This document shows positions 1-64,000 of a stretch of DNA of 64,000 bases, piece after piece; position 1 is the first letter of the stretch, and each line of letters starts with the position of its first letter. Made by a program: the position numbers and the translations under genes. Source of the DNA: an uncultured Bacteroidota bacterium (GTDB lineage Bacteria; Bacteroidota; Bacteroidia; Flavobacteriales; Flavobacteriaceae); assembly GCA_902546095.1 (NCBI GenBank), contig CACCIQ010000003.1:1-64000 (forward strand), in the 5' to 3' direction. The notes below the pieces were generated by a model. The model made no database searches and was not told the DNA's origin. It was given only the letters and a program-made list of their open reading frames with translations.

Positions 1-67
1 AACTAACTTAATGAAAAACATACCAATTCAGATTGAAGAAATTGAAGCAATCATGAACAATGATTAA
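1..67 (+). CDS. C-terminal tail of an unidentified gene (partial)
   Basis: An open frame enters from the left edge and ends at the TAA at 65-67. About 22 residues are visible, rich in Ile and Glu and ending in MNND. The frame contains an ATG at 11, but an 18-codon gene is less likely than the tail of a longer gene. Its stop interlocks with the stop of thiL (64-66 on the other strand), the same tight convergent arrangement seen elsewhere in this window. Family unknown. Confidence 0.35.
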   Translation, partial: TNLMKNIPIQIEEIEAIMNND

Positions 68-1098
68 AAAGATTTCCAACCCAACGATTCTATCATTATA
101 TTTCTTCCTGATTTTTCTAATAAAATCATCTCTTTGGACGAAGTAATATGTCCAATTACTGAAAGGTTTAAATTATTTTGAATTTGATCTAAATTTTCTT
201 GAGCAACTGTAAATAATAATTGATAATCCTCACCACCTGATAATGCAATTGTTGTCGGTTCTAAGTTAAATTCTTCACAAGCTTGTAAAGAATCGTGACT
301 TATTGGTATTTTATCTTCATAAATTTTACATCCTTTATTTGAACTTTTGCATAAGTGAATGATTTCTGAAGAAAGTCCATCAGAAATATCAATCATGGAT
401 GTTGGTTTAATTTTAGATTCCTGAAAAAACTCAATAATATCATTTCTAGCCTCAGGTCTTAGTTGTTTTTGAATAATATTTTTATAAGCTGTCAAATCAG
501 GCTTATTACTTGGATTTACTAGAAAGACCTGCTTTTCTCTTTCTAATACTTGTAATCCTAAATAAGCTCCCCCGAGGGTGCCAGAAACAACAATTAAATC
601 ATTAGTTTTTGCTCCTGACCTTTTAACAAATCCACTTTCACTAGGAACTCCGAGTGCAGTTACAGAAATTATGAGTCCTTTATTTGATGAGGTTGTGTCT
701 CCCCCAACTAAATCAACATTATAATTTTCACAGGCGACTTTAATACCAGAATAAAGATCTTTCAGGGATTCAATTTTAAACCTGTTAGATATAGCTACAG
801 AAACTGTTACTTGACTACAGATACCATTCATTGCACATATATCCGATATAGATGAAGTTATCGCCTTATACCCAAGATGTTTCAACGGGAAATATGAGAG
901 ATCAAAATGGACCCCTTCAACCAACATATCTGTTGAAATAAGCGTATTTTTTTTATTGAAATCTATTACAGCAGCATCATCCCCAACAGAAAGCTGAGTA
1001 GAATCGTTTTTTGAAATAAATTCTTTAGTTAACAATTCAATTAGACCAAATTCGCCTATTTCAGCAATGTCAGTAAGTTTTTTTGATTTTTTAGGCAT
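64..1098 (-). CDS. thiL: Thiamine-monophosphate kinase ThiL
   Basis: ThiL phosphorylates thiamine monophosphate to thiamine diphosphate in the cytoplasm, the last step of cofactor synthesis. The 344-residue protein has the family's order of motifs: the Gly-Asp-Asp-Ala-Ala ATP/Mg site near residue 40, the VEGVHFD stretch near 60, VDLVGGDTT near 130, DISDGLSSE near 240 and SGGEDYQLLF towards the C-terminus. The length is normal for the family. The frame also opens at a TTG at 1110, but the ATG at 1098 gives a more usual N-terminus. A TAAATTTG box lies 20 bases upstream of this ATG, so the gene probably has its own promoter, divergent from the suf operon. No THI-box riboswitch is visible in the short gap. 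Confidence 0.95.
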   Translation of the reverse strand: MPKKSKKLTDIAEIGEFGLIELLTKEFISKNDSTQLSVGDDAAVIDFNKKNTLISTDMLVEGVHFDLSYFPLKHLGYKAITSSISDICAMNGICSQVTVSVAISNRFKIESLKDLYSGIKVACENYNVDLVGGDTTSSNKGLIISVTALGVPSESGFVKRSGAKTNDLIVVSGTLGGAYLGLQVLEREKQVFLVNPSNKPDLTAYKNIIQKQLRPEARNDIIEFFQESKIKPTSMIDISDGLSSEIIHLCKSSNKGCKIYEDKIPISHDSLQACEEFNLEPTTIALSGGEDYQLLFTVAQENLDQIQNNLNLSVIGHITSSKEMILLEKSGRNIMIESLGWKSF

Positions 1099-1118
1099 TT
1101 CTATTCGCAATTGAATTT

Positions 1119-1126
1119 CAAATTTA
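1119..1126 (-). promoter_or_regulatory. TAnnTTTG -7 element for thiL
   Basis: TAAATTTG on the minus strand matches the Bacteroidota -7 consensus exactly. Transcription would begin about 7 bases downstream, giving a leader of roughly a dozen bases before the ATG at 1098. I see no convincing TTG -33 box. Confidence 0.5.
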
Positions 1127-1151
1127 GAGTAATAATTATTTTTTAAAGGGT

Positions 1152-1159
1152 TATATTTG
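1152..1159 (+). promoter_or_regulatory. TAnnTTTG -7 element of the suf operon
   Basis: TATATTTG ends six bases before the sufA ATG at 1166. Because Bacteroidota promoters start about 7 bases after this element, the operon transcript would be leaderless or nearly so. It is back to back with the thiL box at 1119-1126. Confidence 0.6.
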
Positions 1160-1165
1160 CAAAAT

Positions 1166-1495
1166 ATGATTAAAGTAGCAGATACCGCAAAAAATCAAGT
1201 ATCAAAACTAATGAAAATGGATGGTTTTAGTCCAAGTAAAGATTTTGTCAGAGTTGGTGTAAAAAGTGGTGGATGTTCAGGACTATCTTATGAGTTAAAT
1301 TTTGATAAAAATAAGCTAGATAATGATAAGGTTTTTGAGCATAATGGTATAAAAATTGTAGTTGATAAAAAAAGTTTTTTATACTTGATAGGAACAACAC
1401 TTGAATATTCTGGAGGTTTGAATGGAAAAGGATTTATTTTTAAAAATCCTAATGCTTCTCGAACTTGTGGTTGTGGTGAAAGTTTCTCTTTATAA
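1166..1495 (+). CDS. sufA: SufA/IscA-type iron-sulfur carrier (HesB family)
   Basis: A-type carriers hold and pass on Fe-S clusters made by the SufBCD scaffold. The 109-residue protein shows the three conserved cysteines: one in GGCSG near residue 37 and two in the CGCGESF tail. Length and tail are standard for the family. The frame also opens at a TTG at 1157, but that codon lies inside the TATATTTG promoter box, so the ATG at 1166 is preferred. It is the first gene of the suf operon, nine bases upstream of sufB. Confidence 0.93.
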   Translation: MIKVADTAKNQVSKLMKMDGFSPSKDFVRVGVKSGGCSGLSYELNFDKNKLDNDKVFEHNGIKIVVDKKSFLYLIGTTLEYSGGLNGKGFIFKNPNASRTCGCGESFSL

Positions 1496-1504
1496 CAACA
1501 TAAT

Positions 1505-2950
1505 ATGGCATATACAGAAGAAGAATTAAAAAAAGAATTAGAACAACAAGAATATCAATACGGTTTTACAACTGACATTGAATCTGAGACCTTTCCCGTT
1601 GGACTTAATGAAGATATTGTTCGTTCTATCTCAAAGAAAAAAAATGAACCAGAATGGATGACCAATTGGAGGCTTGATGCATATGCTGCATGGAAAAAAA
1701 TGGATGAACCTGAGTGGGCTAACATTCATTATAAGAAACCTGATTTTCAAGCTATTTCATATTTTTCAGCTCCAAAAACTAGTAACAAGTATAAAAGTTT
1801 AGATGAAGTCGATCCTGAACTTATTAAAACATTTAATAAGCTTGGTATTTCGATTGAAGAACAAAAAAAGCTTTCTGGAGTAGCTGTTGATATTGTAATG
1901 GACTCAGTTTCTGTTGCAACTACTTTTAGAGAAACTTTAGCTAAAGACGGAATTATTTTTTGTTCAATTTCAGAAGCAATTAAAGAATACCCTGATTTAG
2001 TAAAAAAATATATTGGAAAAGTAATACCTAAAACAGATAATTATTACGCTGCATTAAATTCAGCTGTTTTCTCTGATGGATCTTTTTGCTATATACCAAA
2101 AGGTGTTAAATGTCCCATGGAATTGTCTACATATTTCAGAATAAATCAAGCTGGGACTGGTCAATTTGAAAGAACTTTGGTAATTGCTGATGAAGGAAGT
2201 TATGTAAGTTATCTTGAGGGTTGTACTGCACCAAGCAGAGATGAGAACCAATTGCATGCTGCTGTAGTTGAACTGATTGCACACGATAACGCTGAAATTA
2301 AATACTCTACTGTTCAAAATTGGTATCCTGGAAATAAGCATGGTAAGGGTGGGGTTTTTAACTTTGTAACAAAAAGAGGTTTATGCCATAATAATTCTAA
2401 AATTTCATGGACACAGGTTGAAACTGGATCTGCTGTAACATGGAAATATCCATCGTGTATTTTAAAAGGTGACAATAGCATTGGTGAATTTTACTCAATT
2501 GCTGTTACAAATAATTATCAGCAAGCAGATACAGGAACAAAAATGATTCACCTCGGAAAAAATACCAAGAGTACAATTATATCTAAGGGAATATCTGCTG
2601 GAAAATCTCAAAACAGTTACAGAGGTCTTGTTCAAATTGGGAAAAATGCAGAAAATGCTAGAAATTTTTCCCAGTGTGATTCTCTATTAATGGGAAACAA
2701 TTGCGGTGCACACACTTTTCCATACATAGAGGCTAAAAACAAATCTGCCCAAATTGAACATGAAGCAACAACGAGTAAGATTGGAGAAGATCAAATTTTT
2801 TATTGTAATCAAAGAGGTATCGATGTAGAAAAAGCAATTGCTTTGATTGTAAATGGTTTTAGTAAAGAAGTATTAAATAAACTTCCAATGGAATTTGCTG
2901 TTGAGGCTCAAAAATTATTAGAAATATCTCTTGAGGGATCTGTCGGTTAA
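1505..2950 (+). CDS. sufB: Fe-S cluster assembly scaffold SufB
   Basis: SufB is the main scaffold subunit of the SufBC2D complex on which Fe-S clusters are built. The 481-residue protein carries the typical N-terminal region ([10 protein letters not shown] near residue 47), the right-handed beta-helix core with the conserved [19 protein letters not shown] block near residue 240, and the C-terminal [20 protein letters not shown] block. Length is normal. It lies between sufA and sufC with spacings of about nine bases, as in other flavobacterial suf operons. Confidence 0.97.
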
Positions 2951-2959
2951 AATTATATT

Positions 2960-3694
2960 ATGTTAAAAATTGAAAATTTACATGTAAGTATTGAAGATAA
3001 ATCAATACTAAATGGCTTAAACTTGGAAGTAAATCCAGGGGAGGTTCACGCAATTATGGGACCTAATGGATCTGGAAAAAGTACTCTTTCTGCAGTAATT
3101 GCTGGAAATGAAGATTATGAAGTTACTAAAGGAAATATTTTTTACAAAGATGAAAATATCGAAGATTTGTCAGCTGAGGAAAGAGCACATAAGGGAATTT
3201 TCATGTCATTCCAATATCCTGTCGAAATACCAGGAGTGACAGTAACTAATTTTATAAAAACTGCAATTAATTCTAATCTAAAAGCAAGAGGTCAAAAAGA
3301 AATGCCTGCCAATGAAATGTTAAAAAACATAAGAGACAAAGCGGCTCTTTTAGAAATTGATTCTAAGTTTTTATCAAGATCCTTGAATGAAGGATTTTCT
3401 GGGGGTGAAAAGAAGAGAAATGAAATTTTTCAAATGGCTATGCTAAATCCAACTTTAGCTATTCTTGATGAAACAGACTCTGGATTAGATATTGATGCAT
3501 TGAGAATTGTAGCTAATGGTGTTAACAAACTTAGAAATAAAAATAATGCTATAATTGTGATAACTCATTATCAGAGACTATTAGATCATATTATACCTGA
3601 TTATGTACATGTATTGCAAGATGGAAAAATTGCTAAATCAGGCGATAAAAACCTAGCTCTTCAACTTGAAGAAAAAGGTTATGATTGGATTTAA
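2960..3694 (+). CDS. sufC: Fe-S cluster assembly ATPase SufC
   Basis: SufC is the ABC-type ATPase that drives conformational change of SufB and SufD during cluster assembly. In 244 residues it has the Walker A GPNGSGKST (about 35-43), a Q-loop region (FQYP), the signature FSGGEKKR (about 148), Walker B AILDETDSGLD and the switch histidine in ITHYQR. No membrane segments are present, as expected for this soluble ABC protein. It is placed between sufB and sufD, ten bases apart from each. Confidence 0.97.
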   Translation: MLKIENLHVSIEDKSILNGLNLEVNPGEVHAIMGPNGSGKSTLSAVIAGNEDYEVTKGNIFYKDENIEDLSAEERAHKGIFMSFQYPVEIPGVTVTNFIKTAINSNLKARGQKEMPANEMLKNIRDKAALLEIDSKFLSRSLNEGFSGGEKKRNEIFQMAMLNPTLAILDETDSGLDIDALRIVANGVNKLRNKNNAIIVITHYQRLLDHIIPDYVHVLQDGKIAKSGDKNLALQLEEKGYDWI

Positions 3695-3704
3695 ATTATA
3701 ATTT

Positions 3705-5054
3705 ATGTCTTTAAAAGAAAAATTAGTATCATCATTTTTAGCATTTGAATTAGATGCTGATATTAATTCTGATATCCATAATATAAGGTCAAAATCAATC
3801 AAAGAATTTGAGAAAATTGGTTTCCCTGACAAAAAACATGAATACTGGAAATACACTCCAATTAAGAAAGTCTTAAATGAGAAATTAACAATTTTTAAAA
3901 AGAAAAGACACCTAATCGAATTTGAAAAAGTTAAAGATTTCTTTTTAGGAGGTATCGAGTCTTATAAAATTGTATTGATAGATGGAATGTACGATCCTCT
4001 TTGGTCAAATACCACCCACAAAGGAGCAGATATTTGTATTCTTTCCTCTGTACTTGAAAATGAAAAATACTCTGATGTCATATCAAAATATTTTAACCAA
4101 ATTATCAATAACAAAGAATCTTTTAGTTTGCTTAATAGCTCTTTTTCCAAAGAAGGCGCATATATACATGTTCCGAAAAATGTTGAACTAGATAAACCTA
4201 TTGAAATTATTCATATTAATTCTGGTGGTGAATCCTCATTAATGCTTCAACCAAGAAATTTAATAATTCTTGAAAAAGGATCAAAAGCTCAAATTGTTGA
4301 GAGTCACTATTCCTTAATTGGAAATAATATTTCACCATATACATTCCCAGGATATATTGACCCGCTTACAAATACACTAACTGAAATACATTTAGAGGAA
4401 AATGCAAATCTTGATTACTACAAGATTCAAAATGATTTAGAAACAACTTCAATTATTGATAACACATATATAAATCAGAAAAAGAATAGTACTGCGAGTT
4501 GTCATACATTCTCTTTTGGAGGCAATATTGTTAGAAACAATCTTAATTTTTTCCAGAATGGTAAAAATATCAACTCCATTATGAAAGGAATTACTATTCT
4601 TGGCTCTAATCAACATACAGATCATCATACTCTTGTTCATCATGCAAGTCCAAATTGTGAAAGCTATCAAGAATACAAGGGAATTTACAATGATAAATCT
4701 ACTGGGGTCTTTAATGGAAAAGTAGTAGTCGATAAAATTGCTCAGAAAATTAACGCATTTCAACAAAATAATAATCTTTTAGTTGGAGATCATTCATCTG
4801 TAAATACTAAGCCTCAATTAGAAATTTTTGCTGATGATGTAAAATGTTCTCATGGATGCACCATTGGTCAACTAGATAAATCTGCTTTATTTTACTTAAA
4901 AACAAGAGGAATAGCTGAAAAAGAGGCGAAAGGCTTACTGACTTATGCATTTGCTAATAATGTCTTAGAAAATGTTAAAATGCAAGTTTTAAAAACAAAA
5001 ATTAAAAAAATTATTGCTAGAAAGATTGGTGTTAATCTTGGTTTTGAATTATAA
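3705..5054 (+). CDS. sufD: Fe-S cluster assembly protein SufD
   Basis: SufD pairs with SufB to form the scaffold heterodimer and is tied to iron entry. The 449-residue protein has an alpha-helical N-terminus with the EYWKYTPI motif, a beta-helix core and the C-terminal block KCSHGCTIGQLD followed by LFYLKTRGI, all typical of SufD. The stop overlaps the ATG of sufS by one base (TAATG), implying translational coupling. Confidence 0.95.
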   Translation: MSLKEKLVSSFLAFELDADINSDIHNIRSKSIKEFEKIGFPDKKHEYWKYTPIKKVLNEKLTIFKKKRHLIEFEKVKDFFLGGIESYKIVLIDGMYDPLWSNTTHKGADICILSSVLENEKYSDVISKYFNQIINNKESFSLLNSSFSKEGAYIHVPKNVELDKPIEIIHINSGGESSLMLQPRNLIILEKGSKAQIVESHYSLIGNNISPYTFPGYIDPLTNTLTEIHLEENANLDYYKIQNDLETTSIIDNTYINQKKNSTASCHTFSFGGNIVRNNLNFFQNGKNINSIMKGITILGSNQHTDHHTLVHHASPNCESYQEYKGIYNDKSTGVFNGKVVVDKIAQKINAFQQNNNLLVGDHSSVNTKPQLEIFADDVKCSHGCTIGQLDKSALFYLKTRGIAEKEAKGLLTYAFANNVLENVKMQVLKTKIKKIIARKIGVNLGFEL

Positions 5055-6271
5055 TGAGTTTTGATATAAATAAAATCAGATCTGACTTTCCCATTTTAAA
5101 AAAAAAAATTAATGGAAAGCAATTAATATATTTTGACAATGCAGCTACATCACAAACACCAAGTTGTGTAATTGATTCAATCTCTGATTATTATAAAAAT
5201 TACAATTCCAATATTCACAGGGGAGTTCATTCATTAAGCGAACAGGCAACTGAATCATACGAAGATTCAAGAGAAAAAATTAGAGCACATTTTAATGCAA
5301 AATATAAAGAAGAAATAATATTTACATCAGGCACAACTCATTCGATTAATATAGTATCTAATGGATTTGTTAAACTGATTGGCAAAGGTGATGAAGTTAT
5401 TGTATCTGGCTTAGAACATCATTCAAATATTGTTCCTTGGCAAATGATGTGTGAGAAAAACAATGCAAAACTTAATGTAATTCCAATAAATGATGATGGT
5501 GAGCTAGACCTTGATGAGCTTAAAAAAATAGTTTCTAAAAAAACTAAAATTGTTTTCCTAAATCACGTATCAAATGCATTAGGAATAATTAATCCAATTG
5601 AAGAAATAATTAAATTGTCTCACGAAAATGGAGCATATGTCCTTATTGATGGAGCGCAAAGTGCAGCTCATTTCAAAATTGATTTACAACATTTAGATGT
5701 AGACTTTTTCACTGCATCTGCACACAAGCTGTGTGGTCCTACTGGAATTGGATTTTTATATGGAAAAAAAGAGTTATTAAATAAAATTGATCCATTAATG
5801 GGTGGAGGTGAAATGATTTCCGATGTAACATTTGAAAAAACATCATATGCTGATCTTCCTCAAAAGTTTGAAGCTGGAACGCCTAATATTTCTGGTGTTA
5901 TCGCCTTTGGAGTTGCTATTGATTATTTGAACAAAATTGGTTTTAATAATATTGAAAAATATGAATTGGAACTCCTAGATTATGCTACGACAAAACTTAA
6001 AAAAATTGACGGTCTGAAAATTTATGGTGATGTAAAAAACAAAACCTCTGTAATTTCATTTAATATTATTGGAATACATTCATACGATATTGGATCAATT
6101 TTAGATAAATATGGAGTTGCTGTCAGAACTGGTCAGCATTGCGCCCAACCCATTATGGATTATTTTAATATTCCTGGAACTGTAAGAGTCTCATTATCAT
6201 TTCTAAATACATTTGATGAAATTGATATTCTTTGTGAGGCTCTATTAAAAGCAAAGTCAATGTTAAGCTAA
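5054..6271 (+). CDS. sufS: Cysteine desulfurase SufS
   Basis: SufS is the PLP enzyme that removes sulfur from cysteine as a persulfide for cluster assembly. The 405-residue protein shows the PLP-lysine in SAHKLCGPTG (near residue 225) and the active-site cysteine in RTGQHCAQP (near residue 360), the group II SufS/CsdA pattern. Length is normal. It is coupled to sufD by a one-base overlap and precedes its activator sufE. Confidence 0.96.
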   Translation: MSFDINKIRSDFPILKKKINGKQLIYFDNAATSQTPSCVIDSISDYYKNYNSNIHRGVHSLSEQATESYEDSREKIRAHFNAKYKEEIIFTSGTTHSINIVSNGFVKLIGKGDEVIVSGLEHHSNIVPWQMMCEKNNAKLNVIPINDDGELDLDELKKIVSKKTKIVFLNHVSNALGIINPIEEIIKLSHENGAYVLIDGAQSAAHFKIDLQHLDVDFFTASAHKLCGPTGIGFLYGKKELLNKIDPLMGGGEMISDVTFEKTSYADLPQKFEAGTPNISGVIAFGVAIDYLNKIGFNNIEKYELELLDYATTKLKKIDGLKIYGDVKNKTSVISFNIIGIHSYDIGSILDKYGVAVRTGQHCAQPIMDYFNIPGTVRVSLSFLNTFDEIDILCEALLKAKSMLS

Positions 6272-6275
6272 TTCG

Positions 6276-6283
6276 TATCTTTG
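6276..6283 (+). promoter_or_regulatory. Possible internal promoter (-7 element) before sufE
   Basis: TATCTTTG lies in the 19-base gap between sufS and sufE and ends seven bases before the sufE ATG. The match to TAnnTTTG is exact. It could give a leaderless sub-operon transcript for sufE and the downstream DUF genes. No -33 box is clear. Confidence 0.45.
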
Positions 6284-6290
6284 ATTAGGT

Positions 6291-6707
6291 ATGACAATTG
6301 AAAATTTACAGCAAAACTTAATTGAAGATTTTTCATTTTTTGAGGACTGGACTCAGAGATACGAGTATATGATTGAGCTTTCAAAAGGTCTTGAAAAAAT
6401 GGATGAGCAAATGAAAAATGATAAAAATATAATAAAGGGATGTCAAAGTAAAGTTTGGTTACATGCTGAGTTGAATGAAGGAAAAATTAAATTTTTAGCC
6501 GATAGTGAAGCTATTATTACCAGAGGAATTATTGCAATACTTCTTACAATTTTTAATAATAGAACACCTAATGAAATTATTGAGTCTGATACTAACTTTA
6601 TAGAAAAGATTGGGCTTAAAGAGCATTTATCACCAAATAGAGCTAATGGATTATATTCAATGATAAAGCAAATAAAATTTTATGCAATTGCATTTAGTAA
6701 AAAATAA
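6291..6707 (+). CDS. sufE: SufE-family sulfur acceptor
   Basis: SufE accepts the persulfide from SufS and delivers it to SufB. The 138-residue protein has the key cysteine in the motif GCQSKVW (near residue 50), followed by the conserved DSEAIITRGIIA stretch and the LSPNRANGLYSM tail. Length is typical. The stop lies three bases before the next gene. Confidence 0.94.
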   Translation: MTIENLQQNLIEDFSFFEDWTQRYEYMIELSKGLEKMDEQMKNDKNIIKGCQSKVWLHAELNEGKIKFLADSEAIITRGIIAILLTIFNNRTPNEIIESDTNFIEKIGLKEHLSPNRANGLYSMIKQIKFYAIAFSKK

Positions 6708-6710
6708 ATA

Positions 6711-7037
6711 ATGAGTAAAAAAATTATAGACCCAAATAAATTAGGTGAAGAAATTGTAAAGGTTTTAAAAACAATTTTTGATCCAGAGATACCAGTTGAT
6801 ATATATGAACTTGGATTAATTTATGATGTATTTGTAAATGAGGATAATGATGTAAAAATTTTAATGACCTTAACAACACCTAATTGTCCTGTAGCTGAGA
6901 GTTTACCTTTAGAGGTTAAAAATAAAATTGCAGATATCGAAGGTGTAAAAAGTTCAGAAGTTGAGATGACTTTTGATCCACCATGGACAAGAGATTTAAT
7001 GAGCGAAGAAGCCAAACTAGAATTAGGTTTTTTATAA
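6711..7037 (+). CDS. SUF-associated DUF59/MIP18 protein (SufT-like)
   Basis: DUF59 proteins take part in maturing Fe-S proteins; in Bacteroidota and Firmicutes this one sits in the suf operon and is often called SufT or 'SUF system Fe-S assembly protein'. The 108-residue protein has the family signature DPEIPVDIYELGLIY near residue 24, the TTPNCPVAESLP cysteine motif and FDPPWTRDLMSEEAK at the end. It abuts the next gene directly: its stop ends at 7037 and the next ATG is at 7038. Confidence 0.92.
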   Translation: MSKKIIDPNKLGEEIVKVLKTIFDPEIPVDIYELGLIYDVFVNEDNDVKILMTLTTPNCPVAESLPLEVKNKIADIEGVKSSEVEMTFDPPWTRDLMSEEAKLELGFL

Positions 7038-7547
7038 ATGAGCTTTGAGATAGAAAATAGAGTTTCAAAAAGTCCTATTCAGTCAATTGATTTATCAGAT
7101 TTTCTAGTAAATAAGGAATTTGACACTTTTGATATTAGGAACTGGTTAAAGGATGATTTGATTTTAATTGAAAAAGATTTTAGAAATTATGTTAAATCGT
7201 TTGATTGGTCAATTTATAAAAACAAACTTGTTTCAATAAGTTGTTCAACTGACGCTATAATTCCTGACTGGGCATTTATGTTGATTTCATCAGAATTAAA
7301 TAAATTAAATATTAAAAATTTGATTGGATCAATTGAAGACTTTGAAAATATATTAATGATTGAGGCTATCAATTCTATTGATTTATCTACTTATAAAAAT
7401 AAACCAGTAATCATAAAAGGTTGTACAAATAAGAAATTCAAGAAATATTTCTATTCACTATTAATAGATAAAATTCAACCTGTTGCTAAGAGTATTATGT
7501 TTGGAGAAGCATGTTCATCAGTACCAATATATAAAGCAAAAAAATGA
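7038..7547 (+). CDS. DUF2480 family protein
   Basis: This 169-residue soluble protein matches the DUF2480 family from memory: N-terminal ENRVSKSPI, central CSTDAIIPDWAFMLI, and the end KSIMFGEACSSVPI with a conserved cysteine. The family is Bacteroidota-specific, has no established function and is commonly found behind the suf genes, so a role linked to Fe-S assembly is an inference from context only. It overlaps the next gene by four bases. Confidence 0.85.
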   Translation: MSFEIENRVSKSPIQSIDLSDFLVNKEFDTFDIRNWLKDDLILIEKDFRNYVKSFDWSIYKNKLVSISCSTDAIIPDWAFMLISSELNKLNIKNLIGSIEDFENILMIEAINSIDLSTYKNKPVIIKGCTNKKFKKYFYSLLIDKIQPVAKSIMFGEACSSVPIYKAKK

Positions 7548-8443
7548 AAATTTTATTATTTATTTTTACGCTCACTTTCTATATCTCTCCTGTTCTATCC
7601 CAAAATAATGAAGTCAAAGATTCTCTGAATTTGAACTGGTCCCTTTCAGGAAAATTCACTTTTTTAGGAAACCAATCAAGTTATAGTTATTGGACTGCTG
7701 GAGGCCAAACAAGTGTTTCTGGAACAGTAAAAATTGATTATGATTTTAATTATGAAAAAAATGGATGGAATTGGGATACCAAGTTAATTACAGCCTATGG
7801 GCTCAATAATATTGGTGGAAGTAAATTTTTAAAGAAAACAGATGATAAGCTTGAAATAAACTCACTATTGGGAAAACAATTTACTAACAATCTTATTGGA
7901 AACTGGAGTTACTCAAGTTTTATAAATTTCAAGACACAATGGACCAAAGGATACAGATTTAGAAAGAATAGTGAAGGGCAAGAAGAAAGAACTGAACTGA
8001 CAAGATTTTTATCTCCTGCATATCTTCAAATTGGTGTAGGTTTATATTGGAAAAAAAATAAAGATCTTTGGATAAATATCGCACCAGTTACAGGCCGATT
8101 AATCATTGTAAATCGATTTTTCACCAATAATCTACAGCCTAACAAAGAATATTTTGGTGTTAAAAAAGGACAAAACAGCAGATTTGAGTTAGGAGCTTCC
8201 ATAAGATCCTTTTTTAAATTTGAGCTACTAGAGAATGTAGATGTTACAAATAGAGTAAGTTTATACTCTGATTACCTAAACAATCCATCTAATATTGATC
8301 TCGATTATACCATTAATACCGTGATGAAAGTTAACAAGTATCTTACGACTAATTTGATTATTCAGTTTATCTATGATGATAACTCTGTTAAAAGACTTCA
8401 AGTAAGAGAAGTAATGGGGATTGGAATTAGCTTGGATATCTAA
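7544..8443 (+). CDS. DUF3078 outer-membrane beta-barrel protein
   Basis: The 299-residue protein begins with a signal peptide (MKILLFIFTLTFYISPVLSQ) and continues with alternating aromatic/hydrophobic strands typical of an outer-membrane barrel, including SYSYWTAGGQTSVSG near residue 46. It resembles the Bacteroidota family DUF3078, whose members often close suf-DUF2480 gene strings. Function unknown. The ATG overlaps the stop of DUF2480 (ATGA). Its stop overlaps that of hflX on the opposite strand by four bases. Confidence 0.8.
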   Translation: MKILLFIFTLTFYISPVLSQNNEVKDSLNLNWSLSGKFTFLGNQSSYSYWTAGGQTSVSGTVKIDYDFNYEKNGWNWDTKLITAYGLNNIGGSKFLKKTDDKLEINSLLGKQFTNNLIGNWSYSSFINFKTQWTKGYRFRKNSEGQEERTELTRFLSPAYLQIGVGLYWKKNKDLWINIAPVTGRLIIVNRFFTNNLQPNKEYFGVKKGQNSRFELGASIRSFFKFELLENVDVTNRVSLYSDYLNNPSNIDLDYTINTVMKVNKYLTTNLIIQFIYDDNSVKRLQVREVMGIGISLDI

Positions 8444-9576
8444 TCTATCTCAGGATATAAGAAATTATTGTAAGGAAATCTTTTGACATGGATGTTTCTT
8501 ACATATTTATAAATTTTTTCTTTCAATTCATTAATATTTATTTTTTTTTCAGCTGATATATATACTCTGCTTTTCAACTTATTTGATTTTATGAATGAAT
8601 CATCTTCTAATCTGTCTATCTTGTTAAATACTAAAATAGAAGGCTTATCAATACTATCAATTTGTCCTAATATTTCATTTACAGAATCGATATGTTCTTC
8701 GTAATTAGGGTGTGAAATATCTACAATATGCAGCAATAAATCGGACTCTGTAATTTCATTAAGTGTACTTTTAAATGATTCGACGAGCTGGGTTGGTAAT
8801 TTTCTAATAAATCCGACGGTATCTGTTAACAGAAATGGAAGATTACCTATTACCATTTTTCTCACTGTTGTATCAAGAGTTGCAAAAAGTTTATTTTCAG
8901 CGAAGACATCGGATTTAGTAATTAAATTCATCAATGTTGACTTACCAACATTTGTATAGCCAACCAATGCCACACGAACCAAACTCCCTCTGTTTCCTCT
9001 TTGAACTGACATTTGCTTATCTATACTTGATAGTCTTTTTTTTAGTAGACTAATTTTATCACGGACAATCCTTCTGTCTGTCTCGATTTCAGTTTCACCA
9101 GGTCCTCTCATACCAATACCTCCTTTCTGTCTTTCAAGGTGAGTCCATAGTCCTTTCAATCTTGGCATTAAGTACTGATATTGAGCTAATTCAACTTGAT
9201 TTTTAGCATAGCTAGTTTTTGCTCTCTGTGCAAAAATATCTAAAATTAAACCTGTTCGATCAATTATTTTTGAACGTAAAATCTTTTCTAAATTTAATTG
9301 TTGAGTAGGCGACAGCTCATCATCAAAAATGACTGAACCTATATCGTTTTTAATACAGTAGTTTTGAATTTCAATTATTTTTCCAGATCCAATAAAAGTT
9401 TTTGGGTTTGGTTTATCAACCCTTTGTATAAATCTTTTTGAGACATGACCACCGGCAGTTTCAGTTAAAAATGATAATTCATTTAAATAGTCATTTACAA
9501 TTGTTTCACTTTGAACACTATTGATTATTCCTATCAAAATAGCCTTCTCATAGCTGATTTTATTAGTTTCAATCAA
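8440..9576 (-). CDS. hflX: Ribosome-associated GTPase HflX
   Basis: HflX binds the 50S ribosome and splits or rescues stalled ribosomes. The 378-residue protein has the N-terminal HflX domain with the GGXGXXGPGE-type motif (GGIGMRGPGETEIETDRR near residue 150), then a G domain with GYTNVGKST (G1), DTVGFI (G3) and NKID (G4). The C-terminus after the G domain is short. It is the last gene of a minus-strand operon after lpxH, three bases apart. Confidence 0.93.
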   Translation of the reverse strand: MIETNKISYEKAILIGIINSVQSETIVNDYLNELSFLTETAGGHVSKRFIQRVDKPNPKTFIGSGKIIEIQNYCIKNDIGSVIFDDELSPTQQLNLEKILRSKIIDRTGLILDIFAQRAKTSYAKNQVELAQYQYLMPRLKGLWTHLERQKGGIGMRGPGETEIETDRRIVRDKISLLKKRLSSIDKQMSVQRGNRGSLVRVALVGYTNVGKSTLMNLITKSDVFAENKLFATLDTTVRKMVIGNLPFLLTDTVGFIRKLPTQLVESFKSTLNEITESDLLLHIVDISHPNYEEHIDSVNEILGQIDSIDKPSILVFNKIDRLEDDSFIKSNKLKSRVYISAEKKININELKEKIYKYVRNIHVKRFPYNNFLYPEID

Positions 9577-9579
9577 ATT

Positions 9580-10344
9580 TTAATTTTTGAAATATTTAAG
9601 TTCAAGTGAATCATCTTTAAAATGAAGAAAGGAGTAATGTTTTATCCAATCACCTGTGTTGTAATAGTATGAATTATTATCTAATTCAATTTTTAAAGGC
9701 AAATGCCTATGTCCAAAAATAAAGAAATCATAATGTTTCCTCTTTAGTTGTTTCTTAGAGAAATGGTACAACATTTCATTTTCTTTAGATGTAAATTTTA
9801 TATTGTTACCTGATAAAATTTTATTTTTTCTTGATAAAAATTTACCTAAAGGAATACCAAACCATGGATAATTTATTCTAAAAAGAAAAATAAATAGTGG
9901 ATTTCTGAAAATTCTCTTTAAGAATTTGTATTTAAAATCTCCAGGCCCTAAACCATCTCCATGCCCGATAAAAAATAACTTATTGTTAATTTTAAACTCA
10001 GTAGGCTTTTTTATGACTTCCATACCAATTTCTTTTGTAAAGTAATCTCTAGTCCAATAATCATGATTCCCTACAAAAAAATAAATTTTAATTCCTGAGT
10101 CAGAAAGTTCAGCTAATTTTCCTAAAACTCTGGTAAAGCCTTTTGGTACTGAATTGTAATATTCAAACCAAAAATCAAAAAGATCACCTAATAAAAAAAT
10201 TACCTGAGCATCTTTCTTAATTATGTCAAGCCATGATACAAATAGTTTTTCTCTTATTATGCTTTCAGAAGAATTAGGGGCTCCAAGATGATTATCAGAT
10301 GAAAAATAAATACTCTTGCCTTTATTTAATTTAATATTAATCAT
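9580..10344 (-). CDS. lpxH: UDP-2,3-diacylglucosamine diphosphatase (LpxH-like)
   Basis: LpxH hydrolyses UDP-2,3-diacylglucosamine to lipid X in lipid A synthesis at the inner membrane. The 254-residue calcineurin-type phosphoesterase has all metal motifs in order: SDNHLG near 16, GDLFDFW near 54, GNHDYW near 96, GHGDG near 128 and GHRHLP near 210. A hydrophobic insert (PLFIFLFRINYPWFGIPLG) fits membrane association. The ATG overlaps the upstream stop (ATGA), so it is coupled to the DUF2452 gene. Confidence 0.88.
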   Translation of the reverse strand: MINIKLNKGKSIYFSSDNHLGAPNSSESIIREKLFVSWLDIIKKDAQVIFLLGDLFDFWFEYYNSVPKGFTRVLGKLAELSDSGIKIYFFVGNHDYWTRDYFTKEIGMEVIKKPTEFKINNKLFFIGHGDGLGPGDFKYKFLKRIFRNPLFIFLFRINYPWFGIPLGKFLSRKNKILSGNNIKFTSKENEMLYHFSKKQLKRKHYDFFIFGHRHLPLKIELDNNSYYYNTGDWIKHYSFLHFKDDSLELKYFKN

Positions 10345-10733
10345 TTAGATTTTAAATCAATTTTTTCCCATTTATCATTTGAATCTAATCTAAAAGATCC
10401 AATATATATCATATTCCATTCATCAGGACCAATAATTGATAAAAAAAGTTTTTCATCATCTCTCTGGTATAAATGATAAATTTCTCCCTTATCTGGCTTG
10501 AAACTAAAACTGGAGTTATAAATCAATTTATTCCACTCATAAGAATCAATTAATTCCTGATATTCTTTTTTTATTTCCTCATATCTTGACTTAAAGTAGT
10601 CATTAGTTTTTAAGATCTTTTCTTGTTTAAATGATGTAAGATCTGTTGGCTTTATAACCGGAGCTCCTACATTAGAAGCATAGGGCAGAATATTTGGATT
10701 ATCTGCTAGTTGATCTGGTTTTTTTTTAGCCAT
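10341..10733 (-). CDS. DUF2452 family protein
   Basis: A 130-residue soluble protein without signal peptide. The N-terminal NPNILPYASNVGAPVIKP stretch, the YEWNKLIYNSSFSFKP block and the GEIYHLYQ/WNMIYIGSF segment fit the family DUF2452, known in bacteria and animals but without an assigned function. It heads a three-gene operon (DUF2452-lpxH-hflX) with its own promoter box seven bases before the ATG. Confidence 0.8.
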   Translation of the reverse strand: MAKKKPDQLADNPNILPYASNVGAPVIKPTDLTSFKQEKILKTNDYFKSRYEEIKKEYQELIDSYEWNKLIYNSSFSFKPDKGEIYHLYQRDDEKLFLSIIGPDEWNMIYIGSFRLDSNDKWEKIDLKSK

Positions 10734-10740
10734 AATTGTA

Positions 10741-10748
10741 CAAAATTA
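10741..10748 (-). promoter_or_regulatory. TAnnTTTG -7 element for DUF2452-lpxH-hflX
   Basis: TAATTTTG on the minus strand is followed by seven bases and the ATG at 10733, so the start point would coincide with the initiation codon. It sits in the 21-base gap after the GNAT gene and separates this operon from the long cluster upstream. Confidence 0.6.
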
Positions 10749-10754
10749 AACAAT

Positions 10755-11279
10755 CTATTTTAAGCGCTTTTCATAGCAGTTGAAAGGCATTTCACTTTGA
10801 TCTCTAAAATATATTTGTCCAAGTTTTTCATAACCAATATTAGAATAAAAATTATTATTTTTTTTGTTCATGCTAAATGTATCCAAACGAATGGAATCAC
10901 AATTACTTTCAATCGCATTATTTTCAATATAATTCATGATTTCTTTTGCATATCCTAAGCCTTGATACTTTGGATGAACTGCTAATCTATGCACATACAA
11001 ATTTTTTTTAGTAGGTGCTATCCAATCAATTTTTGTGTAAAAATCATCCATTTGATCTGTAACTGATACACATCCTAATATTTTATTTTCCTTTATTAGC
11101 ACAAGTAAATGTTCATTTTTAATATCGTTATAAAAAGTTTCTTTATTAGGGTATTTATCATTCCACTGATAAATTTTTTTTGATATCATATCCTGTGTAC
11201 AGGATTTAATTATTTGCATTACAGTATTAAGATCCTCTGAATTTGCTTTTCTAATAAATACTTTCTCACTTTTCATCAT
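10755..11279 (-). CDS. GNAT-family N-acetyltransferase
   Basis: The 174-residue protein has the GNAT fold: beta-strand with VHRLAVHPKYQGLGYAKEI (acetyl-CoA-binding motif A, near residue 95), LDTFSMNKKNNNFYSNIGY (motif B) and a C-terminal aromatic strand. Substrate unknown. Two consecutive ATG codons occur at the start (11279 and 11276); both overlap the 3' end of the FAD oxidoreductase by 11 to 14 bases, so the gene is probably translated from the same mRNA as that enzyme. Confidence 0.85.
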   Translation of the reverse strand: MMKSEKVFIRKANSEDLNTVMQIIKSCTQDMISKKIYQWNDKYPNKETFYNDIKNEHLLVLIKENKILGCVSVTDQMDDFYTKIDWIAPTKKNLYVHRLAVHPKYQGLGYAKEIMNYIENNAIESNCDSIRLDTFSMNKKNNNFYSNIGYEKLGQIYFRDQSEMPFNCYEKRLK

Positions 11280-13104
11280 GAATTAATTGACCTTCAAAAT
11301 CAACTTTAAAACTTTTAAAAGGATTTAAAAAATAATCCACAATTATAGCAAATTCTCCTCTTTTCATAATCCTATTTTTATCAAAATTGGAAAGACCTAA
11401 ATCTACCCAGGCTTGGTCGTAATTTTTAATTTCTTGGTTTGATATTAAGGAAATCCATTTAAAAACTGAATGAATTTTTAAATCACTTAATGGGAATTCA
11501 TCTAAGTCATAATAATCTGCAAGGTCTGACTTCAACAAATTAAATTCAATATCTTTCTCTGGATAAAACCAAGTTTGATTAGACCATCCTACATTTAAAC
11601 CTGTTCCTCTTAATATTCCAGTAGATCCAATTCTTTGGTATGCTTTAAAAAAAGTATGGTTTTTTTCTACGTCAAGGAAAGGCTGAATATATCCTCCCCT
11701 ATTTAAAAATTTTGTTTGAATGGTTCTAATGTCTATTTGTTGTGCGTTTATATTTTTATTGACTGCTTCAGATGCTATTAATCCTGCAATTTGTCCAATC
11801 TGTAAAACTACAGGTTGAAGTCTGGTGGTTCCATTTACCAAATTTGAAACAGAAATTGATTTTTCTGCCACCAAAAAATTAGGATTCTTTTTTGAAATGA
11901 TTGAGCCAATTGGTAAGGTGTAAGAGGGAATTGGATAAAATGAGAGCTGTGGTAAACTTTTTTTATTTGGATGAGCATCGTGATGATGATCAACTGGATA
12001 ATCTCCAACTAAAACACCAGTTCTATATAAAGAATTTATTTGATCATATGGTTTCTTTATGTAATTAAGTGAAAAAGTCGTAACACCACTAATTCTTCTA
12101 GCTTCTCTGTAATATGGAATTAAAGGAAAATTATCTTTCGTATCGTATTCTTCATCACTGATTGAATAATTATCAAAACCTAATTCATTTTGAATATAGT
12201 ACAGGTATCTCATTGATTTTTCCTTAGCTTTTTTAAAAACTACTTTTCTTTGATCTTCGTTCATCTCCAAAAGATTTGAATAATAATCATTTCCATAGAT
12301 TGGCCAGTTGATCATTATTTTATCATTTGGTAATTTGCCATAATTCATCATTTGATCTGGTGACCATAAAGCTTTATCAGATTCAGGGCAGTTGATTGAC
12401 GAGGTTGAGCAATAAAATTCTGATGGATCATAATTAATAGGCTTTTCAATTTTCATGCTCTTTCCAAAATTCTTTAAAATCATTACATAAGTTAAATCTT
12501 GGATAATATCATTCTTCTCATCTGGTGCAATATCTTCACCATACATTAGTTTGTTATCCATACCAATGTCATAATCTTCATCTAACATTGGAAGAATATC
12601 TCCAAGCTCAGTGGCATCTATAAGAACCTTTGATGAAAAATTACCTTTTGAAGATTTTACATTGAAATTATAATTATTTCCTCCTGTTTGAACTACAGAG
12701 TTTACTTTGGAGCAATACAATATTTTTAAATTCTTTTCTTTACTTGCAATTGCTTTTAAAATTTCATTTCCAACTCTTGGCTCAAATAAAACATTACTAA
12801 CCCATCCTGTCTTTAAAGCATCTAAACTCCCATAATGAGATACTAAACTATCTTTTAATTCACCCCAGAACCCTGATGGTAGTCTGTAGTTACCATCCAC
12901 TGCGCTAACTCCTGCTGATGTGAGCATCCCTCCTAACCAATCAGTCTCTTCAATTAGAAGAGTTTTAGCGCCATTTCTAGAAGACTCTATAGCAGCAGAG
13001 GTTCCACCTGCTCCTCCACCAACAATTATTACATCATATTCACTTGAATCATCACACGAAAAAAAAATTATTACAATTAATAAAATGATTCTATTAAATC
13101 GCAT
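11266..13104 (-). CDS. FAD-dependent oxidoreductase lipoprotein (FAD_oxidored type)
   Basis: The ~612-residue protein starts with a lipoprotein signal (MRFNRIILLIVIIFFSC), then the Rossmann motif VIIVGGGAGGTSAAIES with LLIEETDWLGGMLTSAG, typical of the FAD_oxidored family found in carbohydrate loci of Bacteroidota and Planctomycetes. A second conserved region (LPIGSIISKKNPNFLVAEK, then LQPVVLQIGQIAGLIAS) completes the FAD fold. The C-terminal 100 residues resemble no domain I recognise. The frame also opens at a TTG (13122), but the ATG at 13104 gives the correct signal peptide. It is probably a surface or periplasmic enzyme acting on the locus substrate; the substrate is unknown. Confidence 0.85.
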   Translation of the reverse strand: MRFNRIILLIVIIFFSCDDSSEYDVIIVGGGAGGTSAAIESSRNGAKTLLIEETDWLGGMLTSAGVSAVDGNYRLPSGFWGELKDSLVSHYGSLDALKTGWVSNVLFEPRVGNEILKAIASKEKNLKILYCSKVNSVVQTGGNNYNFNVKSSKGNFSSKVLIDATELGDILPMLDEDYDIGMDNKLMYGEDIAPDEKNDIIQDLTYVMILKNFGKSMKIEKPINYDPSEFYCSTSSINCPESDKALWSPDQMMNYGKLPNDKIMINWPIYGNDYYSNLLEMNEDQRKVVFKKAKEKSMRYLYYIQNELGFDNYSISDEEYDTKDNFPLIPYYREARRISGVTTFSLNYIKKPYDQINSLYRTGVLVGDYPVDHHHDAHPNKKSLPQLSFYPIPSYTLPIGSIISKKNPNFLVAEKSISVSNLVNGTTRLQPVVLQIGQIAGLIASEAVNKNINAQQIDIRTIQTKFLNRGGYIQPFLDVEKNHTFFKAYQRIGSTGILRGTGLNVGWSNQTWFYPEKDIEFNLLKSDLADYYDLDEFPLSDLKIHSVFKWISLISNQEIKNYDQAWVDLGLSNFDKNRIMKRGEFAIIVDYFLNPFKSFKVDFEGQLIHDEK

Positions 13105-13131
13105 AAAAAAATTATTAGTCAATTTAGAAGT

Positions 13132-14463
13132 TTATTTTAAGGTTTTGATTCCAGTAGTAAAATCTTTAGTGATAATAGCTGTATCATATTCGTCGCCCAA
13201 TGCTGTATAAGCTTTATATATCAATGATTCATCTTCAATCGAGATAACTTGAAAAAATTGAGTTTGTTCACCTATCTTGTTTGATAAATATCCATCAGCC
13301 TTATAATCCTCAAGTTGTTCTAAACCAATTTTGTATTGCTTAGGGCCACTAACAGAAGTAATATATAACGTGTTGAAATTTCCTGATTTATTTTTATCCT
13401 GAGATTTTACTGGCACATGACCTCTAGCGTATGTATGATCATGACCATTAAGTACCAAATCAACACCATATTTGTCAAACAATGGCTTCCAATTTTTTCT
13501 AGCAAATTCAAAATCTCTTCCCTCTGCTGGTGAAAAAACTGAATGATGACATGTTACTATCTTCCATTTTGCATCACTTTTAGTCAATTTTTCTTCAATA
13601 TATGCCGTTTGCTTTTCAAGAAAATCTGTAGAATTTAAGACGAGTATTAGTACGTCCTGATATTCTACGGTGTAAACTGTTTCATGTAATTTTTCATGTA
13701 AATTCTCCTCAACAGGCAAAGTAAATTGTGGTCTCCATTGTACAGATAGTCTTTTAGGGCTTAATCCATTAATTCTTTGAAATTCATGATTTCCAACAAC
13801 AGGAATTGCAGTCCATTGGCTATGTATAAAACCACCAGCCTTAAACCACTGTGCCCACTCATAATCTCTGTGGGCTGTATCAACCATATCACCTGCATGT
13901 ATAACAAAAGCAGCATTTGGAGCAGTTTGATAAGCCATCCTAATTACTCTTGACCAGTGATTTAATATATCATTTTGCGCATCCCCAAAATAAACAAATT
14001 GAGTTGGACTGTAACCGGTTTTTGCAGTTTTAAATTGAATCCATTCTGACCAATTTTTTCCATCTCCAACTCTATATGCATATATTGTATTTGGATTAAG
14101 ATTATCAAAAATTACACTATGATAATTCACTACAAAAGACTTATTTGTCTTATAAACTCCTAAATCAAATTCCTCAGTAATTGCATTATAGTTTTTAGCA
14201 TTTTCAGTAAATTTCGAATTAACTCCGGAAATTGCTATTTGAGCAATAGCATTTTTTACAGAAGAATCCGTTCGCCAAGTCACTGCCCTTGTGGATGAAG
14301 GATCTCCATTGAAATTAAGCATTATTCTATCAGGATCCTTACTTGGTATTTCCCAATGATGTAAACCTAATCGATGATCCTTGTTAAAATGAGAAAACTC
14401 TTGTGCATTTATAAATAAACTATTAATAAAAGCAACTAAAAAAATAGATTGAAACTTATTCAC
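13132..14463 (-). CDS. Purple-acid-phosphatase-like metallophosphoesterase
   Basis: A secreted ~443-residue phosphoesterase. After the signal peptide (VNKFQSIFLVAFINSLFINA) comes an FN3-like purple acid phosphatase N-terminal domain (RIMLNFNGDPSSTRAVTW) and then the binuclear metal motifs FVYFGDAQND, HAGDMVD, VGNHEF, CHHSV and NGHDHTYARG. The annotated frame also opens at an ATG at 14502, which would overlap the upstream gene by 29 bases and put a polar stretch before the signal; the GTG at 14463 removes both problems, so I prefer it. It releases phosphate from organic esters outside the inner membrane; the natural substrate is unknown. Confidence 0.85.
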   Translation of the reverse strand: MNKFQSIFLVAFINSLFINAQEFSHFNKDHRLGLHHWEIPSKDPDRIMLNFNGDPSSTRAVTWRTDSSVKNAIAQIAISGVNSKFTENAKNYNAITEEFDLGVYKTNKSFVVNYHSVIFDNLNPNTIYAYRVGDGKNWSEWIQFKTAKTGYSPTQFVYFGDAQNDILNHWSRVIRMAYQTAPNAAFVIHAGDMVDTAHRDYEWAQWFKAGGFIHSQWTAIPVVGNHEFQRINGLSPKRLSVQWRPQFTLPVEENLHEKLHETVYTVEYQDVLILVLNSTDFLEKQTAYIEEKLTKSDAKWKIVTCHHSVFSPAEGRDFEFARKNWKPLFDKYGVDLVLNGHDHTYARGHVPVKSQDKNKSGNFNTLYITSVSGPKQYKIGLEQLEDYKADGYLSNKIGEQTQFFQVISIEDESLIYKAYTALGDEYDTAIITKDFTTGIKTLK

Positions 14464-14473
14464 TATGCTAAAA

Positions 14474-17400
14474 CTATTTAAAAATCTGCAGACGATCGTC
14501 ATTATTGGCTATTATTAAAAGGTTATCATTTTTACTTTTTAAGGAAATGATTTTTTTTGAATCACCAGGTGCAAAAAAACCAGATTTGGACACTGAAATT
14601 TCCTTAAAGTCTCCATTGCCAATGCCTTGTAAAAGCAAACCGTTACCTGAGTCGTTTCGTGTGGTTTCGATTTCAGCATGATACATGTTACCGACAAGTA
14701 CAATATCATTTATGTTATCATTATTAAAATCCTGAATTATTATATCATTTGTAGATGAAAATTGTGCATAATTAGGTAGTGGTTTAAAGTCAAAAAACGA
14801 TTCACTATTTATAAGTACTGCACTTTCAAATGTATTTACAGAAAGTCTTAATGCATTTTCAAGATTCTCCTCGCCATATACTTCTTGTACATCTAAAGAA
14901 GCAAAAATATCGTACTTTTTAAATTTATCTTTCAAGTCAGGGACTTGTTGTGAGGAACATGAAAAGCCTCTAAGAGGAAATTGTATCCCGTAGTTATAAT
15001 ATGCAAGAACAATATCTTTTGATCCATTATCATCAAAATCATCATAAAAAACTTCAAAAGGTTCATCAACGGAGGCTTTGTACTTATAATTTAAACCTAA
15101 ATTCCCAACAACTAAATCTGGAAGATTGTCATTATTTAAATCACCGACTTCAACACTATACCACCAGCCTGTTGATGAGCATCCAAGGTTGGTATTTATT
15201 TCCTCTTTTGTAAAATTCCCATTATCGTTTTTTATAATTGTGATTGGCATCCATTCACCAACAACTACAATATCAGAATCTCCATCATTATCATAATCAA
15301 ACCATTCAGCATCTGTAACTAAACCCAAGTCAACAAGTGAATTAGAATGATATTTACTAAACTTTCCATTTTCATTTATAAGCAAATAACTAGAAGCTGG
15401 CTCTGGGTAATTCCATGGTTTCATTCTAGTACCAATAAATAAATCTAAATCTCCATCCATATCAAAATCGTGAGGTTTTACAATTGAGCCACTTTCAAAA
15501 ATAGAAGGTAGGAGTTCCCTTTTAAAAATAAAATTTCCATGACCATCATTAATGTATAATCTATCTAAATATGTACTAGAATTAGGCATAAACTCATTCC
15601 CACCCGACACAACATACAAATCTAAGTCTCCATCATTATCCGAATCAAAAAATACAGCGTCAATATCTTCTAATGATTTATGTCTGTTAAAAATATCATT
15701 TGGTTTTTCTACAAATGATTGATCCTGCATTTGTAAGTATAGTGTAGCCTCTTGACCAGAAGCGCCGCCAACAAATAAATCTTCCATTCCATCTCCATTC
15801 ACATCTCCTTTTACCAAAGCTGGGCCTAATTGTGATAATTTGTGAGGAAGCAATACCTGTTTACCATAATCATCAAAGTAATTTTCTTTATGTACGTGCT
15901 TTAATATTTCTTTATCCTCATTAAATATTTTAAATTCTTTTACCTTATTTCCCTTAGAGGATTTTGCTTTCTTTTTAATAGTATGGAGCTTATTTTTTTT
16001 AGGATTGAAAATCTTTTGAATTTTTCTATCAGGCCACTCTATTATAATACTATCAACAGAACTTGAATTTCCTAAACCAAAATGAACAATATTTTCACTA
16101 TTGGAATAAATACCTCTAACATTGGTTGTTTCAAAATATTGGAATTCATCTCCTTGGTATAAAGATACTTTGGAACCAAATGTAGGTTTATCATCAATAA
16201 GTTTTAATCTTAAATAGGAGTTGCCATTTTTTTCAGAGTTATTTCTATAAATAAATGCTTGTTCATTAACATTATTCACTACTAAATCCAAATCTCCATC
16301 ATTATCTAAATCCACATATGATGCTCCGTGGGAAAAAGATGGCTGATTCAATCCTGTATCATCTGTAATATTTGAAAATTGTAAGTTACCGAGATTCTTA
16401 TAGTAATAGTTTTTTAATTTTTGCGAGGGGAGAATATCAAGTAGTTCTTTTAAATTAACCACATCCCAAAGACTTATATCGTTATCGTCAGGGTTTTTGA
16501 TAATGTATTCGTTGATTTTTTTTGAAACTATCTCTGAAATTTTTTTATCGGCATCAGTATTTCTAATATCCCTTAAAAGTCCGTTGGTTATATAAATATC
16601 TTTATTTCCATCATTATCAAAATCAGCTACTAAACTTGCCCAACTCCAATCTGTAGCAGCAGTTCCTGTAAATTGGGCAATATCACTAAAAGTATCATTA
16701 CCATTGTTTAACTGCAAAGTATTAAACATATATTGATAATGTCCTCCACCATTTACAACATTCCAAAAGGAATCAGGATTCATACCACTCATGTTAGATT
16801 TTAATCTAAAGTTATCCTCAGCTGTCATATCTAGTACCATTAAATCTAAATAAGAATCATTGTTGATATCCGCTGCATCTACACCCATACTATAAAATGA
16901 TGTATGTCTTAATGATGATTCTGTTTTATAACTGAATGTTCCATCTCTATTGTTAAAGTAAAGAAAGTCAGGAGCATCAAAATCATTTGCAACATATATA
17001 TCAGCCCAACCATCTTTATTAAAGTCTCCAATCACTGCGGCATTTGGAAAACCTGCTCTATTTAGGCCTGCTTTCTCAGTAACATCTACAAAATGGTCTC
17101 CTTTATTTTCAAAAAGTTGAAGGTTGTATTCTGGTAAAGTCATATCCGATCCAAAAAATGGAGAAAAATTGCCAGTATTTGGAGGATGATTTAACAAGTA
17201 TAAATCTAATAGACCATCATTGTTATAGTCAAAAAATACTGAGTGTCTTGTTCTTCTATCAACATCAACACCCCACTTTTTAGCAGACTCAACAAATTTA
17301 AAATCTCCTTTATTTATGTATAATTTATTAGTTCTAAGAAATGGAGCATCATCATAAAGCTCACAACTAACATAGATGTCTAATAAACCATCATTATTAA

Positions 17401-17746
17401 CGTCTGCAACAGTAACACCAGTAGACCATGATCCATTATTAATTATCCCAGATAATTTTGTTTTATCCTCAAATTGAAAATCACCAAGGTTTCTATAAAT
17501 TTTATCATCAATCAGATTCGCAGCTAAAAAAATATCTTCTAGACCGTCATTATCAAAATCTCCAATTCCAACGCCAGCGCCACCATAATAATTAGCATAA
17601 AGGAAAATGCTATGGTCCTTGGTATCAACTAAATCGTTTGAAAAATTAATCCCAGTTTTTTCACTATCAATTAAAGTGAATAAAGGCTCCTGAGAACTTA
17701 AAAAAAAAGAAAAAAATAAAATGAAAACTGATATTAATTTCCTCAT
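14474..17746 (-). CDS. FG-GAP/VCBS repeat protein with ASPIC-UnbV domain
   Basis: A secreted 1090-residue protein with signal peptide (ending near residue 19). I count about fourteen calcium-binding Asp-rich repeats of the form D-x-N-x-D-G-x-x-D, for example near residues 60, 115, 170, 245, 295 and 375, and again after residue 650, which would form two beta-propellers. Between them, near residue 515-580, lies an ASPIC/UnbV-like domain (RLKLIDDKPTFGSKVSLYQG, later SIIIEWPDRK). Such CRTAC1-like proteins often accompany SusC/SusD pairs in marine Bacteroidota and probably bind glycans or proteins at the surface. It lies behind a terminator that follows susD, so its expression is probably lower than or separate from that of the porin pair. 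Confidence 0.88.
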   Translation of the reverse strand: MRKLISVFILFFSFFLSSQEPLFTLIDSEKTGINFSNDLVDTKDHSIFLYANYYGGAGVGIGDFDNDGLEDIFLAANLIDDKIYRNLGDFQFEDKTKLSGIINNGSWSTGVTVADVNNDGLLDIYVSCELYDDAPFLRTNKLYINKGDFKFVESAKKWGVDVDRRTRHSVFFDYNNDGLLDLYLLNHPPNTGNFSPFFGSDMTLPEYNLQLFENKGDHFVDVTEKAGLNRAGFPNAAVIGDFNKDGWADIYVANDFDAPDFLYFNNRDGTFSYKTESSLRHTSFYSMGVDAADINNDSYLDLMVLDMTAEDNFRLKSNMSGMNPDSFWNVVNGGGHYQYMFNTLQLNNGNDTFSDIAQFTGTAATDWSWASLVADFDNDGNKDIYITNGLLRDIRNTDADKKISEIVSKKINEYIIKNPDDNDISLWDVVNLKELLDILPSQKLKNYYYKNLGNLQFSNITDDTGLNQPSFSHGASYVDLDNDGDLDLVVNNVNEQAFIYRNNSEKNGNSYLRLKLIDDKPTFGSKVSLYQGDEFQYFETTNVRGIYSNSENIVHFGLGNSSSVDSIIIEWPDRKIQKIFNPKKNKLHTIKKKAKSSKGNKVKEFKIFNEDKEILKHVHKENYFDDYGKQVLLPHKLSQLGPALVKGDVNGDGMEDLFVGGASGQEATLYLQMQDQSFVEKPNDIFNRHKSLEDIDAVFFDSDNDGDLDLYVVSGGNEFMPNSSTYLDRLYINDGHGNFIFKRELLPSIFESGSIVKPHDFDMDGDLDLFIGTRMKPWNYPEPASSYLLINENGKFSKYHSNSLVDLGLVTDAEWFDYDNDGDSDIVVVGEWMPITIIKNDNGNFTKEEINTNLGCSSTGWWYSVEVGDLNNDNLPDLVVGNLGLNYKYKASVDEPFEVFYDDFDDNGSKDIVLAYYNYGIQFPLRGFSCSSQQVPDLKDKFKKYDIFASLDVQEVYGEENLENALRLSVNTFESAVLINSESFFDFKPLPNYAQFSSTNDIIIQDFNNDNINDIVLVGNMYHAEIETTRNDSGNGLLLQGIGNGDFKEISVSKSGFFAPGDSKKIISLKSKNDNLLIIANNDDRLQIFK

Positions 17747-17752
17747 ATTTTT

Positions 17753-17782
17753 AAAAAAAAAAGGGAGGATAAAAATCCTCCC
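17753..17782 (-). terminator. Intrinsic terminator behind susD
   Basis: An eight-base-pair perfect stem (GGGAGGAT/ATCCTCCC with an AAAA loop on the plus strand) is followed, reading the minus strand, by a run of ten T. This is a strong Rho-independent terminator for susC-susD. The downstream gene starts only seven bases after the T-run. Confidence 0.9.
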
Positions 17783-17812
17783 TTAAATATAATTATAATA
17801 AACTAAAGTTTA

Positions 17813-19312
17813 CTACTTATCCCACCACATTCTAGTTGTGAAATCATCAGCACCTTGTCTAGCAACTGCAGCAGCATAATTGTCGCCGTTAGTTGCAGAT
17901 TCACCACCTGGGTAAATCATTCTTCTAAAGATTTGATTATTTGACACACTATTAGGGTGTTTAGTTGGAGTAAGAGTTGGATATCCAGTTCTTCTCCAGT
18001 TAGCATAAGCTTCATACTCATTTAAGAATGTAGCTTTCCAATACTCATTCATAACCATTTCCCAGTTTGCAGGGAAAGTAGCTGCTAATTTTCCTGGTCC
18101 AGCTAAGTAAGCAGAAATTTCAGCATCAGTAATAGCAGTTGTGCCTGGATAAAGTTGCTTAAGCATTTTCATCGCAGCAGTAACTCCTTTATTGTAGTGC
18201 TCTTCAGCAGAAGATGAAATCCATCCTCTGATCGCAGCTTCAGCTTTTAAGAATTCTACTTCAGCATAAGTTTGGAATACCATAGGAACATCTTTACCTC
18301 TCAAAGCAGGATGCGTTTGAGCGTAGACATGTCTATCGGTTACTCCAGGAACTGTAACGCCATCAGTACCTACATAAGTATCAGATGTACTACCATTAGG
18401 CATACCAACTATTACTGTATTACTACTTCCAGGAGCGAATAATACTGATAATCTTGGATCGCCAGATAAGTGAGTTTCAAATGTAGCACTTAATCTCATT
18501 TGAGAATCTACATCAAATACTTCACCATGGCCATTTTTATTAATTCCTTCTGGTCCATCAGTATGAGTAACTGCAGCTAGATGATCATTAGAAGTCATTG
18601 TGCCTCCGCTGATAGCTTTAACTGCCCAAGCTTGAGCAGATGCCGCATCAGCTTTAGTCATTCTCATAGCTAATCTAAGCATCATAGAGTTACCCCAAGC
18701 TTTCCATTTAGTAGTGTTACCACCAAATATTGCATCTGCGTTACCCATTGATGACGAAGAACCAATCTGAGCAACAGCTTCTTCTAGTTCTTTCAACATG
18801 TCCATATAAATGTCTTGTTGAGCATCATACTTAGGCTTTAAGATACCATCAATGTATCCTTTACCTGCTTCAGAATAAGGAACATCACCATGAGTATCGG
18901 TTAGTCTATGATAAATAAATACTCTCAAGATTCTAGCCATACCCATCTCAGATCCGGAATTACCTTCCTGATTCAATTGGTTGATAATATCCTCAATACC
19001 TTTTACAGCAGTTGGATAATTTCTATCCCATAAAGAAGTAGCATAACTATCATATCTGAAATATTTATCTCCAGCCCAATAACTAGCAGTAGTTGAGTAG
19101 TGCTGAATTAAAACAGAGTTATAGATCAAGCTATTTCTCCAGTTTTCATACCTACCTCCACTTGTGTCAAGAACAGTTTTTGCAAACTTATTCGCAACAG
19201 CTACATTGTTAGCGGCATTTGGATTTACATTCATATCCTCAAACCCAGCATCAAACTCACAAGAAGTAAGAGCAAAGGCAAAAGATAAAAATGCTATATA
19301 TACTTTTTTCAT
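17813..19312 (-). CDS. SusD/RagB-family nutrient-binding lipoprotein (SusD-like_2 type)
   Basis: SusD-like lipoproteins cap the SusC porin and bind the substrate at the cell surface. The ~499-residue protein starts with MKKVYIAFLSFAFALTSC, a lipoprotein signal with lipobox LTSC, and has the helical TPR-like body plus the tail typical of the SusD-like_2 group (FLNEYEAYANWRRTGYPTL, then NQIFRRMIYPGGE). The frame opens further upstream (19336), but that would overlap susC; the ATG at 19312 lies four bases after the susC stop. Substrate cannot be read from sequence. Confidence 0.93.
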   Translation of the reverse strand: MKKVYIAFLSFAFALTSCEFDAGFEDMNVNPNAANNVAVANKFAKTVLDTSGGRYENWRNSLIYNSVLIQHYSTTASYWAGDKYFRYDSYATSLWDRNYPTAVKGIEDIINQLNQEGNSGSEMGMARILRVFIYHRLTDTHGDVPYSEAGKGYIDGILKPKYDAQQDIYMDMLKELEEAVAQIGSSSSMGNADAIFGGNTTKWKAWGNSMMLRLAMRMTKADAASAQAWAVKAISGGTMTSNDHLAAVTHTDGPEGINKNGHGEVFDVDSQMRLSATFETHLSGDPRLSVLFAPGSSNTVIVGMPNGSTSDTYVGTDGVTVPGVTDRHVYAQTHPALRGKDVPMVFQTYAEVEFLKAEAAIRGWISSSAEEHYNKGVTAAMKMLKQLYPGTTAITDAEISAYLAGPGKLAATFPANWEMVMNEYWKATFLNEYEAYANWRRTGYPTLTPTKHPNSVSNNQIFRRMIYPGGESATNGDNYAAAVARQGADDFTTRMWWDK

Positions 19313-19316
19313 ATTA

Positions 19317-22300
19317 TTAAAATTTAAGATTAACATTTATACCAACAGTTGTAGGTACTGGCATACCTGCAAATTCTAAACCTTGTGAGTTGCTATTATT
19401 GTAAGCCGACTCAGGATCAACGTTAGGAACACTATTATGTATAAAGAACAAGTTCTTACCTATAAGTGATACACTTGCTGATTGAATAAATGTACCCTCC
19501 AACATAGTTTTTGGGAACGTATATCCAACACTCATTTGTCTCATTCTAAAGTAGTCTGAGTCATAAATACCAGCCTCAGCTACATCATTATATCTTCCCC
19601 AGTAATTTTGTTGCTGAGTATAATCTAATGATTGAGTTATTGGTGTACCATCTTCTAGAACACCTGTAGGAACGAATCCAGCTTCTCTTCCTCCAGCAGG
19701 AACAGTCATTTGGTGTAGACCATATCCGATCAAACGGACATTAGTTCCTGAGAATACTTGAGCTCCAGATTTTCCTTCAACTAAGAAACTTGCATTCCAA
19801 TCTTTGTATCTGAATGAAGCACCAATACCAAGTTGTTGTGGTGGGACTCCAAACCCTAAGATTTTTCTGCTAGTATTCAAACTAGGTCTAGGATAACCTT
19901 GAGACATCTCGTGAATTATTCTTCCTTGATCATCTCTGTTGAAATATGTACCAAATAAAGCACCATATTTTTCACCAACAATGTGAGTTACTCTTAAAGT
20001 TCTTTCTCTAGGCTCATCTAATGAAATATTACCATCAGTATCATTAGTAGCAACAACTTCACTGTCGTTGTTAGTATAGTTAAATGAAACTTCCATAGCA
20101 AAATCATCAGTTACAACAGGTTTAACTCTAAGTAATAATTCGATACCTGTGTTACTTATCTTACCTAGGTTTGCAAGAGCACTTCCAAAACCAGATGTAG
20201 CAGAAGCACTTACTCCTACGATATCTCCAACAGTTTCGTTGTCATAGAAAGTAGCATCTAAGCTTACCTTGTTGTCAAACATTCTAAAGTCAAAACCAAA
20301 CTCTGTTTCATTCTTTGTGAATGGAGTAATCTCTGAGTTAGGAATCTGACCTCCGTTAATTTGACCTAAAGAAGCACCTAAGTGACCTTGACCAGTAATA
20401 CCATACGTTAAACTTAAAGCATATGGATTATCAGCACCACCAGCAACTTCAGAAACACCTGCTCTTAATTTAAGGAAAGAAACTGATTCTCCTAAATCAA
20501 TTGCATCAGATAGTATTAATGATAAAGTTGCAGATGTATAAAGATCATTGTTTGGTGAATCCTTACCAGCAAGTGATAATGTTGAGAACCAGTCATTTCT
20601 AGCTGTAACAGTTAAAAAGGCATAATCTTGGAAACCTAATTCAGCAGATCCGTATGCGGAGTTAATTTGCTTTTTAGAATAACCATATCCTGCAGATTTA
20701 TTTGCTACGTTATTTATAGAAACTAAACCAGGTACAATAAAGTCATTACCATTTATACTTACTGATTCTGCTTCCTGTACGTTAGATCCAACTCCAACAA
20801 ATGCTGTTAATGCAACATCATCAGTTAAAGAAAGGTTGTCAGTACCTAAGAAAAAGTCAGAATCAAATTGTTTAAACGCTAACTTATAATGGTTAATACC
20901 ACCTTTTGGCTTATAACCAGTTCCGAAAGGCTCAGATTGAGTTCTGTGAAGATCATATCTATCAGCACCAACTCGAGCTCTAGCATATAACCAATCGGTT
21001 AAATCCCATCTCATGTTGATCGATCCAATAAATCTTTCTTTTTCAGAGTCGTTAACGTAATAATTTTGAGCAAACCATGGATTTTGAATATAAATACTTG
21101 GCGTCATTTGAAATTCTGACAAGTCATCATTTCTACCATCTCCATTAGGACCTTTACCCCAGTTCACATCGACTGATGGTGAAGTGTGGTTAATAATCCA
21201 GTTTGCGTTACCTGGACCGTCAGATAATCTAGGGTTACCTGATTGATCCTCTAACAAATACTTAAGATTTGCATCAATTCTAATGTTTTTTCCAACATTT
21301 TGTGATGTATTAATACCAATAGAATTTCTATCAAGAGTAGAGTTTGGCGAAATATCATCATTATCTAAGTTAGTTAATGAAAATCTTGTATTTCCATTAT
21401 CTCCAGCTGTGGAGAAGGAAACAGTATTTGAAAATGTAGTACCAGTTTCATAGAACGATTCTTTGTTATCATAATACTCATAAGCTCTACTAACTCCATC
21501 AAATTGAGGAACTAATTGACCATTCATTTGAGCACCCCATGCACTCCAGACGTTATCCATTGCTGAAGCTGCATTTGTTGGAGCTGCACCAAGAGAACCT
21601 GATCCATAAGTACTTTGAGTATCCCAAAGAGAAGTATTTAACATATCGAACTGTGAAGTTGAATTAATTTCGATACCTAGACCTTCTGATCCAAGACCAT
21701 TTTTGGTTGTAACAATAATTACACCATTTGATGCTCTAGATCCATAAAGTGCAGCAGCAGCACCACCTTTTAAGACGGTAATGTTTGCAACGTCATCTGG
21801 GTTGATACTTGAAATACCATCACCAAAGTCAGTTCCACCCCACATACCTGCAGCACCTAGGTTATCGTTGTTAATTGTAATACCATCCACAACATATAGT
21901 GGCTGGTTATTTCCTGTTAATGAACTCGAACCACGAATTACAACCCTAGAAGAACCTTTCGCTCCCATGGCACCACCGGTAATATTAACTCCGGCAACTT
22001 TACCTTGTAAAGCGTTGATTGCATTCGTAGAAGGGTTTGCGCTAAGCTCATCACCATCAACGTTAGTCACAGAGTAACCAAGTGCTTTGGTGTTTCTTTG
22101 TACACCAAGTGCAGTAACAACCACCTCATCCAAGGTATTGTCTGGCTCTAATGAAATATTGAGAGTTGTTGATGAACCAACTACAACAGATTGAGACGCA
22201 TATCCAACAAAGCTAAATACAAGAGTATCCCCCTGAGAAGCACTAATTGAATAATTACCATCAAAATCCGTTGAAACTCCGTTCGAAGTTCCCTGAACGA

Positions 22301-22433
22301 TAACGGTAGCCCCAGGTAATGGAACACCATTCTCGTCAGACACCGTACCAGTAATTTGTTGTGCATACGCAGACAAAGTCAACGCAAAAAACATCAAAAA
22401 ACTAACACAGATTTTCGTGAATTTTGTTTTCAT
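19317..22433 (-). CDS. SusC/RagA-family TonB-linked outer-membrane transporter
   Basis: This 1038-residue TonB-dependent transporter imports the oligomer held by the SusD partner. Order of parts: signal peptide (to about residue 24), carboxypeptidase-D-like domain (ITGTVSDENGVPLPGATV, 27-110), the linker DEVVVTALGVQRN, the plug (about 130-245, ending VIIVTTKNG), then a 22-strand barrel ending in the terminal aromatic residue F. It is at the usual length for the group and directly precedes its SusD. The 168-base gap upstream probably holds its promoter, but no exact TAnnTTTG is present; the nearest candidate is TAATATTG. Confidence 0.96.
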   Translation of the reverse strand: MKTKFTKICVSFLMFFALTLSAYAQQITGTVSDENGVPLPGATVIVQGTSNGVSTDFDGNYSISASQGDTLVFSFVGYASQSVVVGSSTTLNISLEPDNTLDEVVVTALGVQRNTKALGYSVTNVDGDELSANPSTNAINALQGKVAGVNITGGAMGAKGSSRVVIRGSSSLTGNNQPLYVVDGITINNDNLGAAGMWGGTDFGDGISSINPDDVANITVLKGGAAAALYGSRASNGVIIVTTKNGLGSEGLGIEINSTSQFDMLNTSLWDTQSTYGSGSLGAAPTNAASAMDNVWSAWGAQMNGQLVPQFDGVSRAYEYYDNKESFYETGTTFSNTVSFSTAGDNGNTRFSLTNLDNDDISPNSTLDRNSIGINTSQNVGKNIRIDANLKYLLEDQSGNPRLSDGPGNANWIINHTSPSVDVNWGKGPNGDGRNDDLSEFQMTPSIYIQNPWFAQNYYVNDSEKERFIGSINMRWDLTDWLYARARVGADRYDLHRTQSEPFGTGYKPKGGINHYKLAFKQFDSDFFLGTDNLSLTDDVALTAFVGVGSNVQEAESVSINGNDFIVPGLVSINNVANKSAGYGYSKKQINSAYGSAELGFQDYAFLTVTARNDWFSTLSLAGKDSPNNDLYTSATLSLILSDAIDLGESVSFLKLRAGVSEVAGGADNPYALSLTYGITGQGHLGASLGQINGGQIPNSEITPFTKNETEFGFDFRMFDNKVSLDATFYDNETVGDIVGVSASATSGFGSALANLGKISNTGIELLLRVKPVVTDDFAMEVSFNYTNNDSEVVATNDTDGNISLDEPRERTLRVTHIVGEKYGALFGTYFNRDDQGRIIHEMSQGYPRPSLNTSRKILGFGVPPQQLGIGASFRYKDWNASFLVEGKSGAQVFSGTNVRLIGYGLHQMTVPAGGREAGFVPTGVLEDGTPITQSLDYTQQQNYWGRYNDVAEAGIYDSDYFRMRQMSVGYTFPKTMLEGTFIQSASVSLIGKNLFFIHNSVPNVDPESAYNNSNSQGLEFAGMPVPTTVGINVNLKF

Positions 22434-22601
22434 AAGTGTTTATTTTAATTAATTGTTAAATAATTATTTAGTTAATTATGGTACAATATTACGAATTTTT
22501 TAATTGATAATATGGAAGTAAATACCATATTTTTTTATGAAAATGATAAAAAAACCTTTAAATTTTTGATTTTCAGTAATTTCTGAGGTAAAATTTTAGG
22601 A

Positions 22602-24716
22602 TTACAGTAAAAAGATCTCATCTACAAATACCCAAGCAGGTTGACCCTCAGCGACATGACCTTTTGGAAGACTTCTGTTGCTATTAATTTTTAATCTAAC
22701 TCTTTGAATATTTTTTTGTTTTAAGCTTAATTTAAATACCTTTTTTGAGTCAGGTTCATCAACATCTGATTTGGGTATAGAAATTGAGGAAATTAGTTTT
22801 TCTGATCCACTTGAAATATCATATAAACTTATTGATTCTGGGTGAAGAATAAACCCTACATTAATACTTTCCATACAGGAAACTGCAATTTCACTCACAT
22901 TTTTATTTTTAGGCAAGTCAAAGTCAACAATCAAATTTCCAGAATTCTGTTTTCTTCCCTGTTGTTTTGCCTTCTCTTCATCTTCTTCATAAAAAATTCC
23001 ATTCCATTTTCCATCCCTAAAGTCTAGGGATCCTAATTGACCATCAAATAAAATATCATTGTTGTAAGGGTCATAAGGTTTAGTTAACAAATTATAGTTT
23101 TTAACATTTGCCTTTATTTTATCAAAATAGAAAGATTTTGTTACGCTATTTCGATACCCTTCTTTAAATGCCTTCACATTAAAGTTACCTGATTTAGTAA
23201 AAATTATAGGTTGATCATAGATTTTAGAAAGGCTATCAGGCTCTGTCTCATTAGTTGTAAAACGATAAGTCGGATCAGAAATTGCTCTGTTAACTCGTAC
23301 CTCCAATGAGTCAACAAATAATATTCTATTAAAAGATGGATTTATATCAGTAATTGGATTTGGATTAACCTCAATTCCATTGGCCTCAATGATAGGTTTT
23401 TCAAGCGGAAACCCCTGAAGACTCGAAAAGTCTTTTAAAGACATTCCAAAAAATAATTTATTATTTGTTTCACTTGAAAGTGATTTCTCCAATTCTTCAT
23501 CATTTACAGTATTGTAAGCAAAAATCTTATTGATAAAAGGATTATTTGCAATCTTTATTAATTGGGGAGCTTTAATAGGGTTACTATTGATTATCAAAAG
23601 TTCTAAATTTTCAGGTAGTATTTCTAAATTTTTTCCTGATAAATTTGTTTTTGAGAGATTCAAATATTTAATGTTTTTAAACTCTTTTAATTTAGATATA
23701 TTAACACTTGTTAAATCAATATTTGATAAATCAAGCCTCTGAATGTTTTCAGAAACTTTTAAAAGTAGATTTAGTTTTTTCGAGCTGAAAGAACTTCCTA
23801 AATATTTTACATCAATAAAATTAGATTCAGCACTTAATTTCTCAATTCTAAAGTCATTTTCTAAAAGATTAACTAAATTTTTCTTTGAAGGAGGATCGAC
23901 ATATGTATTTAAAGGGGGAAGATAATTTAAAATTTCTTTTGAAAATGAATTGTCAGAAATTTTCATGTATCCTTCAAACGGAGCTCCACTATCTATCCAC
24001 ATTTCTATTAAATTTTTCTCGATATCGTTGGGTTGTGAATTGCCATCAGGTGGCATATGCATTTTATCATCAAGTGGTAAATTCATATAATAATAGAGCT
24101 TACTTTCTGCAGAATTATTAGCTGTAAAAATCTGGCCATTTTCTCCTCCTTTCATAATATCAAAAGAACTAGCTAACATCAGTCCCCCTTTACTTTTTGA
24201 CATGTTGTGACATTTAACACATTTTGTGTCTAATATGGGAGATATCACTTGTTTAAAAACCTGTATACTATCATAATTAACAAATTGAACTTTCTGTTCA
24301 AATTCAGGTAATTTTAGATAATCTTTTCCATGTGTAATTGACCCTCCAAAATGACCAGTAATAACCAAAACAAGAGATGATATCCCAAAAAGTTGAGATA
24401 AATATTTATGATCATGATTCTGCTTATGTAAATAATAAATAATTCCAAATAAAATTGTGGTTGATATACCTAACCACATGTGATAATCAATCAAGTTTCC
24501 ATCATAGTCTCCATAATATTGTAGTATAAATCCAAGTATTGATGAAATTATTGCAGAAACAAAAGAGAAGATCAGTCCCAGACGAACTGGTATTGTTAGG
24601 TCTATTTTGCTAAACTTCTGATAAATGAAAAGCAATAAAGTAAATAAGAAAGCACCTATTGGGAGATGTAATATAACAGGGTGGAAATTTCCTAAATATT
24701 TAATTATTTCTTCCAT
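22602..24716 (-). CDS. Membrane protein fusing DUF2231-like TM region, cytochrome-c site, LRRs and chitobiase-like C-terminus
   Basis: The 704-residue protein has four to five N-terminal transmembrane helices (1-130, resembling DUF2231, start HPVILHLPIGAFLF), then a planctomycete-type cytochrome-c domain with a single haem motif CVKCH near residue 165 and a conserved MPPDG methionine, then leucine-rich repeats (about 320-400), a chitobiase/hexosaminidase C-terminal-like domain (about 450-530) and a final carbohydrate-binding-like beta domain. Similar architectures occur beside sulfatases and SusCD genes. It may couple a periplasmic redox enzyme of the locus to the membrane; this is inference. 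The ATG overlaps the upstream stop by one base. Confidence 0.78.
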   Translation of the reverse strand: MEEIIKYLGNFHPVILHLPIGAFLFTLLLFIYQKFSKIDLTIPVRLGLIFSFVSAIISSILGFILQYYGDYDGNLIDYHMWLGISTTILFGIIYYLHKQNHDHKYLSQLFGISSLVLVITGHFGGSITHGKDYLKLPEFEQKVQFVNYDSIQVFKQVISPILDTKCVKCHNMSKSKGGLMLASSFDIMKGGENGQIFTANNSAESKLYYYMNLPLDDKMHMPPDGNSQPNDIEKNLIEMWIDSGAPFEGYMKISDNSFSKEILNYLPPLNTYVDPPSKKNLVNLLENDFRIEKLSAESNFIDVKYLGSSFSSKKLNLLLKVSENIQRLDLSNIDLTSVNISKLKEFKNIKYLNLSKTNLSGKNLEILPENLELLIINSNPIKAPQLIKIANNPFINKIFAYNTVNDEELEKSLSSETNNKLFFGMSLKDFSSLQGFPLEKPIIEANGIEVNPNPITDINPSFNRILFVDSLEVRVNRAISDPTYRFTTNETEPDSLSKIYDQPIIFTKSGNFNVKAFKEGYRNSVTKSFYFDKIKANVKNYNLLTKPYDPYNNDILFDGQLGSLDFRDGKWNGIFYEEDEEKAKQQGRKQNSGNLIVDFDLPKNKNVSEIAVSCMESINVGFILHPESISLYDISSGSEKLISSISIPKSDVDEPDSKKVFKLSLKQKNIQRVRLKINSNRSLPKGHVAEGQPAWVFVDEIFLL

Positions 24717-25690
24717 TAATTAATTTTAAATTTCGCGTCTATCATTTTTTCGTTTTCATTATCTTTTAGAGCATAATTAAACCCTTTTTTTAGACTGTAA
24801 CCAGCATACTCGCCATTCTTATTCAATGCAATAAAACCTACTTGAAGGTATTCCCACTCAGGTCTATTTAGATGAATTTTTGATATTCTATTTACAACTT
24901 CCTTACAAGCCTCTAATGGTGATGCCCCCTGTCTCATGATCTCTACAACCATTGCACTGCCTGCAGTTCTAATAACAGCTTCTCCTAAACCAGTTGCAGC
25001 CGCTGCTCCTACATCATTATCTAAAAAAAGACCTGCTCCAATGATGGGAGAATCACCAACCCTTCCATGAATTTTCCAAGCAGCACCACTTGTAGTACAT
25101 GCTCCAAAAATATCTCTGTTTGAATCTATTAATAACATACTGATTGTATCATGATTCTCTATATTAATTGTTGGTTTATAATTTGATTTTTCTAACCATT
25201 TAAGCCAATCTTCCCTAGATTTATCAGTTAATAAATTTTCACTTTTAAACCCTTGTTCGATAGCAAAATCATAAGCTCCTTGTCCTGTTAACATAACGTG
25301 GGGTGTTTTTTCCATAACAAGCCTAGCAACTGAAATTGGGTTTTTAATATTTTGTAAAAAACTAACAGCACCACAATCATTGTTTTTATCCATGATACAG
25401 GCGTCGAGAGTGACGTTCCCTTTTCTATCTGGAAGTCCCCCAAGTCCAACTGATCGTTCATTGGGATCATCCTCCGAAACCCTCACACCATATTCAACGG
25501 CGGTAAGACCTCCCTTTCCATCTTTTAAATTTTTCCATGCAACTTTATTGGCATCTAACCCATGATTCCATGTTGAAATAATCCTGGGAACTTTAAACTT
25601 TTTAAGATTTAAATTTTTATGATTAAAGCTTATACTACTTGCAGCAATAGATCCAAAAAAAGTGTTTTTTATAAATTTTCTTCTACTCAC
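24716..25690 (-). CDS. N4-(beta-N-acetylglucosaminyl)-L-asparaginase (glycosylasparaginase)
   Basis: Glycosylasparaginases cut the bond between GlcNAc and asparagine left over from N-glycoproteins. The 324-residue Ntn-hydrolase has the autocleavage motif H-D-T-I near residue 180 (the threonine becomes the nucleophile), and the conserved GRVGDSPIIGAGLF and DNDVGAAAATGLGE blocks that bind substrate. The N-terminus MSRRKFIKNTFFGSIAA is a twin-arginine signal, so the enzyme is exported folded. It lies ten bases after the sulfatase gene and is coupled to the downstream membrane protein. Confidence 0.92.
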   Translation of the reverse strand: MSRRKFIKNTFFGSIAASSISFNHKNLNLKKFKVPRIISTWNHGLDANKVAWKNLKDGKGGLTAVEYGVRVSEDDPNERSVGLGGLPDRKGNVTLDACIMDKNNDCGAVSFLQNIKNPISVARLVMEKTPHVMLTGQGAYDFAIEQGFKSENLLTDKSREDWLKWLEKSNYKPTINIENHDTISMLLIDSNRDIFGACTTSGAAWKIHGRVGDSPIIGAGLFLDNDVGAAAATGLGEAVIRTAGSAMVVEIMRQGASPLEACKEVVNRISKIHLNRPEWEYLQVGFIALNKNGEYAGYSLKKGFNYALKDNENEKMIDAKFKIN

Positions 25691-25700
25691 ACTTGTTAAA

Positions 25701-27119
25701 TTAATCTATTGTTCCAATTTTTCTAACACCATCTCCAACTCTGGATGTAAGTGCGTCTCCTAATTCTTGTCTCGCATTTTCTCCCATTTTCTCAAGCTCT
25801 TTAGCTTTTTCAATATTTTCCATGTAAACATTTTTCATTTCGCTTGGATCTTCTTTTAAATTATATAGCTCATTAGATTTTACTTCATTATACTCATATT
25901 TTACAGGAATACCATCTTTTCCGCCAGGCTTTCCGTTTAGAGTCCTGTAAGACCTAGGAAAATACAATTTCCAATTTCCTGAACGTACTGCGTGCAGTTC
26001 ATTTTGTCTGTAATAAAAATATAATTCTTTGTGAGGAGATTTATTTTCTTCTTGAGTCAATAATGGCCATATATTTTTTCCATCAATTTTATTATCCGAT
26101 AATTTTGAGCCTGTAATATGAGAGAAAGTTGGCATCCAATCTATCCCCATGACTGGTTCATCAATTATTGTATTAGCTTTTATTTCACTTGGGTACTTTA
26201 TTATACAAGGAACTCTTTGTCCACCTTCCCATGCAGTCCCTTTACCTTCCCTATAAATACCAGAAGAACCTGCATGATCCCCATAAGAAAGCCATGGACC
26301 ATTATCGGAGGTAAAAACAACAATAGTGTTTTCTGTTAAATTATTTTTTTCTAATGCTTCAATAACTCTACCTACAGAAAAATCGATTTCAGAAATTACA
26401 TCTGCAAACAAACCATTTCCAGTGCTACCATTAAAATCTTTTGATGCAAAAAGTGGAACATGAGGCTGAGGATGTGCTATGTACAGGAAAAATTGATTAT
26501 CCTTATTTTCTTCAATAAATCTTATGCTTTCATCTGTAATATCTTTAGTTAAATCTGATTGATCAATTATAGATTGAATTGGGGTTTCATTTCTGTATAG
26601 CATCAAATCATCAGGATAACCCTCTGGTCTTTCAGGGTGGAATTTCCACATATCATTAGAAAAAAGTATCCCATAAAACTCATCAAATCCGTGATTTGTA
26701 GGTAGAAATTTTTCTGCATCTCCCAAATGCCATTTTCCAAAAATGCCTGTTTTATAATTATTTTCTTTTAGCATTTCAGATAATAAAAATTCATCCGGAT
26801 TTATACCTCTTTTAGATTTTGGACCAAAAGCACCGCTAATTCCAAGTCTATTTGGATAACATCCTGTTAAAATTGCTGCCCGTGAAGCTGAACAAACAGC
26901 TTGAGCTGCATAATATGAAGTCATCTTGACTCCATCATCAGCCATTTTATCAAGGTTAGGTGTCTCTATAAATTCAGAACCATAAGAACTTAAATCTGCA
27001 TAAGCTAAATCATCAGTTAAAATAAATACAATATTTGGTGATTTTTCAGTTGATTTACTACATCCAAAAAGAAAAATTACAAGTAAAGTTGAAAGGTATT
27101 TTAAAGTTTTATTATTCAT
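25701..27119 (-). CDS. Sulfatase lipoprotein (arylsulfatase A-like, S1 family)
   Basis: It removes sulfate esters from a carbohydrate or glycoconjugate. The 472-residue protein has a lipoprotein signal (LVIFLFGC), metal ligands in ILTDDLAYADL near residue 35, and the formylglycine motif C-S-A-S-R near residue 82, with Ala where most family members have Pro; C-x-A-S-R is an accepted variant. GKWHLGD and TSDNGPW motifs follow. Activity needs cysteine conversion by a maturase (anSME or FGE), which is not in this window. The gene overlaps the upstream YyaL-type gene by eight bases. Confidence 0.92.
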   Translation of the reverse strand: MNNKTLKYLSTLLVIFLFGCSKSTEKSPNIVFILTDDLAYADLSSYGSEFIETPNLDKMADDGVKMTSYYAAQAVCSASRAAILTGCYPNRLGISGAFGPKSKRGINPDEFLLSEMLKENNYKTGIFGKWHLGDAEKFLPTNHGFDEFYGILFSNDMWKFHPERPEGYPDDLMLYRNETPIQSIIDQSDLTKDITDESIRFIEENKDNQFFLYIAHPQPHVPLFASKDFNGSTGNGLFADVISEIDFSVGRVIEALEKNNLTENTIVVFTSDNGPWLSYGDHAGSSGIYREGKGTAWEGGQRVPCIIKYPSEIKANTIIDEPVMGIDWMPTFSHITGSKLSDNKIDGKNIWPLLTQEENKSPHKELYFYYRQNELHAVRSGNWKLYFPRSYRTLNGKPGGKDGIPVKYEYNEVKSNELYNLKEDPSEMKNVYMENIEKAKELEKMGENARQELGDALTSRVGDGVRKIGTID

Positions 27120-29208
27120 TATTATTGGTTATTAATTTTAAAGCTTCATCTACGGAGCTAACAGGGTATTTACAAGTGTTATTTACACATACATAAATCA
27201 GATTTTCACCCTTAATATATCTATTTTTAAGCAAATATTTTTCACTATCTTTTTTTGATGCGGCTATTAATATATTAGGTAAATAAATTGAATTTATTTC
27301 CTTGGCCATTTCGATAGATTTTTTGCCAGAAATAACTACTTCATAAAAGCTGTCATAGTAGTCCAAAGAAACACTAAGCCAATTCATATAGTCCAATGAA
27401 TTATTAATTAGCTGAGTTGAAATTTCATTTAACATTGATTTGCCTGTATTTAAAAAATCTCTGTTTCCCGTATGGTGAGATAAAAGGAATAAGTTTTGAC
27501 ACATGACAGAATTTGCGGAGGGTACTACACCATCCTGATTCACAAATAAATTTTCTGAAAATAACAATGATTGATCAGAGCTAAACTTCAAAAATGAGGA
27601 TTTATCATCTTTAAATATGGAAAAAGCCTTTGAAGTGAGAGCATTGGCTTTATCAATGAAATCATAATTGAAAGTTGATTGATATAAACTTAAATAAGCA
27701 GAAATCAAATAGCTATAATCCTCTAGAAAAAGTATATCTTCATTTCCAATTGATAATGATCTTTTAACAATCAAATCATCATTAACTAAATTTTCTTCAA
27801 TTGCAGAAACAATACTCATTGCTTTATCAATGAATTTTTTTTCTCCCATAGATTGAAAAGCATTAGATAATCCAATAACAGTAAGCGCATTCCATGATGT
27901 TAGGACTTTTTCATCAATAATTGGCTTTTCTCTATTATCCTTTAATTTTCTAAGCTTATTAATTGATTCAGAAATTTTAGTATTTAATGTTTTTGATGAT
28001 AAATTATATTTTTTAGTGTAAAAGTCATCATCATTAATTCTTTTTAATACATATTTATTTTTTTCCCAAAACCCGAATTTATTAAGATTGAAATAGTCTG
28101 AAAACAGTTCAAAATCATCCTCAAGAATAGTCTTGATTTCATCTTTGTTCCAGACATAATAGTCCCCCTCAATTTTATCTTTACCTATTTCTGTCACAGC
28201 TGAAATACTAGAAAAAATTAAATCATTATTAGCTGTCAAATTATTTTCTACAAAGTCAAATATATCATCAACTAACTTTTTATAAACTTTATCATTATTT
28301 CTTTTGTAAGCTCTGGAAAAAACCGATAGCATTTGTGCATTATCGTAAAGCATTTTTTCAAAATGTGGAATGTGCCAAATTGAATCTACTGTATATCTGT
28401 GTAATCCTCCATCGATATGATCATTAATCCCGCCATAAGCTATATTCTTTAATGTTAAATCCACAAAATCTAAATATTTTTTTTCACTGAATTGGACACT
28501 ACTTTTTTGAAAAAAATCAATTAATGATGGTAAATGAAATTTTTGATTTGATTTTATACCTCCATTTTCTAAATCAAGAGATTTATATGCAATCTGACTA
28601 GCTTCCCTTATTTGATTAAATAATTCTGATTCCTTGATTTCATTTTTAATGATTTTTTTTGGGGATAAGCCCTCTTTTAACTTTACTGAGTAATCTAAAA
28701 CATCATCATATCTCTCATTATATAATTCACTAATTTGTTTTAATACACTAATCCAATTTTCTTTAGGTAAGTATGTCCCACCCCAAATAGGAGATCCATC
28801 TGGGAGTGCAATTATATTCATTGGCCAACCTCCACTTCCTGTCATCAAAACCAATGATTTCATATAAAGTTCATCAACATCAGGCCTTTCCTCACGATCA
28901 ACTTTAATATTTATAAACTTTGAATTCATTATTTCTGCAGCTTCATCATCACTAAATGTTTCTTCCTCCATCACATGACACCAATGACATGATGAATACC
29001 CAACACTAATGATTAACAACTTGTTTTGCTCTGATGCAAGTTTTAAAGCACTTTTATTCCAAGGCATCCAATCAACTGGATTTGTTGAGTGTTGCTTGAG
29101 GTATAAACTTTTTTCATTACTAAGTTTATTCATTCTATTTTGTGCATGACTTATAAATGAAAATAATAATACAATGGCTAAAAAAAATATTTTTTCTGTT
29201 CTCATCAA
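27112..29208 (-). CDS. YyaL/SSP411-type thioredoxin-domain protein (DUF255)
   Basis: The 698-residue protein has a signal peptide, an N-terminal thioredoxin-like domain (NPVDWMPWNKSALKLA, then SSCHWCHVMEEETF with the C-H-W-C-H centre near residue 75) and a long alpha/alpha barrel related to glycosidases. The family occurs widely in bacteria and in human SPATA20 without a firmly known reaction. Here it is exported, because of the signal, and it heads the sulfatase-asparaginase run, which may point to a role in handling sulfated substrates or thiol proteins of the periplasm. Confidence 0.88.
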   Translation of the reverse strand: MMRTEKIFFLAIVLLFSFISHAQNRMNKLSNEKSLYLKQHSTNPVDWMPWNKSALKLASEQNKLLIISVGYSSCHWCHVMEEETFSDDEAAEIMNSKFINIKVDREERPDVDELYMKSLVLMTGSGGWPMNIIALPDGSPIWGGTYLPKENWISVLKQISELYNERYDDVLDYSVKLKEGLSPKKIIKNEIKESELFNQIREASQIAYKSLDLENGGIKSNQKFHLPSLIDFFQKSSVQFSEKKYLDFVDLTLKNIAYGGINDHIDGGLHRYTVDSIWHIPHFEKMLYDNAQMLSVFSRAYKRNNDKVYKKLVDDIFDFVENNLTANNDLIFSSISAVTEIGKDKIEGDYYVWNKDEIKTILEDDFELFSDYFNLNKFGFWEKNKYVLKRINDDDFYTKKYNLSSKTLNTKISESINKLRKLKDNREKPIIDEKVLTSWNALTVIGLSNAFQSMGEKKFIDKAMSIVSAIEENLVNDDLIVKRSLSIGNEDILFLEDYSYLISAYLSLYQSTFNYDFIDKANALTSKAFSIFKDDKSSFLKFSSDQSLLFSENLFVNQDGVVPSANSVMCQNLFLLSHHTGNRDFLNTGKSMLNEISTQLINNSLDYMNWLSVSLDYYDSFYEVVISGKKSIEMAKEINSIYLPNILIAASKKDSEKYLLKNRYIKGENLIYVCVNNTCKYPVSSVDEALKLITNNNE

Positions 29209-29280
29209 TTAAATTAATGAATTGGAAATTAATTCCTAATTTACTCTTTAATTTATTAAAATAAATACATATAATAAATT

Positions 29281-30783
29281 ATGAAAAAAGTACTATTACT
29301 AATAGCATTTCTTGTAGTAAGTTGTAAAAATGATGAAATTAATCATCCAAATATATTATTTATAATGTCAGACGACCACACTTCTCAATCATGGGGAATA
29401 TACGGTGGTATACTAAAAGATTATGTTAAAAATGATGGTATAAAAAGACTCGCAAAATCTGGAGTTGTTCTGGAAAATTTATTTTGTACAAATGCAATTT
29501 GTGTACCCAGTAGAGCTTCAATTTTAACTGGACAATATAGCCATGTGAACGGGGTGTATAATTTACCAGATGCATTAGATCCTGACTCATTGAATGTAGC
29601 TAAAGTTTTAAAAAACAATGGTTATCAAACATCCATAGTTGGTAAGTGGCATTTAAAAAAAGAACCCAGTGGCTTTGATTATTATAAGGTGCTTCCCGGT
29701 CAAGGTTTATATAATGATCCGTATTTTAAAACAAAAGAAAATTGGGAAGATGGAAGCAGAGGGGGTGAAAAAGAAAAAGGATTTTCAGCAGATATTATTG
29801 GAGATAGCTCAATTGAGTGGTTAAAAAAAATTGATAATAAAAGACCTTTTTTTCTTATGACTCATTTCAAAGCAACACATGAGCCATTTGATTATCCTAA
29901 GAGGAATAAAGACCTAAATAAGGATGTCGTTTTTCCTGAGCCAAGCTCACTTTATGAATTTGATCCAGAAGACTCTGGAAGAAAGCATATTGGTCAAATT
30001 GTTGAAAATTTAACAGAACGTTGGGTTAACGATACCAAAAATAAGACAGGAAGATATCCTGGGCTACCGTTCTCTGTTGATGGTCTTAATAAAAGAGAAA
30101 TTAGAACTAAAACTTATCAAAAATTTATTGGAGATTTTTTGAAAAGTGGAGCAGCAATTGATGATAATATTGTTAAAATATTAGATTATTTAGAAAAAGA
30201 AAATATGATTGATAACACGATCATAATTTATACTTCTGACCAAGGGTATTTTTTAGGAGAACATGGTTATATGGATAAAAGATGGTTTTATGAAGAGTCT
30301 GCAAGAATGCCTTTTGTAATTTCTTATCCGCAGAAATTACCAAAAGAAAAAAGAATCGATGACTTAATATTAAATATTGATATCCCTTCACTATTACTAG
30401 ATTTTGCAGGTATTACTCAGCCTGAGAGTTTTCAAGGCTATAGTTTCAAAAATAATTTATTGAACAATAGTCATAAATCCAGAGAATACATTTATTATAG
30501 ATATTGGCAGCACGATATAAAAAGACCTGCACACTTAGGTATAAGGTCTAAAAAATTTAAATTGATTTATAATTACGGTGATGGTTTAGGAACATCTGGA
30601 ACAAATAAAACAAAAACTTCCCCAAATTGGGAATTTTATGACCTAGTTGTTGATCCTGGTGAGAATACTAACAACATTGATAATCCAATTTATAAAGACA
30701 AAATTGATTTCCTTCACAAACAATTGATAATAGAGAAAAGAAAAGCTAAAGATTTTGAGCTTAAGATCCCAGATATTACATGA
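29281..30783 (+). CDS. Sulfatase lipoprotein (canonical C-x-P-S-R type)
   Basis: A second sulfatase, 500 residues, distinct from the one on the other strand. It starts with a lipoprotein signal (IAFLVVSC) and has metal ligands in FIMSDDHTSQ near residue 28, the canonical formylglycine motif C-V-P-S-R-A near residue 75 and later TSDQGYFLGEHG. This layout fits the S1 branch that includes iduronate- and heparan-type sulfatases, but substrate cannot be fixed. It is divergent from the YyaL-type gene, with a 72-base gap, and overlaps the serine hydrolase gene downstream. Confidence 0.93.
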   Translation: MKKVLLLIAFLVVSCKNDEINHPNILFIMSDDHTSQSWGIYGGILKDYVKNDGIKRLAKSGVVLENLFCTNAICVPSRASILTGQYSHVNGVYNLPDALDPDSLNVAKVLKNNGYQTSIVGKWHLKKEPSGFDYYKVLPGQGLYNDPYFKTKENWEDGSRGGEKEKGFSADIIGDSSIEWLKKIDNKRPFFLMTHFKATHEPFDYPKRNKDLNKDVVFPEPSSLYEFDPEDSGRKHIGQIVENLTERWVNDTKNKTGRYPGLPFSVDGLNKREIRTKTYQKFIGDFLKSGAAIDDNIVKILDYLEKENMIDNTIIIYTSDQGYFLGEHGYMDKRWFYEESARMPFVISYPQKLPKEKRIDDLILNIDIPSLLLDFAGITQPESFQGYSFKNNLLNNSHKSREYIYYRYWQHDIKRPAHLGIRSKKFKLIYNYGDGLGTSGTNKTKTSPNWEFYDLVVDPGENTNNIDNPIYKDKIDFLHKQLIIEKRKAKDFELKIPDIT

Positions 30784-31982
30784 GAACAATTATTGTTTTA
30801 TTTTTTACACTCCAAAGCTTGTCAAACTATTCTCAAGACATCAATAAAATAGATAGCCTTATAAATAATGGCATCAAATTAAAAGCTTACCCAGGTGCAC
30901 AAGTATTTTTTAAAAAAGGTGATTTTAAATTTCATAAATCATATGGCTATCATACTTATGATTCGATTACAGAAGTTTATGATGATCATTTATTTGATTT
31001 GGCATCGATCACAAAAACACTTGCGTCAACATTAGCTTTAATGAAACTTTATGATGAGAAAAAACTAAAGCTTGATAATACAATTTCATCATTTGAGAAA
31101 AAATTAAGAAGATCTAACAAAAAAAACACAAATTTTCATGAGCTATTAATTCATCAATCAGGCTGGATTCCTTATATAAATCATCAACAATTTTTAATTA
31201 AAAAAAATGGTGAACTTAAAAAAAGACTAATATCCAAGACTCCAAAAAATAAATCTATTAAAATAGCAAATGACTTGTTTATTAAATCCAACTATTTCAA
31301 CACAATACTTAGAAGAATAAAAAAAACAAAAGTTGATAACAGTCCAAATTATAAATATTCAGGATTATTTTTTTGCTTAGTTCCTAACATAGTAAAAATG
31401 ATATCAAATAAATCTTTTGAGATTTTTCTTAATGAAAACTTTTATTCAAAGCTTAATATAAACTTGTCGTTTAATCCATTAACTAAAAATTCTAAAGATA
31501 TAATTGCTCCAACAGAGCTGGATACAGTATTTAGAAAACAACTTGTCCATGGATTTGTTCATGATGAAACTGCTGCAATTATGGGCGGTGTCTCGGGAAA
31601 TGCAGGCTTATTTGGAAATGCAAAAGATATTGGAAAAATTTCAGAGATGTTTTTAAATTATGGAGTTTATAACAATGAGAGATTTCTTTCTAGAAATACC
31701 ATAAAATATTTTACTAACCCTGGAAATTATAAAAATGCAAAAGAAACTAGAGGGCTTGGTTTTGATAAGCCTCGTTTAAATTCTCAAGGTATTTTGTCTC
31801 CTCATGAAAAGCTTTCCATAGATAGCTATGGTCATACTGGATTTACTGGAACATTTTTTTGGATAGATCCTAAAAATGATTTGGTAATTGTTTTACTTAC
31901 AAACAGAGTTTATCCCTACAGATCATATGAAAACATATATGATTTGGACATAAGAAGAAAACTGATAGATTTGATAATTTAA
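30780..31982 (+). CDS. Serine hydrolase (class C beta-lactamase fold)
   Basis: A secreted 400-residue esterase or peptidase of the CubicO/beta-lactamase family. Signal peptide MRTIIVLFFTLQSLSNYSQ; the S-x-x-K nucleophile in DLASITKTLAST near residue 75; the Tyr motif in NYKYSGLFF near residue 195; and a third motif HTGFTGTFF near residue 355. The ATG overlaps the sulfatase stop by four bases, so both are made from one transcript. It may remove acyl groups from the same substrate, but this is inferred from position. Confidence 0.9.
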   Translation: MRTIIVLFFTLQSLSNYSQDINKIDSLINNGIKLKAYPGAQVFFKKGDFKFHKSYGYHTYDSITEVYDDHLFDLASITKTLASTLALMKLYDEKKLKLDNTISSFEKKLRRSNKKNTNFHELLIHQSGWIPYINHQQFLIKKNGELKKRLISKTPKNKSIKIANDLFIKSNYFNTILRRIKKTKVDNSPNYKYSGLFFCLVPNIVKMISNKSFEIFLNENFYSKLNINLSFNPLTKNSKDIIAPTELDTVFRKQLVHGFVHDETAAIMGGVSGNAGLFGNAKDIGKISEMFLNYGVYNNERFLSRNTIKYFTNPGNYKNAKETRGLGFDKPRLNSQGILSPHEKLSIDSYGHTGFTGTFFWIDPKNDLVIVLLTNRVYPYRSYENIYDLDIRRKLIDLII

Positions 31983-31984
31983 TT

Positions 31985-32746
31985 TTAGTCCCTGGAATTG
32001 ATCTTAGCTAAAAGCCTTAATATTTCAAGATATAACCAAACTAGGGTTACCATCAGTCCAAATGCAGAATACCATTCCATATATTTAGGGGCACCATTCT
32101 CAGATGCTTCTTCAATAAAGTCAAAATCTAAAACAAGATTTAGAGACGCAATTACCACAATGAAGAGGGATATTAATATACTAGTAATAGATCCGTTTAA
32201 TGGATTTAAAAATTCAAAACCAAACCCAAAAAACATCCCAATAATTTCAAATAAATAAAAAATTCCAATACCTGCTGTTGCAGCAAATATTCCAAGCTTT
32301 AAATTATCACTTGGTTTAATTATCCCAGTCTTATATGCAAACAATAATGATAAAAGTATAAAAGCGGTTAAACAAACAGCATTAAAAACAATTCCCTCAA
32401 ATTGTTGAGCATACATTAAAGAAATTCCGCCTAAAAATAAACCCTGACATAAAGCATAAATAGGTGTAGTAATTGGAGAAAGTTCTTTTTTAAATATTGT
32501 CACAAAAAAAGCTATGATTCCACAAAATGCACCGGCCATCCACAAATATGTTAATGTTGATGTGTATGAATAATACCCCGCAGCGATCAATAAGAACAGA
32601 GATATGGCAGTTTTATTCACAGTACCTTCAATTGTCATGAAATCATCCCTTAAAATTGGGCCAGATAATCGTTGACCTGTCATTCCTTCAAAGGTCTTTT
32701 TATTTAATGCAGGGTTCCCAGATCTAAAAGATAAATGTCTTGCCAT
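31985..32746 (-). CDS. Bax inhibitor-1/YccA family membrane protein
   Basis: A 253-residue integral membrane protein with seven hydrophobic segments between residues 50 and 245 and the N-terminal NPALNKKTFEGM motif characteristic of the bacterial BI-1 subgroup. BI-1 proteins are pH-sensitive calcium leak channels in characterised cases; the role in this organism is unknown. It ends two bases from the convergent serine hydrolase and begins 30 bases from a divergent TonB-C gene. Confidence 0.92.
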   Translation of the reverse strand: MARHLSFRSGNPALNKKTFEGMTGQRLSGPILRDDFMTIEGTVNKTAISLFLLIAAGYYSYTSTLTYLWMAGAFCGIIAFFVTIFKKELSPITTPIYALCQGLFLGGISLMYAQQFEGIVFNAVCLTAFILLSLLFAYKTGIIKPSDNLKLGIFAATAGIGIFYLFEIIGMFFGFGFEFLNPLNGSITSILISLFIVVIASLNLVLDFDFIEEASENGAPKYMEWYSAFGLMVTLVWLYLEILRLLAKINSRD

Positions 32747-32753
32747 TTTAATC

Positions 32754-32761
32754 TAAATTTG
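32754..32761 (+). promoter_or_regulatory. TAnnTTTG -7 element for the TonB-C gene
   Basis: TAAATTTG, exact match, 15 bases before the ATG at 32777. The predicted leader is about eight bases. Confidence 0.5.
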
Positions 32762-32776
32762 TTTTAAATTTATTTT

Positions 32777-33574
32777 ATGTTAAGAATATTACTATTCTTT
32801 ATTCTTGTTTCTTCCAATAATCATGCCCAAATTGATAAAGTTTCGGATGAGGTCTATCCAATCTTTCCAATCTGCAAGCTAATTCCTAATGATAAACAAA
32901 ATCAATGTTTTGATGAAAGTATGTTTGAGCATGTTGAAAAAAACTTTAAGTATCCAAAAACAGCTTGGGAGCTTGATTTAGAGTCACTAGTAAGAATTAG
33001 ATTTGAAATTGATGAATTAGGTGAAGTTGATAATATTGTAGCAAATTCTTCTGTAGTAGGTATCAGCTTTATAGAAAAAGAAGCTTTAAAAGCTGCCGAA
33101 AGCATGTTTGAAGTCGCCGCTGCTAATATTATTCGTTCCTTACCTAAAATGACTCCAGCAAAAAAAAATGGAGAGCCTTTTAGAAAAACCTTTCAAATAT
33201 CTGTTGAGTATAGAATTCCTGATCAATTGGATTACGATGAAATTGATATAGCTCCAAGATTTCCTGAATGCGATGATGTAGAGCCTGAAAAATCCAAAGA
33301 ATGTTTTGAAAATTATATTACTAATCATATTAATAAAAATTTAAAATACCCAAAGAGGGCCATGAAAAATAATATTGAAGGAGATGTATTTATACAATTT
33401 GAAATTACCAAAGACGGCTACTTTATAAATTTTTCAACTATAGGACCTAATAAAATTCTTGAAGATGAATCTTACAGAATTATGGCAAAGCTTCCTCAAG
33501 TAAAGGCTGGAGAATACTTAGGAAAAAAAGTAAGTGTTTTATACGGACTACCAATTTCATTTAGGCTTAATTAA
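32777..33574 (+). CDS. Protein with two TonB C-terminal domains
   Basis: A 265-residue exported protein: signal peptide ending near NNHAQ, then two TonB_C-like units. Each has a cysteine pair before a YPKxA motif (ICKLIPNDKQNQCF...FKYPKTAW near residue 50; FPECDDVEPEKSKECF...LKYPKRAM near residue 185) followed by an FEI(D/T) strand. There is no N-terminal transmembrane anchor of the ExbB/D-binding type, so it is probably not a working energy transducer; more likely it binds TonB boxes or peptidoglycan in the periplasm. Confidence 0.82.
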   Translation: MLRILLFFILVSSNNHAQIDKVSDEVYPIFPICKLIPNDKQNQCFDESMFEHVEKNFKYPKTAWELDLESLVRIRFEIDELGEVDNIVANSSVVGISFIEKEALKAAESMFEVAAANIIRSLPKMTPAKKNGEPFRKTFQISVEYRIPDQLDYDEIDIAPRFPECDDVEPEKSKECFENYITNHINKNLKYPKRAMKNNIEGDVFIQFEITKDGYFINFSTIGPNKILEDESYRIMAKLPQVKAGEYLGKKVSVLYGLPISFRLN

Positions 33575-33578
33575 AATC

Positions 33579-33950
33579 ATGATAAAAAAAAATATTAAAA
33601 TAAATTTCAGAGAGAAATTTGACAAATTTTATGATCACTGGAAACCAAAAGTAATTACTGAACTTAATGATTATCAATTTAAGCTAGTGAAAATAAAAGG
33701 TGACTTTATTTGGCATAATCATGAAGAAACAGACGAGGCATTTATTGTTCTTGATGGCAAAATATTTATTGAATTTGAGGAAAAAACAGAAGAAATTAAT
33801 AAGGGAGAGATGATAATCGTTCCAAAGGGAATAAAACATAGACCTTATGCAAAAACAGAGGCTAAAATTATGATTATTGAACCAAAAGGAGTAGTTAATA
33901 CGGGTGAAATTTTAGACAAATTAACTGCACCAAATGATGATTGGATTTAA
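33579..33950 (+). CDS. Small cupin-domain protein
   Basis: A 123-residue single-domain cupin. The metal-binding histidines and glutamate lie in WHNHEETDEAFIVLDG near residue 42, with the second cupin motif around GEMIIVPKGIKHRP. The frame opens upstream at 33534 inside the previous gene, but the ATG at 33579, four bases after that gene's stop, fits the family. The reaction or ligand is unknown. Confidence 0.88.
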   Translation: MIKKNIKINFREKFDKFYDHWKPKVITELNDYQFKLVKIKGDFIWHNHEETDEAFIVLDGKIFIEFEEKTEEINKGEMIIVPKGIKHRPYAKTEAKIMIIEPKGVVNTGEILDKLTAPNDDWI

Positions 33951-33984
33951 AGGTAATTCTATATAAATGTTATATTTATAATAT

Positions 33985-34137
33985 ATGAAAGATATATCAA
34001 AAAGTTATTTATCAAAGAAAATCAATAAGCTAAATAAAAAAATTCACAGAGCAGAAGATCAGAATGATGAAAATAAAATTTGGTGGAGGAAAATGAAATT
34101 AGAAAAATTAAAACATAAACTCAGTAAAATAAATTAA
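33985..34137 (+). CDS. Small Lys-rich protein, 50 residues, unknown
   Basis: An ATG at 33985 opens a 50-codon frame ending with TAA at 34135-34137, directly against the ATG of the next gene (34138). The product is very basic, with repeated Lys-Leu/Ile spacing (KKINKLNKK, KMKLEKLKHKLSKIN) that predicts a helix or short coiled coil around a WW pair. A near-perfect promoter box (TATATTTA, 33971-33978) lies six bases before the ATG. The exact abutment to phhB and the box support a real gene. Function unknown. Confidence 0.55.
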   Translation: MKDISKSYLSKKINKLNKKIHRAEDQNDENKIWWRKMKLEKLKHKLSKIN

Positions 34138-34437
34138 ATGTGTAAACTTCTTTCAAATAGTGAAGTGGATGAAAAAATGAATGTCCTATCTAAAAACTGG
34201 AGCATTGATGGGCTTTTTTTAAAAGGCTCTTTCGAGTTTAAAAATTTTGATCAAGCTTTTAATTTTATGAAGTCTGTTGCTGTAAAATGCGAAGAAATGA
34301 ATCACCATCCTAAATGGACAAATGTTTATAATAAATTAGATATTGAATTATATACTCACGATTTAGGGGGATTAACTAATAAAGATTTTGAATTATCACT
34401 ATTTATGGACAAAATCTTACAAGAATTGAAAAATTGA
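34138..34437 (+). CDS. phhB: 4a-hydroxytetrahydrobiopterin dehydratase (PCD/PhhB)
   Basis: This enzyme dehydrates 4a-hydroxytetrahydrobiopterin after aromatic amino acid hydroxylation. The 99-residue protein has the active-site motif CEEMNHHPKWTNVYNKLDIE with the paired histidines near residue 60, and the LYTHDLGGLTNKD block. No aromatic hydroxylase lies in this window. The start is fixed by the upstream 50-residue gene, whose stop it touches. Confidence 0.9.
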   Translation: MCKLLSNSEVDEKMNVLSKNWSIDGLFLKGSFEFKNFDQAFNFMKSVAVKCEEMNHHPKWTNVYNKLDIELYTHDLGGLTNKDFELSLFMDKILQELKN

Positions 34438-34553
34438 AAAAAGATTCCTTTAAACAAAAAATCATCAATGCATTATACCTATTGTTCATTGCATCCATAG
34501 CTTTATTTTTAATTAACGATATATTTGAATTTATTATAAATCTGATTGGATAG
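34434..34553 (+). CDS. Tiny membrane protein, 39 residues, TTG start
   Basis: A TTG at 34434 overlaps the phhB stop by four bases (TTGA) and opens a frame of 39 codons to TAG at 34551. The product has a basic N-terminus (KKDSFKQK) followed by a hydrophobic helix (ALYLLFIASIALFLI) and a second hydrophobic end, like many small flavobacterial membrane proteins. The coupling geometry supports it, the weak start codon argues for caution. Confidence 0.4.
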   Translation: MKKDSFKQKIINALYLLFIASIALFLINDIFEFIINLIG

Positions 34554-34561
34554 TCAACTTA

Positions 34562-36100
34562 ATGAAGAACTTAATTAAAATCTTATTGCTTTTCCCATTA
34601 ATAACATTATCTCAAATCGATAGTAAACAACATGATCAATTAATACTTAGAGGAGGAATCTTGATTAATAGCACTGGAGCTCCACCAATTGGTCCTGTTG
34701 ATATTGTAATTGAAAAAAATATTATTACAAAAGTTCAAAATGTTGGCTATCCTGGTGTTCCAATTAATGAAAACAGAAGACCTAAACTTTCTAAAAATGG
34801 AGTTGAAATTAATTGCGAAGGAAGCTACATACTTCCTGGATTTATTGACACTCATGGGCATATTGGAGGAAGATCCCAAGGAGCTAGTCCTGATTATGTT
34901 TTTAAACTGTGGATGGCCCATGGAATTACAACAATAAGGGAGCCTGGAGGCTCTTTAAGTCATGAATTAAAATTAGAATTGAAAAATAAAAGTGAAAAAA
35001 ATACAATAGTTGCACCTAGAATTATTGCTTTCTCAACTTTTAACTCAAGAGTCCAATCCCCTAATGAAGCAAAAGAATGGGTTCGAGAGAATGCAAAGAA
35101 AGGTTCCGATGGCATTAAATTTTTTGGTGCACCACCTGAAATTATGCAAGCTGCTATTGAAGAAAATAAAAGGTTGGGGTTAAGATCAACTTCTCATCAT
35201 GCTCAATTAAATGTTGTAAGATGGAATGTTTTAAATTCTGCTAGAGCTGGTCTAAATTCAATGGAGCATTGGTATGGATTGCCTGAAGCATTATTTAATA
35301 ATAGGGTTATTCAAAATTATCCTCCAAATTATAATTATCAAAATGAGCAAAATAGATTTGAGGAAGCAGGGAAACTTTGGAAACAAGCAGCTGAGCCTTA
35401 CTCTGATCATTGGAATGATGTAATGGATGAATTGATTTCACTTGATTTTACTATTTCACCAACTTTAAATATTTATGAAGCTAGCCGTGATTTGCACAGA
35501 GCAAGAAGAGTTGAATGGCATGATGATTATACATTGCCAAGTTTGTGGGCATTTTATGCACCCAGTAGAATTTCGCATGGCTCTTATTGGCACTATTGGG
35601 GAACAGAACAGGAAATAGCATGGAAAGAGAACTATAAACTTTGGATGACTTTTTTAAATGAATTTAAAAACAGAGGCGGTAGAGTTACAACAGGGTCAGA
35701 TTCTGGCTTCATATATCAGCTGTATGGATTTGCTTACATCAGAGAATTAGAGCTTTTGAGAGAAGCTGGATTTCATCCACTAGAAGTTATACAATCAGCT
35801 ACTTTAAATGGAGCTGAACTTTTAGGAATTGATCATTTGACAGGTTCTGTTGAGCCTGGGAAACATGCTGATTTAATTATAATTGATGAAAACCCGCTAG
35901 AAAACTTAAAAGTATTGTATGGAACTGGAGCAATCAAACTTGATGAAAACAATAAGGTTACAAGAGTAGGTGGAGTTAAGTATACCATCAAAGATGGTGT
36001 TGTATATAACTCAAAAAAACTCCTAAAACAGGTTAAAGAAATGGTTGACATCGCAAAAAAAGAGGCAGGATATAAAATTAAACAACCTGGTATAAATTAA
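34562..36100 (+). CDS. Secreted amidohydrolase (imidazolonepropionase-like)
   Basis: A 512-residue metal-dependent hydrolase with a signal peptide (KILLLFPLITLSQ). The H-x-H metal motif is in GFIDTHGHIGG near residue 96; later ligands are in STSHHAQ near 215, EHWYG near 235 and TGSDSGF near 377; the C-terminal SVEPGKHADLIIID closes the barrel domain. Such exported members cleave peptide- or amide-like bonds; substrate unknown. It is followed directly by the GH18 gene with no gap. Confidence 0.88.
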   Translation: MKNLIKILLLFPLITLSQIDSKQHDQLILRGGILINSTGAPPIGPVDIVIEKNIITKVQNVGYPGVPINENRRPKLSKNGVEINCEGSYILPGFIDTHGHIGGRSQGASPDYVFKLWMAHGITTIREPGGSLSHELKLELKNKSEKNTIVAPRIIAFSTFNSRVQSPNEAKEWVRENAKKGSDGIKFFGAPPEIMQAAIEENKRLGLRSTSHHAQLNVVRWNVLNSARAGLNSMEHWYGLPEALFNNRVIQNYPPNYNYQNEQNRFEEAGKLWKQAAEPYSDHWNDVMDELISLDFTISPTLNIYEASRDLHRARRVEWHDDYTLPSLWAFYAPSRISHGSYWHYWGTEQEIAWKENYKLWMTFLNEFKNRGGRVTTGSDSGFIYQLYGFAYIRELELLREAGFHPLEVIQSATLNGAELLGIDHLTGSVEPGKHADLIIIDENPLENLKVLYGTGAIKLDENNKVTRVGGVKYTIKDGVVYNSKKLLKQVKEMVDIAKKEAGYKIKQPGIN

Positions 36101-37144
36101 GTGAACTATAAATTAATATTAATAATCTTTTTTTCACTGCTGATTTCCTGTAGCACGGATGACGATGATTACGGCATTAATGACGGAGATGACAACATAA
36201 ATCTTTTCAGTAATAAGGCTAGAGTGGTTGGCTATTTTCCATACTATCGATTTTCACTTAACAATCAAATTGAATATTGTAAAGTAACTCATTTGAATAT
36301 CGCATTTGCTAACCCTTTAGCCGATGGAACAATTGTTCTTCCTTCTACTGATAATACCATACTTTCGGATGTGGTTAATAGAGCCAGATCACAAAATAGT
36401 AATATAAAAATATACATATCACTTGCAGGAGGAGCACTATCCTCAACCACTGCAGATATTTGGAAAAACTTCCTTGCTAATAGCCAAGAGAGACCTAAAC
36501 TAATTGACAAAATAGTTCAATTCACTTTAGAGAACAATCTTGATGGAGTTGATGTTGATCTGGAATGGAGCCATGTTACTGCTGGATACAGCGATTTTGT
36601 TCTTGAACTTAAACAAAAACTTTCAGAAAATTCATTAGGAATGACCGCAGCCTTTCCATCTGAAACTAAATATTCACTGATTTCAGATGAGGCATTAAAT
36701 GCATTTGATTTTATCAATATTATGGCTTATGACTACACAGGGTCATGGAATCCATCAGCCCCCGGACAGCACAGCTCAGCTGAGCATGCTAGAAGAGGTG
36801 TTAATTATTGGAAAAATACCATTGGAATATCTGGTGAAAAACTTACCCTTGGAGTCCCTTTTTATGGATATGATTTTCAAAATTCAACAACAGTGAAATC
36901 ATTTACTTATGGCTCAATGGTTGCTTCTGATATTTCAAATGCTGACAGAGATAATGTTGGAAATAAATACTACAATGGAAGACCCACAATGCGGACTAAA
37001 GTTAGATTAGCCGCTGAGAGCTTAAGCGGAATAATGATTTGGGAATTAGGACAAGATTCTTTTACTGAATATTCACTTCTTGAGACTATCCATAAAAAAT
37101 ATACAGATTTTGGAGTAGAAACTACCAACTTATGTGGTAATTAG
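36101..37144 (+). CDS. Glycoside hydrolase family 18 lipoprotein (chitinase-like)
   Basis: GH18 enzymes cut beta-1,4 GlcNAc links (chitin or N-glycan cores). The 347-residue protein starts with GTG immediately after the previous stop and has a lipoprotein signal (FFSLLISC) followed by an Asp-rich linker. The catalytic D-x-x-D-x-D-x-E is complete in LDGVDVDLEW near residue 147, and the GYFPYY, YISLAGG and MAYDY motifs are present. Whether it is a chitinase or an endo-beta-N-acetylglucosaminidase cannot be decided. Confidence 0.92.
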   Translation: MNYKLILIIFFSLLISCSTDDDDYGINDGDDNINLFSNKARVVGYFPYYRFSLNNQIEYCKVTHLNIAFANPLADGTIVLPSTDNTILSDVVNRARSQNSNIKIYISLAGGALSSTTADIWKNFLANSQERPKLIDKIVQFTLENNLDGVDVDLEWSHVTAGYSDFVLELKQKLSENSLGMTAAFPSETKYSLISDEALNAFDFINIMAYDYTGSWNPSAPGQHSSAEHARRGVNYWKNTIGISGEKLTLGVPFYGYDFQNSTTVKSFTYGSMVASDISNADRDNVGNKYYNGRPTMRTKVRLAAESLSGIMIWELGQDSFTEYSLLETIHKKYTDFGVETTNLCGN

Positions 37145-37154
37145 TAGAAATAGC

Positions 37155-37162
37155 TATTTTTG
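37155..37162 (+). promoter_or_regulatory. TAnnTTTG -7 element for the MscS gene
   Basis: TATTTTTG, exact match, 14 bases before the ATG at 37177; predicted leader about seven bases. Confidence 0.5.
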
Positions 37163-37176
37163 CATAAGATAAGCTT

Positions 37177-38283
37177 ATGGATAAATTAGAATTTTTAAAT
37201 AATATTTTTTTTGGGAACGAAATTAAGGATTACTTAATCTTTGTATTAATTCTTTTATTCGGCTATATATTAATATCACCCATTAGCTCTTATTTAAGAA
37301 AAATTATTTTTAAAATAGTAGGGAATAAGACTCGCAATAATGGTAAAGATGAATTTGATTCTTTACTTAAGAAGCCTTTATATTATTTTCTCCTATTATT
37401 GATTTTTTATTTTGCATTTAATACATTATCATTTCCAGACTCCTGGGGTTTAGTAGACTCTTCTGAGCTAGGATTAAAAATGATTCTTTCAAAGTCATTT
37501 TCTTTTCTACTTATAGTAACTATTTTCTGGACTATCTTACGGGCAGTTGAATATCTGGGTTTGAGGTTACAATTAAGAGCTGAACAAACTGAAAGTAAAG
37601 TTGATGATCAATTAATTCCATTTGCAATTGAAATTGGTAAAGTCTTGGTTGTAATTTTTGCTATTGTAGTCATTTTAGCAAATGTATTTGATCAAAATGT
37701 TACTGCCTTAGCCGCTGGACTTGGTGTTGGTGGTGTAGCTGTAGCGCTAGCATCTAAAGAAAGTCTAGAAAATTTACTTGGATCTTTTACTATTTTTTTA
37801 GATAAACCTTTTCAAGTTGGAGATATTATTACTATTGGTACCATCACAGGAAAAGTTGAAAAAGTTGGATTTCGTAGTACTAGAGTTAGAACATTTGACA
37901 AGAGTGTTGTTACAGTACCAAATAAAAATTTAGTCATCGCTGAGTTAGATAATTTAGGAGTAAGACCTGTTAGAAGAGTTAAAACTAATATTGGATTAAC
38001 CTATTCAACAACTGTTGATCAAATCAAAGAAATTGTTAATGATATTCAAAAGCTTATTGATGATCATAAACAAACAAATCAAGATGGGAAAGTTAGATTT
38101 TTAAACTTTGGTGCCAGCTCACTTGATGTTATGGTTCTTTATTTTGTTAATAGTCCAGATTGGGATATTTTAGTAGATACCCAGCAAGAAATCAATTTTA
38201 AAATTATTGAAATTGTAAAAAAACACGGAAGTGATTTTGCCTATCCTACGACATCAGTTTTTCTTGAAAATCAAAAAGATTAA
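37177..38283 (+). CDS. Mechanosensitive ion channel (MscS family)
   Basis: An inner-membrane tension-gated channel that releases solutes on osmotic downshock. The 368-residue protein has four hydrophobic segments (about 15-35, 65-85, 105-125, 155-175) and the pore helix ALAAGLGVGGVAVALASKE near residue 180, followed by the beta domain with FLDKPFQVGDIITIG and the alpha/beta cage. Length fits the subgroup with one extra helix over E. coli MscS. Confidence 0.94.
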   Translation: MDKLEFLNNIFFGNEIKDYLIFVLILLFGYILISPISSYLRKIIFKIVGNKTRNNGKDEFDSLLKKPLYYFLLLLIFYFAFNTLSFPDSWGLVDSSELGLKMILSKSFSFLLIVTIFWTILRAVEYLGLRLQLRAEQTESKVDDQLIPFAIEIGKVLVVIFAIVVILANVFDQNVTALAAGLGVGGVAVALASKESLENLLGSFTIFLDKPFQVGDIITIGTITGKVEKVGFRSTRVRTFDKSVVTVPNKNLVIAELDNLGVRPVRRVKTNIGLTYSTTVDQIKEIVNDIQKLIDDHKQTNQDGKVRFLNFGASSLDVMVLYFVNSPDWDILVDTQQEINFKIIEIVKKHGSDFAYPTTSVFLENQKD

Positions 38284-38289
38284 TACCTA

Positions 38290-39174
38290 TTGAAGTTTAA
38301 ATGTATTTTTATATTACTGAGTTATTCATTGGCGTTTACTCAAAGTAATTACCCTCCAAAAATAAATGCTGATGAAACTGTAACCTATAAACAGACTCCT
38401 CAAACTGATTTAAAATTGTGGATTTTTTATCCTGATAACCATAAAAAAAATGATGCAGCTGCTTGCATTGTTTTTTTCTTTGGAGGAGGATGGAATGCTG
38501 GAACACCTGAACAGTTTGTTGAACAATCAAAATATTTACAACAACGTGGTATGGTTGCAATCATTGCAGATTATAGGGTAAGATCTAGACATAACACGCA
38601 AGCAATATATTCATTAAAGGATGCGAAATCAGCTATAAGATGGGTTAGAGAAAACTCTAAAAAGATTGGTATTAATCCAAATAAAATTGTTGGAAGCGGC
38701 GGATCAGCAGGTGGACATTTAGCAGCAGCTACAGGCACAATTAAATCATTTGATGAAGAATTTGAAAATTTCAAAATTAGCTCGAAACCAAATGCAATGG
38801 TACTATTTAATCCAGTTTTAATTTTATCTCCACCCGATGGATTTGAGGATATTTATAATATGTCTGAGGAGAGATTTTCTAATTTAAAAAATAGAATAGG
38901 TGTGGATCCTAAAACGTTTTCACCTTATAATTTTATCAATGAAACTACTCCTCCAACAATTATCTTTCATGGTAAGGATGATAAGGCTGTTCCATATGAG
39001 TCAGTAGAATTTTTTGACCAAAAGATGAAAGAATTTAAAAATCTATCCGTTATTTATTTATATGAGGGTGAAGAACATGCTTTTTTCAATTATCCCAGAA
39101 AAGCACAAGTGCCATTTAATGATACTATGTTAAAAACTGAAAAATTCTTAAAAAGTTTGGGCTATATTGATTAA
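38290..39174 (+). CDS. Secreted alpha/beta hydrolase (esterase/BD-FAE-like)
   Basis: A 294-residue exported esterase with TTG start (MKFKCIFILLSYSLAFTQ signal). The oxyanion motif FFGGGW near residue 61, the nucleophile G-S-A-G-G near residue 140, Asp in FHGKDDKAVP near 230 and His in EGEEHAFF near 262 complete a hormone-sensitive-lipase-type triad. It probably removes acyl (for example acetyl) groups from glycans; this is family-level inference. It lies six bases behind mscS. Confidence 0.88.
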   Translation: MKFKCIFILLSYSLAFTQSNYPPKINADETVTYKQTPQTDLKLWIFYPDNHKKNDAAACIVFFFGGGWNAGTPEQFVEQSKYLQQRGMVAIIADYRVRSRHNTQAIYSLKDAKSAIRWVRENSKKIGINPNKIVGSGGSAGGHLAAATGTIKSFDEEFENFKISSKPNAMVLFNPVLILSPPDGFEDIYNMSEERFSNLKNRIGVDPKTFSPYNFINETTPPTIIFHGKDDKAVPYESVEFFDQKMKEFKNLSVIYLYEGEEHAFFNYPRKAQVPFNDTMLKTEKFLKSLGYID

Positions 39175-39180
39175 TCTAAA

Positions 39181-39636
39181 TTGGAACGTTCAGCAATATT
39201 TTCAAGAAATAATAAGTTCCGTTATGAACTTTCCCGGATCTGGTCTGAGCAACCAAAAATAACATTTATAATGTTAAATCCCTCTGTAGGAGATGAAACC
39301 TTTGATGATAAAACAATAAAAAGATTAATTTTTTTTACTAAAAAATTTGGGTATGGTGGTTTTTATGTTGGTAATATTTTTCCGAATATAAATACAAAGG
39401 TCAATGACCTATATTTGGATCTCTCACATGATAAAAAGAAAAATAGAAAACATGTCTGCTCAATGATTGATAAAAGTAAAAGTGTTGTCTATGCCTGGGG
39501 AAAAACCATCGATAACCCTCCAAATTGGATTGATAAAATTGTAAACAATCCCTTATGTTTTGGTTTCAATAAAAATGGAACTCCAAAGCACCCTCTTTAT
39601 CTAAGAAAAAGTGCGTCTTTAATTAGTTTCAGGTAA
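39181..39636 (+). CDS. DUF1643 domain protein
   Basis: The 151-residue protein matches DUF1643: RYELSRIW, then FIMLNPSVGDETFDDKTI near residue 32, GGFYVGNIFPN near 60 and YAWG near 102, ending with GTPKHPLYL. It starts with TTG, six bases after the esterase stop, and no better ATG exists. DUF1643 proteins have no assigned reaction. Its 3' end overlaps the convergent ADP-ribosylglycohydrolase gene by 18 bases. Confidence 0.85.
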   Translation: MERSAIFSRNNKFRYELSRIWSEQPKITFIMLNPSVGDETFDDKTIKRLIFFTKKFGYGGFYVGNIFPNINTKVNDLYLDLSHDKKKNRKHVCSMIDKSKSVVYAWGKTIDNPPNWIDKIVNNPLCFGFNKNGTPKHPLYLRKSASLISFR

Positions 39637-40962
39637 ATCAATTTCTGGTGGTTCAGCTTCTGGGAGCTCATCTACATACTCATTCGTATATCTTGTTGGA
39701 TATTTTTTAAAAAACCATTTATTATTTTTTACTTCTCCATAATGCTTTCGAGTTACAACCATGTCAATGATTTTTAATCCTTTTTCAGCCATTGACTCAA
39801 AATTATCAATTTCATTTTCAAACCCAATTCTAGTTCTTCCTATATTGTATCTATTTGATAATTCTTCATCAAACATTTTTACGATTTCTTTTTTACCATA
39901 AATAAAGCCAAGTAGCCCTGCCCAGGTAGATGCTGGATTGTCGGAATCCCACCCACATAGAGTTGCAATCTTGATTGTTTCTTTAAAGTTTCCTTCGCCA
40001 TAAAATAAACTAATAATGCTTGCCCCAAAATTTATACCTGCAGCATAACAGCCATTACAATTTTTTTCTATTTTTGACCAATTATACCCATCTTCATTAT
40101 TTATTTGATATTTATAATTTAAACTATCTCTAGTTATTTCCCATGCCAAGCCAGATTCATACTTAGATTTGACATAATCATACATTTTAGCTGAATATGA
40201 CGAATTAGGCAAAACATATCTAGCTTTTTCAGACATCCAGAAAAGTTTATCTTTTATGGTTTTATGATCAGTTTCAAGAGACGCTAAAGAATGCATAATT
40301 ATATAAAACTCCGAAATCCAAGCAGCATTTTCTCTGGCTACTGTTCTAATCGGCATGTAAGCCATTCTTAAACCTATATCTGGATAATTTGGTGAGTATA
40401 ATCCAAAAATTTCTGTTGTTAACTGGGCGTCTATCATCTCATAAAACTCATTATTATTTGGTGAACTGGTTTCTGGAGGTAAAACACCCTTTTTCATTAA
40501 GTCAAAGGCTCTTTGATTAGAAACCCACAAATAATTTTCTTCTTCATTTTTAATGTGTTTTAACCATCCATCTTTGATTTTTTCAGGCCTAAGGTTTAGA
40601 TTATCATTTTGTAATATTAATTCTTGGTACATATATTCAATATCCGTATCGTCATCTGAGCCCCAAATACTATCAGCTTTGGCTAAATTAAAATCGATTG
40701 TTTTAAAGTTAGAACTATTAGACCAAATATTGGGTTCATCTTTTTTTCCCCAGTCATCATAAACGTAAAATCCTCCACCTTTACCATTTACAGGATTCCC
40801 TATTTTATCCATTTCAGTAATAATCCCTGTCCAATTTCCTATGGATTGTCCAAGCCAAAAACCCTCAAGCTTATCCTTATATTCATTTTTACTTATGACA
40901 AAATTTTCTTTATCATTTGTACATGAAATTAGAATTAAGAAAATCAAAAAAACAAATCTCAT
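39619..40962 (-). CDS. ADP-ribosylglycohydrolase-family lipoprotein
   Basis: The 447-residue protein has a lipoprotein signal (LIFLILISC) and the two metal-binding blocks of the family: WGSDDDTDIEYMY near residue 100 and ATLCGWDSDNPAST near residue 330. Most characterised relatives cleave ADP-ribose from proteins in the cytoplasm; an exported lipoprotein version, as found in Bacteroidota and Planctomycetes, may instead hydrolyse other N-glycosides taken up by the cell. Substrate unknown. Confidence 0.85.
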   Translation of the reverse strand: MRFVFLIFLILISCTNDKENFVISKNEYKDKLEGFWLGQSIGNWTGIITEMDKIGNPVNGKGGGFYVYDDWGKKDEPNIWSNSSNFKTIDFNLAKADSIWGSDDDTDIEYMYQELILQNDNLNLRPEKIKDGWLKHIKNEEENYLWVSNQRAFDLMKKGVLPPETSSPNNNEFYEMIDAQLTTEIFGLYSPNYPDIGLRMAYMPIRTVARENAAWISEFYIIMHSLASLETDHKTIKDKLFWMSEKARYVLPNSSYSAKMYDYVKSKYESGLAWEITRDSLNYKYQINNEDGYNWSKIEKNCNGCYAAGINFGASIISLFYGEGNFKETIKIATLCGWDSDNPASTWAGLLGFIYGKKEIVKMFDEELSNRYNIGRTRIGFENEIDNFESMAEKGLKIIDMVVTRKHYGEVKNNKWFFKKYPTRYTNEYVDELPEAEPPEIDLPETN

Positions 40963-40992
40963 TATATAAAATTTACATATATAAATACTGAA

Positions 40993-41376
40993 CTAAGCTT
41001 TGTTAATTTTTTTGTCTAAATATATTATTGCTATACAGGAGAGCAACATTAAAGATGATGGTAATGTTGGAATAAATGGATCACTAATACTAATATGAAA
41101 ATAGATCGCAGCAAGCATAAATGTAGCCATTACAAAAGCTGCTGGTGTTACTAGTTTTTCATATTTGATTCCCAAAAGAAGTAAAATAGCACATAAAACT
41201 TTAAAAATTCCTACTACAATCATTGTTGTTTTACTAAGTCCATAGGCTTGAAACTCCTCTATCATGTTTGAAGCATCTGCCCCTCTGTATATTGTATCCA
41301 TCTGCAGCCTAAAAGACCATGCGCTTAATACTGTTACTGAAACAATAAGAATTAATATTTTTAAAAAAACTTTCAT
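40993..41376 (-). CDS. DoxX-like membrane protein
   Basis: A 127-residue protein with four transmembrane helices (about 5-22, 50-70, 75-95, 102-120), matching the DoxX/DUF4870-type small membrane proteins of Bacteroidota. There is no cofactor motif. It is transcribed alone on the minus strand, 30 bases upstream of the start of the ADP-ribosylglycohydrolase gene. Role unknown. Confidence 0.75.
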   Translation of the reverse strand: MKVFLKILILIVSVTVLSAWSFRLQMDTIYRGADASNMIEEFQAYGLSKTTMIVVGIFKVLCAILLLLGIKYEKLVTPAAFVMATFMLAAIYFHISISDPFIPTLPSSLMLLSCIAIIYLDKKINKA

Positions 41377-41449
41377 TTATTTAGCACTAAATTTGATTAT
41401 TAGATTTTATTGTTTAACATAAATTTAATATAATCCTACATAATTTTAT

Positions 41450-41908
41450 ATGAAAATATTTATAAAAACTTTTTCAATATTTTATTTTTCGTTCTTATCA
41501 TACTCTCAATCGGATGATAATTATAAATTTTATGGTGAGTTATTTGAGTTCTCTGAATCAATAAATTACAATTTAGAAAAAGATATTTTTTTAAATAGTT
41601 CATCCAAAGTGAAAATTGAAGGAGAAATACTATCCTCATGTCCCATGAAAGGCTGTTGGATGAAAATATCTGTCGAAAAAGACACAGTACTTGTTAGATT
41701 TAAAGACTACGGTTTTTTTGTTCCAAAAAATGGTATTGAGGGTAAGAGTACAATAATAAATGGCAAACTTTCAGTTGACACATTAAGTATTGCTCAACTT
41801 CAACATTATGCTGAGGATGCTGGAAAATCTAAAGAAGAGATTGCTCTTATATCAAAACCTGAAATTACAATTTCATTTCTTGCTGATGGTGTTTTAATAA
41901 AAGAATAA
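41450..41908 (+). CDS. DUF4920 exported protein
   Basis: The 152-residue protein has a signal peptide (MKIFIKTFSIFYFSFLSYSQ) and a single small beta-barrel domain with the motif SSCPMKGCWMKI near residue 64, the cysteine signature of DUF4920. It is probably periplasmic and the paired cysteines plus methionine suggest metal binding, which is inference. Function unassigned. Confidence 0.82.
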   Translation: MKIFIKTFSIFYFSFLSYSQSDDNYKFYGELFEFSESINYNLEKDIFLNSSSKVKIEGEILSSCPMKGCWMKISVEKDTVLVRFKDYGFFVPKNGIEGKSTIINGKLSVDTLSIAQLQHYAEDAGKSKEEIALISKPEITISFLADGVLIKE

Positions 41909-41932
41909 TATAGCTTAAAACAATATTATATA

Positions 41933-41940
41933 TATATTTG
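41933..41940 (+). promoter_or_regulatory. TAnnTTTG -7 element for the NTF2-like lipoprotein
   Basis: TATATTTG, exact match, 18 bases before the ATG at 41959. It includes the TTG at 41938 that opens the longer frame, which argues that this TTG is not a start codon. Confidence 0.5.
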
Positions 41941-41958
41941 GAAGCTAATTATATAATT

Positions 41959-42459
41959 ATGAAATACTTAAATACAATAACTATAATGATATTTTTATTC
42001 GTATTGAGTTCTTGTTCAACAGGTGGTAATCACCCAGATTTTGAAGCTAATGTTGAAAAGGTCCAAACTTTTCTTGAACTTCAAGGCTCTGAAGCTGACC
42101 CACAAGCACAACTAGATATGATACACGAAGATCTTGAATGGCAGCCTGCATTTTATGGCACAGGGTTGATTGGAAAAGCCGAATTTGGTGAATATCTAAT
42201 TGGATGGCAAGATGCTATGGAAGACGTTGTATATACTGCAACTAATTATCTACCTGGCGTTAATCCTGAAACTGGAGTTTTAGATGGCAGTGTCCGTTCT
42301 TATGGTACGTGGACAGGTGTTCACTCAGAAACTGGTAAAAGTTGGGAATTAAGCTCATATCACACATGGGATTTTAAAGATGGTCAAATCGTTTATGGAG
42401 GTGACTATTTTGATGCTGGAGGGTTTTTAGCTTCTTTAGCTCCTAGTGAAGAAGAATAA
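41959..42459 (+). CDS. NTF2/SnoaL-like lipoprotein
   Basis: A 166-residue lipoprotein with signal MKYLNTITIMIFLFVLSSC and one NTF2-like cone domain (DPQAQLDMIHEDLEWQPAFYG, GKAEFGEYLIGW, then SYHTWDFKDGQIVYGGDYFDAGG). It starts at the ATG at 41959 rather than the TTG at 41938, which lies in the promoter box. It resembles the tandem lipoproteins near 60 kb. No catalytic residues can be named. Confidence 0.78.
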   Translation: MKYLNTITIMIFLFVLSSCSTGGNHPDFEANVEKVQTFLELQGSEADPQAQLDMIHEDLEWQPAFYGTGLIGKAEFGEYLIGWQDAMEDVVYTATNYLPGVNPETGVLDGSVRSYGTWTGVHSETGKSWELSSYHTWDFKDGQIVYGGDYFDAGGFLASLAPSEEE

Positions 42460-42481
42460 TTTTAAATATTATTTATCATAT

Positions 42482-42507
42482 AAAAAGCCTCAATCATGAG
42501 GCTTTTT
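42482..42507. terminator. Bidirectional intrinsic terminator
   Basis: A perfect ten-pair stem (AAAAAGCCTC/GAGGCTTTTT, loop AATCAT) carries A-runs on one side and T-runs on the other, so it can stop transcripts from both strands: the NTF2-like lipoprotein (+) and the 74-residue membrane protein (-), whose last codons lie inside the hairpin. Confidence 0.88.
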
Positions 42508-42718
42508 TATTTAAAAAATTTTTTAAGGCAATAAAAATAAATTTTCCTAAATAAAATAAAACGTGCTGAAGAAAAAAAACTAGTACAAAATATATTAAGG
42601 CAACAATTCTTTCACCATCATTATAAATCCAATCAAATGGATTTTCAGAGTTGCTATTAGCGTAAAATGATATAAGTACTGCAGATGTTATCGCAAAAAG
42701 TAATATTCTTATTTTCAA
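42494..42718 (-). CDS. Small membrane protein, 74 residues, unknown
   Basis: Two hydrophobic segments (about 4-20 and 37-65) around a polar stretch ENPFDWIYNDGER, with a basic tail. It starts with TTG; no ATG lies in frame nearby. Its 3' end is inside the terminator hairpin at 42482-42507. I do not recognise a family. Confidence 0.55.
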   Translation of the reverse strand: MKIRILLFAITSAVLISFYANSNSENPFDWIYNDGERIVALIYFVLVFFLQHVLFYLGKFIFIALKNFLNKKAS

Positions 42719-42795
42719 TAGGTTAAGTAGTTATATTATACGATTAACATTAAATATATATAAAAATATCGTATATTGAAATTTCCCAAAAAATT

Positions 42796-42945
42796 ATGCG
42801 ACTAACAAAAAGAGACATAGCATTGACTAAAATAAGCATACCAGCTGCTATTCATTCGGTTTATTTTAGAGGGAAAAGATATTCTTACAATGATTACCTC
42901 AAGATTATGAAACAGGCTGATAAAAATACTTCAAAAGAAGAATAG
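42796..42945 (+). CDS. Small soluble protein, 49 residues, unknown
   Basis: An ATG at 42796 opens a frame of 49 codons ending TAG at 42943. The product is basic (MRLTKRDIALTKISIPAA, then YFRGKRYSYNDYLKIM) and looks like a compact helical or beta-hairpin protein. It is the only coding content in the 265 bases between two minus-strand genes. The upstream TATATTG resembles a -7 box imperfectly. Function unknown. Confidence 0.45.
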   Translation: MRLTKRDIALTKISIPAAIHSVYFRGKRYSYNDYLKIMKQADKNTSKEE

Positions 42946-42983
42946 AGTTTCTCCTAGAGATCTTAAATTTATCAATATAAATT

Positions 42984-43448
42984 TCATCTTATAAATCCAT
43001 CCACAGAATTTCTGTAATCAATTACAAAACCATTTTCTTGAGTAAAACTTTTGAACTCATCAGAAGCTGGACCGGTTACTACAAACTTTTCTAAAGTAAA
43101 GAGATTAAAAAATCTATCAAAAAATGGTCCTCCCATAAAATTTTGTCCATGTTTTACTGCTGATTGACTATCAATGTATTTTTCATATAGGGTAACTGAA
43201 ACTCCGTCATCTGAAATGTAGTAGGCATATTCAAGACAAAAATCTTCTTTATCAATAACATTCTGAGTAATTTCCTCAACAAATACATTTAAATCCTCAT
43301 TTGTATTTTGATTTATTTTTAAATCAATAATAAACGTTATATCATCAGATTCTGAGTTTTTAATAATAGAAGAAGTTTCTTTTTTATCATCTACTTTGAC
43401 GCATGAAAATAGGAAAAAAGGAACGAGAAAATAAAGTAGTTTTTTCAT
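42984..43448 (-). CDS. Lipoprotein with ABM-like (dimeric alpha/beta barrel) domain
   Basis: A 154-residue lipoprotein (signal MKKLLYFLVPFFLFSC) followed by a polar linker and a domain whose strands FIIDLKI, FCLEYAYYISDD, SVTLYEKYIDSQSAVKHG and KFVVTGPASDE follow the antibiotic-biosynthesis-monooxygenase pattern. Known relatives are quinol monooxygenases or haem degraders; the specific reaction cannot be inferred here. Confidence 0.72.
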   Translation of the reverse strand: MKKLLYFLVPFFLFSCVKVDDKKETSSIIKNSESDDITFIIDLKINQNTNEDLNVFVEEITQNVIDKEDFCLEYAYYISDDGVSVTLYEKYIDSQSAVKHGQNFMGGPFFDRFFNLFTLEKFVVTGPASDEFKSFTQENGFVIDYRNSVDGFIR

Positions 43449-43485
43449 AATTTTTGGGATTTGAAATAAATATATAAAGAATAAT

Positions 43486-43683
43486 TTAGAATGATCCCCA
43501 CTTATTTTTTATCATTAATCCAAGTCCTAAATTGATTAATATTAATGATACTGTTCCAGAGAAAAACCACTCTTTACTTTCGTATTTAAAAATTATTGAT
43601 TCGCCAAATAAACACAGTCCACTAGAAAAAAGCATTAATCCAACTAAAGCAAAAGTGTAGGTTTTAATTTTTGTATTATTCAT
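43486..43683 (-). CDS. Small two-helix membrane protein, 65 residues
   Basis: Two transmembrane segments (about 8-28 and 40-58) separated by ESIIFKYESKEW. No family recognised. It has an exact promoter box (43707-43714) that is back to back with the one for the divergent oxidoreductase gene, supporting a real transcript. Confidence 0.6.
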   Translation of the reverse strand: MNNTKIKTYTFALVGLMLFSSGLCLFGESIIFKYESKEWFFSGTVSLILINLGLGLMIKNKWGSF

Positions 43684-43694
43684 TAACTGTTATT

Positions 43695-43702
43695 TAAATT
43701 TG
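43695..43702 (+). promoter_or_regulatory. TAnnTTTG -7 element for the NAD(P)-binding protein
   Basis: TAAATTTG, 16 bases before the ATG at 43719; predicted leader about nine bases. Only four bases separate it from an opposite-strand box. Confidence 0.55.
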
Positions 43703-43706
43703 TATT

Positions 43707-43714
43707 CAAATATA
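43707..43714 (-). promoter_or_regulatory. TAnnTTTG -7 element for the 65-residue membrane protein
   Basis: TATATTTG on the minus strand, 23 bases before the ATG at 43683. Together with 43695-43702 it forms a face-to-face divergent promoter in which the two start sites would overlap. Confidence 0.5.
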
Positions 43715-43718
43715 TAAA

Positions 43719-44369
43719 ATGGCATCAATAACTTTATTTGGGTCAACTGGACTAATTGGAAATGAAATTTTGAAACTACTTGAAGAGGATGATTATTTTA
43801 AAAAAATTAATGTAATATCTAGGAGAGAGGTAAAATTAAAATCTAAAAAATCTAAACTAAAATTAATTGATTTTTCTAATTATGATGATTACTTATCAGC
43901 GATTGAGAGTAGTGATATTGTTTTAGCTGCCATTGGCACTACTCAATCAAAGGTTAATTTCAATAAAAAAAAGTATGTGGATATTGACCTTGGTATTGTT
44001 TCAAAAATTGCAAAAGCTTGCAAAGAAAAAAAAGTTAAGCATTTCTCATTTGTTTCCTCAGCTGGAGCTGACATAAAAAACAAAAGCTTTTATCTTAAAC
44101 TTAAAGGACAAATCGAACAGGAGGTTAAATCTCACAAATTAAATTCATCATCGGTTTACAGGCCATCGCTATTGCTAGGTAAAAGATCTGAGAGTCGCTA
44201 TGGTGAACAATTAGCTCAATTTATAATTCCAATTATTTCTTTTTTAATGCCTTCAAACTATAAACCCATCAAAGCCATAAAAGTTGCAAAAGCTATGGTT
44301 AATGAGTCTAAAAAATACAGTTCTGGATTTAAGATTTTTCATTATAATCAAATATTAAATTTGAGTTAA
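43719..44369 (+). CDS. NAD(P)H-binding oxidoreductase (HTATIP2-like)
   Basis: A 216-residue Rossmann protein of the extended SDR/NmrA type. G-x-x-G-x-x-G occurs at the N-terminus (LFGSTGLIGNEI), AAIGTTQSK follows near residue 70, and FVSSAGAD near residue 108 gives the SDR serine. YLKLKGQIEQEV supplies a lysine typical of TIP30-like members. Substrate unknown. Confidence 0.85.
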   Translation: MASITLFGSTGLIGNEILKLLEEDDYFKKINVISRREVKLKSKKSKLKLIDFSNYDDYLSAIESSDIVLAAIGTTQSKVNFNKKKYVDIDLGIVSKIAKACKEKKVKHFSFVSSAGADIKNKSFYLKLKGQIEQEVKSHKLNSSSVYRPSLLLGKRSESRYGEQLAQFIIPIISFLMPSNYKPIKAIKVAKAMVNESKKYSSGFKIFHYNQILNLS

Positions 44370-44444
44370 AATTTTTGAGTTTGTATTTTTTGTTCCTGAA
44401 ATGTTATAAAAAACAATTAATATTGTTTTTCTAAATAATTTATT

Positions 44445-45137
44445 ATGAAAAAATATATATACATTTTAACAATTTTATTTTCATTTTCATTATCTGCTCA
44501 GGATGGATTCTGGTATGATGTTTTACTAGAAGTTGAAGGTGAAGACACTAACGAATTTGAAAAAACAGTGGATGGATTTTATTCATCATTGGATTTCCCT
44601 GATGATGTAACTCTTTCATTTTCTCGAATCCAAATCAAAGGACAAGGTTTTGAAGAAACTCATATTTTAAGTTTTCTAAGCCCTTCTTCTGAATCATTAG
44701 CTAATTTTTTATCTACACTAAGTGGATCAAAATGGGAAAACTATATTGAAAAGGTAAGACCTTACGTAGATAGTGTAAGAAGATCAGCTGGCATAGTCAC
44801 CAAAGCTTATAATCAGGAGGATGTTGATCCAATTGGTCAAGCATGGCTATTTAAAGTGAAAAGTAAAGATGCTCCTGCTTTTTATGAAGAATATACTAAA
44901 GTAATGGAGGTTTTTGATTTTGCAGGATTTTCTGGAACAGGTCAAATAACTCATGGAGTAAGTAACGGAGAAAGTCATTTTATATATGCAACCTACGATG
45001 ACTTAAATTCTGCATTTACATTTGGTCCTAAAAATGATGTAGAAGCAAAAGCCTTTGCAAGCTTTTTTGAAGCAACAGCTGATTTTGCTGAGTTTAGCCA
45101 ATCATTCACTAGAGTTTTAATTAAAGAGTATAATTAA
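44445..45137 (+). CDS. Exported protein of unknown family, 230 residues
   Basis: A signal peptide (MKKYIYILTILFSFSLSAQ) precedes two related halves: WYDVLLEVEGEDTNEFEKTV near residue 23 and AWLFKVKSKDAPAFYEEYTK near residue 132, each followed by a FSxxQI(K/T) strand pair. The pattern suggests two ferredoxin-like units, as in dimeric alpha/beta barrel proteins, but I know no named family. It ends at a strong terminator. Confidence 0.65.
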   Translation: MKKYIYILTILFSFSLSAQDGFWYDVLLEVEGEDTNEFEKTVDGFYSSLDFPDDVTLSFSRIQIKGQGFEETHILSFLSPSSESLANFLSTLSGSKWENYIEKVRPYVDSVRRSAGIVTKAYNQEDVDPIGQAWLFKVKSKDAPAFYEEYTKVMEVFDFAGFSGTGQITHGVSNGESHFIYATYDDLNSAFTFGPKNDVEAKAFASFFEATADFAEFSQSFTRVLIKEYN

Positions 45138-45140
45138 AAT

Positions 45141-45170
45141 AAAAAAGAGCCCTATAAAAGGGCTCTTTTT
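45141..45170. terminator. Bidirectional intrinsic terminator
   Basis: Stem GAGCCC/GGGCTC extended by A/T pairs, loop TATAAAA, A-run before and T-run after. It serves the 230-residue protein gene (+) and the convergent 165-residue gene (-). Confidence 0.9.
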
Positions 45171-45194
45171 CTTATTTAAAAAAAACTACAAAGT

Positions 45195-45692
45195 CTATAT
45201 TCTAGTCATTTCTGCTGATGCATTAGTTGTAACACCATCAGGGCCACTCACAGTATAATTATAAATGATTTTGTTTTCATCACCAGGCACTAAATCAATT
45301 TCCCAAGATGTAACATAAGTGTCTTTTTTCAAACTTAAACCACTCATATCATCATCCGTTTTGAAAATCAACTTTCCATTTTCATTTGATGTAAGTTTAG
45401 ACACGGGTTTATTCTGTAATCCGCAGTAGTGAGTCAAAAGCAATTCATCATTTTGATAATTAAATATACTTAGCATTTCAATTCCACCTGTGTTGCTTTC
45501 TTCCAAAATAGCACTGCCATTTGATGCAATACTAAATTCTAGAATTAAACTATCTGATGTCTCGTCTGTTCTTTCCAATGTTCCAACCCATTTTCCTTCA
45601 AGTTGTTTTAATGTCTCAAAATCATTAGGATCTGTATTAGCATTTAAGTTAAATGCAAAAATCAAAGTTAATAGTAAAATAAAATTTTTCAT
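45195..45692 (-). CDS. Exported lipocalin-like protein, unknown
   Basis: The 165-residue protein has a signal peptide (MKNFILLLTLIFAFNLNA) and a beta-rich body starting LKQLEGKWVGTLERTDE with later SDSLILEFSIASNGSAILEE and LLLTHYCGLQNKP. The GxW start resembles the DUF1579/lipocalin-like folds. No ligand can be proposed. Terminates at the bidirectional hairpin at 45141-45170. Confidence 0.6.
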   Translation of the reverse strand: MKNFILLLTLIFAFNLNANTDPNDFETLKQLEGKWVGTLERTDETSDSLILEFSIASNGSAILEESNTGGIEMLSIFNYQNDELLLTHYCGLQNKPVSKLTSNENGKLIFKTDDDMSGLSLKKDTYVTSWEIDLVPGDENKIIYNYTVSGPDGVTTNASAEMTRI

Positions 45693-45766
45693 TATATATA
45701 ATTTTAAGTAACAATTATAAGTAAAATAAATTGCAAAAATTAATTAAATGTTAATAAAAACAATAT

Positions 45767-46468
45767 TTATTTCTGAGCAATATATATTGTTGAAGCTCCA
45801 AAGAACTTTTCTTTAAATTTAACGTCAACAAAACTTGAATCCAAAAGTATTTTTTTAAACTTTTCTCCGAACGGAAATATTTTAGCTGAGCTTTTTAAAT
45901 AAGAATAAGCTTTGAAGTTTTTTGAAAATAATTTACCAATAAGTTGTACATAAATTATAACATAAATGCTATATATAAAATTGATAAATATATTTTTTGG
46001 AAGTGAAGTTTCTAAAATAATTAGTGTTCCATTTTTTTTTAGTACTCTATATATTTCATTTAATCCTTTATTAAGATTTTCAAAATTTCTCACACCATAC
46101 CCAACTGTAACTATATCAAAGGTGTCATCTGCATATTTTATATTTTCTGCATCACCAATATCCAAACTAATTTTTTTACATAAGTTTAGGCTATTAATCT
46201 TTCTTTTACCTATTTCTATCATTTTTGAAGAGATGTCTAATCCAATAATTTCACAGTTTTTTATGTTAGATAACATTATTGCAATATCAGCAGTTCCAGT
46301 TGCCATATCTAATATTTTTCTAGGATTCTTTTTCTTAGCAATTTTTACTATTTCACTTTTCCATTTATTATGCAAGCCAAATGTTAAAAGATTATTGATC
46401 AAATCATATTGACCTGAAATTGAATCAAACATTTCCTTTGTTTCATTTTTAGGTCTATTCAAATTCAT
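45767..46468 (-). CDS. ubiE: Demethylmenaquinone methyltransferase UbiE/MenG
   Basis: This enzyme makes menaquinone from demethylmenaquinone. The 233-residue protein has the MFDSISGQYDLINNLLTFG N-terminal signature, the SAM motif ILDMATGTADIAI near residue 55, and the family motif TVGYGVRNFENLNKGL near residue 120 with RVLKKNG. Length is normal. As flavobacteria respire with menaquinone, MenG activity is expected. The ATG overlaps the upstream methyltransferase stop by four bases. Confidence 0.95.
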   Translation of the reverse strand: MNLNRPKNETKEMFDSISGQYDLINNLLTFGLHNKWKSEIVKIAKKKNPRKILDMATGTADIAIMLSNIKNCEIIGLDISSKMIEIGKRKINSLNLCKKISLDIGDAENIKYADDTFDIVTVGYGVRNFENLNKGLNEIYRVLKKNGTLIILETSLPKNIFINFIYSIYVIIYVQLIGKLFSKNFKAYSYLKSSAKIFPFGEKFKKILLDSSFVDVKFKEKFFGASTIYIAQK

Positions 46469-47088
46469 ACATTGATTTTTTTAAGAACTGAAAAAAGGAA
46501 ATTTTGGGTTGTATTAAAAGGAGTTGAATGATCTATTTTAAATGAATTTAACAGAGTAAAGCTCTCAATGAAAGTTGTTTTAATTAAAGATTCTGAATAG
46601 CGAGAGACCTCTAAACCACTACACTTTAAAGGTCCTTGTTCAGAAAATGTTCCTATTATTAAATATCCATTATTTGAAATATTTCTTGAAACTAAATCAA
46701 CATATTTTTTAATTTGATTTTGGTCAGTTAAAAAATGAAATACAGCTCTATCATGCCACACATCAAAATTTTGTTTTGGCTCAAAGTTTAAAACATCTAC
46801 AACAATCCATTCTATATTTTTTGATTGTTCACCCAAAAAAATTTTTGATTTCTTTGCAGCTGATTCAGAGATGTCTAGATATGTCAAATTATTATATCCT
46901 TGCTCAATCAAGTTCTTAAAAAGTCTACTTCTTCCACTCCCAACGTCTATGATTTTTGATTGTTTTTTTATTTTGATGCTATTAATAATTTCAATTGATG
47001 TATTAGGGGTTTTTTGAAACCAACTAACCTCATCTTCATTTTTATTCAGATATATATTTTCCCAATGATTCTTTAAATTATTGTTCAT
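46465..47088 (-). CDS. Class I SAM-dependent methyltransferase
   Basis: A 207-residue methyltransferase: SAM motif IIDVGSGRSRLFKNL near residue 45, the acidic YLDIS loop near 70, DVLNFEP and then a WHDRAVFHFLT segment and a GTFSEQGPLKCSGLEVSRY block, a pattern of an uncharacterised TPMT-like methyltransferase group. Substrate unknown; the coupling to ubiE may be only operonic. Confidence 0.85.
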   Translation of the reverse strand: MNNNLKNHWENIYLNKNEDEVSWFQKTPNTSIEIINSIKIKKQSKIIDVGSGRSRLFKNLIEQGYNNLTYLDISESAAKKSKIFLGEQSKNIEWIVVDVLNFEPKQNFDVWHDRAVFHFLTDQNQIKKYVDLVSRNISNNGYLIIGTFSEQGPLKCSGLEVSRYSESLIKTTFIESFTLLNSFKIDHSTPFNTTQNFLFSVLKKINV

Positions 47089-47117
47089 AATTTAGTAGTG
47101 TAATTTAATTAAAACTC

Positions 47118-47294
47118 ATGAGTTTTTTTGATAAATATTTTTTCGGTTATCTGCCAAAAAAAACAAAGGACATTGTTAGGTTAATTTGCCTACTGGTTTT
47201 ATTGTTTCTTATTTTTGAAATTGCAATTACATTTATTTTTATAGTTTTTGTAATTGGAATTTTATCTAGGATTTTAATGTATTTTTTTAAATAG
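47118..47294 (+). CDS. Small membrane protein, 58 residues, unknown
   Basis: An ATG at 47118 opens 58 codons to TAG at 47292. The product has a basic amphipathic start (MSFFDKYFFGYLPKKTK) and one long, possibly two, hydrophobic segments (about 21-56) rich in Ile, Leu and Phe. It is the only coding content of this gap and overlaps the convergent nuclease gene by eight bases. Confidence 0.5.
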   Translation: MSFFDKYFFGYLPKKTKDIVRLICLLVLLFLIFEIAITFIFIVFVIGILSRILMYFFK

Positions 47295-48060
47295 ATTTTT
47301 CTCTGGCCTTTCTAATTAAAAATTCTGTTTCCTTTATTAAATTAGGTACTTGTAGATGAAAGTATGTGTGATATCTAGGGTGTAAAACTAATATGTTCAT
47401 TGAACTAACCTTTTCTCCATAGTTGTCTTCTAAAATATATTTATATAAGTTTTGCTGCAAGCAATATTTATTATAACTATTATTAGATAAGTTTTCTAAT
47501 TCATCATATCCGTATTCAAAATCACTTTTTATTATTGTGCCAATATCATTGACTAGCTTAGTAGTTCTTTTCCAATCAAATATAAATAACTCACCATTTG
47601 GCTTTTTATAAATCATATCAATTGTGCCTGCAATTGAAGATTTTGAATCGAAAACTTTCCATTCTGTTTTATAAGGCTCAATTGTTGGATATTTATTTAT
47701 AAATTCTTTAAAAAAATTAAACTCAGGTGGAAATTCCTCTTGAGCTTTTTGATTATAATAATTCTCAATTGATTCATGTAAAAAGGTACCTTTTTTTGCA
47801 GAATCTTCTTTTTTTAATTCCCATTCATTTAAGATTATTTTTTGGAAATTATCAAGATTATCCTTATCAATTTTTTTTCCAAGAAACTCTAACTTTTCTT
47901 TTGCCTTAATTCTTGACCAATACTCAGAGTCAAATTTTGGGAAAAAGTTATCAATAATCTGGGTTACAGAATATTTAACTCTTATTCCATCAACAGCGTA
48001 ATAATGTTCATTAGAATTAAAAGTTATTCTATTGTCATTTGGATGTAAATTAACCTTCAG
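47287..48060 (-). CDS. PD-(D/E)XK nuclease (RecB/Cas4-like) without a canonical start codon
   Basis: A continuous minus-strand frame runs from a stop at 48073-48075 to 47287, but the first ATG is at 47616, in the middle of the domain. Upstream codons from the candidate CTG at 48060 encode a clear RecB-like nuclease: GTFLHESIENYY (His and Glu), then AGTIDMIYKKPNGELFIFDWKRT (catalytic D...D-x-K), then QQNLYKY (motif Q-x-x-x-Y) . The N-terminal part (YYAVDGIRVKYSVTQIID) is also coding-like and matches the start of such proteins. So the real gene is about 257 residues; how it starts is open: CTG, a rarer codon, or an N-terminal defect. No frameshift is needed. Confidence 0.72.
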   Translation of the reverse strand: MKVNLHPNDNRITFNSNEHYYAVDGIRVKYSVTQIIDNFFPKFDSEYWSRIKAKEKLEFLGKKIDKDNLDNFQKIILNEWELKKEDSAKKGTFLHESIENYYNQKAQEEFPPEFNFFKEFINKYPTIEPYKTEWKVFDSKSSIAGTIDMIYKKPNGELFIFDWKRTTKLVNDIGTIIKSDFEYGYDELENLSNNSYNKYCLQQNLYKYILEDNYGEKVSSMNILVLHPRYHTYFHLQVPNLIKETEFLIRKAREKSI

Positions 48061-48128
48061 ATTAGTAAATATTTAAGTATTAATGTGCCAAAATATACCT
48101 AAATTTACATTATTATAACTTCTTAAAT

Positions 48129-48353
48129 TTGAAAAAAATCTTTATACTTCTTTTATTTACTATCGCCTCGTGCAGTACCTATAACTGCGGGACAATAGTT
48201 GATAAATATGAAATGAATGGCACATATTTTTTTACATTAACTTCAACTGGTGGTGCTCAAAATGCTGAAAATCCAGGAGGAGGTGGTCAAGTAGAAGTAA
48301 CTAGAGATACATATAATTCTTTTATAATTGGCGAAGAGTATTGCAATGAATAA
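48129..48353 (+). CDS. Small lipoprotein, 74 residues, unknown
   Basis: TTG start at 48129 gives a lipoprotein signal (MKKIFILLLFTIASC); no ATG is available. The mature part is short with a Gly-rich stretch (NPGGGGQVEVTRD) and four cysteines, two near the N-terminus and one at the end (EEYCNE). It lies three bases before the barrel protein gene, so the two form an operon. Family unknown. Confidence 0.6.
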   Translation: MKKIFILLLFTIASCSTYNCGTIVDKYEMNGTYFFTLTSTGGAQNAENPGGGGQVEVTRDTYNSFIIGEEYCNE

Positions 48354-48356
48354 CAA

Positions 48357-48974
48357 ATGATGAAAAATATCATCCTTTTTATTTTACTTTTTAGCATTTC
48401 TGTCAATTCACAAAAAGTACAACAAGTAGAAGTTGTAAAAAATGACAATCAAATCTCATATTTATTTGACGAATTAGGTCAAAATGAATTAAAATTAGAT
48501 TTAATTGATATTCTTAGTTTACCTGCTTTTGATATAACCTATGAAAGAATTAAAGATCCTTATTCTTCCTTTGGGGTAAGCCTTTTTTTAAATGTAGGTG
48601 ATAACGACTCAGCGTCTAGAAATTGGACTGATAAGTTCTCGTTGGCACCCTTCTACCGTTTTTATTTTTTTAATAAAAGAGATTATGGTGGTGCTGGATT
48701 TTTTGCTGAGGTATTCACTAAATTTTCATCTGGCAAACATGATGTAGAATATTTTAACCCCGATCAGGATAGCTCTGGTATAAGTTATTGGGAAACAGTT
48801 GAAGAGAACTTTTTTGATATCGCACCTGGAGCTGCAATAGGTCAAAAATGGATTAATAAAAAAGGATGGACCTTCGAAATTAGTGGCGGAGTAGGCAGAT
48901 TTCTATTAAACAAAGATGAAATAAGGCCTGAATTTCTCATAAGAGGAGGCTTTTCAATAGGAAAAAGATTCTAA
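48357..48974 (+). CDS. Outer-membrane beta-barrel protein (DUF3575-like)
   Basis: A 205-residue exported protein with signal peptide (MMKNIILFILLFSISVNSQ) and amphipathic strands separated by short turns, including LDLIDILSLPAFDITYERI near residue 45, FSLAPFYRFYFF near 98 and a terminal phenylalanine (GGFSIGKRF). This resembles small Bacteroidota barrels of the DUF3575 type. Its stop abuts the convergent DUF6150 gene without a gap. Confidence 0.7.
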   Translation: MMKNIILFILLFSISVNSQKVQQVEVVKNDNQISYLFDELGQNELKLDLIDILSLPAFDITYERIKDPYSSFGVSLFLNVGDNDSASRNWTDKFSLAPFYRFYFFNKRDYGGAGFFAEVFTKFSSGKHDVEYFNPDQDSSGISYWETVEENFFDIAPGAAIGQKWINKKGWTFEISGGVGRFLLNKDEIRPEFLIRGGFSIGKRF

Positions 48975-49307
48975 TTAATACAATAAAAACTTTTTGCTTT
49001 TATTTTTCCAGCCTGCCTGCGACTTATATTTTACAAAATATATTTTTAGATCACTTTGAGAACTGTAATCAACAAAGTAGATTTTTTTATCAGATTGTGA
49101 TGAATAATCCACAAAATACCATAAACCTTCATTGCCTTTTGCTTGAGACTGATAATCAACTTTGAAGACATTCAAATCAGCCTGAGATTCATATCCTACA
49201 ACATAAACTTTTATATCTGATTGTGAAGCATAATCAGTTGAAAACACCTTTTGGGAATAGGACTTATTAAAAAATATCAATAAAAAAAATAAAGTTAATT
49301 TCTTCAT
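48975..49307 (-). CDS. DUF6150-like repeat protein
   Basis: After a signal peptide (MKKLTLFFLLIFFNKSYSQ) the 110-residue product consists of six imperfect 13- to 16-residue repeats of the form Y-x-S-Q-(S/A)-(D/K)-x-x-(V/I)-(Y/F)-x-V-x: DYASQSDIKVYVV, YESQADLNVFKV, YQSQAKGNEGLWYFV, YSSQSDKKIYFV, YSSQSDLKIYFV and YKSQAGWK. This is the pattern of DUF6150, found in Bacteroidota. The repeats may form a small beta-solenoid; function is unknown. Confidence 0.78.
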   Translation of the reverse strand: MKKLTLFFLLIFFNKSYSQKVFSTDYASQSDIKVYVVGYESQADLNVFKVDYQSQAKGNEGLWYFVDYSSQSDKKIYFVDYSSQSDLKIYFVKYKSQAGWKNKSKKFLLY

Positions 49308-49324
49308 ATTATTATTAAAAATTT

Positions 49325-49332
49325 CAAACTTA
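49325..49332 (-). promoter_or_regulatory. TAnnTTTG -7 element for the DUF6150-like gene
   Basis: TAAGTTTG on the minus strand, 17 bases before the ATG at 49307; predicted leader about ten bases. Confidence 0.5.
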
Positions 49333-49382
49333 ATGCCAGGATAATTAATTAAATTAGAATAGATTAATTAAAATTCAAGAAT

Positions 49383-49802
49383 ATGAAAAGAAAAATAACT
49401 GCAATATGGAAAGGTGATGGTCCCAAAGGTACAGGTGTTTTGACAGCACAAAGTGGTGCATTTAATAATATGCCATACTCTTTTAAAACAAGATTTGAAA
49501 ATGATAATGGTAAATTAGGAACAAATCCTGAAGAACTTATTGCTGCAGCGCTTGCAGGATGTTTCAATATGAAATTAAGTTTTGTTTTGAATGAATCAGA
49601 TTATGTTCCAGACGAACTTAAAACTGATGCAATATTAACTTTTGTTGATGGGAAAATAATTTCAATTGACTTAGATTTAAAAGCAAAAGTACCTGGGCTA
49701 GATAAAGAAAAATTTGATGAATTAGCAGAGGATGCAAAGGAAAATTGTCCAATATCAGGAGCTTTAAATTGTGAGATAAATATAATAGGATCTCTACTTT
49801 AG
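49383..49802 (+). CDS. OsmC/Ohr-family peroxiredoxin
   Basis: OsmC proteins reduce organic hydroperoxides with two cysteines. The 139-residue protein has the first Cys in AAALAGCFNMKLSF near residue 60 and the second in CPISGALNCEI near residue 125, the spacing of the OsmC group. A conserved Gly-Lys-rich beta start (AIWKGDGPKGTGVLT) is typical of the YhfA-like members. Its stop overlaps that of the convergent MBL gene by four bases. Confidence 0.92.
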   Translation: MKRKITAIWKGDGPKGTGVLTAQSGAFNNMPYSFKTRFENDNGKLGTNPEELIAAALAGCFNMKLSFVLNESDYVPDELKTDAILTFVDGKIISIDLDLKAKVPGLDKEKFDELAEDAKENCPISGALNCEINIIGSLL

Positions 49803-50719
49803 AGATTTAATTTCATACCCTCTTCAGCTACATTATATCCTTTGTTTCTGACCAATTTATATTGATCACTGTCTTTATTAATTAAAGGATTTGTATGATT
49901 TAGATGTATAAAATATATTTTATTTTTTTCTTTAATATCTATTGAATCAAAAAGATCCATACTTTCAGTAACAAAAGGATGTGGAATTTCTGAAATATCT
50001 CTGTAGTTTACCTCTTTAGAATCGTAAAAAGTAGCATCAATTATTGCATAATCAACTTGTTTAATCTCATCAAGAATAGATTTTTCCCACAAGTACCATT
50101 TATCAATATCTGGAATGAATAAAGCTGTTTTATTAGGTCCATAAATTTTATAACCAACAGTTTCAGAAAATTCAGCTCTGTGAGGAACTTCAACAGGCTG
50201 AACAATTACATCTGAGTCAATTGAGATTTTAGATTCATTACTTAATTCTATAATTGAGATATTTTGTAAAGAAACTAATTGGCTCCATGGTCCATTTTCT
50301 TCAAGAAATTTTTTCATTCTTGGCATTGCATAAACATTGACTAATTTGGAATTGAGAGCTTCTCTACCAAAATACATCAAGCCAGTATAATGACCAATAT
50401 GAGCATGTGTCAAAAAAATACCTTTTAAATCTTTCTTAATTCTATCACCCATGAAATTGAGCTGTTTATTAATGTCAGGTGATGCATCAAATAGAAATGA
50501 TTCATTGTTTTCATTATTCATTAACATTAACGATGTTACATATTTATCTTGCTTAATGTTTTCACAACATGTTTTATTATTTCCTAAATGAGGCATACCC
50601 CCATCTTGAATAACTCCCAATATTTTTAGAGTATAATTTGATTTATTCTGATTAAATGCAAAAAATGGAATTAAAAAAATAAATAATATTGAAAAAAATC
50701 TATAATTCAAATTAATCAA
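49799..50719 (-). CDS. PqqB-like MBL-fold metallohydrolase
   Basis: A 306-residue exported metallo-beta-lactamase-fold protein with signal peptide. The metal motif is H-A-H-I-G-H in LTHAHIGHYTG near residue 100; later VPHRAEFSETVGY, FIPDIDKW and the final IHLNHTNPL supply the other ligands. It looks like the PqqB branch (LGVIQDGGMPHLG at the N-terminus), but no pqqA, C, D or E genes are nearby, so PQQ synthesis is unlikely and the substrate is unknown. Confidence 0.85.
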   Translation of the reverse strand: MINLNYRFFSILFIFLIPFFAFNQNKSNYTLKILGVIQDGGMPHLGNNKTCCENIKQDKYVTSLMLMNNENNESFLFDASPDINKQLNFMGDRIKKDLKGIFLTHAHIGHYTGLMYFGREALNSKLVNVYAMPRMKKFLEENGPWSQLVSLQNISIIELSNESKISIDSDVIVQPVEVPHRAEFSETVGYKIYGPNKTALFIPDIDKWYLWEKSILDEIKQVDYAIIDATFYDSKEVNYRDISEIPHPFVTESMDLFDSIDIKEKNKIYFIHLNHTNPLINKDSDQYKLVRNKGYNVAEEGMKLNL

Positions 50720-51221
50720 AAATTGCCTTTAGTTCTGTTGCTTCACTAGGACTCATCTTGCCTGCAAGTACCAAACTTAACTGCCTTCTTCTGAGAGCAG
50801 CATCATAACGAGTTTTTTCTAAATCAGTTTGGGGTGTAATTAAGGGTACTTTTACAGGTTTCCCTCTTTTGTTAACCGCTACAAATGTGTAAATAGCTTC
50901 ATTAACTTTTACTTTCTTTTTATCTGTTTTGTTTTGTTTCCAAACATCAATAAAAACCTCCATTGATGAGTTAAAGGCTCTTGAAACTTTTGCCTCAATT
51001 GTAAGAATACTCCCATTTGGGACTGGTTCTCCAAAAGCAACATTATTTATTGATGCAGTAACAACAATTTGCTCTGAATGTTTGATGGCTGCTATGCTCG
51101 CAACTTTATCCATTCTAGCTAACAATTCTCCTCCAAATAAGTTATTTAAACTATTAGTATCAGCAGGTAGAACAAAATCAGTTTGAATTGTTTTTGATTG
51201 TTCAGGAAATTTTGAGTTCAT
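50712..51221 (-). CDS. Acyl-CoA thioesterase (hotdog fold)
   Basis: The 169-residue hotdog protein has the thioesterase motif NNLFGGELLARMDKVASIAA near residue 25 (with the helix that holds the catalytic Asp) and a second strand block SILTIEAKVSRAFNSSMEV near residue 80. It hydrolyses acyl-CoA, chain length not fixed. Eight bases overlap with the MBL gene downstream and nine separate it from the HU-SPOR gene upstream, so it belongs to the same operon. Confidence 0.88.
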   Translation of the reverse strand: MNSKFPEQSKTIQTDFVLPADTNSLNNLFGGELLARMDKVASIAAIKHSEQIVVTASINNVAFGEPVPNGSILTIEAKVSRAFNSSMEVFIDVWKQNKTDKKKVKVNEAIYTFVAVNKRGKPVKVPLITPQTDLEKTRYDAALRRRQLSLVLAGKMSPSEATELKAIFD

Positions 51222-51230
51222 AATAGATTA

Positions 51231-52154
51231 TTATTCTAAAATAAAAATCCAAGCATCTTTATTTTCAGACATTTGAAGTTGTCTCAAAGCAATAACAGCG
51301 TCTTTTCTATTTGAGAAATTATCAAAAGAAATAGGTATAAGCCCCTTATCATTTAATGGAAGTTTTGTTGGGTTATAACCCTTAGATAATAAGCTTTTAT
51401 ATAACTTATCAGCATTAGACTTAACGCCGAAAGCGCCAGCTATAATATGAAATTTATTGACCTGAACTTTGACTTCTAATTCAATTGCTGGTATTGAACC
51501 AAAGTCGAAAACTGCACTTTCAACTCTTTGAATAGTTTTTTGTCTATTTTCTTGCTCAAGAATTAGTTGATTCTGAAAATTATACTCTTCATACTGATTG
51601 CTTAAGAAAACTGTTGTCATAATAATTATGACTAATGCAGCGGCATACTTAACAAAATCAGGAACTCTAGATATTGATGAATTACCTTTAAGGTCATTAT
51701 ATTTTTTTAATGTTGATTTGTTATATGTTGAAACCAAATCTTGCTGTTTTTTATAATATATAGATGGCAACCCATATGAGCCTAAAAAATGATTTGAATC
51801 CAAATCTGGTGAAAAAATAATATTTTCATCTGAGTTATAACTAAGCTCTCCTATATTGTCTAAAAGTATTGGCTCAGTATTTAATTTTTTCTTCCAGCTG
51901 ATTACTTCATTATGTATATTTTTTACAGCAACTTCATAGCTAATGGTTTCTTTTTCAGAGATAAAATTTGCTAATAGCCCATCATTGTTTTTAATTTTGG
52001 GGTTAAATGAAACTCTTCTTGAAGGAGGATAAAATTTTCCTTTTTTTTCATCATAAACCGATGAAAACTTATTTACTATAAAACTACCAAATCCAGGAAC
52101 CGTAACACAGTCATTAGTGTATAGAAGAAAGTTAATAGCTTTGCTTAATTGCAT
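51231..52154 (-). CDS. HU-CCDC81 and SPOR domain protein
   Basis: Typical of Bacteroidota: an N-terminal pair of HU-CCDC81 domains (CVTVPGFGSFIVNKF near residue 17, then PPSRRVSFNPKIKNNDGLLA near 43), one transmembrane helix (AALVIIIMTTVFLS near 175) and a C-terminal SPOR domain (KFHIIAGAFGVKSNADKLY near 232) that binds denuded peptidoglycan. It may link nucleoid or septum and cell wall, but the exact role is not established. First gene of an operon with the thioesterase and the MBL protein. Confidence 0.88.
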   Translation of the reverse strand: MQLSKAINFLLYTNDCVTVPGFGSFIVNKFSSVYDEKKGKFYPPSRRVSFNPKIKNNDGLLANFISEKETISYEVAVKNIHNEVISWKKKLNTEPILLDNIGELSYNSDENIIFSPDLDSNHFLGSYGLPSIYYKKQQDLVSTYNKSTLKKYNDLKGNSSISRVPDFVKYAAALVIIIMTTVFLSNQYEEYNFQNQLILEQENRQKTIQRVESAVFDFGSIPAIELEVKVQVNKFHIIAGAFGVKSNADKLYKSLLSKGYNPTKLPLNDKGLIPISFDNFSNRKDAVIALRQLQMSENKDAWIFILE

Positions 52155-52193
52155 AAACTAAATTTAAACTATTTTTCTTAAAAAATGGAAGAA

Positions 52194-53159
52194 TTAATAA
52201 CCAAGTTTTGATCGAACCCTTGACATAACTTCATTGGCAGTTTTTGTTGCTTTTTCTGCTCCTTGTTTTAAAATTTTATCAATCTCACTTTTATTTGACA
52301 TCAAGTAATTATATTTATTTCTTTGATCATTAAACTTGGTTAGAATAAGATTTAGCAATTCTTGTTTTGCATGCCCATATCCAAAACCACCTTTTTCATA
52401 ATTCATTTTTAATTCTCTTATTTGATCATTAGATCCAAGCAAACTAAAAAGTTTAAAAACATTACAATTATCAGTCTTTTTTGGTAATTCCAAGGGCGTA
52501 CTATCCGTCTCTATTGACATTATTTGTTTTCTTAAAAGTTTATCTTCTAAAAAAATATTGATAATATTATTTTTTGACTTACTCATTTTTTCACCATTTG
52601 TTCCAGTAATATATTTAGTTTCTTCATTTACTAATGGTTCGGGGACTATTAATGTTTGACCATATTGATTATTAAACTTAACAGCAACATCTCTTGTAAT
52701 TTCCAAATGCTGTAGCTGGTCTTTTCCAACTGGCACAACATTAGCATCATACAATAATATATCAGCAGCCATTAACATTGGGTATGTAAATAAGCCAACA
52801 TTAACATCTTTAAGTTGATTAGATTTATCTTTAAATGAGTGTGCTAAAGTCAACCTCTGATAAGGAAATATTGTTGAAAGTATCCATGAAAGCTCAGTAG
52901 TCATAGGAACATCTGATTGCTTATAAAAAACTGTTTTTGATGTGTCTAAACCAAATGCTAACCATGCAGCTGCTGTAGAATAAGTGTTTTCACTTAGCTC
53001 ATCAGGATTTTTTATTTGAGTTAGAGAATGTAAATCAGCTATAAATAAAAATGATTCAGTATTTTTTTTTGATTCCTCAATAGCAGGGATTATAGCTCCT
53101 AAGATATTTCCCAAATGAGGTGTTCCTGTGCTTTGTATACCGGTTAATATTCTTGACAT
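52194..53159 (-). CDS. trpS: Tryptophan-tRNA ligase
   Basis: Charges tRNA-Trp. The ~321-residue class I synthetase has the HIGH-like motif TGTPHLGN near residue 12, the KMSKS motif exactly as GEKMSKSKNN near residue 188, and the conserved TLAHSFKDKSNQ and VPVGKDQLQHLEI blocks. The frame extends further to 53189, but the ATG at 53159 gives the conserved N-terminus MSRILTGIQSTG, six bases after a TACTTTTG promoter box. Confidence 0.96.
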   Translation of the reverse strand: MSRILTGIQSTGTPHLGNILGAIIPAIEESKKNTESFLFIADLHSLTQIKNPDELSENTYSTAAAWLAFGLDTSKTVFYKQSDVPMTTELSWILSTIFPYQRLTLAHSFKDKSNQLKDVNVGLFTYPMLMAADILLYDANVVPVGKDQLQHLEITRDVAVKFNNQYGQTLIVPEPLVNEETKYITGTNGEKMSKSKNNIINIFLEDKLLRKQIMSIETDSTPLELPKKTDNCNVFKLFSLLGSNDQIRELKMNYEKGGFGYGHAKQELLNLILTKFNDQRNKYNYLMSNKSEIDKILKQGAEKATKTANEVMSRVRSKLGY

Positions 53160-53165
53160 ACTCAA

Positions 53166-53173
53166 CAAAAGTA
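53166..53173 (-). promoter_or_regulatory. TAnnTTTG -7 element for trpS
   Basis: TACTTTTG on the minus strand, six bases before the ATG at 53159. A TTG lies 22 bases further upstream and could be the -33 element. The transcript would be leaderless. Confidence 0.6.
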
Positions 53174-53203
53174 ATGGTTTTAAAGACATTTATAACAATT
53201 AAC

Positions 53204-53211
53204 TACTTTTG
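53204..53211 (+). promoter_or_regulatory. TAnnTTTG -7 element for the PlsC-type acyltransferase
   Basis: TACTTTTG four bases before the GTG at 53216. With such spacing the mRNA may begin at or inside the start codon; either the start is the GTG and leaderless, or a codon slightly further downstream is used. Confidence 0.5.
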
Positions 53212-53215
53212 ATCT

Positions 53216-53977
53216 GTGTTTAAGATTATAAAAATATGTTTGCTAGGAATATGGAATGTTTGGTTTTACATTCTTTGCTTTATTGGAATAGCTATTTCAT
53301 TCCCTTTCTTAATACTATTTTCATTAAAAGAAAGTTGGTATCCACAATTCTTCTGGGTTGCAAAAAATATTTGGTCAAATACCGTAATGTACGGAATGGG
53401 CTTTTATCCGTCAATAAAATGGAAGGAAAGATTTGAAAAAGGTAAAAGCTATATGCTAGTATCAAATCACAAAAGCATGATTGATATAATGTTAATGCTT
53501 TCTGCTTGTGATCACCCCGTAGTTTTTGTTGGAAAAAAAGAGCTTGATAAAATTCCCATTTTTGGATACTTCTACAGTAAAGTCTGTATTTTAGTTGACA
53601 GAGATAGTGCTCAAAGCAGAAAAGATGTTTATGCAAAATCTGCTAAAAGACTAAGCAAAGGGCTTTCAATTTGTATTTTTCCTGAAGGTGGAATTCCAGA
53701 ACCTGGAATCATTTTACAAGATTTTAAAGATGGAGCCTTTAGTCTTGCTATTCAATTTCAAATACCAATAGTTCCAATGAGTTTTTATGATTGTGAGGAT
53801 AAGTTTCCCTACTTTTTTGCATATAATTATTTTGTTGGGAGTCCAGGAAGATTAAGGGCTCAAGTACATGATTTCATTGAAACCAAAGGGATGACACAAG
53901 ATGACAAACCTTCTCTTAAAGAAAAAGTTTTTAAACTAATGAAAAATGATTTAGAAAAAGTTACTTCTCAGAATTGA
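53216..53977 (+). CDS. plsC: 1-acyl-sn-glycerol-3-phosphate acyltransferase (PlsC family)
   Basis: Transfers the second acyl chain onto lysophosphatidic acid in membrane phospholipid synthesis. The 253-residue protein has an N-terminal transmembrane segment (about 8-34), the catalytic N-H-K-S-M-I-D motif near residue 83 and the FPEGG motif near residue 155. It starts with GTG, which is the only early start with a normal N-terminus. Its 3' end overlaps recA by 17 bases on the other strand. Confidence 0.9.
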
Positions 53978-54965
53978 GAAGCTCAGATATTTTCTTTTCA
54001 AGCTCATCGCATAGCTCAGGATTATCCTTTAATAATTTTTTTACGGAATCTCGACCTTGTCCTAGTTTAGTTTCTCCATAGCTAAACCATGATCCACTTT
54101 TGTCTATAATTCCAGCTTCAGTTCCAATATCAATTATCTCGCCTAGCTTTGAGATTCCTTCTCCATACATTATATCAAATTCACAAACTCTAAATGGTGG
54201 GGCAACTTTATTTTTCACAACTTTAACTCTGGTTTTATTTCCTAAAGCATTTCCTGACGAATCCTTTAATTGAGTTGACCTTCTGATATCAAGTCGTACA
54301 GAAGCGTAAAATTTAAGAGCATTACCTCCAGTTGTAGTTTCAGGATTTCCAAACATAACTCCAATTTTTTCTCTTAATTGGTTAATGAAGAATACCGTAC
54401 AATTCGTCTTACTTATTGTAGAGGTTAATTTTCTTAAAGCCTGTGACATTAATCTAGCATGAAGTCCCATTTTAGAGTCTCCCATTTCGCCCTCAATTTC
54501 ACTTTTTGGTGTTAAAGCTGCAACTGAGTCGATAACAATAATATCAATTGCTCCAGATCGAATTAAATTATCTGCAATTTCTAGTGCTTGTTCACCATGA
54601 TCAGGCTGTGATATTATTAAATCGTCAATATTGACTCCTAAATTTTGTGCGTAAAATCTATCAAATGCATGCTCAGCATCAATAAAAGCAGCTATTCCTC
54701 CAGATTTTTGACATTCGGCAATAGCATGCAAAGTCAAGGTTGTTTTACCTGAAGATTCTGGACCATAAATTTCAACAACTCTTCCTCTTGGGTAACCACC
54801 AACACCTAAAGCAAAATCTAATCCAATAGAGCCTGTTGAGATAGATTCAACAACTTCATGAACGGAATCTCCCATTTTCATGACAGTACCTTTACCATAA
54901 GTTTTATCCAGTCTATCTAATGTTAGTTGAAGCGCTTTAAGTTTTGAATCTTTTTCTGAAGCCAT
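53961..54965 (-). CDS. recA: Recombinase RecA
   Basis: RecA binds single-stranded DNA and drives homologous pairing and the SOS response. The ~334-residue protein has the Walker [10 protein letters not shown] near residue 65, the MAW-like region, loop 1 and the conserved [22 protein letters not shown] near residue 205. The frame opens at 54989, but the ATG at 54965 gives the common MASEKDSK start. No LexA-type box is apparent and no lexA or recX neighbour is present. A near-box (TACTTTTA) lies upstream. Confidence 0.97.
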
Positions 54966-55033
54966 TAATGGAAATTTAAATTTAAACATCTAAAAGTACA
55001 TTTTATTTAGTTAAAATCATAATTTAAAAAAGC

Positions 55034-55041
55034 TACATTTG
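55034..55041 (+). promoter_or_regulatory. TAnnTTTG -7 element for trhO
   Basis: TACATTTG, 30 bases before the ATG at 55072; predicted leader about 24 bases, longer than for the other boxes in this window. Confidence 0.45.
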
Positions 55042-55071
55042 TAAAGATTTTTTATCTGATATTTATAACTT

Positions 55072-56097
55072 ATGGAACTTTATAATAAGCTGAGTAAAAA
55101 AGAAAGAATTCAACTAATTGAAAAGGCTGGAGAAAAAAGGTTTACATTATCTTTTTATAAATATCATCATATAAAAAACACTGAAATCTTTAGAAACTTT
55201 TTGTTTGTTGAACTTAACAAATTAGATGTTTTAGGTCGAATTTATATTGCAAAAGAAGGCATTAATGCTCAACTATCATTACCATCAAAAAATATGGAGC
55301 GATTAAAAAAAATCATTGATCAAATTTCCTTTTTAAGAAAAATTAGGCTCAATATCGCTATAGAACATGATGATCATTCTTTTCTAAAACTTAAAATTAA
55401 GATTCGAAAAAAAATTGTTGCTGATGGATTGAAAAATAAAGATTATGATATTAATAAAAATGGTATTCATGTAAATGCAAAAGAATTCAATGAGTTGTTA
55501 GTAAATCAAAATACGATTGCTATTGATATGAGAAATCATTATGAAAGTGAAATTGGCCACTTTGATGGAGCCAATTTACCAGACGTTGATTCTTTTCGAG
55601 AATCTCTTCCAATTATTAACGATAAATATAAAAAATTTAAAAAAACAAAAAATATATTAATGTATTGTACGGGTGGTATTAGATGTGAAAAAGCAAGTGC
55701 TTATATGATTAAAAATGGATACAAAAATGTTTTTCAATTAGAAGGTGGAATAATAGAATATGTACGTCAAGTTAAAAGTCAAAAAATTGAAAATAAATTC
55801 AAAGGAAGAAATTTTGTATTTGACAATAGACTATCTGAAAAGATTTCTGATAAAATAATATCATCTTGTCATCAATGTGGCTTTGCATGTGATCAACATG
55901 TAAATTGTAATAATGATGCTTGTCACTTGCTTTTTTTACAATGTGAGAAGTGTAAAATTAAATTTGATGGTTGTTGCAGTTCAGAATGTAAAGAAATTTA
56001 CTCTCTACCAATTGATGATCAAAAAAAACTAAGAAAAGGGAAAAAGAATAGTAATAAGATTTTTAAAAAAGGGCGGTTTAATCAAAAAGTATTTTAA
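55072..56097 (+). CDS. trhO: tRNA uridine(34) hydroxylase TrhO (rhodanese family)
   Basis: TrhO hydroxylates U34 of certain tRNAs using oxygen. The 341-residue protein has the N-terminal TrhO domain (GRIYIAKEGINAQLS near residue 60), a rhodanese domain with AIDMRNHYESEIGHF and the cysteine centre YCTGGIRCEKASAYM near residue 198, and a C-terminal zinc-ribbon-like Cys-rich segment (CHQCGFACDQHVNC, then CEKCKIKFDGCC) as in the long TrhO type. The next gene follows two bases after its stop. Confidence 0.93.
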   Translation: MELYNKLSKKERIQLIEKAGEKRFTLSFYKYHHIKNTEIFRNFLFVELNKLDVLGRIYIAKEGINAQLSLPSKNMERLKKIIDQISFLRKIRLNIAIEHDDHSFLKLKIKIRKKIVADGLKNKDYDINKNGIHVNAKEFNELLVNQNTIAIDMRNHYESEIGHFDGANLPDVDSFRESLPIINDKYKKFKKTKNILMYCTGGIRCEKASAYMIKNGYKNVFQLEGGIIEYVRQVKSQKIENKFKGRNFVFDNRLSEKISDKIISSCHQCGFACDQHVNCNNDACHLLFLQCEKCKIKFDGCCSSECKEIYSLPIDDQKKLRKGKKNSNKIFKKGRFNQKVF

Positions 56098-56098
56098 T

Positions 56099-56590
56099 TT
56101 GAATTTTAAAAAAACGACTTATATCATCATAGTTTTATTATCAGCAATATCATGCAGAAATGAAAATATGATATTCATAGATTTCGAAGATTTAAATGGA
56201 AGTTGGGTTAGAAGTAATGAATTAAATTTCTTATTTGAATCGGATAATTCAATTTTAGACTTTAGTCTTGCATTAAGGACTGATTCTAGATATCCCTTTT
56301 CAAATATTTTTCTCATTTCATCAATACAAAATAATAATTATGTAATATCTGACACTATAGAATATTCTTTTGAAAATAATGAGACAAAATGGTATGAAAT
56401 TAAACCGTCTGGCATAAAAAACAATAAGATATTACTCAAAAAAGATTTAAAAATAGATGAGGGCAATGTAATTGTAAAACTTAAACACTCTATTAGATAT
56501 TTAGACAGTATTGTTCCACTAACAAAATTAGATGGTATCTTAGATGTTGGATTAATAGTTGAAAAATCAATATTAAATGAAAAAATATAG
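56099..56590 (+). CDS. gldH: Gliding motility lipoprotein GldH
   Basis: GldH belongs to the gliding-motility set of flavobacteria. The 163-residue protein starts with TTG (MNFKKTTYIIIVLLSAISC lipoprotein signal) and has GSWVRSNELNF, then YPFSNIFLIS near residue 63, DTIEYSF, and the terminal LDGILDVGLIVE, all matching GldH. Its neighbourhood is typical: it is next to a class A penicillin-binding protein gene, here overlapping it by 14 bases. This indicates gliding or T9SS-linked lineage, although none of the other gld genes is in the window. Confidence 0.85.
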   Translation: MNFKKTTYIIIVLLSAISCRNENMIFIDFEDLNGSWVRSNELNFLFESDNSILDFSLALRTDSRYPFSNIFLISSIQNNNYVISDTIEYSFENNETKWYEIKPSGIKNNKILLKKDLKIDEGNVIVKLKHSIRYLDSIVPLTKLDGILDVGLIVEKSILNEKI

Positions 56591-58871
56591 ATTTCAAGTC
56601 ATCATTTTTTGGCTCATTTTCTCTGTTTTTATTACCTGTCTTTATGGTGTTTTTTATTTAGCATCGACTGGTAAACTGGGTGAAATGCCTGATTTTAGGC
56701 AGCTTGAAAATCCTAAGACAAATTTTGCTTCTGAAATAATCTCGTCAGACAATAAAGTTTTAGGTAAATATTATTTTAATGATAATAGAACCCCTATTGA
56801 TTATGATGAGCTTAACCCACAAACAGTTGAGGCGCTGATTGCAATTGAAGATGAAAGATTTTATAGTCACCCAGGTATTGATTTAAAAGCTACAATAAGA
56901 GCTATTGTTTTTTTAAATACTAGAGGAGGAGCAAGTACAATTTCCCAACAATTAGCAAGGCAGTTATTTGTTGGCGTTAGATCTAGAAATATTTTTCAAG
57001 CAATTGTTCAAAAAATCAAAGAGTGGGTTATTGCAGTTGAATTAGAAAAACAGTACACCAAAGAAGAAATTATTACCATGTACTTAAATATTTATGATTT
57101 TGGGTACTATGGAGATGGCATTAAATCCGCTTCTAACATATATTTTTCTAAAGAACCCAATGAACTAAAAATTGAAGAATCTGCTATGCTAGTTGGAATG
57201 CTTCAAAATTCATCTTTATATGATCCAATTAGAAGACCTGAAATTACTACTAAAAGAAGAAACCTAGTTTTTAATCAGATGGAGAAAAATGGGTATATAT
57301 CAACCAAAGAAAAAGATTCACTAAAAGGTCTTCCATTAGAATTAAATTTTAATCCTCAATCTCATAGGAGAGGTTTGGCCACGTACTTTCGATCATACTT
57401 AAGAGGATTTATGAAAAAATGGACAGATGAAAATCTGAAGAAAGATGGCACTAAATATAATCTTTATGTTGATGGACTAAAAATTTATACAACTGTTAAT
57501 GCAGAAATGCAACAGTATGCTGAAGAGGCTGTAGGTGAACACATGAAGAATTTGCAAAAAGAATTTTTTATACAAAATGATACCCTTTCGACAGCACCAT
57601 TTAGAGATTTAGAGGAGGATGATGAAGAAGCAATTATGAATAGAACCATGAAAAGGTCTGAAAGATGGAGAAAAATGAGACTGGCAGGAAAGTCAAATGA
57701 AGAAATTGAGGCATCGTTTGAAATACCAACGAAGATGACTATTTTTTCTTGGGAAGGTGATATTGACACAATTATGAAGCCAATAGATTCAATTAGATAC
57801 TACAAACATTTTCTTCAAGCTGGTATGATGTCAATGAATCCGAAAAATGGGCATGTTATGGCTTGGGTCGGAGGGATCAATTACAGAAACTTTCAGTATG
57901 ATCATGTGATGCAAAGTAAGAGGCAAATTGGCTCCACATTTAAACCATTTTTATATGCAACTGCAATAGATCAACTGAAATTATCACCATGTGATGCATT
58001 TCCAGATATGATTCATTGTATAGAACCATATAAATACGGAAATCCAGAACCATGGTGCCCAACAAACTCTAGTGACAAATATGGCGGTGTTAGAACATTA
58101 AGCAATGCATTAGCTAATTCTAAAAATACTATAAGTGCTCAACTAATTGATAAAGTAGGTCCAAAACCAGTAGCAGATCTGGCAAGAAATTTAGGTGTTT
58201 CTTCAAATGTTCCAAATGTACCAGCAATAGCACTGGGAACACCGGATTTAAGTGTGTATGAAATGGTTGGTGCATACGGGGCCTTTGCCAACAAAGGAAT
58301 ATATGTAAAGCCAGTAATGGTAACAAGAATAGAAGACAAAAACGGTACGTTGATATATCAATATAAGCCAGAGACCAAAGATGTATTGAGCGAAGAATCA
58401 TCATATGTTACTTTAAAATTGTTAGAGGGTGTTACAAAGTTTGGATCAGGTGCTAGATTAAGACATAATATCCCAGAGGAAGAAAGAAATTATGTGTACA
58501 AAAATGTTGTTACAGGATATCCATATGAATTCACTAATGCTATAGCTGGAAAAACAGGCACTACACAAAATCAAAGCGACGGTTGGTTCATTGGCATGGT
58601 TCCAAATTTAGTTACTGGAGTGTGGGTTGGAGGTGAAGATCGTTCGATTCACTTTGAAGAAATTGCATTTGGACAAGGAGCTACTATGTCTCTCCCAATT
58701 TGGGGATTGTTCATGAAAAAATGTTATGAAAGTGAGGCACTAAATGTATCAAAAGAAGATTTTGAAGAGCCTGAAGAACTTGATATAATCATAGACTGTT
58801 CAAAAATAAAACCAATTGAAATTGAAGATGAAAGTGAGGATATTAATGATTTATTAGGAATTGGGAATTAG
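56577..58871 (+). CDS. Penicillin-binding protein 1A (GT51 and transpeptidase)
   Basis: A bifunctional peptidoglycan polymerase of the inner membrane. The 764-residue protein has one N-terminal transmembrane helix, the GT51 block EDERFYSHPGID (about 95) and ASTISQQLARQLF (about 121), and the transpeptidase motifs S-T-F-K in IGSTFKPF (about 456), S-K-N near 515 and KTGTTQNQSDGWF near 660. Length is normal. A long acidic insertion with charged repeats (about 340-390) lies between the two domains. The start overlaps gldH. Confidence 0.95.
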   Translation: MKKYRFQVIIFWLIFSVFITCLYGVFYLASTGKLGEMPDFRQLENPKTNFASEIISSDNKVLGKYYFNDNRTPIDYDELNPQTVEALIAIEDERFYSHPGIDLKATIRAIVFLNTRGGASTISQQLARQLFVGVRSRNIFQAIVQKIKEWVIAVELEKQYTKEEIITMYLNIYDFGYYGDGIKSASNIYFSKEPNELKIEESAMLVGMLQNSSLYDPIRRPEITTKRRNLVFNQMEKNGYISTKEKDSLKGLPLELNFNPQSHRRGLATYFRSYLRGFMKKWTDENLKKDGTKYNLYVDGLKIYTTVNAEMQQYAEEAVGEHMKNLQKEFFIQNDTLSTAPFRDLEEDDEEAIMNRTMKRSERWRKMRLAGKSNEEIEASFEIPTKMTIFSWEGDIDTIMKPIDSIRYYKHFLQAGMMSMNPKNGHVMAWVGGINYRNFQYDHVMQSKRQIGSTFKPFLYATAIDQLKLSPCDAFPDMIHCIEPYKYGNPEPWCPTNSSDKYGGVRTLSNALANSKNTISAQLIDKVGPKPVADLARNLGVSSNVPNVPAIALGTPDLSVYEMVGAYGAFANKGIYVKPVMVTRIEDKNGTLIYQYKPETKDVLSEESSYVTLKLLEGVTKFGSGARLRHNIPEEERNYVYKNVVTGYPYEFTNAIAGKTGTTQNQSDGWFIGMVPNLVTGVWVGGEDRSIHFEEIAFGQGATMSLPIWGLFMKKCYESEALNVSKEDFEEPEELDIIIDCSKIKPIEIEDESEDINDLLGIGN

Positions 58872-58874
58872 TAA

Positions 58875-59954
58875 ATGAAAAGATTAATCTCGTTAGATTT
58901 TTTTAGAGGAATAACAATTGCAGGTATGATTATAGTTAATGATCCTGGCAGTTGGTCGCATGTATATGCTCCTTTACTACATGCTGAATGGCATGGGGCA
59001 ACACCTACTGATTTAGTTTTTCCTTTCTTTCTTTTTATAGTTGGTGTTTCAATAACATTGTCGTTAAGTAAACTTAAATCAAATCCAACATCTTCGATTT
59101 ATATCAAAATTTTAAGAAGAACTCTCATTATTTTTGGCTTAGGCATCTTTCTTTCCTTATTTCCAAATTTTGACTTTGAAAACCTAAGAGTCGCTGGTGT
59201 ATTACAAAGAATAGCGCTAGTTTATTTAGCATGTTCCTTATTATTTCTTCACTCAAATTTCAAATCTCAACTTTATATTGGGATTGGTTTGCTCATTTTA
59301 TACTGGGTGTTGATGATGTTTATTCCTTTTAATGGCAATCCTGCTGGCACGCTAGAGCCAGGTGAAAATTTTGCTGCATGGATTGATAGTTTCGTTGTTC
59401 CTGGAAGAATGTATCAGGAGACTTGGGATCCTGAAGGGTTATTTAGTACTGTACCTGCAATTGCTACAGGTATTTCTGGAATGCTCTGCGGAAAATTAAT
59501 ATCTGAATTAAGTAAAACATCCGAAAAAATTATTAAACTATTTTTTTGGGGAACAATAGTACTAATTGTATCACATTTTTGGGATTATACATTTCCAATT
59601 AACAAGCATATATGGACAAGCTCATATGTGTTATACTCATCAGGTTTGGCAATGATTATTCTAGCTGCATCTATGTGGATTATTGATGAAAAAAAATATA
59701 CTTCAAATATTAAATTTGGGTTAGTTTTTGGATCAAATGCAATTGTGGCTTATGTCTTACATGGTATTGTTTGGAGACTCTTTCAATTCCCAATAATCGG
59801 TGGTGTTGGTTTTCAGAAATTTTGGATGGATACTGGAATTGGACTAGGACTATCTCCAAAATTTGTATCACTTGACTGGGCTATATTTTATACTCTTATA
59901 ATTTACATGTTAGTTTATCAATTATATAAGAGAAAAATTTTCATCAAAATTTAA
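58875..59954 (+). CDS. DUF5009-type membrane acyltransferase (heparan-alpha-glucosaminide N-acetyltransferase-like)
   Basis: A 359-residue polytopic membrane protein with about nine or ten hydrophobic segments. The N-terminal LDFFRGITIAGMIIVN and the AEWHGATPTDLVFPFFLFIVGVS block near residue 45 are the signatures of this acyltransferase family; the HGI histidine is near residue 290. Members acetylate glucosamine on glycans from the cytosol side. It lies three bases behind PBP1A and may modify a cell-wall or surface glycan; this is inference. Confidence 0.85.
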   Translation: MKRLISLDFFRGITIAGMIIVNDPGSWSHVYAPLLHAEWHGATPTDLVFPFFLFIVGVSITLSLSKLKSNPTSSIYIKILRRTLIIFGLGIFLSLFPNFDFENLRVAGVLQRIALVYLACSLLFLHSNFKSQLYIGIGLLILYWVLMMFIPFNGNPAGTLEPGENFAAWIDSFVVPGRMYQETWDPEGLFSTVPAIATGISGMLCGKLISELSKTSEKIIKLFFWGTIVLIVSHFWDYTFPINKHIWTSSYVLYSSGLAMIILAASMWIIDEKKYTSNIKFGLVFGSNAIVAYVLHGIVWRLFQFPIIGGVGFQKFWMDTGIGLGLSPKFVSLDWAIFYTLIIYMLVYQLYKRKIFIKI

Positions 59955-59992
59955 TTATCATTACATTTAGCGGTTTAATTAAAGAAATTATT

Positions 59993-60508
59993 ATGAAAAA
60001 TTTAATTTATATACTAATGGGATTATTCCTGTTTACATCATGCGAAACAACTGCTCCGTGTGAATGTGAAAATGGTTCAAATGGATTTATTGAAGGTACA
60101 GAACAATCTATTAATATTGGTTCTGAATCAACAGTTGATGTGTTTAAAAAAATTGATGCTGCATGGGCTGCAAGAGATTACGAAACAATGAAAGCTCATA
60201 TTGCTGATGATGGTAATTATAGATTCTATGATGGAACTGTTGCTACAAATGGAGAAGAATTTGTTGCAAAAGTTGAACAATCTTACCAAGAAGACCTTGC
60301 TAATGGGGTTGCATGGGAATGGACAACAGATTATGCATTTGCAGTTTATCCATCTGAAACTGGTAATGACACTTGGAATGAAAAAGGCCAGTGGGTTAAT
60401 GCTTCATTTACTGGAGCTGATGGATCAGTTATTGTTGAATGGTATCAAATCGATGGAGACCAATTAATAAGTTGGTCACAAACTAAAGGTGAAACTATTA
60501 AAGAATAA
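59993..60508 (+). CDS. NTF2-like lipoprotein, first of a tandem pair
   Basis: A 171-residue lipoprotein with signal MKNLIYILMGLFLFTSC and an NTF2-like domain: VDVFKKIDAAWAARDYETM near residue 46, FYDGTVATNGEEFVAKVE near 75 and IVEWYQIDGDQLISW near the end. It is a clear paralogue of the next gene (same length, same motif order). Directly upstream is a near-promoter box (TACATTTA). Function unknown. Confidence 0.8.
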   Translation: MKNLIYILMGLFLFTSCETTAPCECENGSNGFIEGTEQSINIGSESTVDVFKKIDAAWAARDYETMKAHIADDGNYRFYDGTVATNGEEFVAKVEQSYQEDLANGVAWEWTTDYAFAVYPSETGNDTWNEKGQWVNASFTGADGSVIVEWYQIDGDQLISWSQTKGETIKE

Positions 60509-60510
60509 TT

Positions 60511-61026
60511 ATGAAAAATTATATTTATTTACTTTTTGGTTTAATTATACTTGTAGGGTGTGAAACTACGCCTTGTGACTGTGAAGAAAAAAGCAACGGG
60601 TTTGTTGAAAGAAGCGGACAAACCATAATGCTAGGAAGTGATGCTTCAGTCGAAGTTGTTAAACAAATCGATAATGCTTGGAAAAGCAGAGACTATGAAA
60701 CATTAAAATCATTAGTTGCTGATGATGCTAAACTATATCACGATGATGGTAGAGTTTCTACTGGTGGTGAAGAATTTGTTGCAGCAATTGAAAGTGATTA
60801 TACTGAAATGGTTGCTGAAGGAAAAGAGTGGGATTGGGTTATGAACTTTGCATTTGCTGTAAAGGTTTCTGAGTCTGACGATCCTGAGGAGTTTAATGAT
60901 GATGGTGAATGGGTTAGTGCTCGTTTTACTACAGCGTCTGATGAGATTTATGAAGAGTGGTACTATATTATAGATGGCAAACTTTCTTGGTGGGGATCTG
61001 CCAAAAGAGGATTGTACACAGAATAG
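60511..61026 (+). CDS. NTF2-like lipoprotein, second of a tandem pair
   Basis: Also 171 residues, with signal MKNYIYLLFGLIILVGC and the same motif order (VEVVKQIDNAWKSRDYETL, DDGRVSTGGEEFVAAIE, EEWYYIIDGKLSWWG). The two share perhaps 45% identity by eye, so the duplication is not recent. It follows the first by two bases and ends before a terminator hairpin. Confidence 0.8.
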   Translation: MKNYIYLLFGLIILVGCETTPCDCEEKSNGFVERSGQTIMLGSDASVEVVKQIDNAWKSRDYETLKSLVADDAKLYHDDGRVSTGGEEFVAAIESDYTEMVAEGKEWDWVMNFAFAVKVSESDDPEEFNDDGEWVSARFTTASDEIYEEWYYIIDGKLSWWGSAKRGLYTE

Positions 61027-61048
61027 TATAAACTCATAATTTAATTTT

Positions 61049-61078
61049 AAAAAAGCTCATATAAATATGGGCTTTTTT
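61049..61078 (+). terminator. Intrinsic terminator after the NTF2-like pair
   Basis: The stem AAAAAAGCTCATA/TATGGGCTTTTTT contains one G-T pair and a four-base loop, followed by the T-run. It terminates the tandem lipoprotein genes. The longer reading of the next frame (from 61067) would begin inside this hairpin, which argues for the ATG at 61106. Confidence 0.75.
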
Positions 61079-61105
61079 ATTTTAAAATTTTTTAAAATTC
61101 TAGCA

Positions 61106-61771
61106 ATGAATTTCAATTATAAAAGTGAAAACATTGATATCTATCCTCTTTTTGGTGACTTATTAAAGGGTAAGCCATATGTTTTTGATTTTTCATCAAA
61201 AAATCCTAAAACTCTTGAATATAATTTAAATGATTTTAAGGAATTTAATGATGATATTTTCAATGAATTAAAAAATTCAGGTATGAGTTGGGGGGTTGGA
61301 AAATATTTAGAAGAAAGAAGAAATATCTTAAGAGGATCTATTAATATAATTAATCAAAAGAGAATCTATCATCTTGGTTTGGATATTATAGTTCCCTACA
61401 ATTCATTAGTATGTTGTCCTTTGGATGGTTATGTCCATAAACTCGGCAAGGAAACTCAAAAAGGGAATTATGGTGGTTATTTAGTGCTTAAACATAAAAT
61501 TAAGGATCTGATATTTTATTCATTATATGGGCATCTTAAAACACCCCATAAAGTACAACTAGGACAAAAAATATTAGCAGGACAAGAACTAGGTAGAATT
61601 GGAAAAGAAAGTGACAGCGGTGGATGGTTTTGTCATCTACATTTACAAATAATAACCCAAAAAGCCATGAATGAGGGATATTCAGAATGGGGATATATTT
61701 CGGAGGAACTTCTCACTAAAGTTGAAGAGTACTTTCCTGATCCTAATTTTCTATTTAAATGGCAATTTTAA
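61106..61771 (+). CDS. M23-domain protein without a signal peptide
   Basis: A 221-residue protein with an N-terminal part of about 80 residues (DIYPLFGDLLKGKPYVFDF) and a LytM/M23 domain: YHLGLDIIVP (His and Asp ligands) near residue 92, YSLYGHLKTP near 143 and FCHLHLQII (H-x-H) near 178. All zinc ligands are present, yet no signal peptide or membrane segment is seen. It resembles the middle domain of phosphotransferase-M23-aminotransferase fusions, which suggests a cytoplasmic role other than murein cutting. Start at 61106, after the terminator. Confidence 0.8.
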   Translation: MNFNYKSENIDIYPLFGDLLKGKPYVFDFSSKNPKTLEYNLNDFKEFNDDIFNELKNSGMSWGVGKYLEERRNILRGSINIINQKRIYHLGLDIIVPYNSLVCCPLDGYVHKLGKETQKGNYGGYLVLKHKIKDLIFYSLYGHLKTPHKVQLGQKILAGQELGRIGKESDSGGWFCHLHLQIITQKAMNEGYSEWGYISEELLTKVEEYFPDPNFLFKWQF

Positions 61772-61773
61772 TA

Positions 61774-62232
61774 TTATTTTGAATAAGGCAGAGAAGAATG
61801 GTGCAAAATAATTTTTAAATCTCCAATATCATTTCTCTTGTACACAAAACTATACTCAACTTTTGTTTTTACACCATCATTGTCTGTAAAAAAATAATTG
61901 CCCATTGCAATTGCAATGTCATTGATAATATTGATAGAATTATTTTCAAAATCTACTTTTACCCATGGGTTTAGAGCAAATCCTTTATCCTCGCTAAAAT
62001 CAGAATCAGAGCCTATAAAATAAGATAAAGCTGCCTTTACATCTCCTCTAAACTGAGAATCCGATGCTTTAGTTGGCTTAAACTGAACTATACCATTTTC
62101 ATAATCATACATTTTATTAATGAAATCAATAGTGAACATTCTACACTCTTTTAAAGAATCTTTTAATTCTCCTATTTTAACAATTCCCTTTCCCCATTTT
62201 TCTTGGGCCTTTTCGATTTCTTGAATTTTCAT
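61774..62232 (-). CDS. NTF2-like protein (CaMKII-association-domain type)
   Basis: A 152-residue soluble protein. The sequence EIEKAQEKWGKGIVKIGELK at the N-terminus, GIVQFKPTKASDSQFRGD near residue 48, LSYFIGSDSDFSEDKGFALNPW near 70 and ILHHSSLPY at the end matches a widespread family of NTF2-fold proteins, sometimes misnamed phosphoribosyl-AMP cyclohydrolase. No active-site assignment is possible. A promoter box lies ten bases before the ATG. Confidence 0.75.
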   Translation of the reverse strand: MKIQEIEKAQEKWGKGIVKIGELKDSLKECRMFTIDFINKMYDYENGIVQFKPTKASDSQFRGDVKAALSYFIGSDSDFSEDKGFALNPWVKVDFENNSINIINDIAIAMGNYFFTDNDGVKTKVEYSFVYKRNDIGDLKIILHHSSLPYSK

Positions 62233-62242
62233 AATAGTTAGA

Positions 62243-62250
62243 CAAAATTA
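62243..62250 (-). promoter_or_regulatory. TAnnTTTG -7 element for the NTF2-like protein
   Basis: TAATTTTG on the minus strand, ten bases before the ATG at 62232; the leader would be about three bases. Confidence 0.5.
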
Positions 62251-62271
62251 ATTATAATTTTATGCTTTTAT

Positions 62272-62919
62272 ATGAAAAAACAAATTTCTATTTCAAAAAC
62301 CGGAAAATATTCACAAATTGGAAAATGCTCTAAAAAAATTAATAATGTATGGATTGTTTTACATGGCTATGGAATGCTAAGTGAATATTTTGTAAAGAAA
62401 TTTGACTGCATTATAAATGAAACAACTTTAGTAATTGCACCTGAAGCAACTAATAGGTTTTACTTAGCAAATAATTATACACGAGTTGGTGCTAGCTGGA
62501 TGACAAAGTTAGATAGAGAACAAGAGATTAGTGATAACATTTTATTTTTAGATAAACTTTTTTCAATTATAAAAAAAGAAATCGGGCACGATAACTTTAA
62601 ATTAAATACATTAGGTTTTTCTCAAGGAGGACCCACACTTGTTAGATGGCTAATGTCTAATAAATTAAATACTAATTCCTTGATTTTATGGGGCTCTGAT
62701 ATTCCAAAAGACTCATTAGTAATGGAGAATAAATCTAGGTGGAATTCTATGAATCTTAAGATTGTTATTGGAAAAAATGATGAATACATTAATGAAGAAA
62801 AAAAACAAGAATTTGTTGGAGTTGTTAAATCATATGGGCTAAAATATGATTTGATTGAATATGAAGGAAGTCATAAAATTATTGAAGAAGAACTTAAAAA
62901 GATTGCTAATAGCTTATGA
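62272..62919 (+). CDS. Carboxylesterase/phospholipase-type alpha/beta hydrolase
   Basis: A 215-residue cytoplasmic alpha/beta hydrolase similar to small carboxylesterases. The oxyanion region IVLHGYGM is near residue 30, the nucleophile serine in LGFSQGGPTL near residue 118, Asp in IGKNDEYI near 165 and His in YEGSHKI near 203. Substrate unknown. It overlaps DinB by four bases. Confidence 0.85.
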   Translation: MKKQISISKTGKYSQIGKCSKKINNVWIVLHGYGMLSEYFVKKFDCIINETTLVIAPEATNRFYLANNYTRVGASWMTKLDREQEISDNILFLDKLFSIIKKEIGHDNFKLNTLGFSQGGPTLVRWLMSNKLNTNSLILWGSDIPKDSLVMENKSRWNSMNLKIVIGKNDEYINEEKKQEFVGVVKSYGLKYDLIEYEGSHKIIEEELKKIANSL

Positions 62920-63440
62920 CTGAAAAAATTGAAAATTTAAATAAAGAATTAAGCTTAACTTTTAAAAGACTAAGTAAGTACTCAAACCAAGAAATTAATT
63001 TTAAGCCAAATTCAAAAAAATGGTCTATAGGTGAAAACATGTATCATTTATGGCTAACAGAAATTACCACAGAAAAATATATTAGAAAAAAAACCTCTTA
63101 TCCTGATACTCTTATAAATGTTAGTAAGATTGCAAAGCTTAGATTGAAATTATTAAAACTTATTTTTTTTCTAGGGTTAAAATTTAAAGCACCGAAAATA
63201 GTTGTTGATCCAATTCCTGAGAATGTTGATCTACAGGAGCTTAAAAATAAATGGTTAAAATCAAGGGGTTCGTTTGAAATACTAATTAATAATTTGGATG
63301 AAGAAATTCTTAAAAAAGGTATTTTAAGGCATCCATTGGCCGGAAGAATTGACATGAATATGACTTTAAACTTTCTGCTATCTCATTTTATACATCATAA
63401 GAAGATTATTCATAAATTAGAGAAAAAAATTAATCTATGA
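62916..63440 (+). CDS. DinB-family protein
   Basis: The 174-residue protein fits the DinB four-helix fold: KPNSKKWSIGENMYHLWLTE near residue 30 with the metal-type histidine, and the C-terminal LNFLLSHFIHHKKIIHKL with two more histidines near residue 155-162. DinB proteins include metal-dependent thiol enzymes, but most have no known reaction. The ATGA overlap with the esterase and with the next small gene implies a three-gene translationally coupled string. Confidence 0.82.
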   Translation: MTEKIENLNKELSLTFKRLSKYSNQEINFKPNSKKWSIGENMYHLWLTEITTEKYIRKKTSYPDTLINVSKIAKLRLKLLKLIFFLGLKFKAPKIVVDPIPENVDLQELKNKWLKSRGSFEILINNLDEEILKKGILRHPLAGRIDMNMTLNFLLSHFIHHKKIIHKLEKKINL

Positions 63441-63529
63441 ATTGGGAAGATTGGTACGTAAAAAACAGATGGATAATCTGGTCTGTTGTTGGTGGCTACC
63501 TCCTCTTGAGACTTCTTGCTATACTCTAA
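63437..63529 (+). CDS. Tryptophan-rich membrane peptide, 30 residues
   Basis: An ATG overlapping the DinB stop (ATGA, 63437-63440) opens 30 codons to TAA at 63527. The product has four tryptophans in its N-terminal half (MNWEDWYVKNRWIIW) and then a hydrophobic helix (SVVGGYLLLRLLAIL) long enough to span a membrane. The coupling geometry and the clean membrane pattern argue for a real gene. Function unknown. Confidence 0.5.
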   Translation: MNWEDWYVKNRWIIWSVVGGYLLLRLLAIL

Positions 63530-63531
63530 AC

Positions 63532-64000
63532 TTACTTAGATGATGTCCCGTCTCTGTTAGGCTTTCTTACAGATGGCCATCCCCTAGCTCTCATCATTCT
63601 ACCTGTCCTCGGATTTACACTACTTTCAGGTAAAACTCTTTTTTCTCTTGAAGCCTGATCTGGATCTTCACTTGCCTTATAAGCAAGAATTGCAGTCAGA
63701 ATAACATTATTTTTTAAATCATCGAAAACTATTTTATCGTAACTATCAAGATTGGTGTGCCATGTATAATTCCAGTATTCCCAATCTAAAGCACTTAAGT
63801 TAAAAGCGGGAACACCTGCGGCAACAAAACTGGCATGATCAGTTCCACCAGATCCGGGCATTCCTGGGAAATCAGTTTCAATATGTTTAGTAACATCTTG
63901 AGGGACGGATGATAACCAATCCGAGAGATAATCGTATGAGTTAAGAAATCCTTGTCCACTTATGCTCACAACCCTACCTGTTCCATTATCTTGATTAAAC
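63532..64000 (-). CDS. M28-family metallopeptidase, C-terminal part (5' end beyond window)
   Basis: The frame runs off the right edge, so only about the last 156 residues are present. NQDNGTGRV (metal aspartate) lies at the edge, followed by MPGSGGTDHASFVAAGVPAF with a zinc histidine and TWHTNLDSYDKI with another. This is the catalytic core of M28 (glutamate carboxypeptidase II-like) enzymes. The tail RTGRMMRARGWPSVRKPNRDG is basic and unusual. The GTG at 63969 is internal, not a start. Confidence 0.88.
   Translation of the reverse strand, partial: FNQDNGTGRVVSISGQGFLNSYDYLSDWLSSVPQDVTKHIETDFPGMPGSGGTDHASFVAAGVPAFNLSALDWEYWNYTWHTNLDSYDKIVFDDLKNNVILTAILAYKASEDPDQASREKRVLPESSVNPRTGRMMRARGWPSVRKPNRDGTSSK

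Follow-up and report, generated by a model that had tools for sequence, protein, structure and literature searches.

Among genes of bacterial chromosomes that begin at non-canonical codons, the closest described counterparts of the gene considered here are infC, which encodes IF3 and starts at AUU, AUC or AUA, and Streptomyces sigR, which starts at GTC. The start of infC in S. aureus is reported to be AUA (PMC13009471), and infC autoregulates in E. coli. Repression of non-canonical starts by IF3 is reported for sigR, which was missed by automated annotation, has an extensive ribosome-binding site and is described as proven at the bench (PMC5472188). CTG starts are rare yet on record. In a comparison of 36 genome triplets, a switch from UUG to CUG is reported for 1 of 2468 ancestral UUG starts (PMC5622118), so that a CTG start must be considered rare a priori, and initiation complexes of E. 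coli are described as less stable on CUG than on AUG, GUG or UUG (PMC11497404). No CTG-started gene from Bacteroidetes appears in the titles or abstract openings among the literature matches listed; most matching papers fall outside these, which leaves absence unproven.

The gene compared here with these systems lies on the minus strand of the window, by which we mean the whole 64,000-nucleotide stretch of DNA, from an uncultured marine flavobacterium, that was analyzed. Reading its ORFs places a nuclease in a stop-to-stop open frame of 261 codons plus stop (47287..48072), which follows an upstream TAA at 48073-48075, stays open from 48072 down to 47290 and ends with the stop codon at 47289-47287. 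The first in-frame ATG, GTG or TTG is an ATG at codon 153 (47614..47616, minus strand), which lies inside the catalytic domain, is preceded by 152 codons of frame and is not the start; translation from it would give a fragment of 109 amino acids. These readings agree with the original prediction, which had found no ordinary start ahead of 47616, had pointed to a CTG at 48060 (codon 5, 48060-48058) and had argued that starting at 47616 removes the His motif and the first Asp; His99 and Asp152 would indeed be lost, and Asp166, Lys168 and the QxxxY motif would stay. Gene callers limited to ATG, GTG and TTG would thus yield the 109-residue fragment or nothing.

A lead of this length without an ordinary start exceeds chance. 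Among the 66 stop-to-stop ORFs kept in the window, the other 65 have at most 28 codons before their first ATG, GTG or TTG, against 152 in the nuclease. A larger survey of ORFs of at least 100 codons covered 464 kb, or 43% of the genome, made up of the window and 20 further stretches of 20 kb each, and 390 of the 401 ORFs kept there have at most 30 codons ahead of the first ordinary start. Eleven have more than 30, with the nuclease the longest and prfB (RF2), at 94 codons, the second. The prfB frame (L134:15296-16327, minus strand, on contig C5 of the window's genome) opens after a stop and matches TIGR00020 with 465.5 bits; prfB is known for programmed frameshifting, for which such a lead is expected. 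A Pfam scan of seven of the ten other long-lead ORFs, omitting the three shortest, found a domain in four and no match in three. In three of the four the domain lies downstream of the first start (M23 peptidase, biotin/lipoate ligase, NUDIX), and solely in prfB is it cut. From the scan and the frameshifting of prfB it follows that the nuclease is the sole unexplained case among the ORFs checked, which were drawn from 43% of the genome; beyond that share, infC was covered.

By its sequence and predicted structure, the frame encodes a complete RecB-family nuclease. It scores 24.4 bits against PF12705 (PDDEXK_1), above the gathering cut-off of 22, and the phage exonuclease profile phrog_298 matches residues 11-252 with E 4.8e-28. 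In an alignment of 64 sequences (61 of the 80 relative loci, the window's copy, L021 and L022), H99, D152, D166, K168, Q206 and Y210 are invariant. A conserved His, Asp, Asp-x-Lys and Gln-x3-Tyr are the motif roles of RecB-type nucleases. L047, L053 and L067 were dropped from this alignment because each holds a single in-frame stop within the matched stretch, which may reflect decay, error or a match overrunning the end; 16 other loci were also left out. AlphaFold, run from the 64 sequences, gave a model with pLDDT 92.2 and pTM 0.89, with values below 50 for residues 1-5 only. Its best solved fold matches are human MGME1 structures (5zyt, 8xa9; Z 14.4 over 181 residues, rmsd 3.2 Å), followed by AddAB, AdnAB, RecE and Cas4 folds at Z of about 10-11 (next group 11.1). 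The fold is thus shared with MGME1 and the RecB-family exonucleases, although identity to MGME1 is 17% and profile searches of the PDB sequences gave no match at E 0.1 or better. No helicase domain accompanies the nuclease domain in the 261-codon frame, which sets the protein apart from the RecB/AddAB helicase-nucleases. Cas4 carries four cysteines for an iron-sulphur cluster. The original prediction had called the protein RecB/Cas4-like, and the RecB-like fold class stands; Cas4 shares this fold (Z about 10), but our protein has one cysteine (residue 204), scores 14.8 bits with TIGR00372, whose cut-off is 65, and drew only weak Cas4 matches from PADLOC, so the Cas4 identity was rejected. Some relatives (L020, L044, L050, L051 and others, among them records from Flavobacterium and Nonlabens) are not stand-alone; there the nuclease domain forms the C-terminal end of a frame that already runs for roughly 180 to 900 codons before reaching it.

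The history of the start was followed in a sample of 23 genomes of the genus, 55-87% complete. Loci such as L023-L025 apparently duplicate genomes of this sample (identical coordinates and identity) and were counted once. The gene is present in 19 of the 23 genomes, with no in-frame stop in any copy. Four of these copies form a subclade made up of the window's genome, G020, G017 and G005. All 15 copies outside it have, as their first ordinary start, a TTG placed 20-25 codons ahead of the conserved His23. Inside it, the window's genome, G020 and G017 have no ordinary start before His23, whereas codon 7 of G005 is an ATG. In the nearest relatives (G019, G001, G013 and G010; L005-L008), the TTG aligns with a TTT at codon 2 of all four subclade genomes (48067..48069 in the window, minus strand). 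In a tree built from 18 genus copies (the nineteenth, L017, was omitted) and three others, the four subclade copies group together with support 100/99, which points to a single loss of the TTG. Among more distant stand-alone relatives, L043, L045, L083, L096 and L052 (51% identity) have an ATG near the same place, and L040 and L041 (about 55% identity) start with TTG; starts could not be read in L042 and L063, which are truncated at the edge of the available sequence, or in L078, which aligns only from residue 75. Because the relatives' starts fall at about codon 2, the N terminus is set by homology and the codon alone is missing. The ancestral start of the genus was most likely TTG, judging from these alignments. 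A conserved ATA ahead of the TTG was considered as the true ancestral start and rejected, since relatives vary there among ATA, ATT, GTT and CTT; within the subclade, codon 1 is ATA in the window's genome and AAA in the other three.

Substitution patterns suggest that the whole frame has been translated and used. In codons 1-152, the stretch ahead of the first ATG, the window's copy gives dN/dS of 0.11 against G020, 0.14 against G017 and 0.13 against G005; in codons 153-261 the values against the window's copy are 0.03-0.08. Binomial tests at kappa 1, 2 and 4 found fewer nonsynonymous changes in codons 1-152 than expected under neutrality, with p from 2e-6 to 1.2e-4 against G020, from 2.8e-5 to 1e-3 against G017, and 0.001 or less in all three comparisons with the window's copy. 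Between G020 and G017 the signal is weaker: dN/dS in codons 1-152 is 0.29 (8 nonsynonymous and 6 synonymous changes; p 0.04-0.14, so that neutrality is possible), and across the whole frame p is 0.001-0.015 and neutrality is excluded. Changes in codons 2-22 among the closest three copies are too few for a ratio. Such tests had been proposed in the original prediction as a sign of purifying selection, and on their evidence the nuclease is a real gene under selection. Since the window's copy, G020 and G017 all have no ordinary start, the simplest reading is that their common ancestor had none either and that production and use of the protein have continued from then on. With its ordinary start lost and the whole protein evidently under selection, the gene most likely uses an unusual start codon, probably CTG.

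Four triplets in the window's genome are candidates: ATA at codon 1, CTG at codon 5, GTT at codon 7 and ATA at codon 16. We favor the CTG at 48060, with somewhat better than even confidence, for its rarity, its sharing and its position; it would open a coding sequence at 47287..48060 (minus strand) for a protein of 257 amino acids, the first five residues of the frame being those modeled with low confidence. It is the sole NTG codon before His23 and is common to the window's genome, G020 and G017, which have no ordinary start; codon 5 is CTT in G005, and the nearest TTG relatives have TTA where it stands. CTG is a rare Leu codon here, at 1.4-3.1%: the window has 43 among its 1580 Leu codons, the 464 kb have 357 among 11374, and gene positions 2-8 have 5 among 369.

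The start-context evidence for this CTG is mixed and not decisive. It has A at -3, -6, -12 and -13, a combination matched by 1.9% of 17752 inner codons. Ribosome profiling in Flavobacterium johnsoniae is reported to link A at these positions to strong initiation (PMC6847099). All four A residues occur in just 3 of 63 presumed window starts chosen by rule, and the codon-16 ATA has all four as well. A 20-nt motif built from the same 63 starts gives the CTG a score of -0.67, under the first quartile of the starts (0.15), and the codon-2 TTT a score of 0.31. No Shine-Dalgarno sequence was seen by eye upstream of the CTG; the lack of one is usual in this phylum. Between G020 and its TTG relative L005, codons 5-15 hold 7 synonymous and 2 nonsynonymous changes and codons 1-4 hold 0 and 3 (Fisher p 0.045, for one chosen pair and with the TTG to TTT change included). 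The window's copy and L007 differ in codons 1-4 by 1 synonymous and 2 nonsynonymous changes; in codons 5-15 it differs from G005 by 4 and 3 (p 0.054) and from G020 by 0 and 1. This pattern fits a start near codon 5, if weakly.

The main rival to a CTG start is a functional gene that begins at one of the other non-canonical codons, which we consider an appreciable but clearly lesser possibility. The genus evidently uses ATA as a start, since all 19 copies of infC recovered have it, and ATA might serve at codon 1 (48070..48072, minus strand), but this triplet is AAA in the three neighboring genomes of the subclade. Codon 7 (48052..48054, minus strand) occupies the position of the ATG of G005 and is ATT in G020 and G017, but it is GTT in the window's genome. 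The ATA at codon 16 (48025..48027, minus strand) might be reached by reinitiation, because it overlaps the UAA of an out-of-frame ATG mini-ORF of four codons, MTIE*; each of the four subclade genomes has a mini-ORF closed by this stop, and the context of the ATA has the four A residues. Starting there, however, would drop N8, H10 and D13, each at least 90% conserved in 21 aligned sequences (D13 also in the 64), and in comparison with the TTG relatives codons 5-15 have the look of coding sequence. A frameshift from an upstream start was examined and rejected, as no out-of-frame ATG, GTG or TTG between -120 and +60 opens more than 22 codons in any of the four subclade genomes; a -1 slip out of MTIE* would depend on a slippery sequence, and none was seen by eye. 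Errors do occur in single-cell and metagenome assemblies in general, but that one of sequencing or assembly erased an ordinary start here is the least probable reading of all: four genomes share the codon-2 TTT, and the CTG and the missing start recur in three that differ from each other nearby. The original prediction would have given way had homologues started with an ATG lost here by error; the other genus homologues use TTG, and the change is common to four genomes.

Besides a rare start codon, the original prediction had offered start loss with decay. The first option is supported, with CTG as the most likely codon, and the second now looks improbable. A decaying pseudogene, its frame open merely because the loss is recent, would account for the 152 codons without an ordinary start and for the ratio of 0.29 between G020 and G017. 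However, the loss of the TTG is common to four genomes at a dS of about 0.6 to G005, the frame is stop-free in all of them, the ratios against the window's copy indicate purifying selection on both parts of the frame (an ordinary start may have lasted part of that time), and the whole-frame comparison of G020 with G017 speaks against neutrality. That selection acts on nothing but a 109-residue product begun at ATG 47616, and that this alone is made, is harder still to credit. Codons 153-261 are more conserved than codons 1-152 in every pair, as this would predict, but the earlier codons are themselves under purifying selection, and the product would lack both His99 and Asp152 along with a large part of the predicted core.

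The explanation we consider likeliest overall, with rather more confidence than doubt, is that the gene works, encodes a small MGME1-like DNA exonuclease of the RecB family and, its TTG having been lost, starts at CTG in three genomes. The ancestral TTG would have become TTT once, in the ancestor of the four sampled genomes. In the G005 lineage the ATG at codon 7 is probably a relocated ordinary start, and in the other three, the window's included, initiation by fMet-tRNA would most likely occur at the CTG of codon 5 and give the 257-residue protein. Its fold and motifs suggest an enzyme that binds DNA ends and degrades them during replication or repair. A non-canonical start of the nuclease is further supported by comparison with infC, which was found in 19 of the 23 genus genomes (L104-L122; in the window's genome L112, G000:C1:122876-123376). 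In all 19 copies the region between the upstream stop and roughly codon 30 contains no ATG, GTG or TTG, and an ATA that never varies precedes a conserved GCA codon, so that infC in this genus evidently starts with ATA. We infer that the lineage uses odd start codons. The infC codon is conserved in every copy found, whereas the nuclease shows the non-canonical state in just three genomes, all of one subclade. Like sigR, the nuclease escapes automated annotation, but it has no extensive ribosome-binding site of the sigR kind, and its start is a prediction from sequence.

Expression of the nuclease is probably low. With no Shine-Dalgarno sequence, and with IF3 selecting against codons of this kind, low and IF3-sensitive expression would be expected, as published work on E. 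coli, Streptomyces and S. aureus suggests, and a link of the nuclease to IF3 may be proposed on these grounds. A more speculative scenario, which we think doubtful, is that, in a phylum whose ribosomes do without Shine-Dalgarno pairing, the CTG start arose with no compensating ribosome-binding site after a weak TTG was lost, and that low output is maintained by selection and tied to the level of IF3, itself governed in this genus by an AUA start, so that nuclease dose would follow initiation fidelity. One gene in one genus offers a natural experiment, with TTG in 15 genomes, ATG in one and no ordinary start in three. The case would permit a direct test of weak start finding by ribosomes without Shine-Dalgarno pairing, an open question in Bacteroidetes.

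The neighborhood of the gene bears on its origin. In the nearer relatives, one side is flanked by a SAM methyltransferase gene, the next gene downstream in the window (46465..47088, minus strand), and by ubiE. In much of the genus the other side holds a divergent small lipoprotein-like gene (identified by eye; 48129..48353, plus strand, first start TTG), a gene with no Pfam match and a gene for a DUF6150 protein; in L027-L029 the lipoprotein-like gene is on the opposite side, past ubiE. None of these neighbors lies within 3 kb of the gene in L040, L041, L043, L045 or L052. Since the neighbors are kept through much of the genus, they argue for a resident chromosomal gene and not a passing phage gene; the profile match is shared with the phage exonucleases of phrog_298, but in the flanks examined the nuclease sits among genus-conserved neighbors. 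Viral contigs were unhelpful here, as 32 pattern matches yielded one relative, at 26% identity. Two matches to the lipoprotein-like gene stand side by side in several relatives, and the DUF6150 protein (48975-49307, minus strand) consists, by eye, of short repeats of the type YxSQSDxKxYxV.
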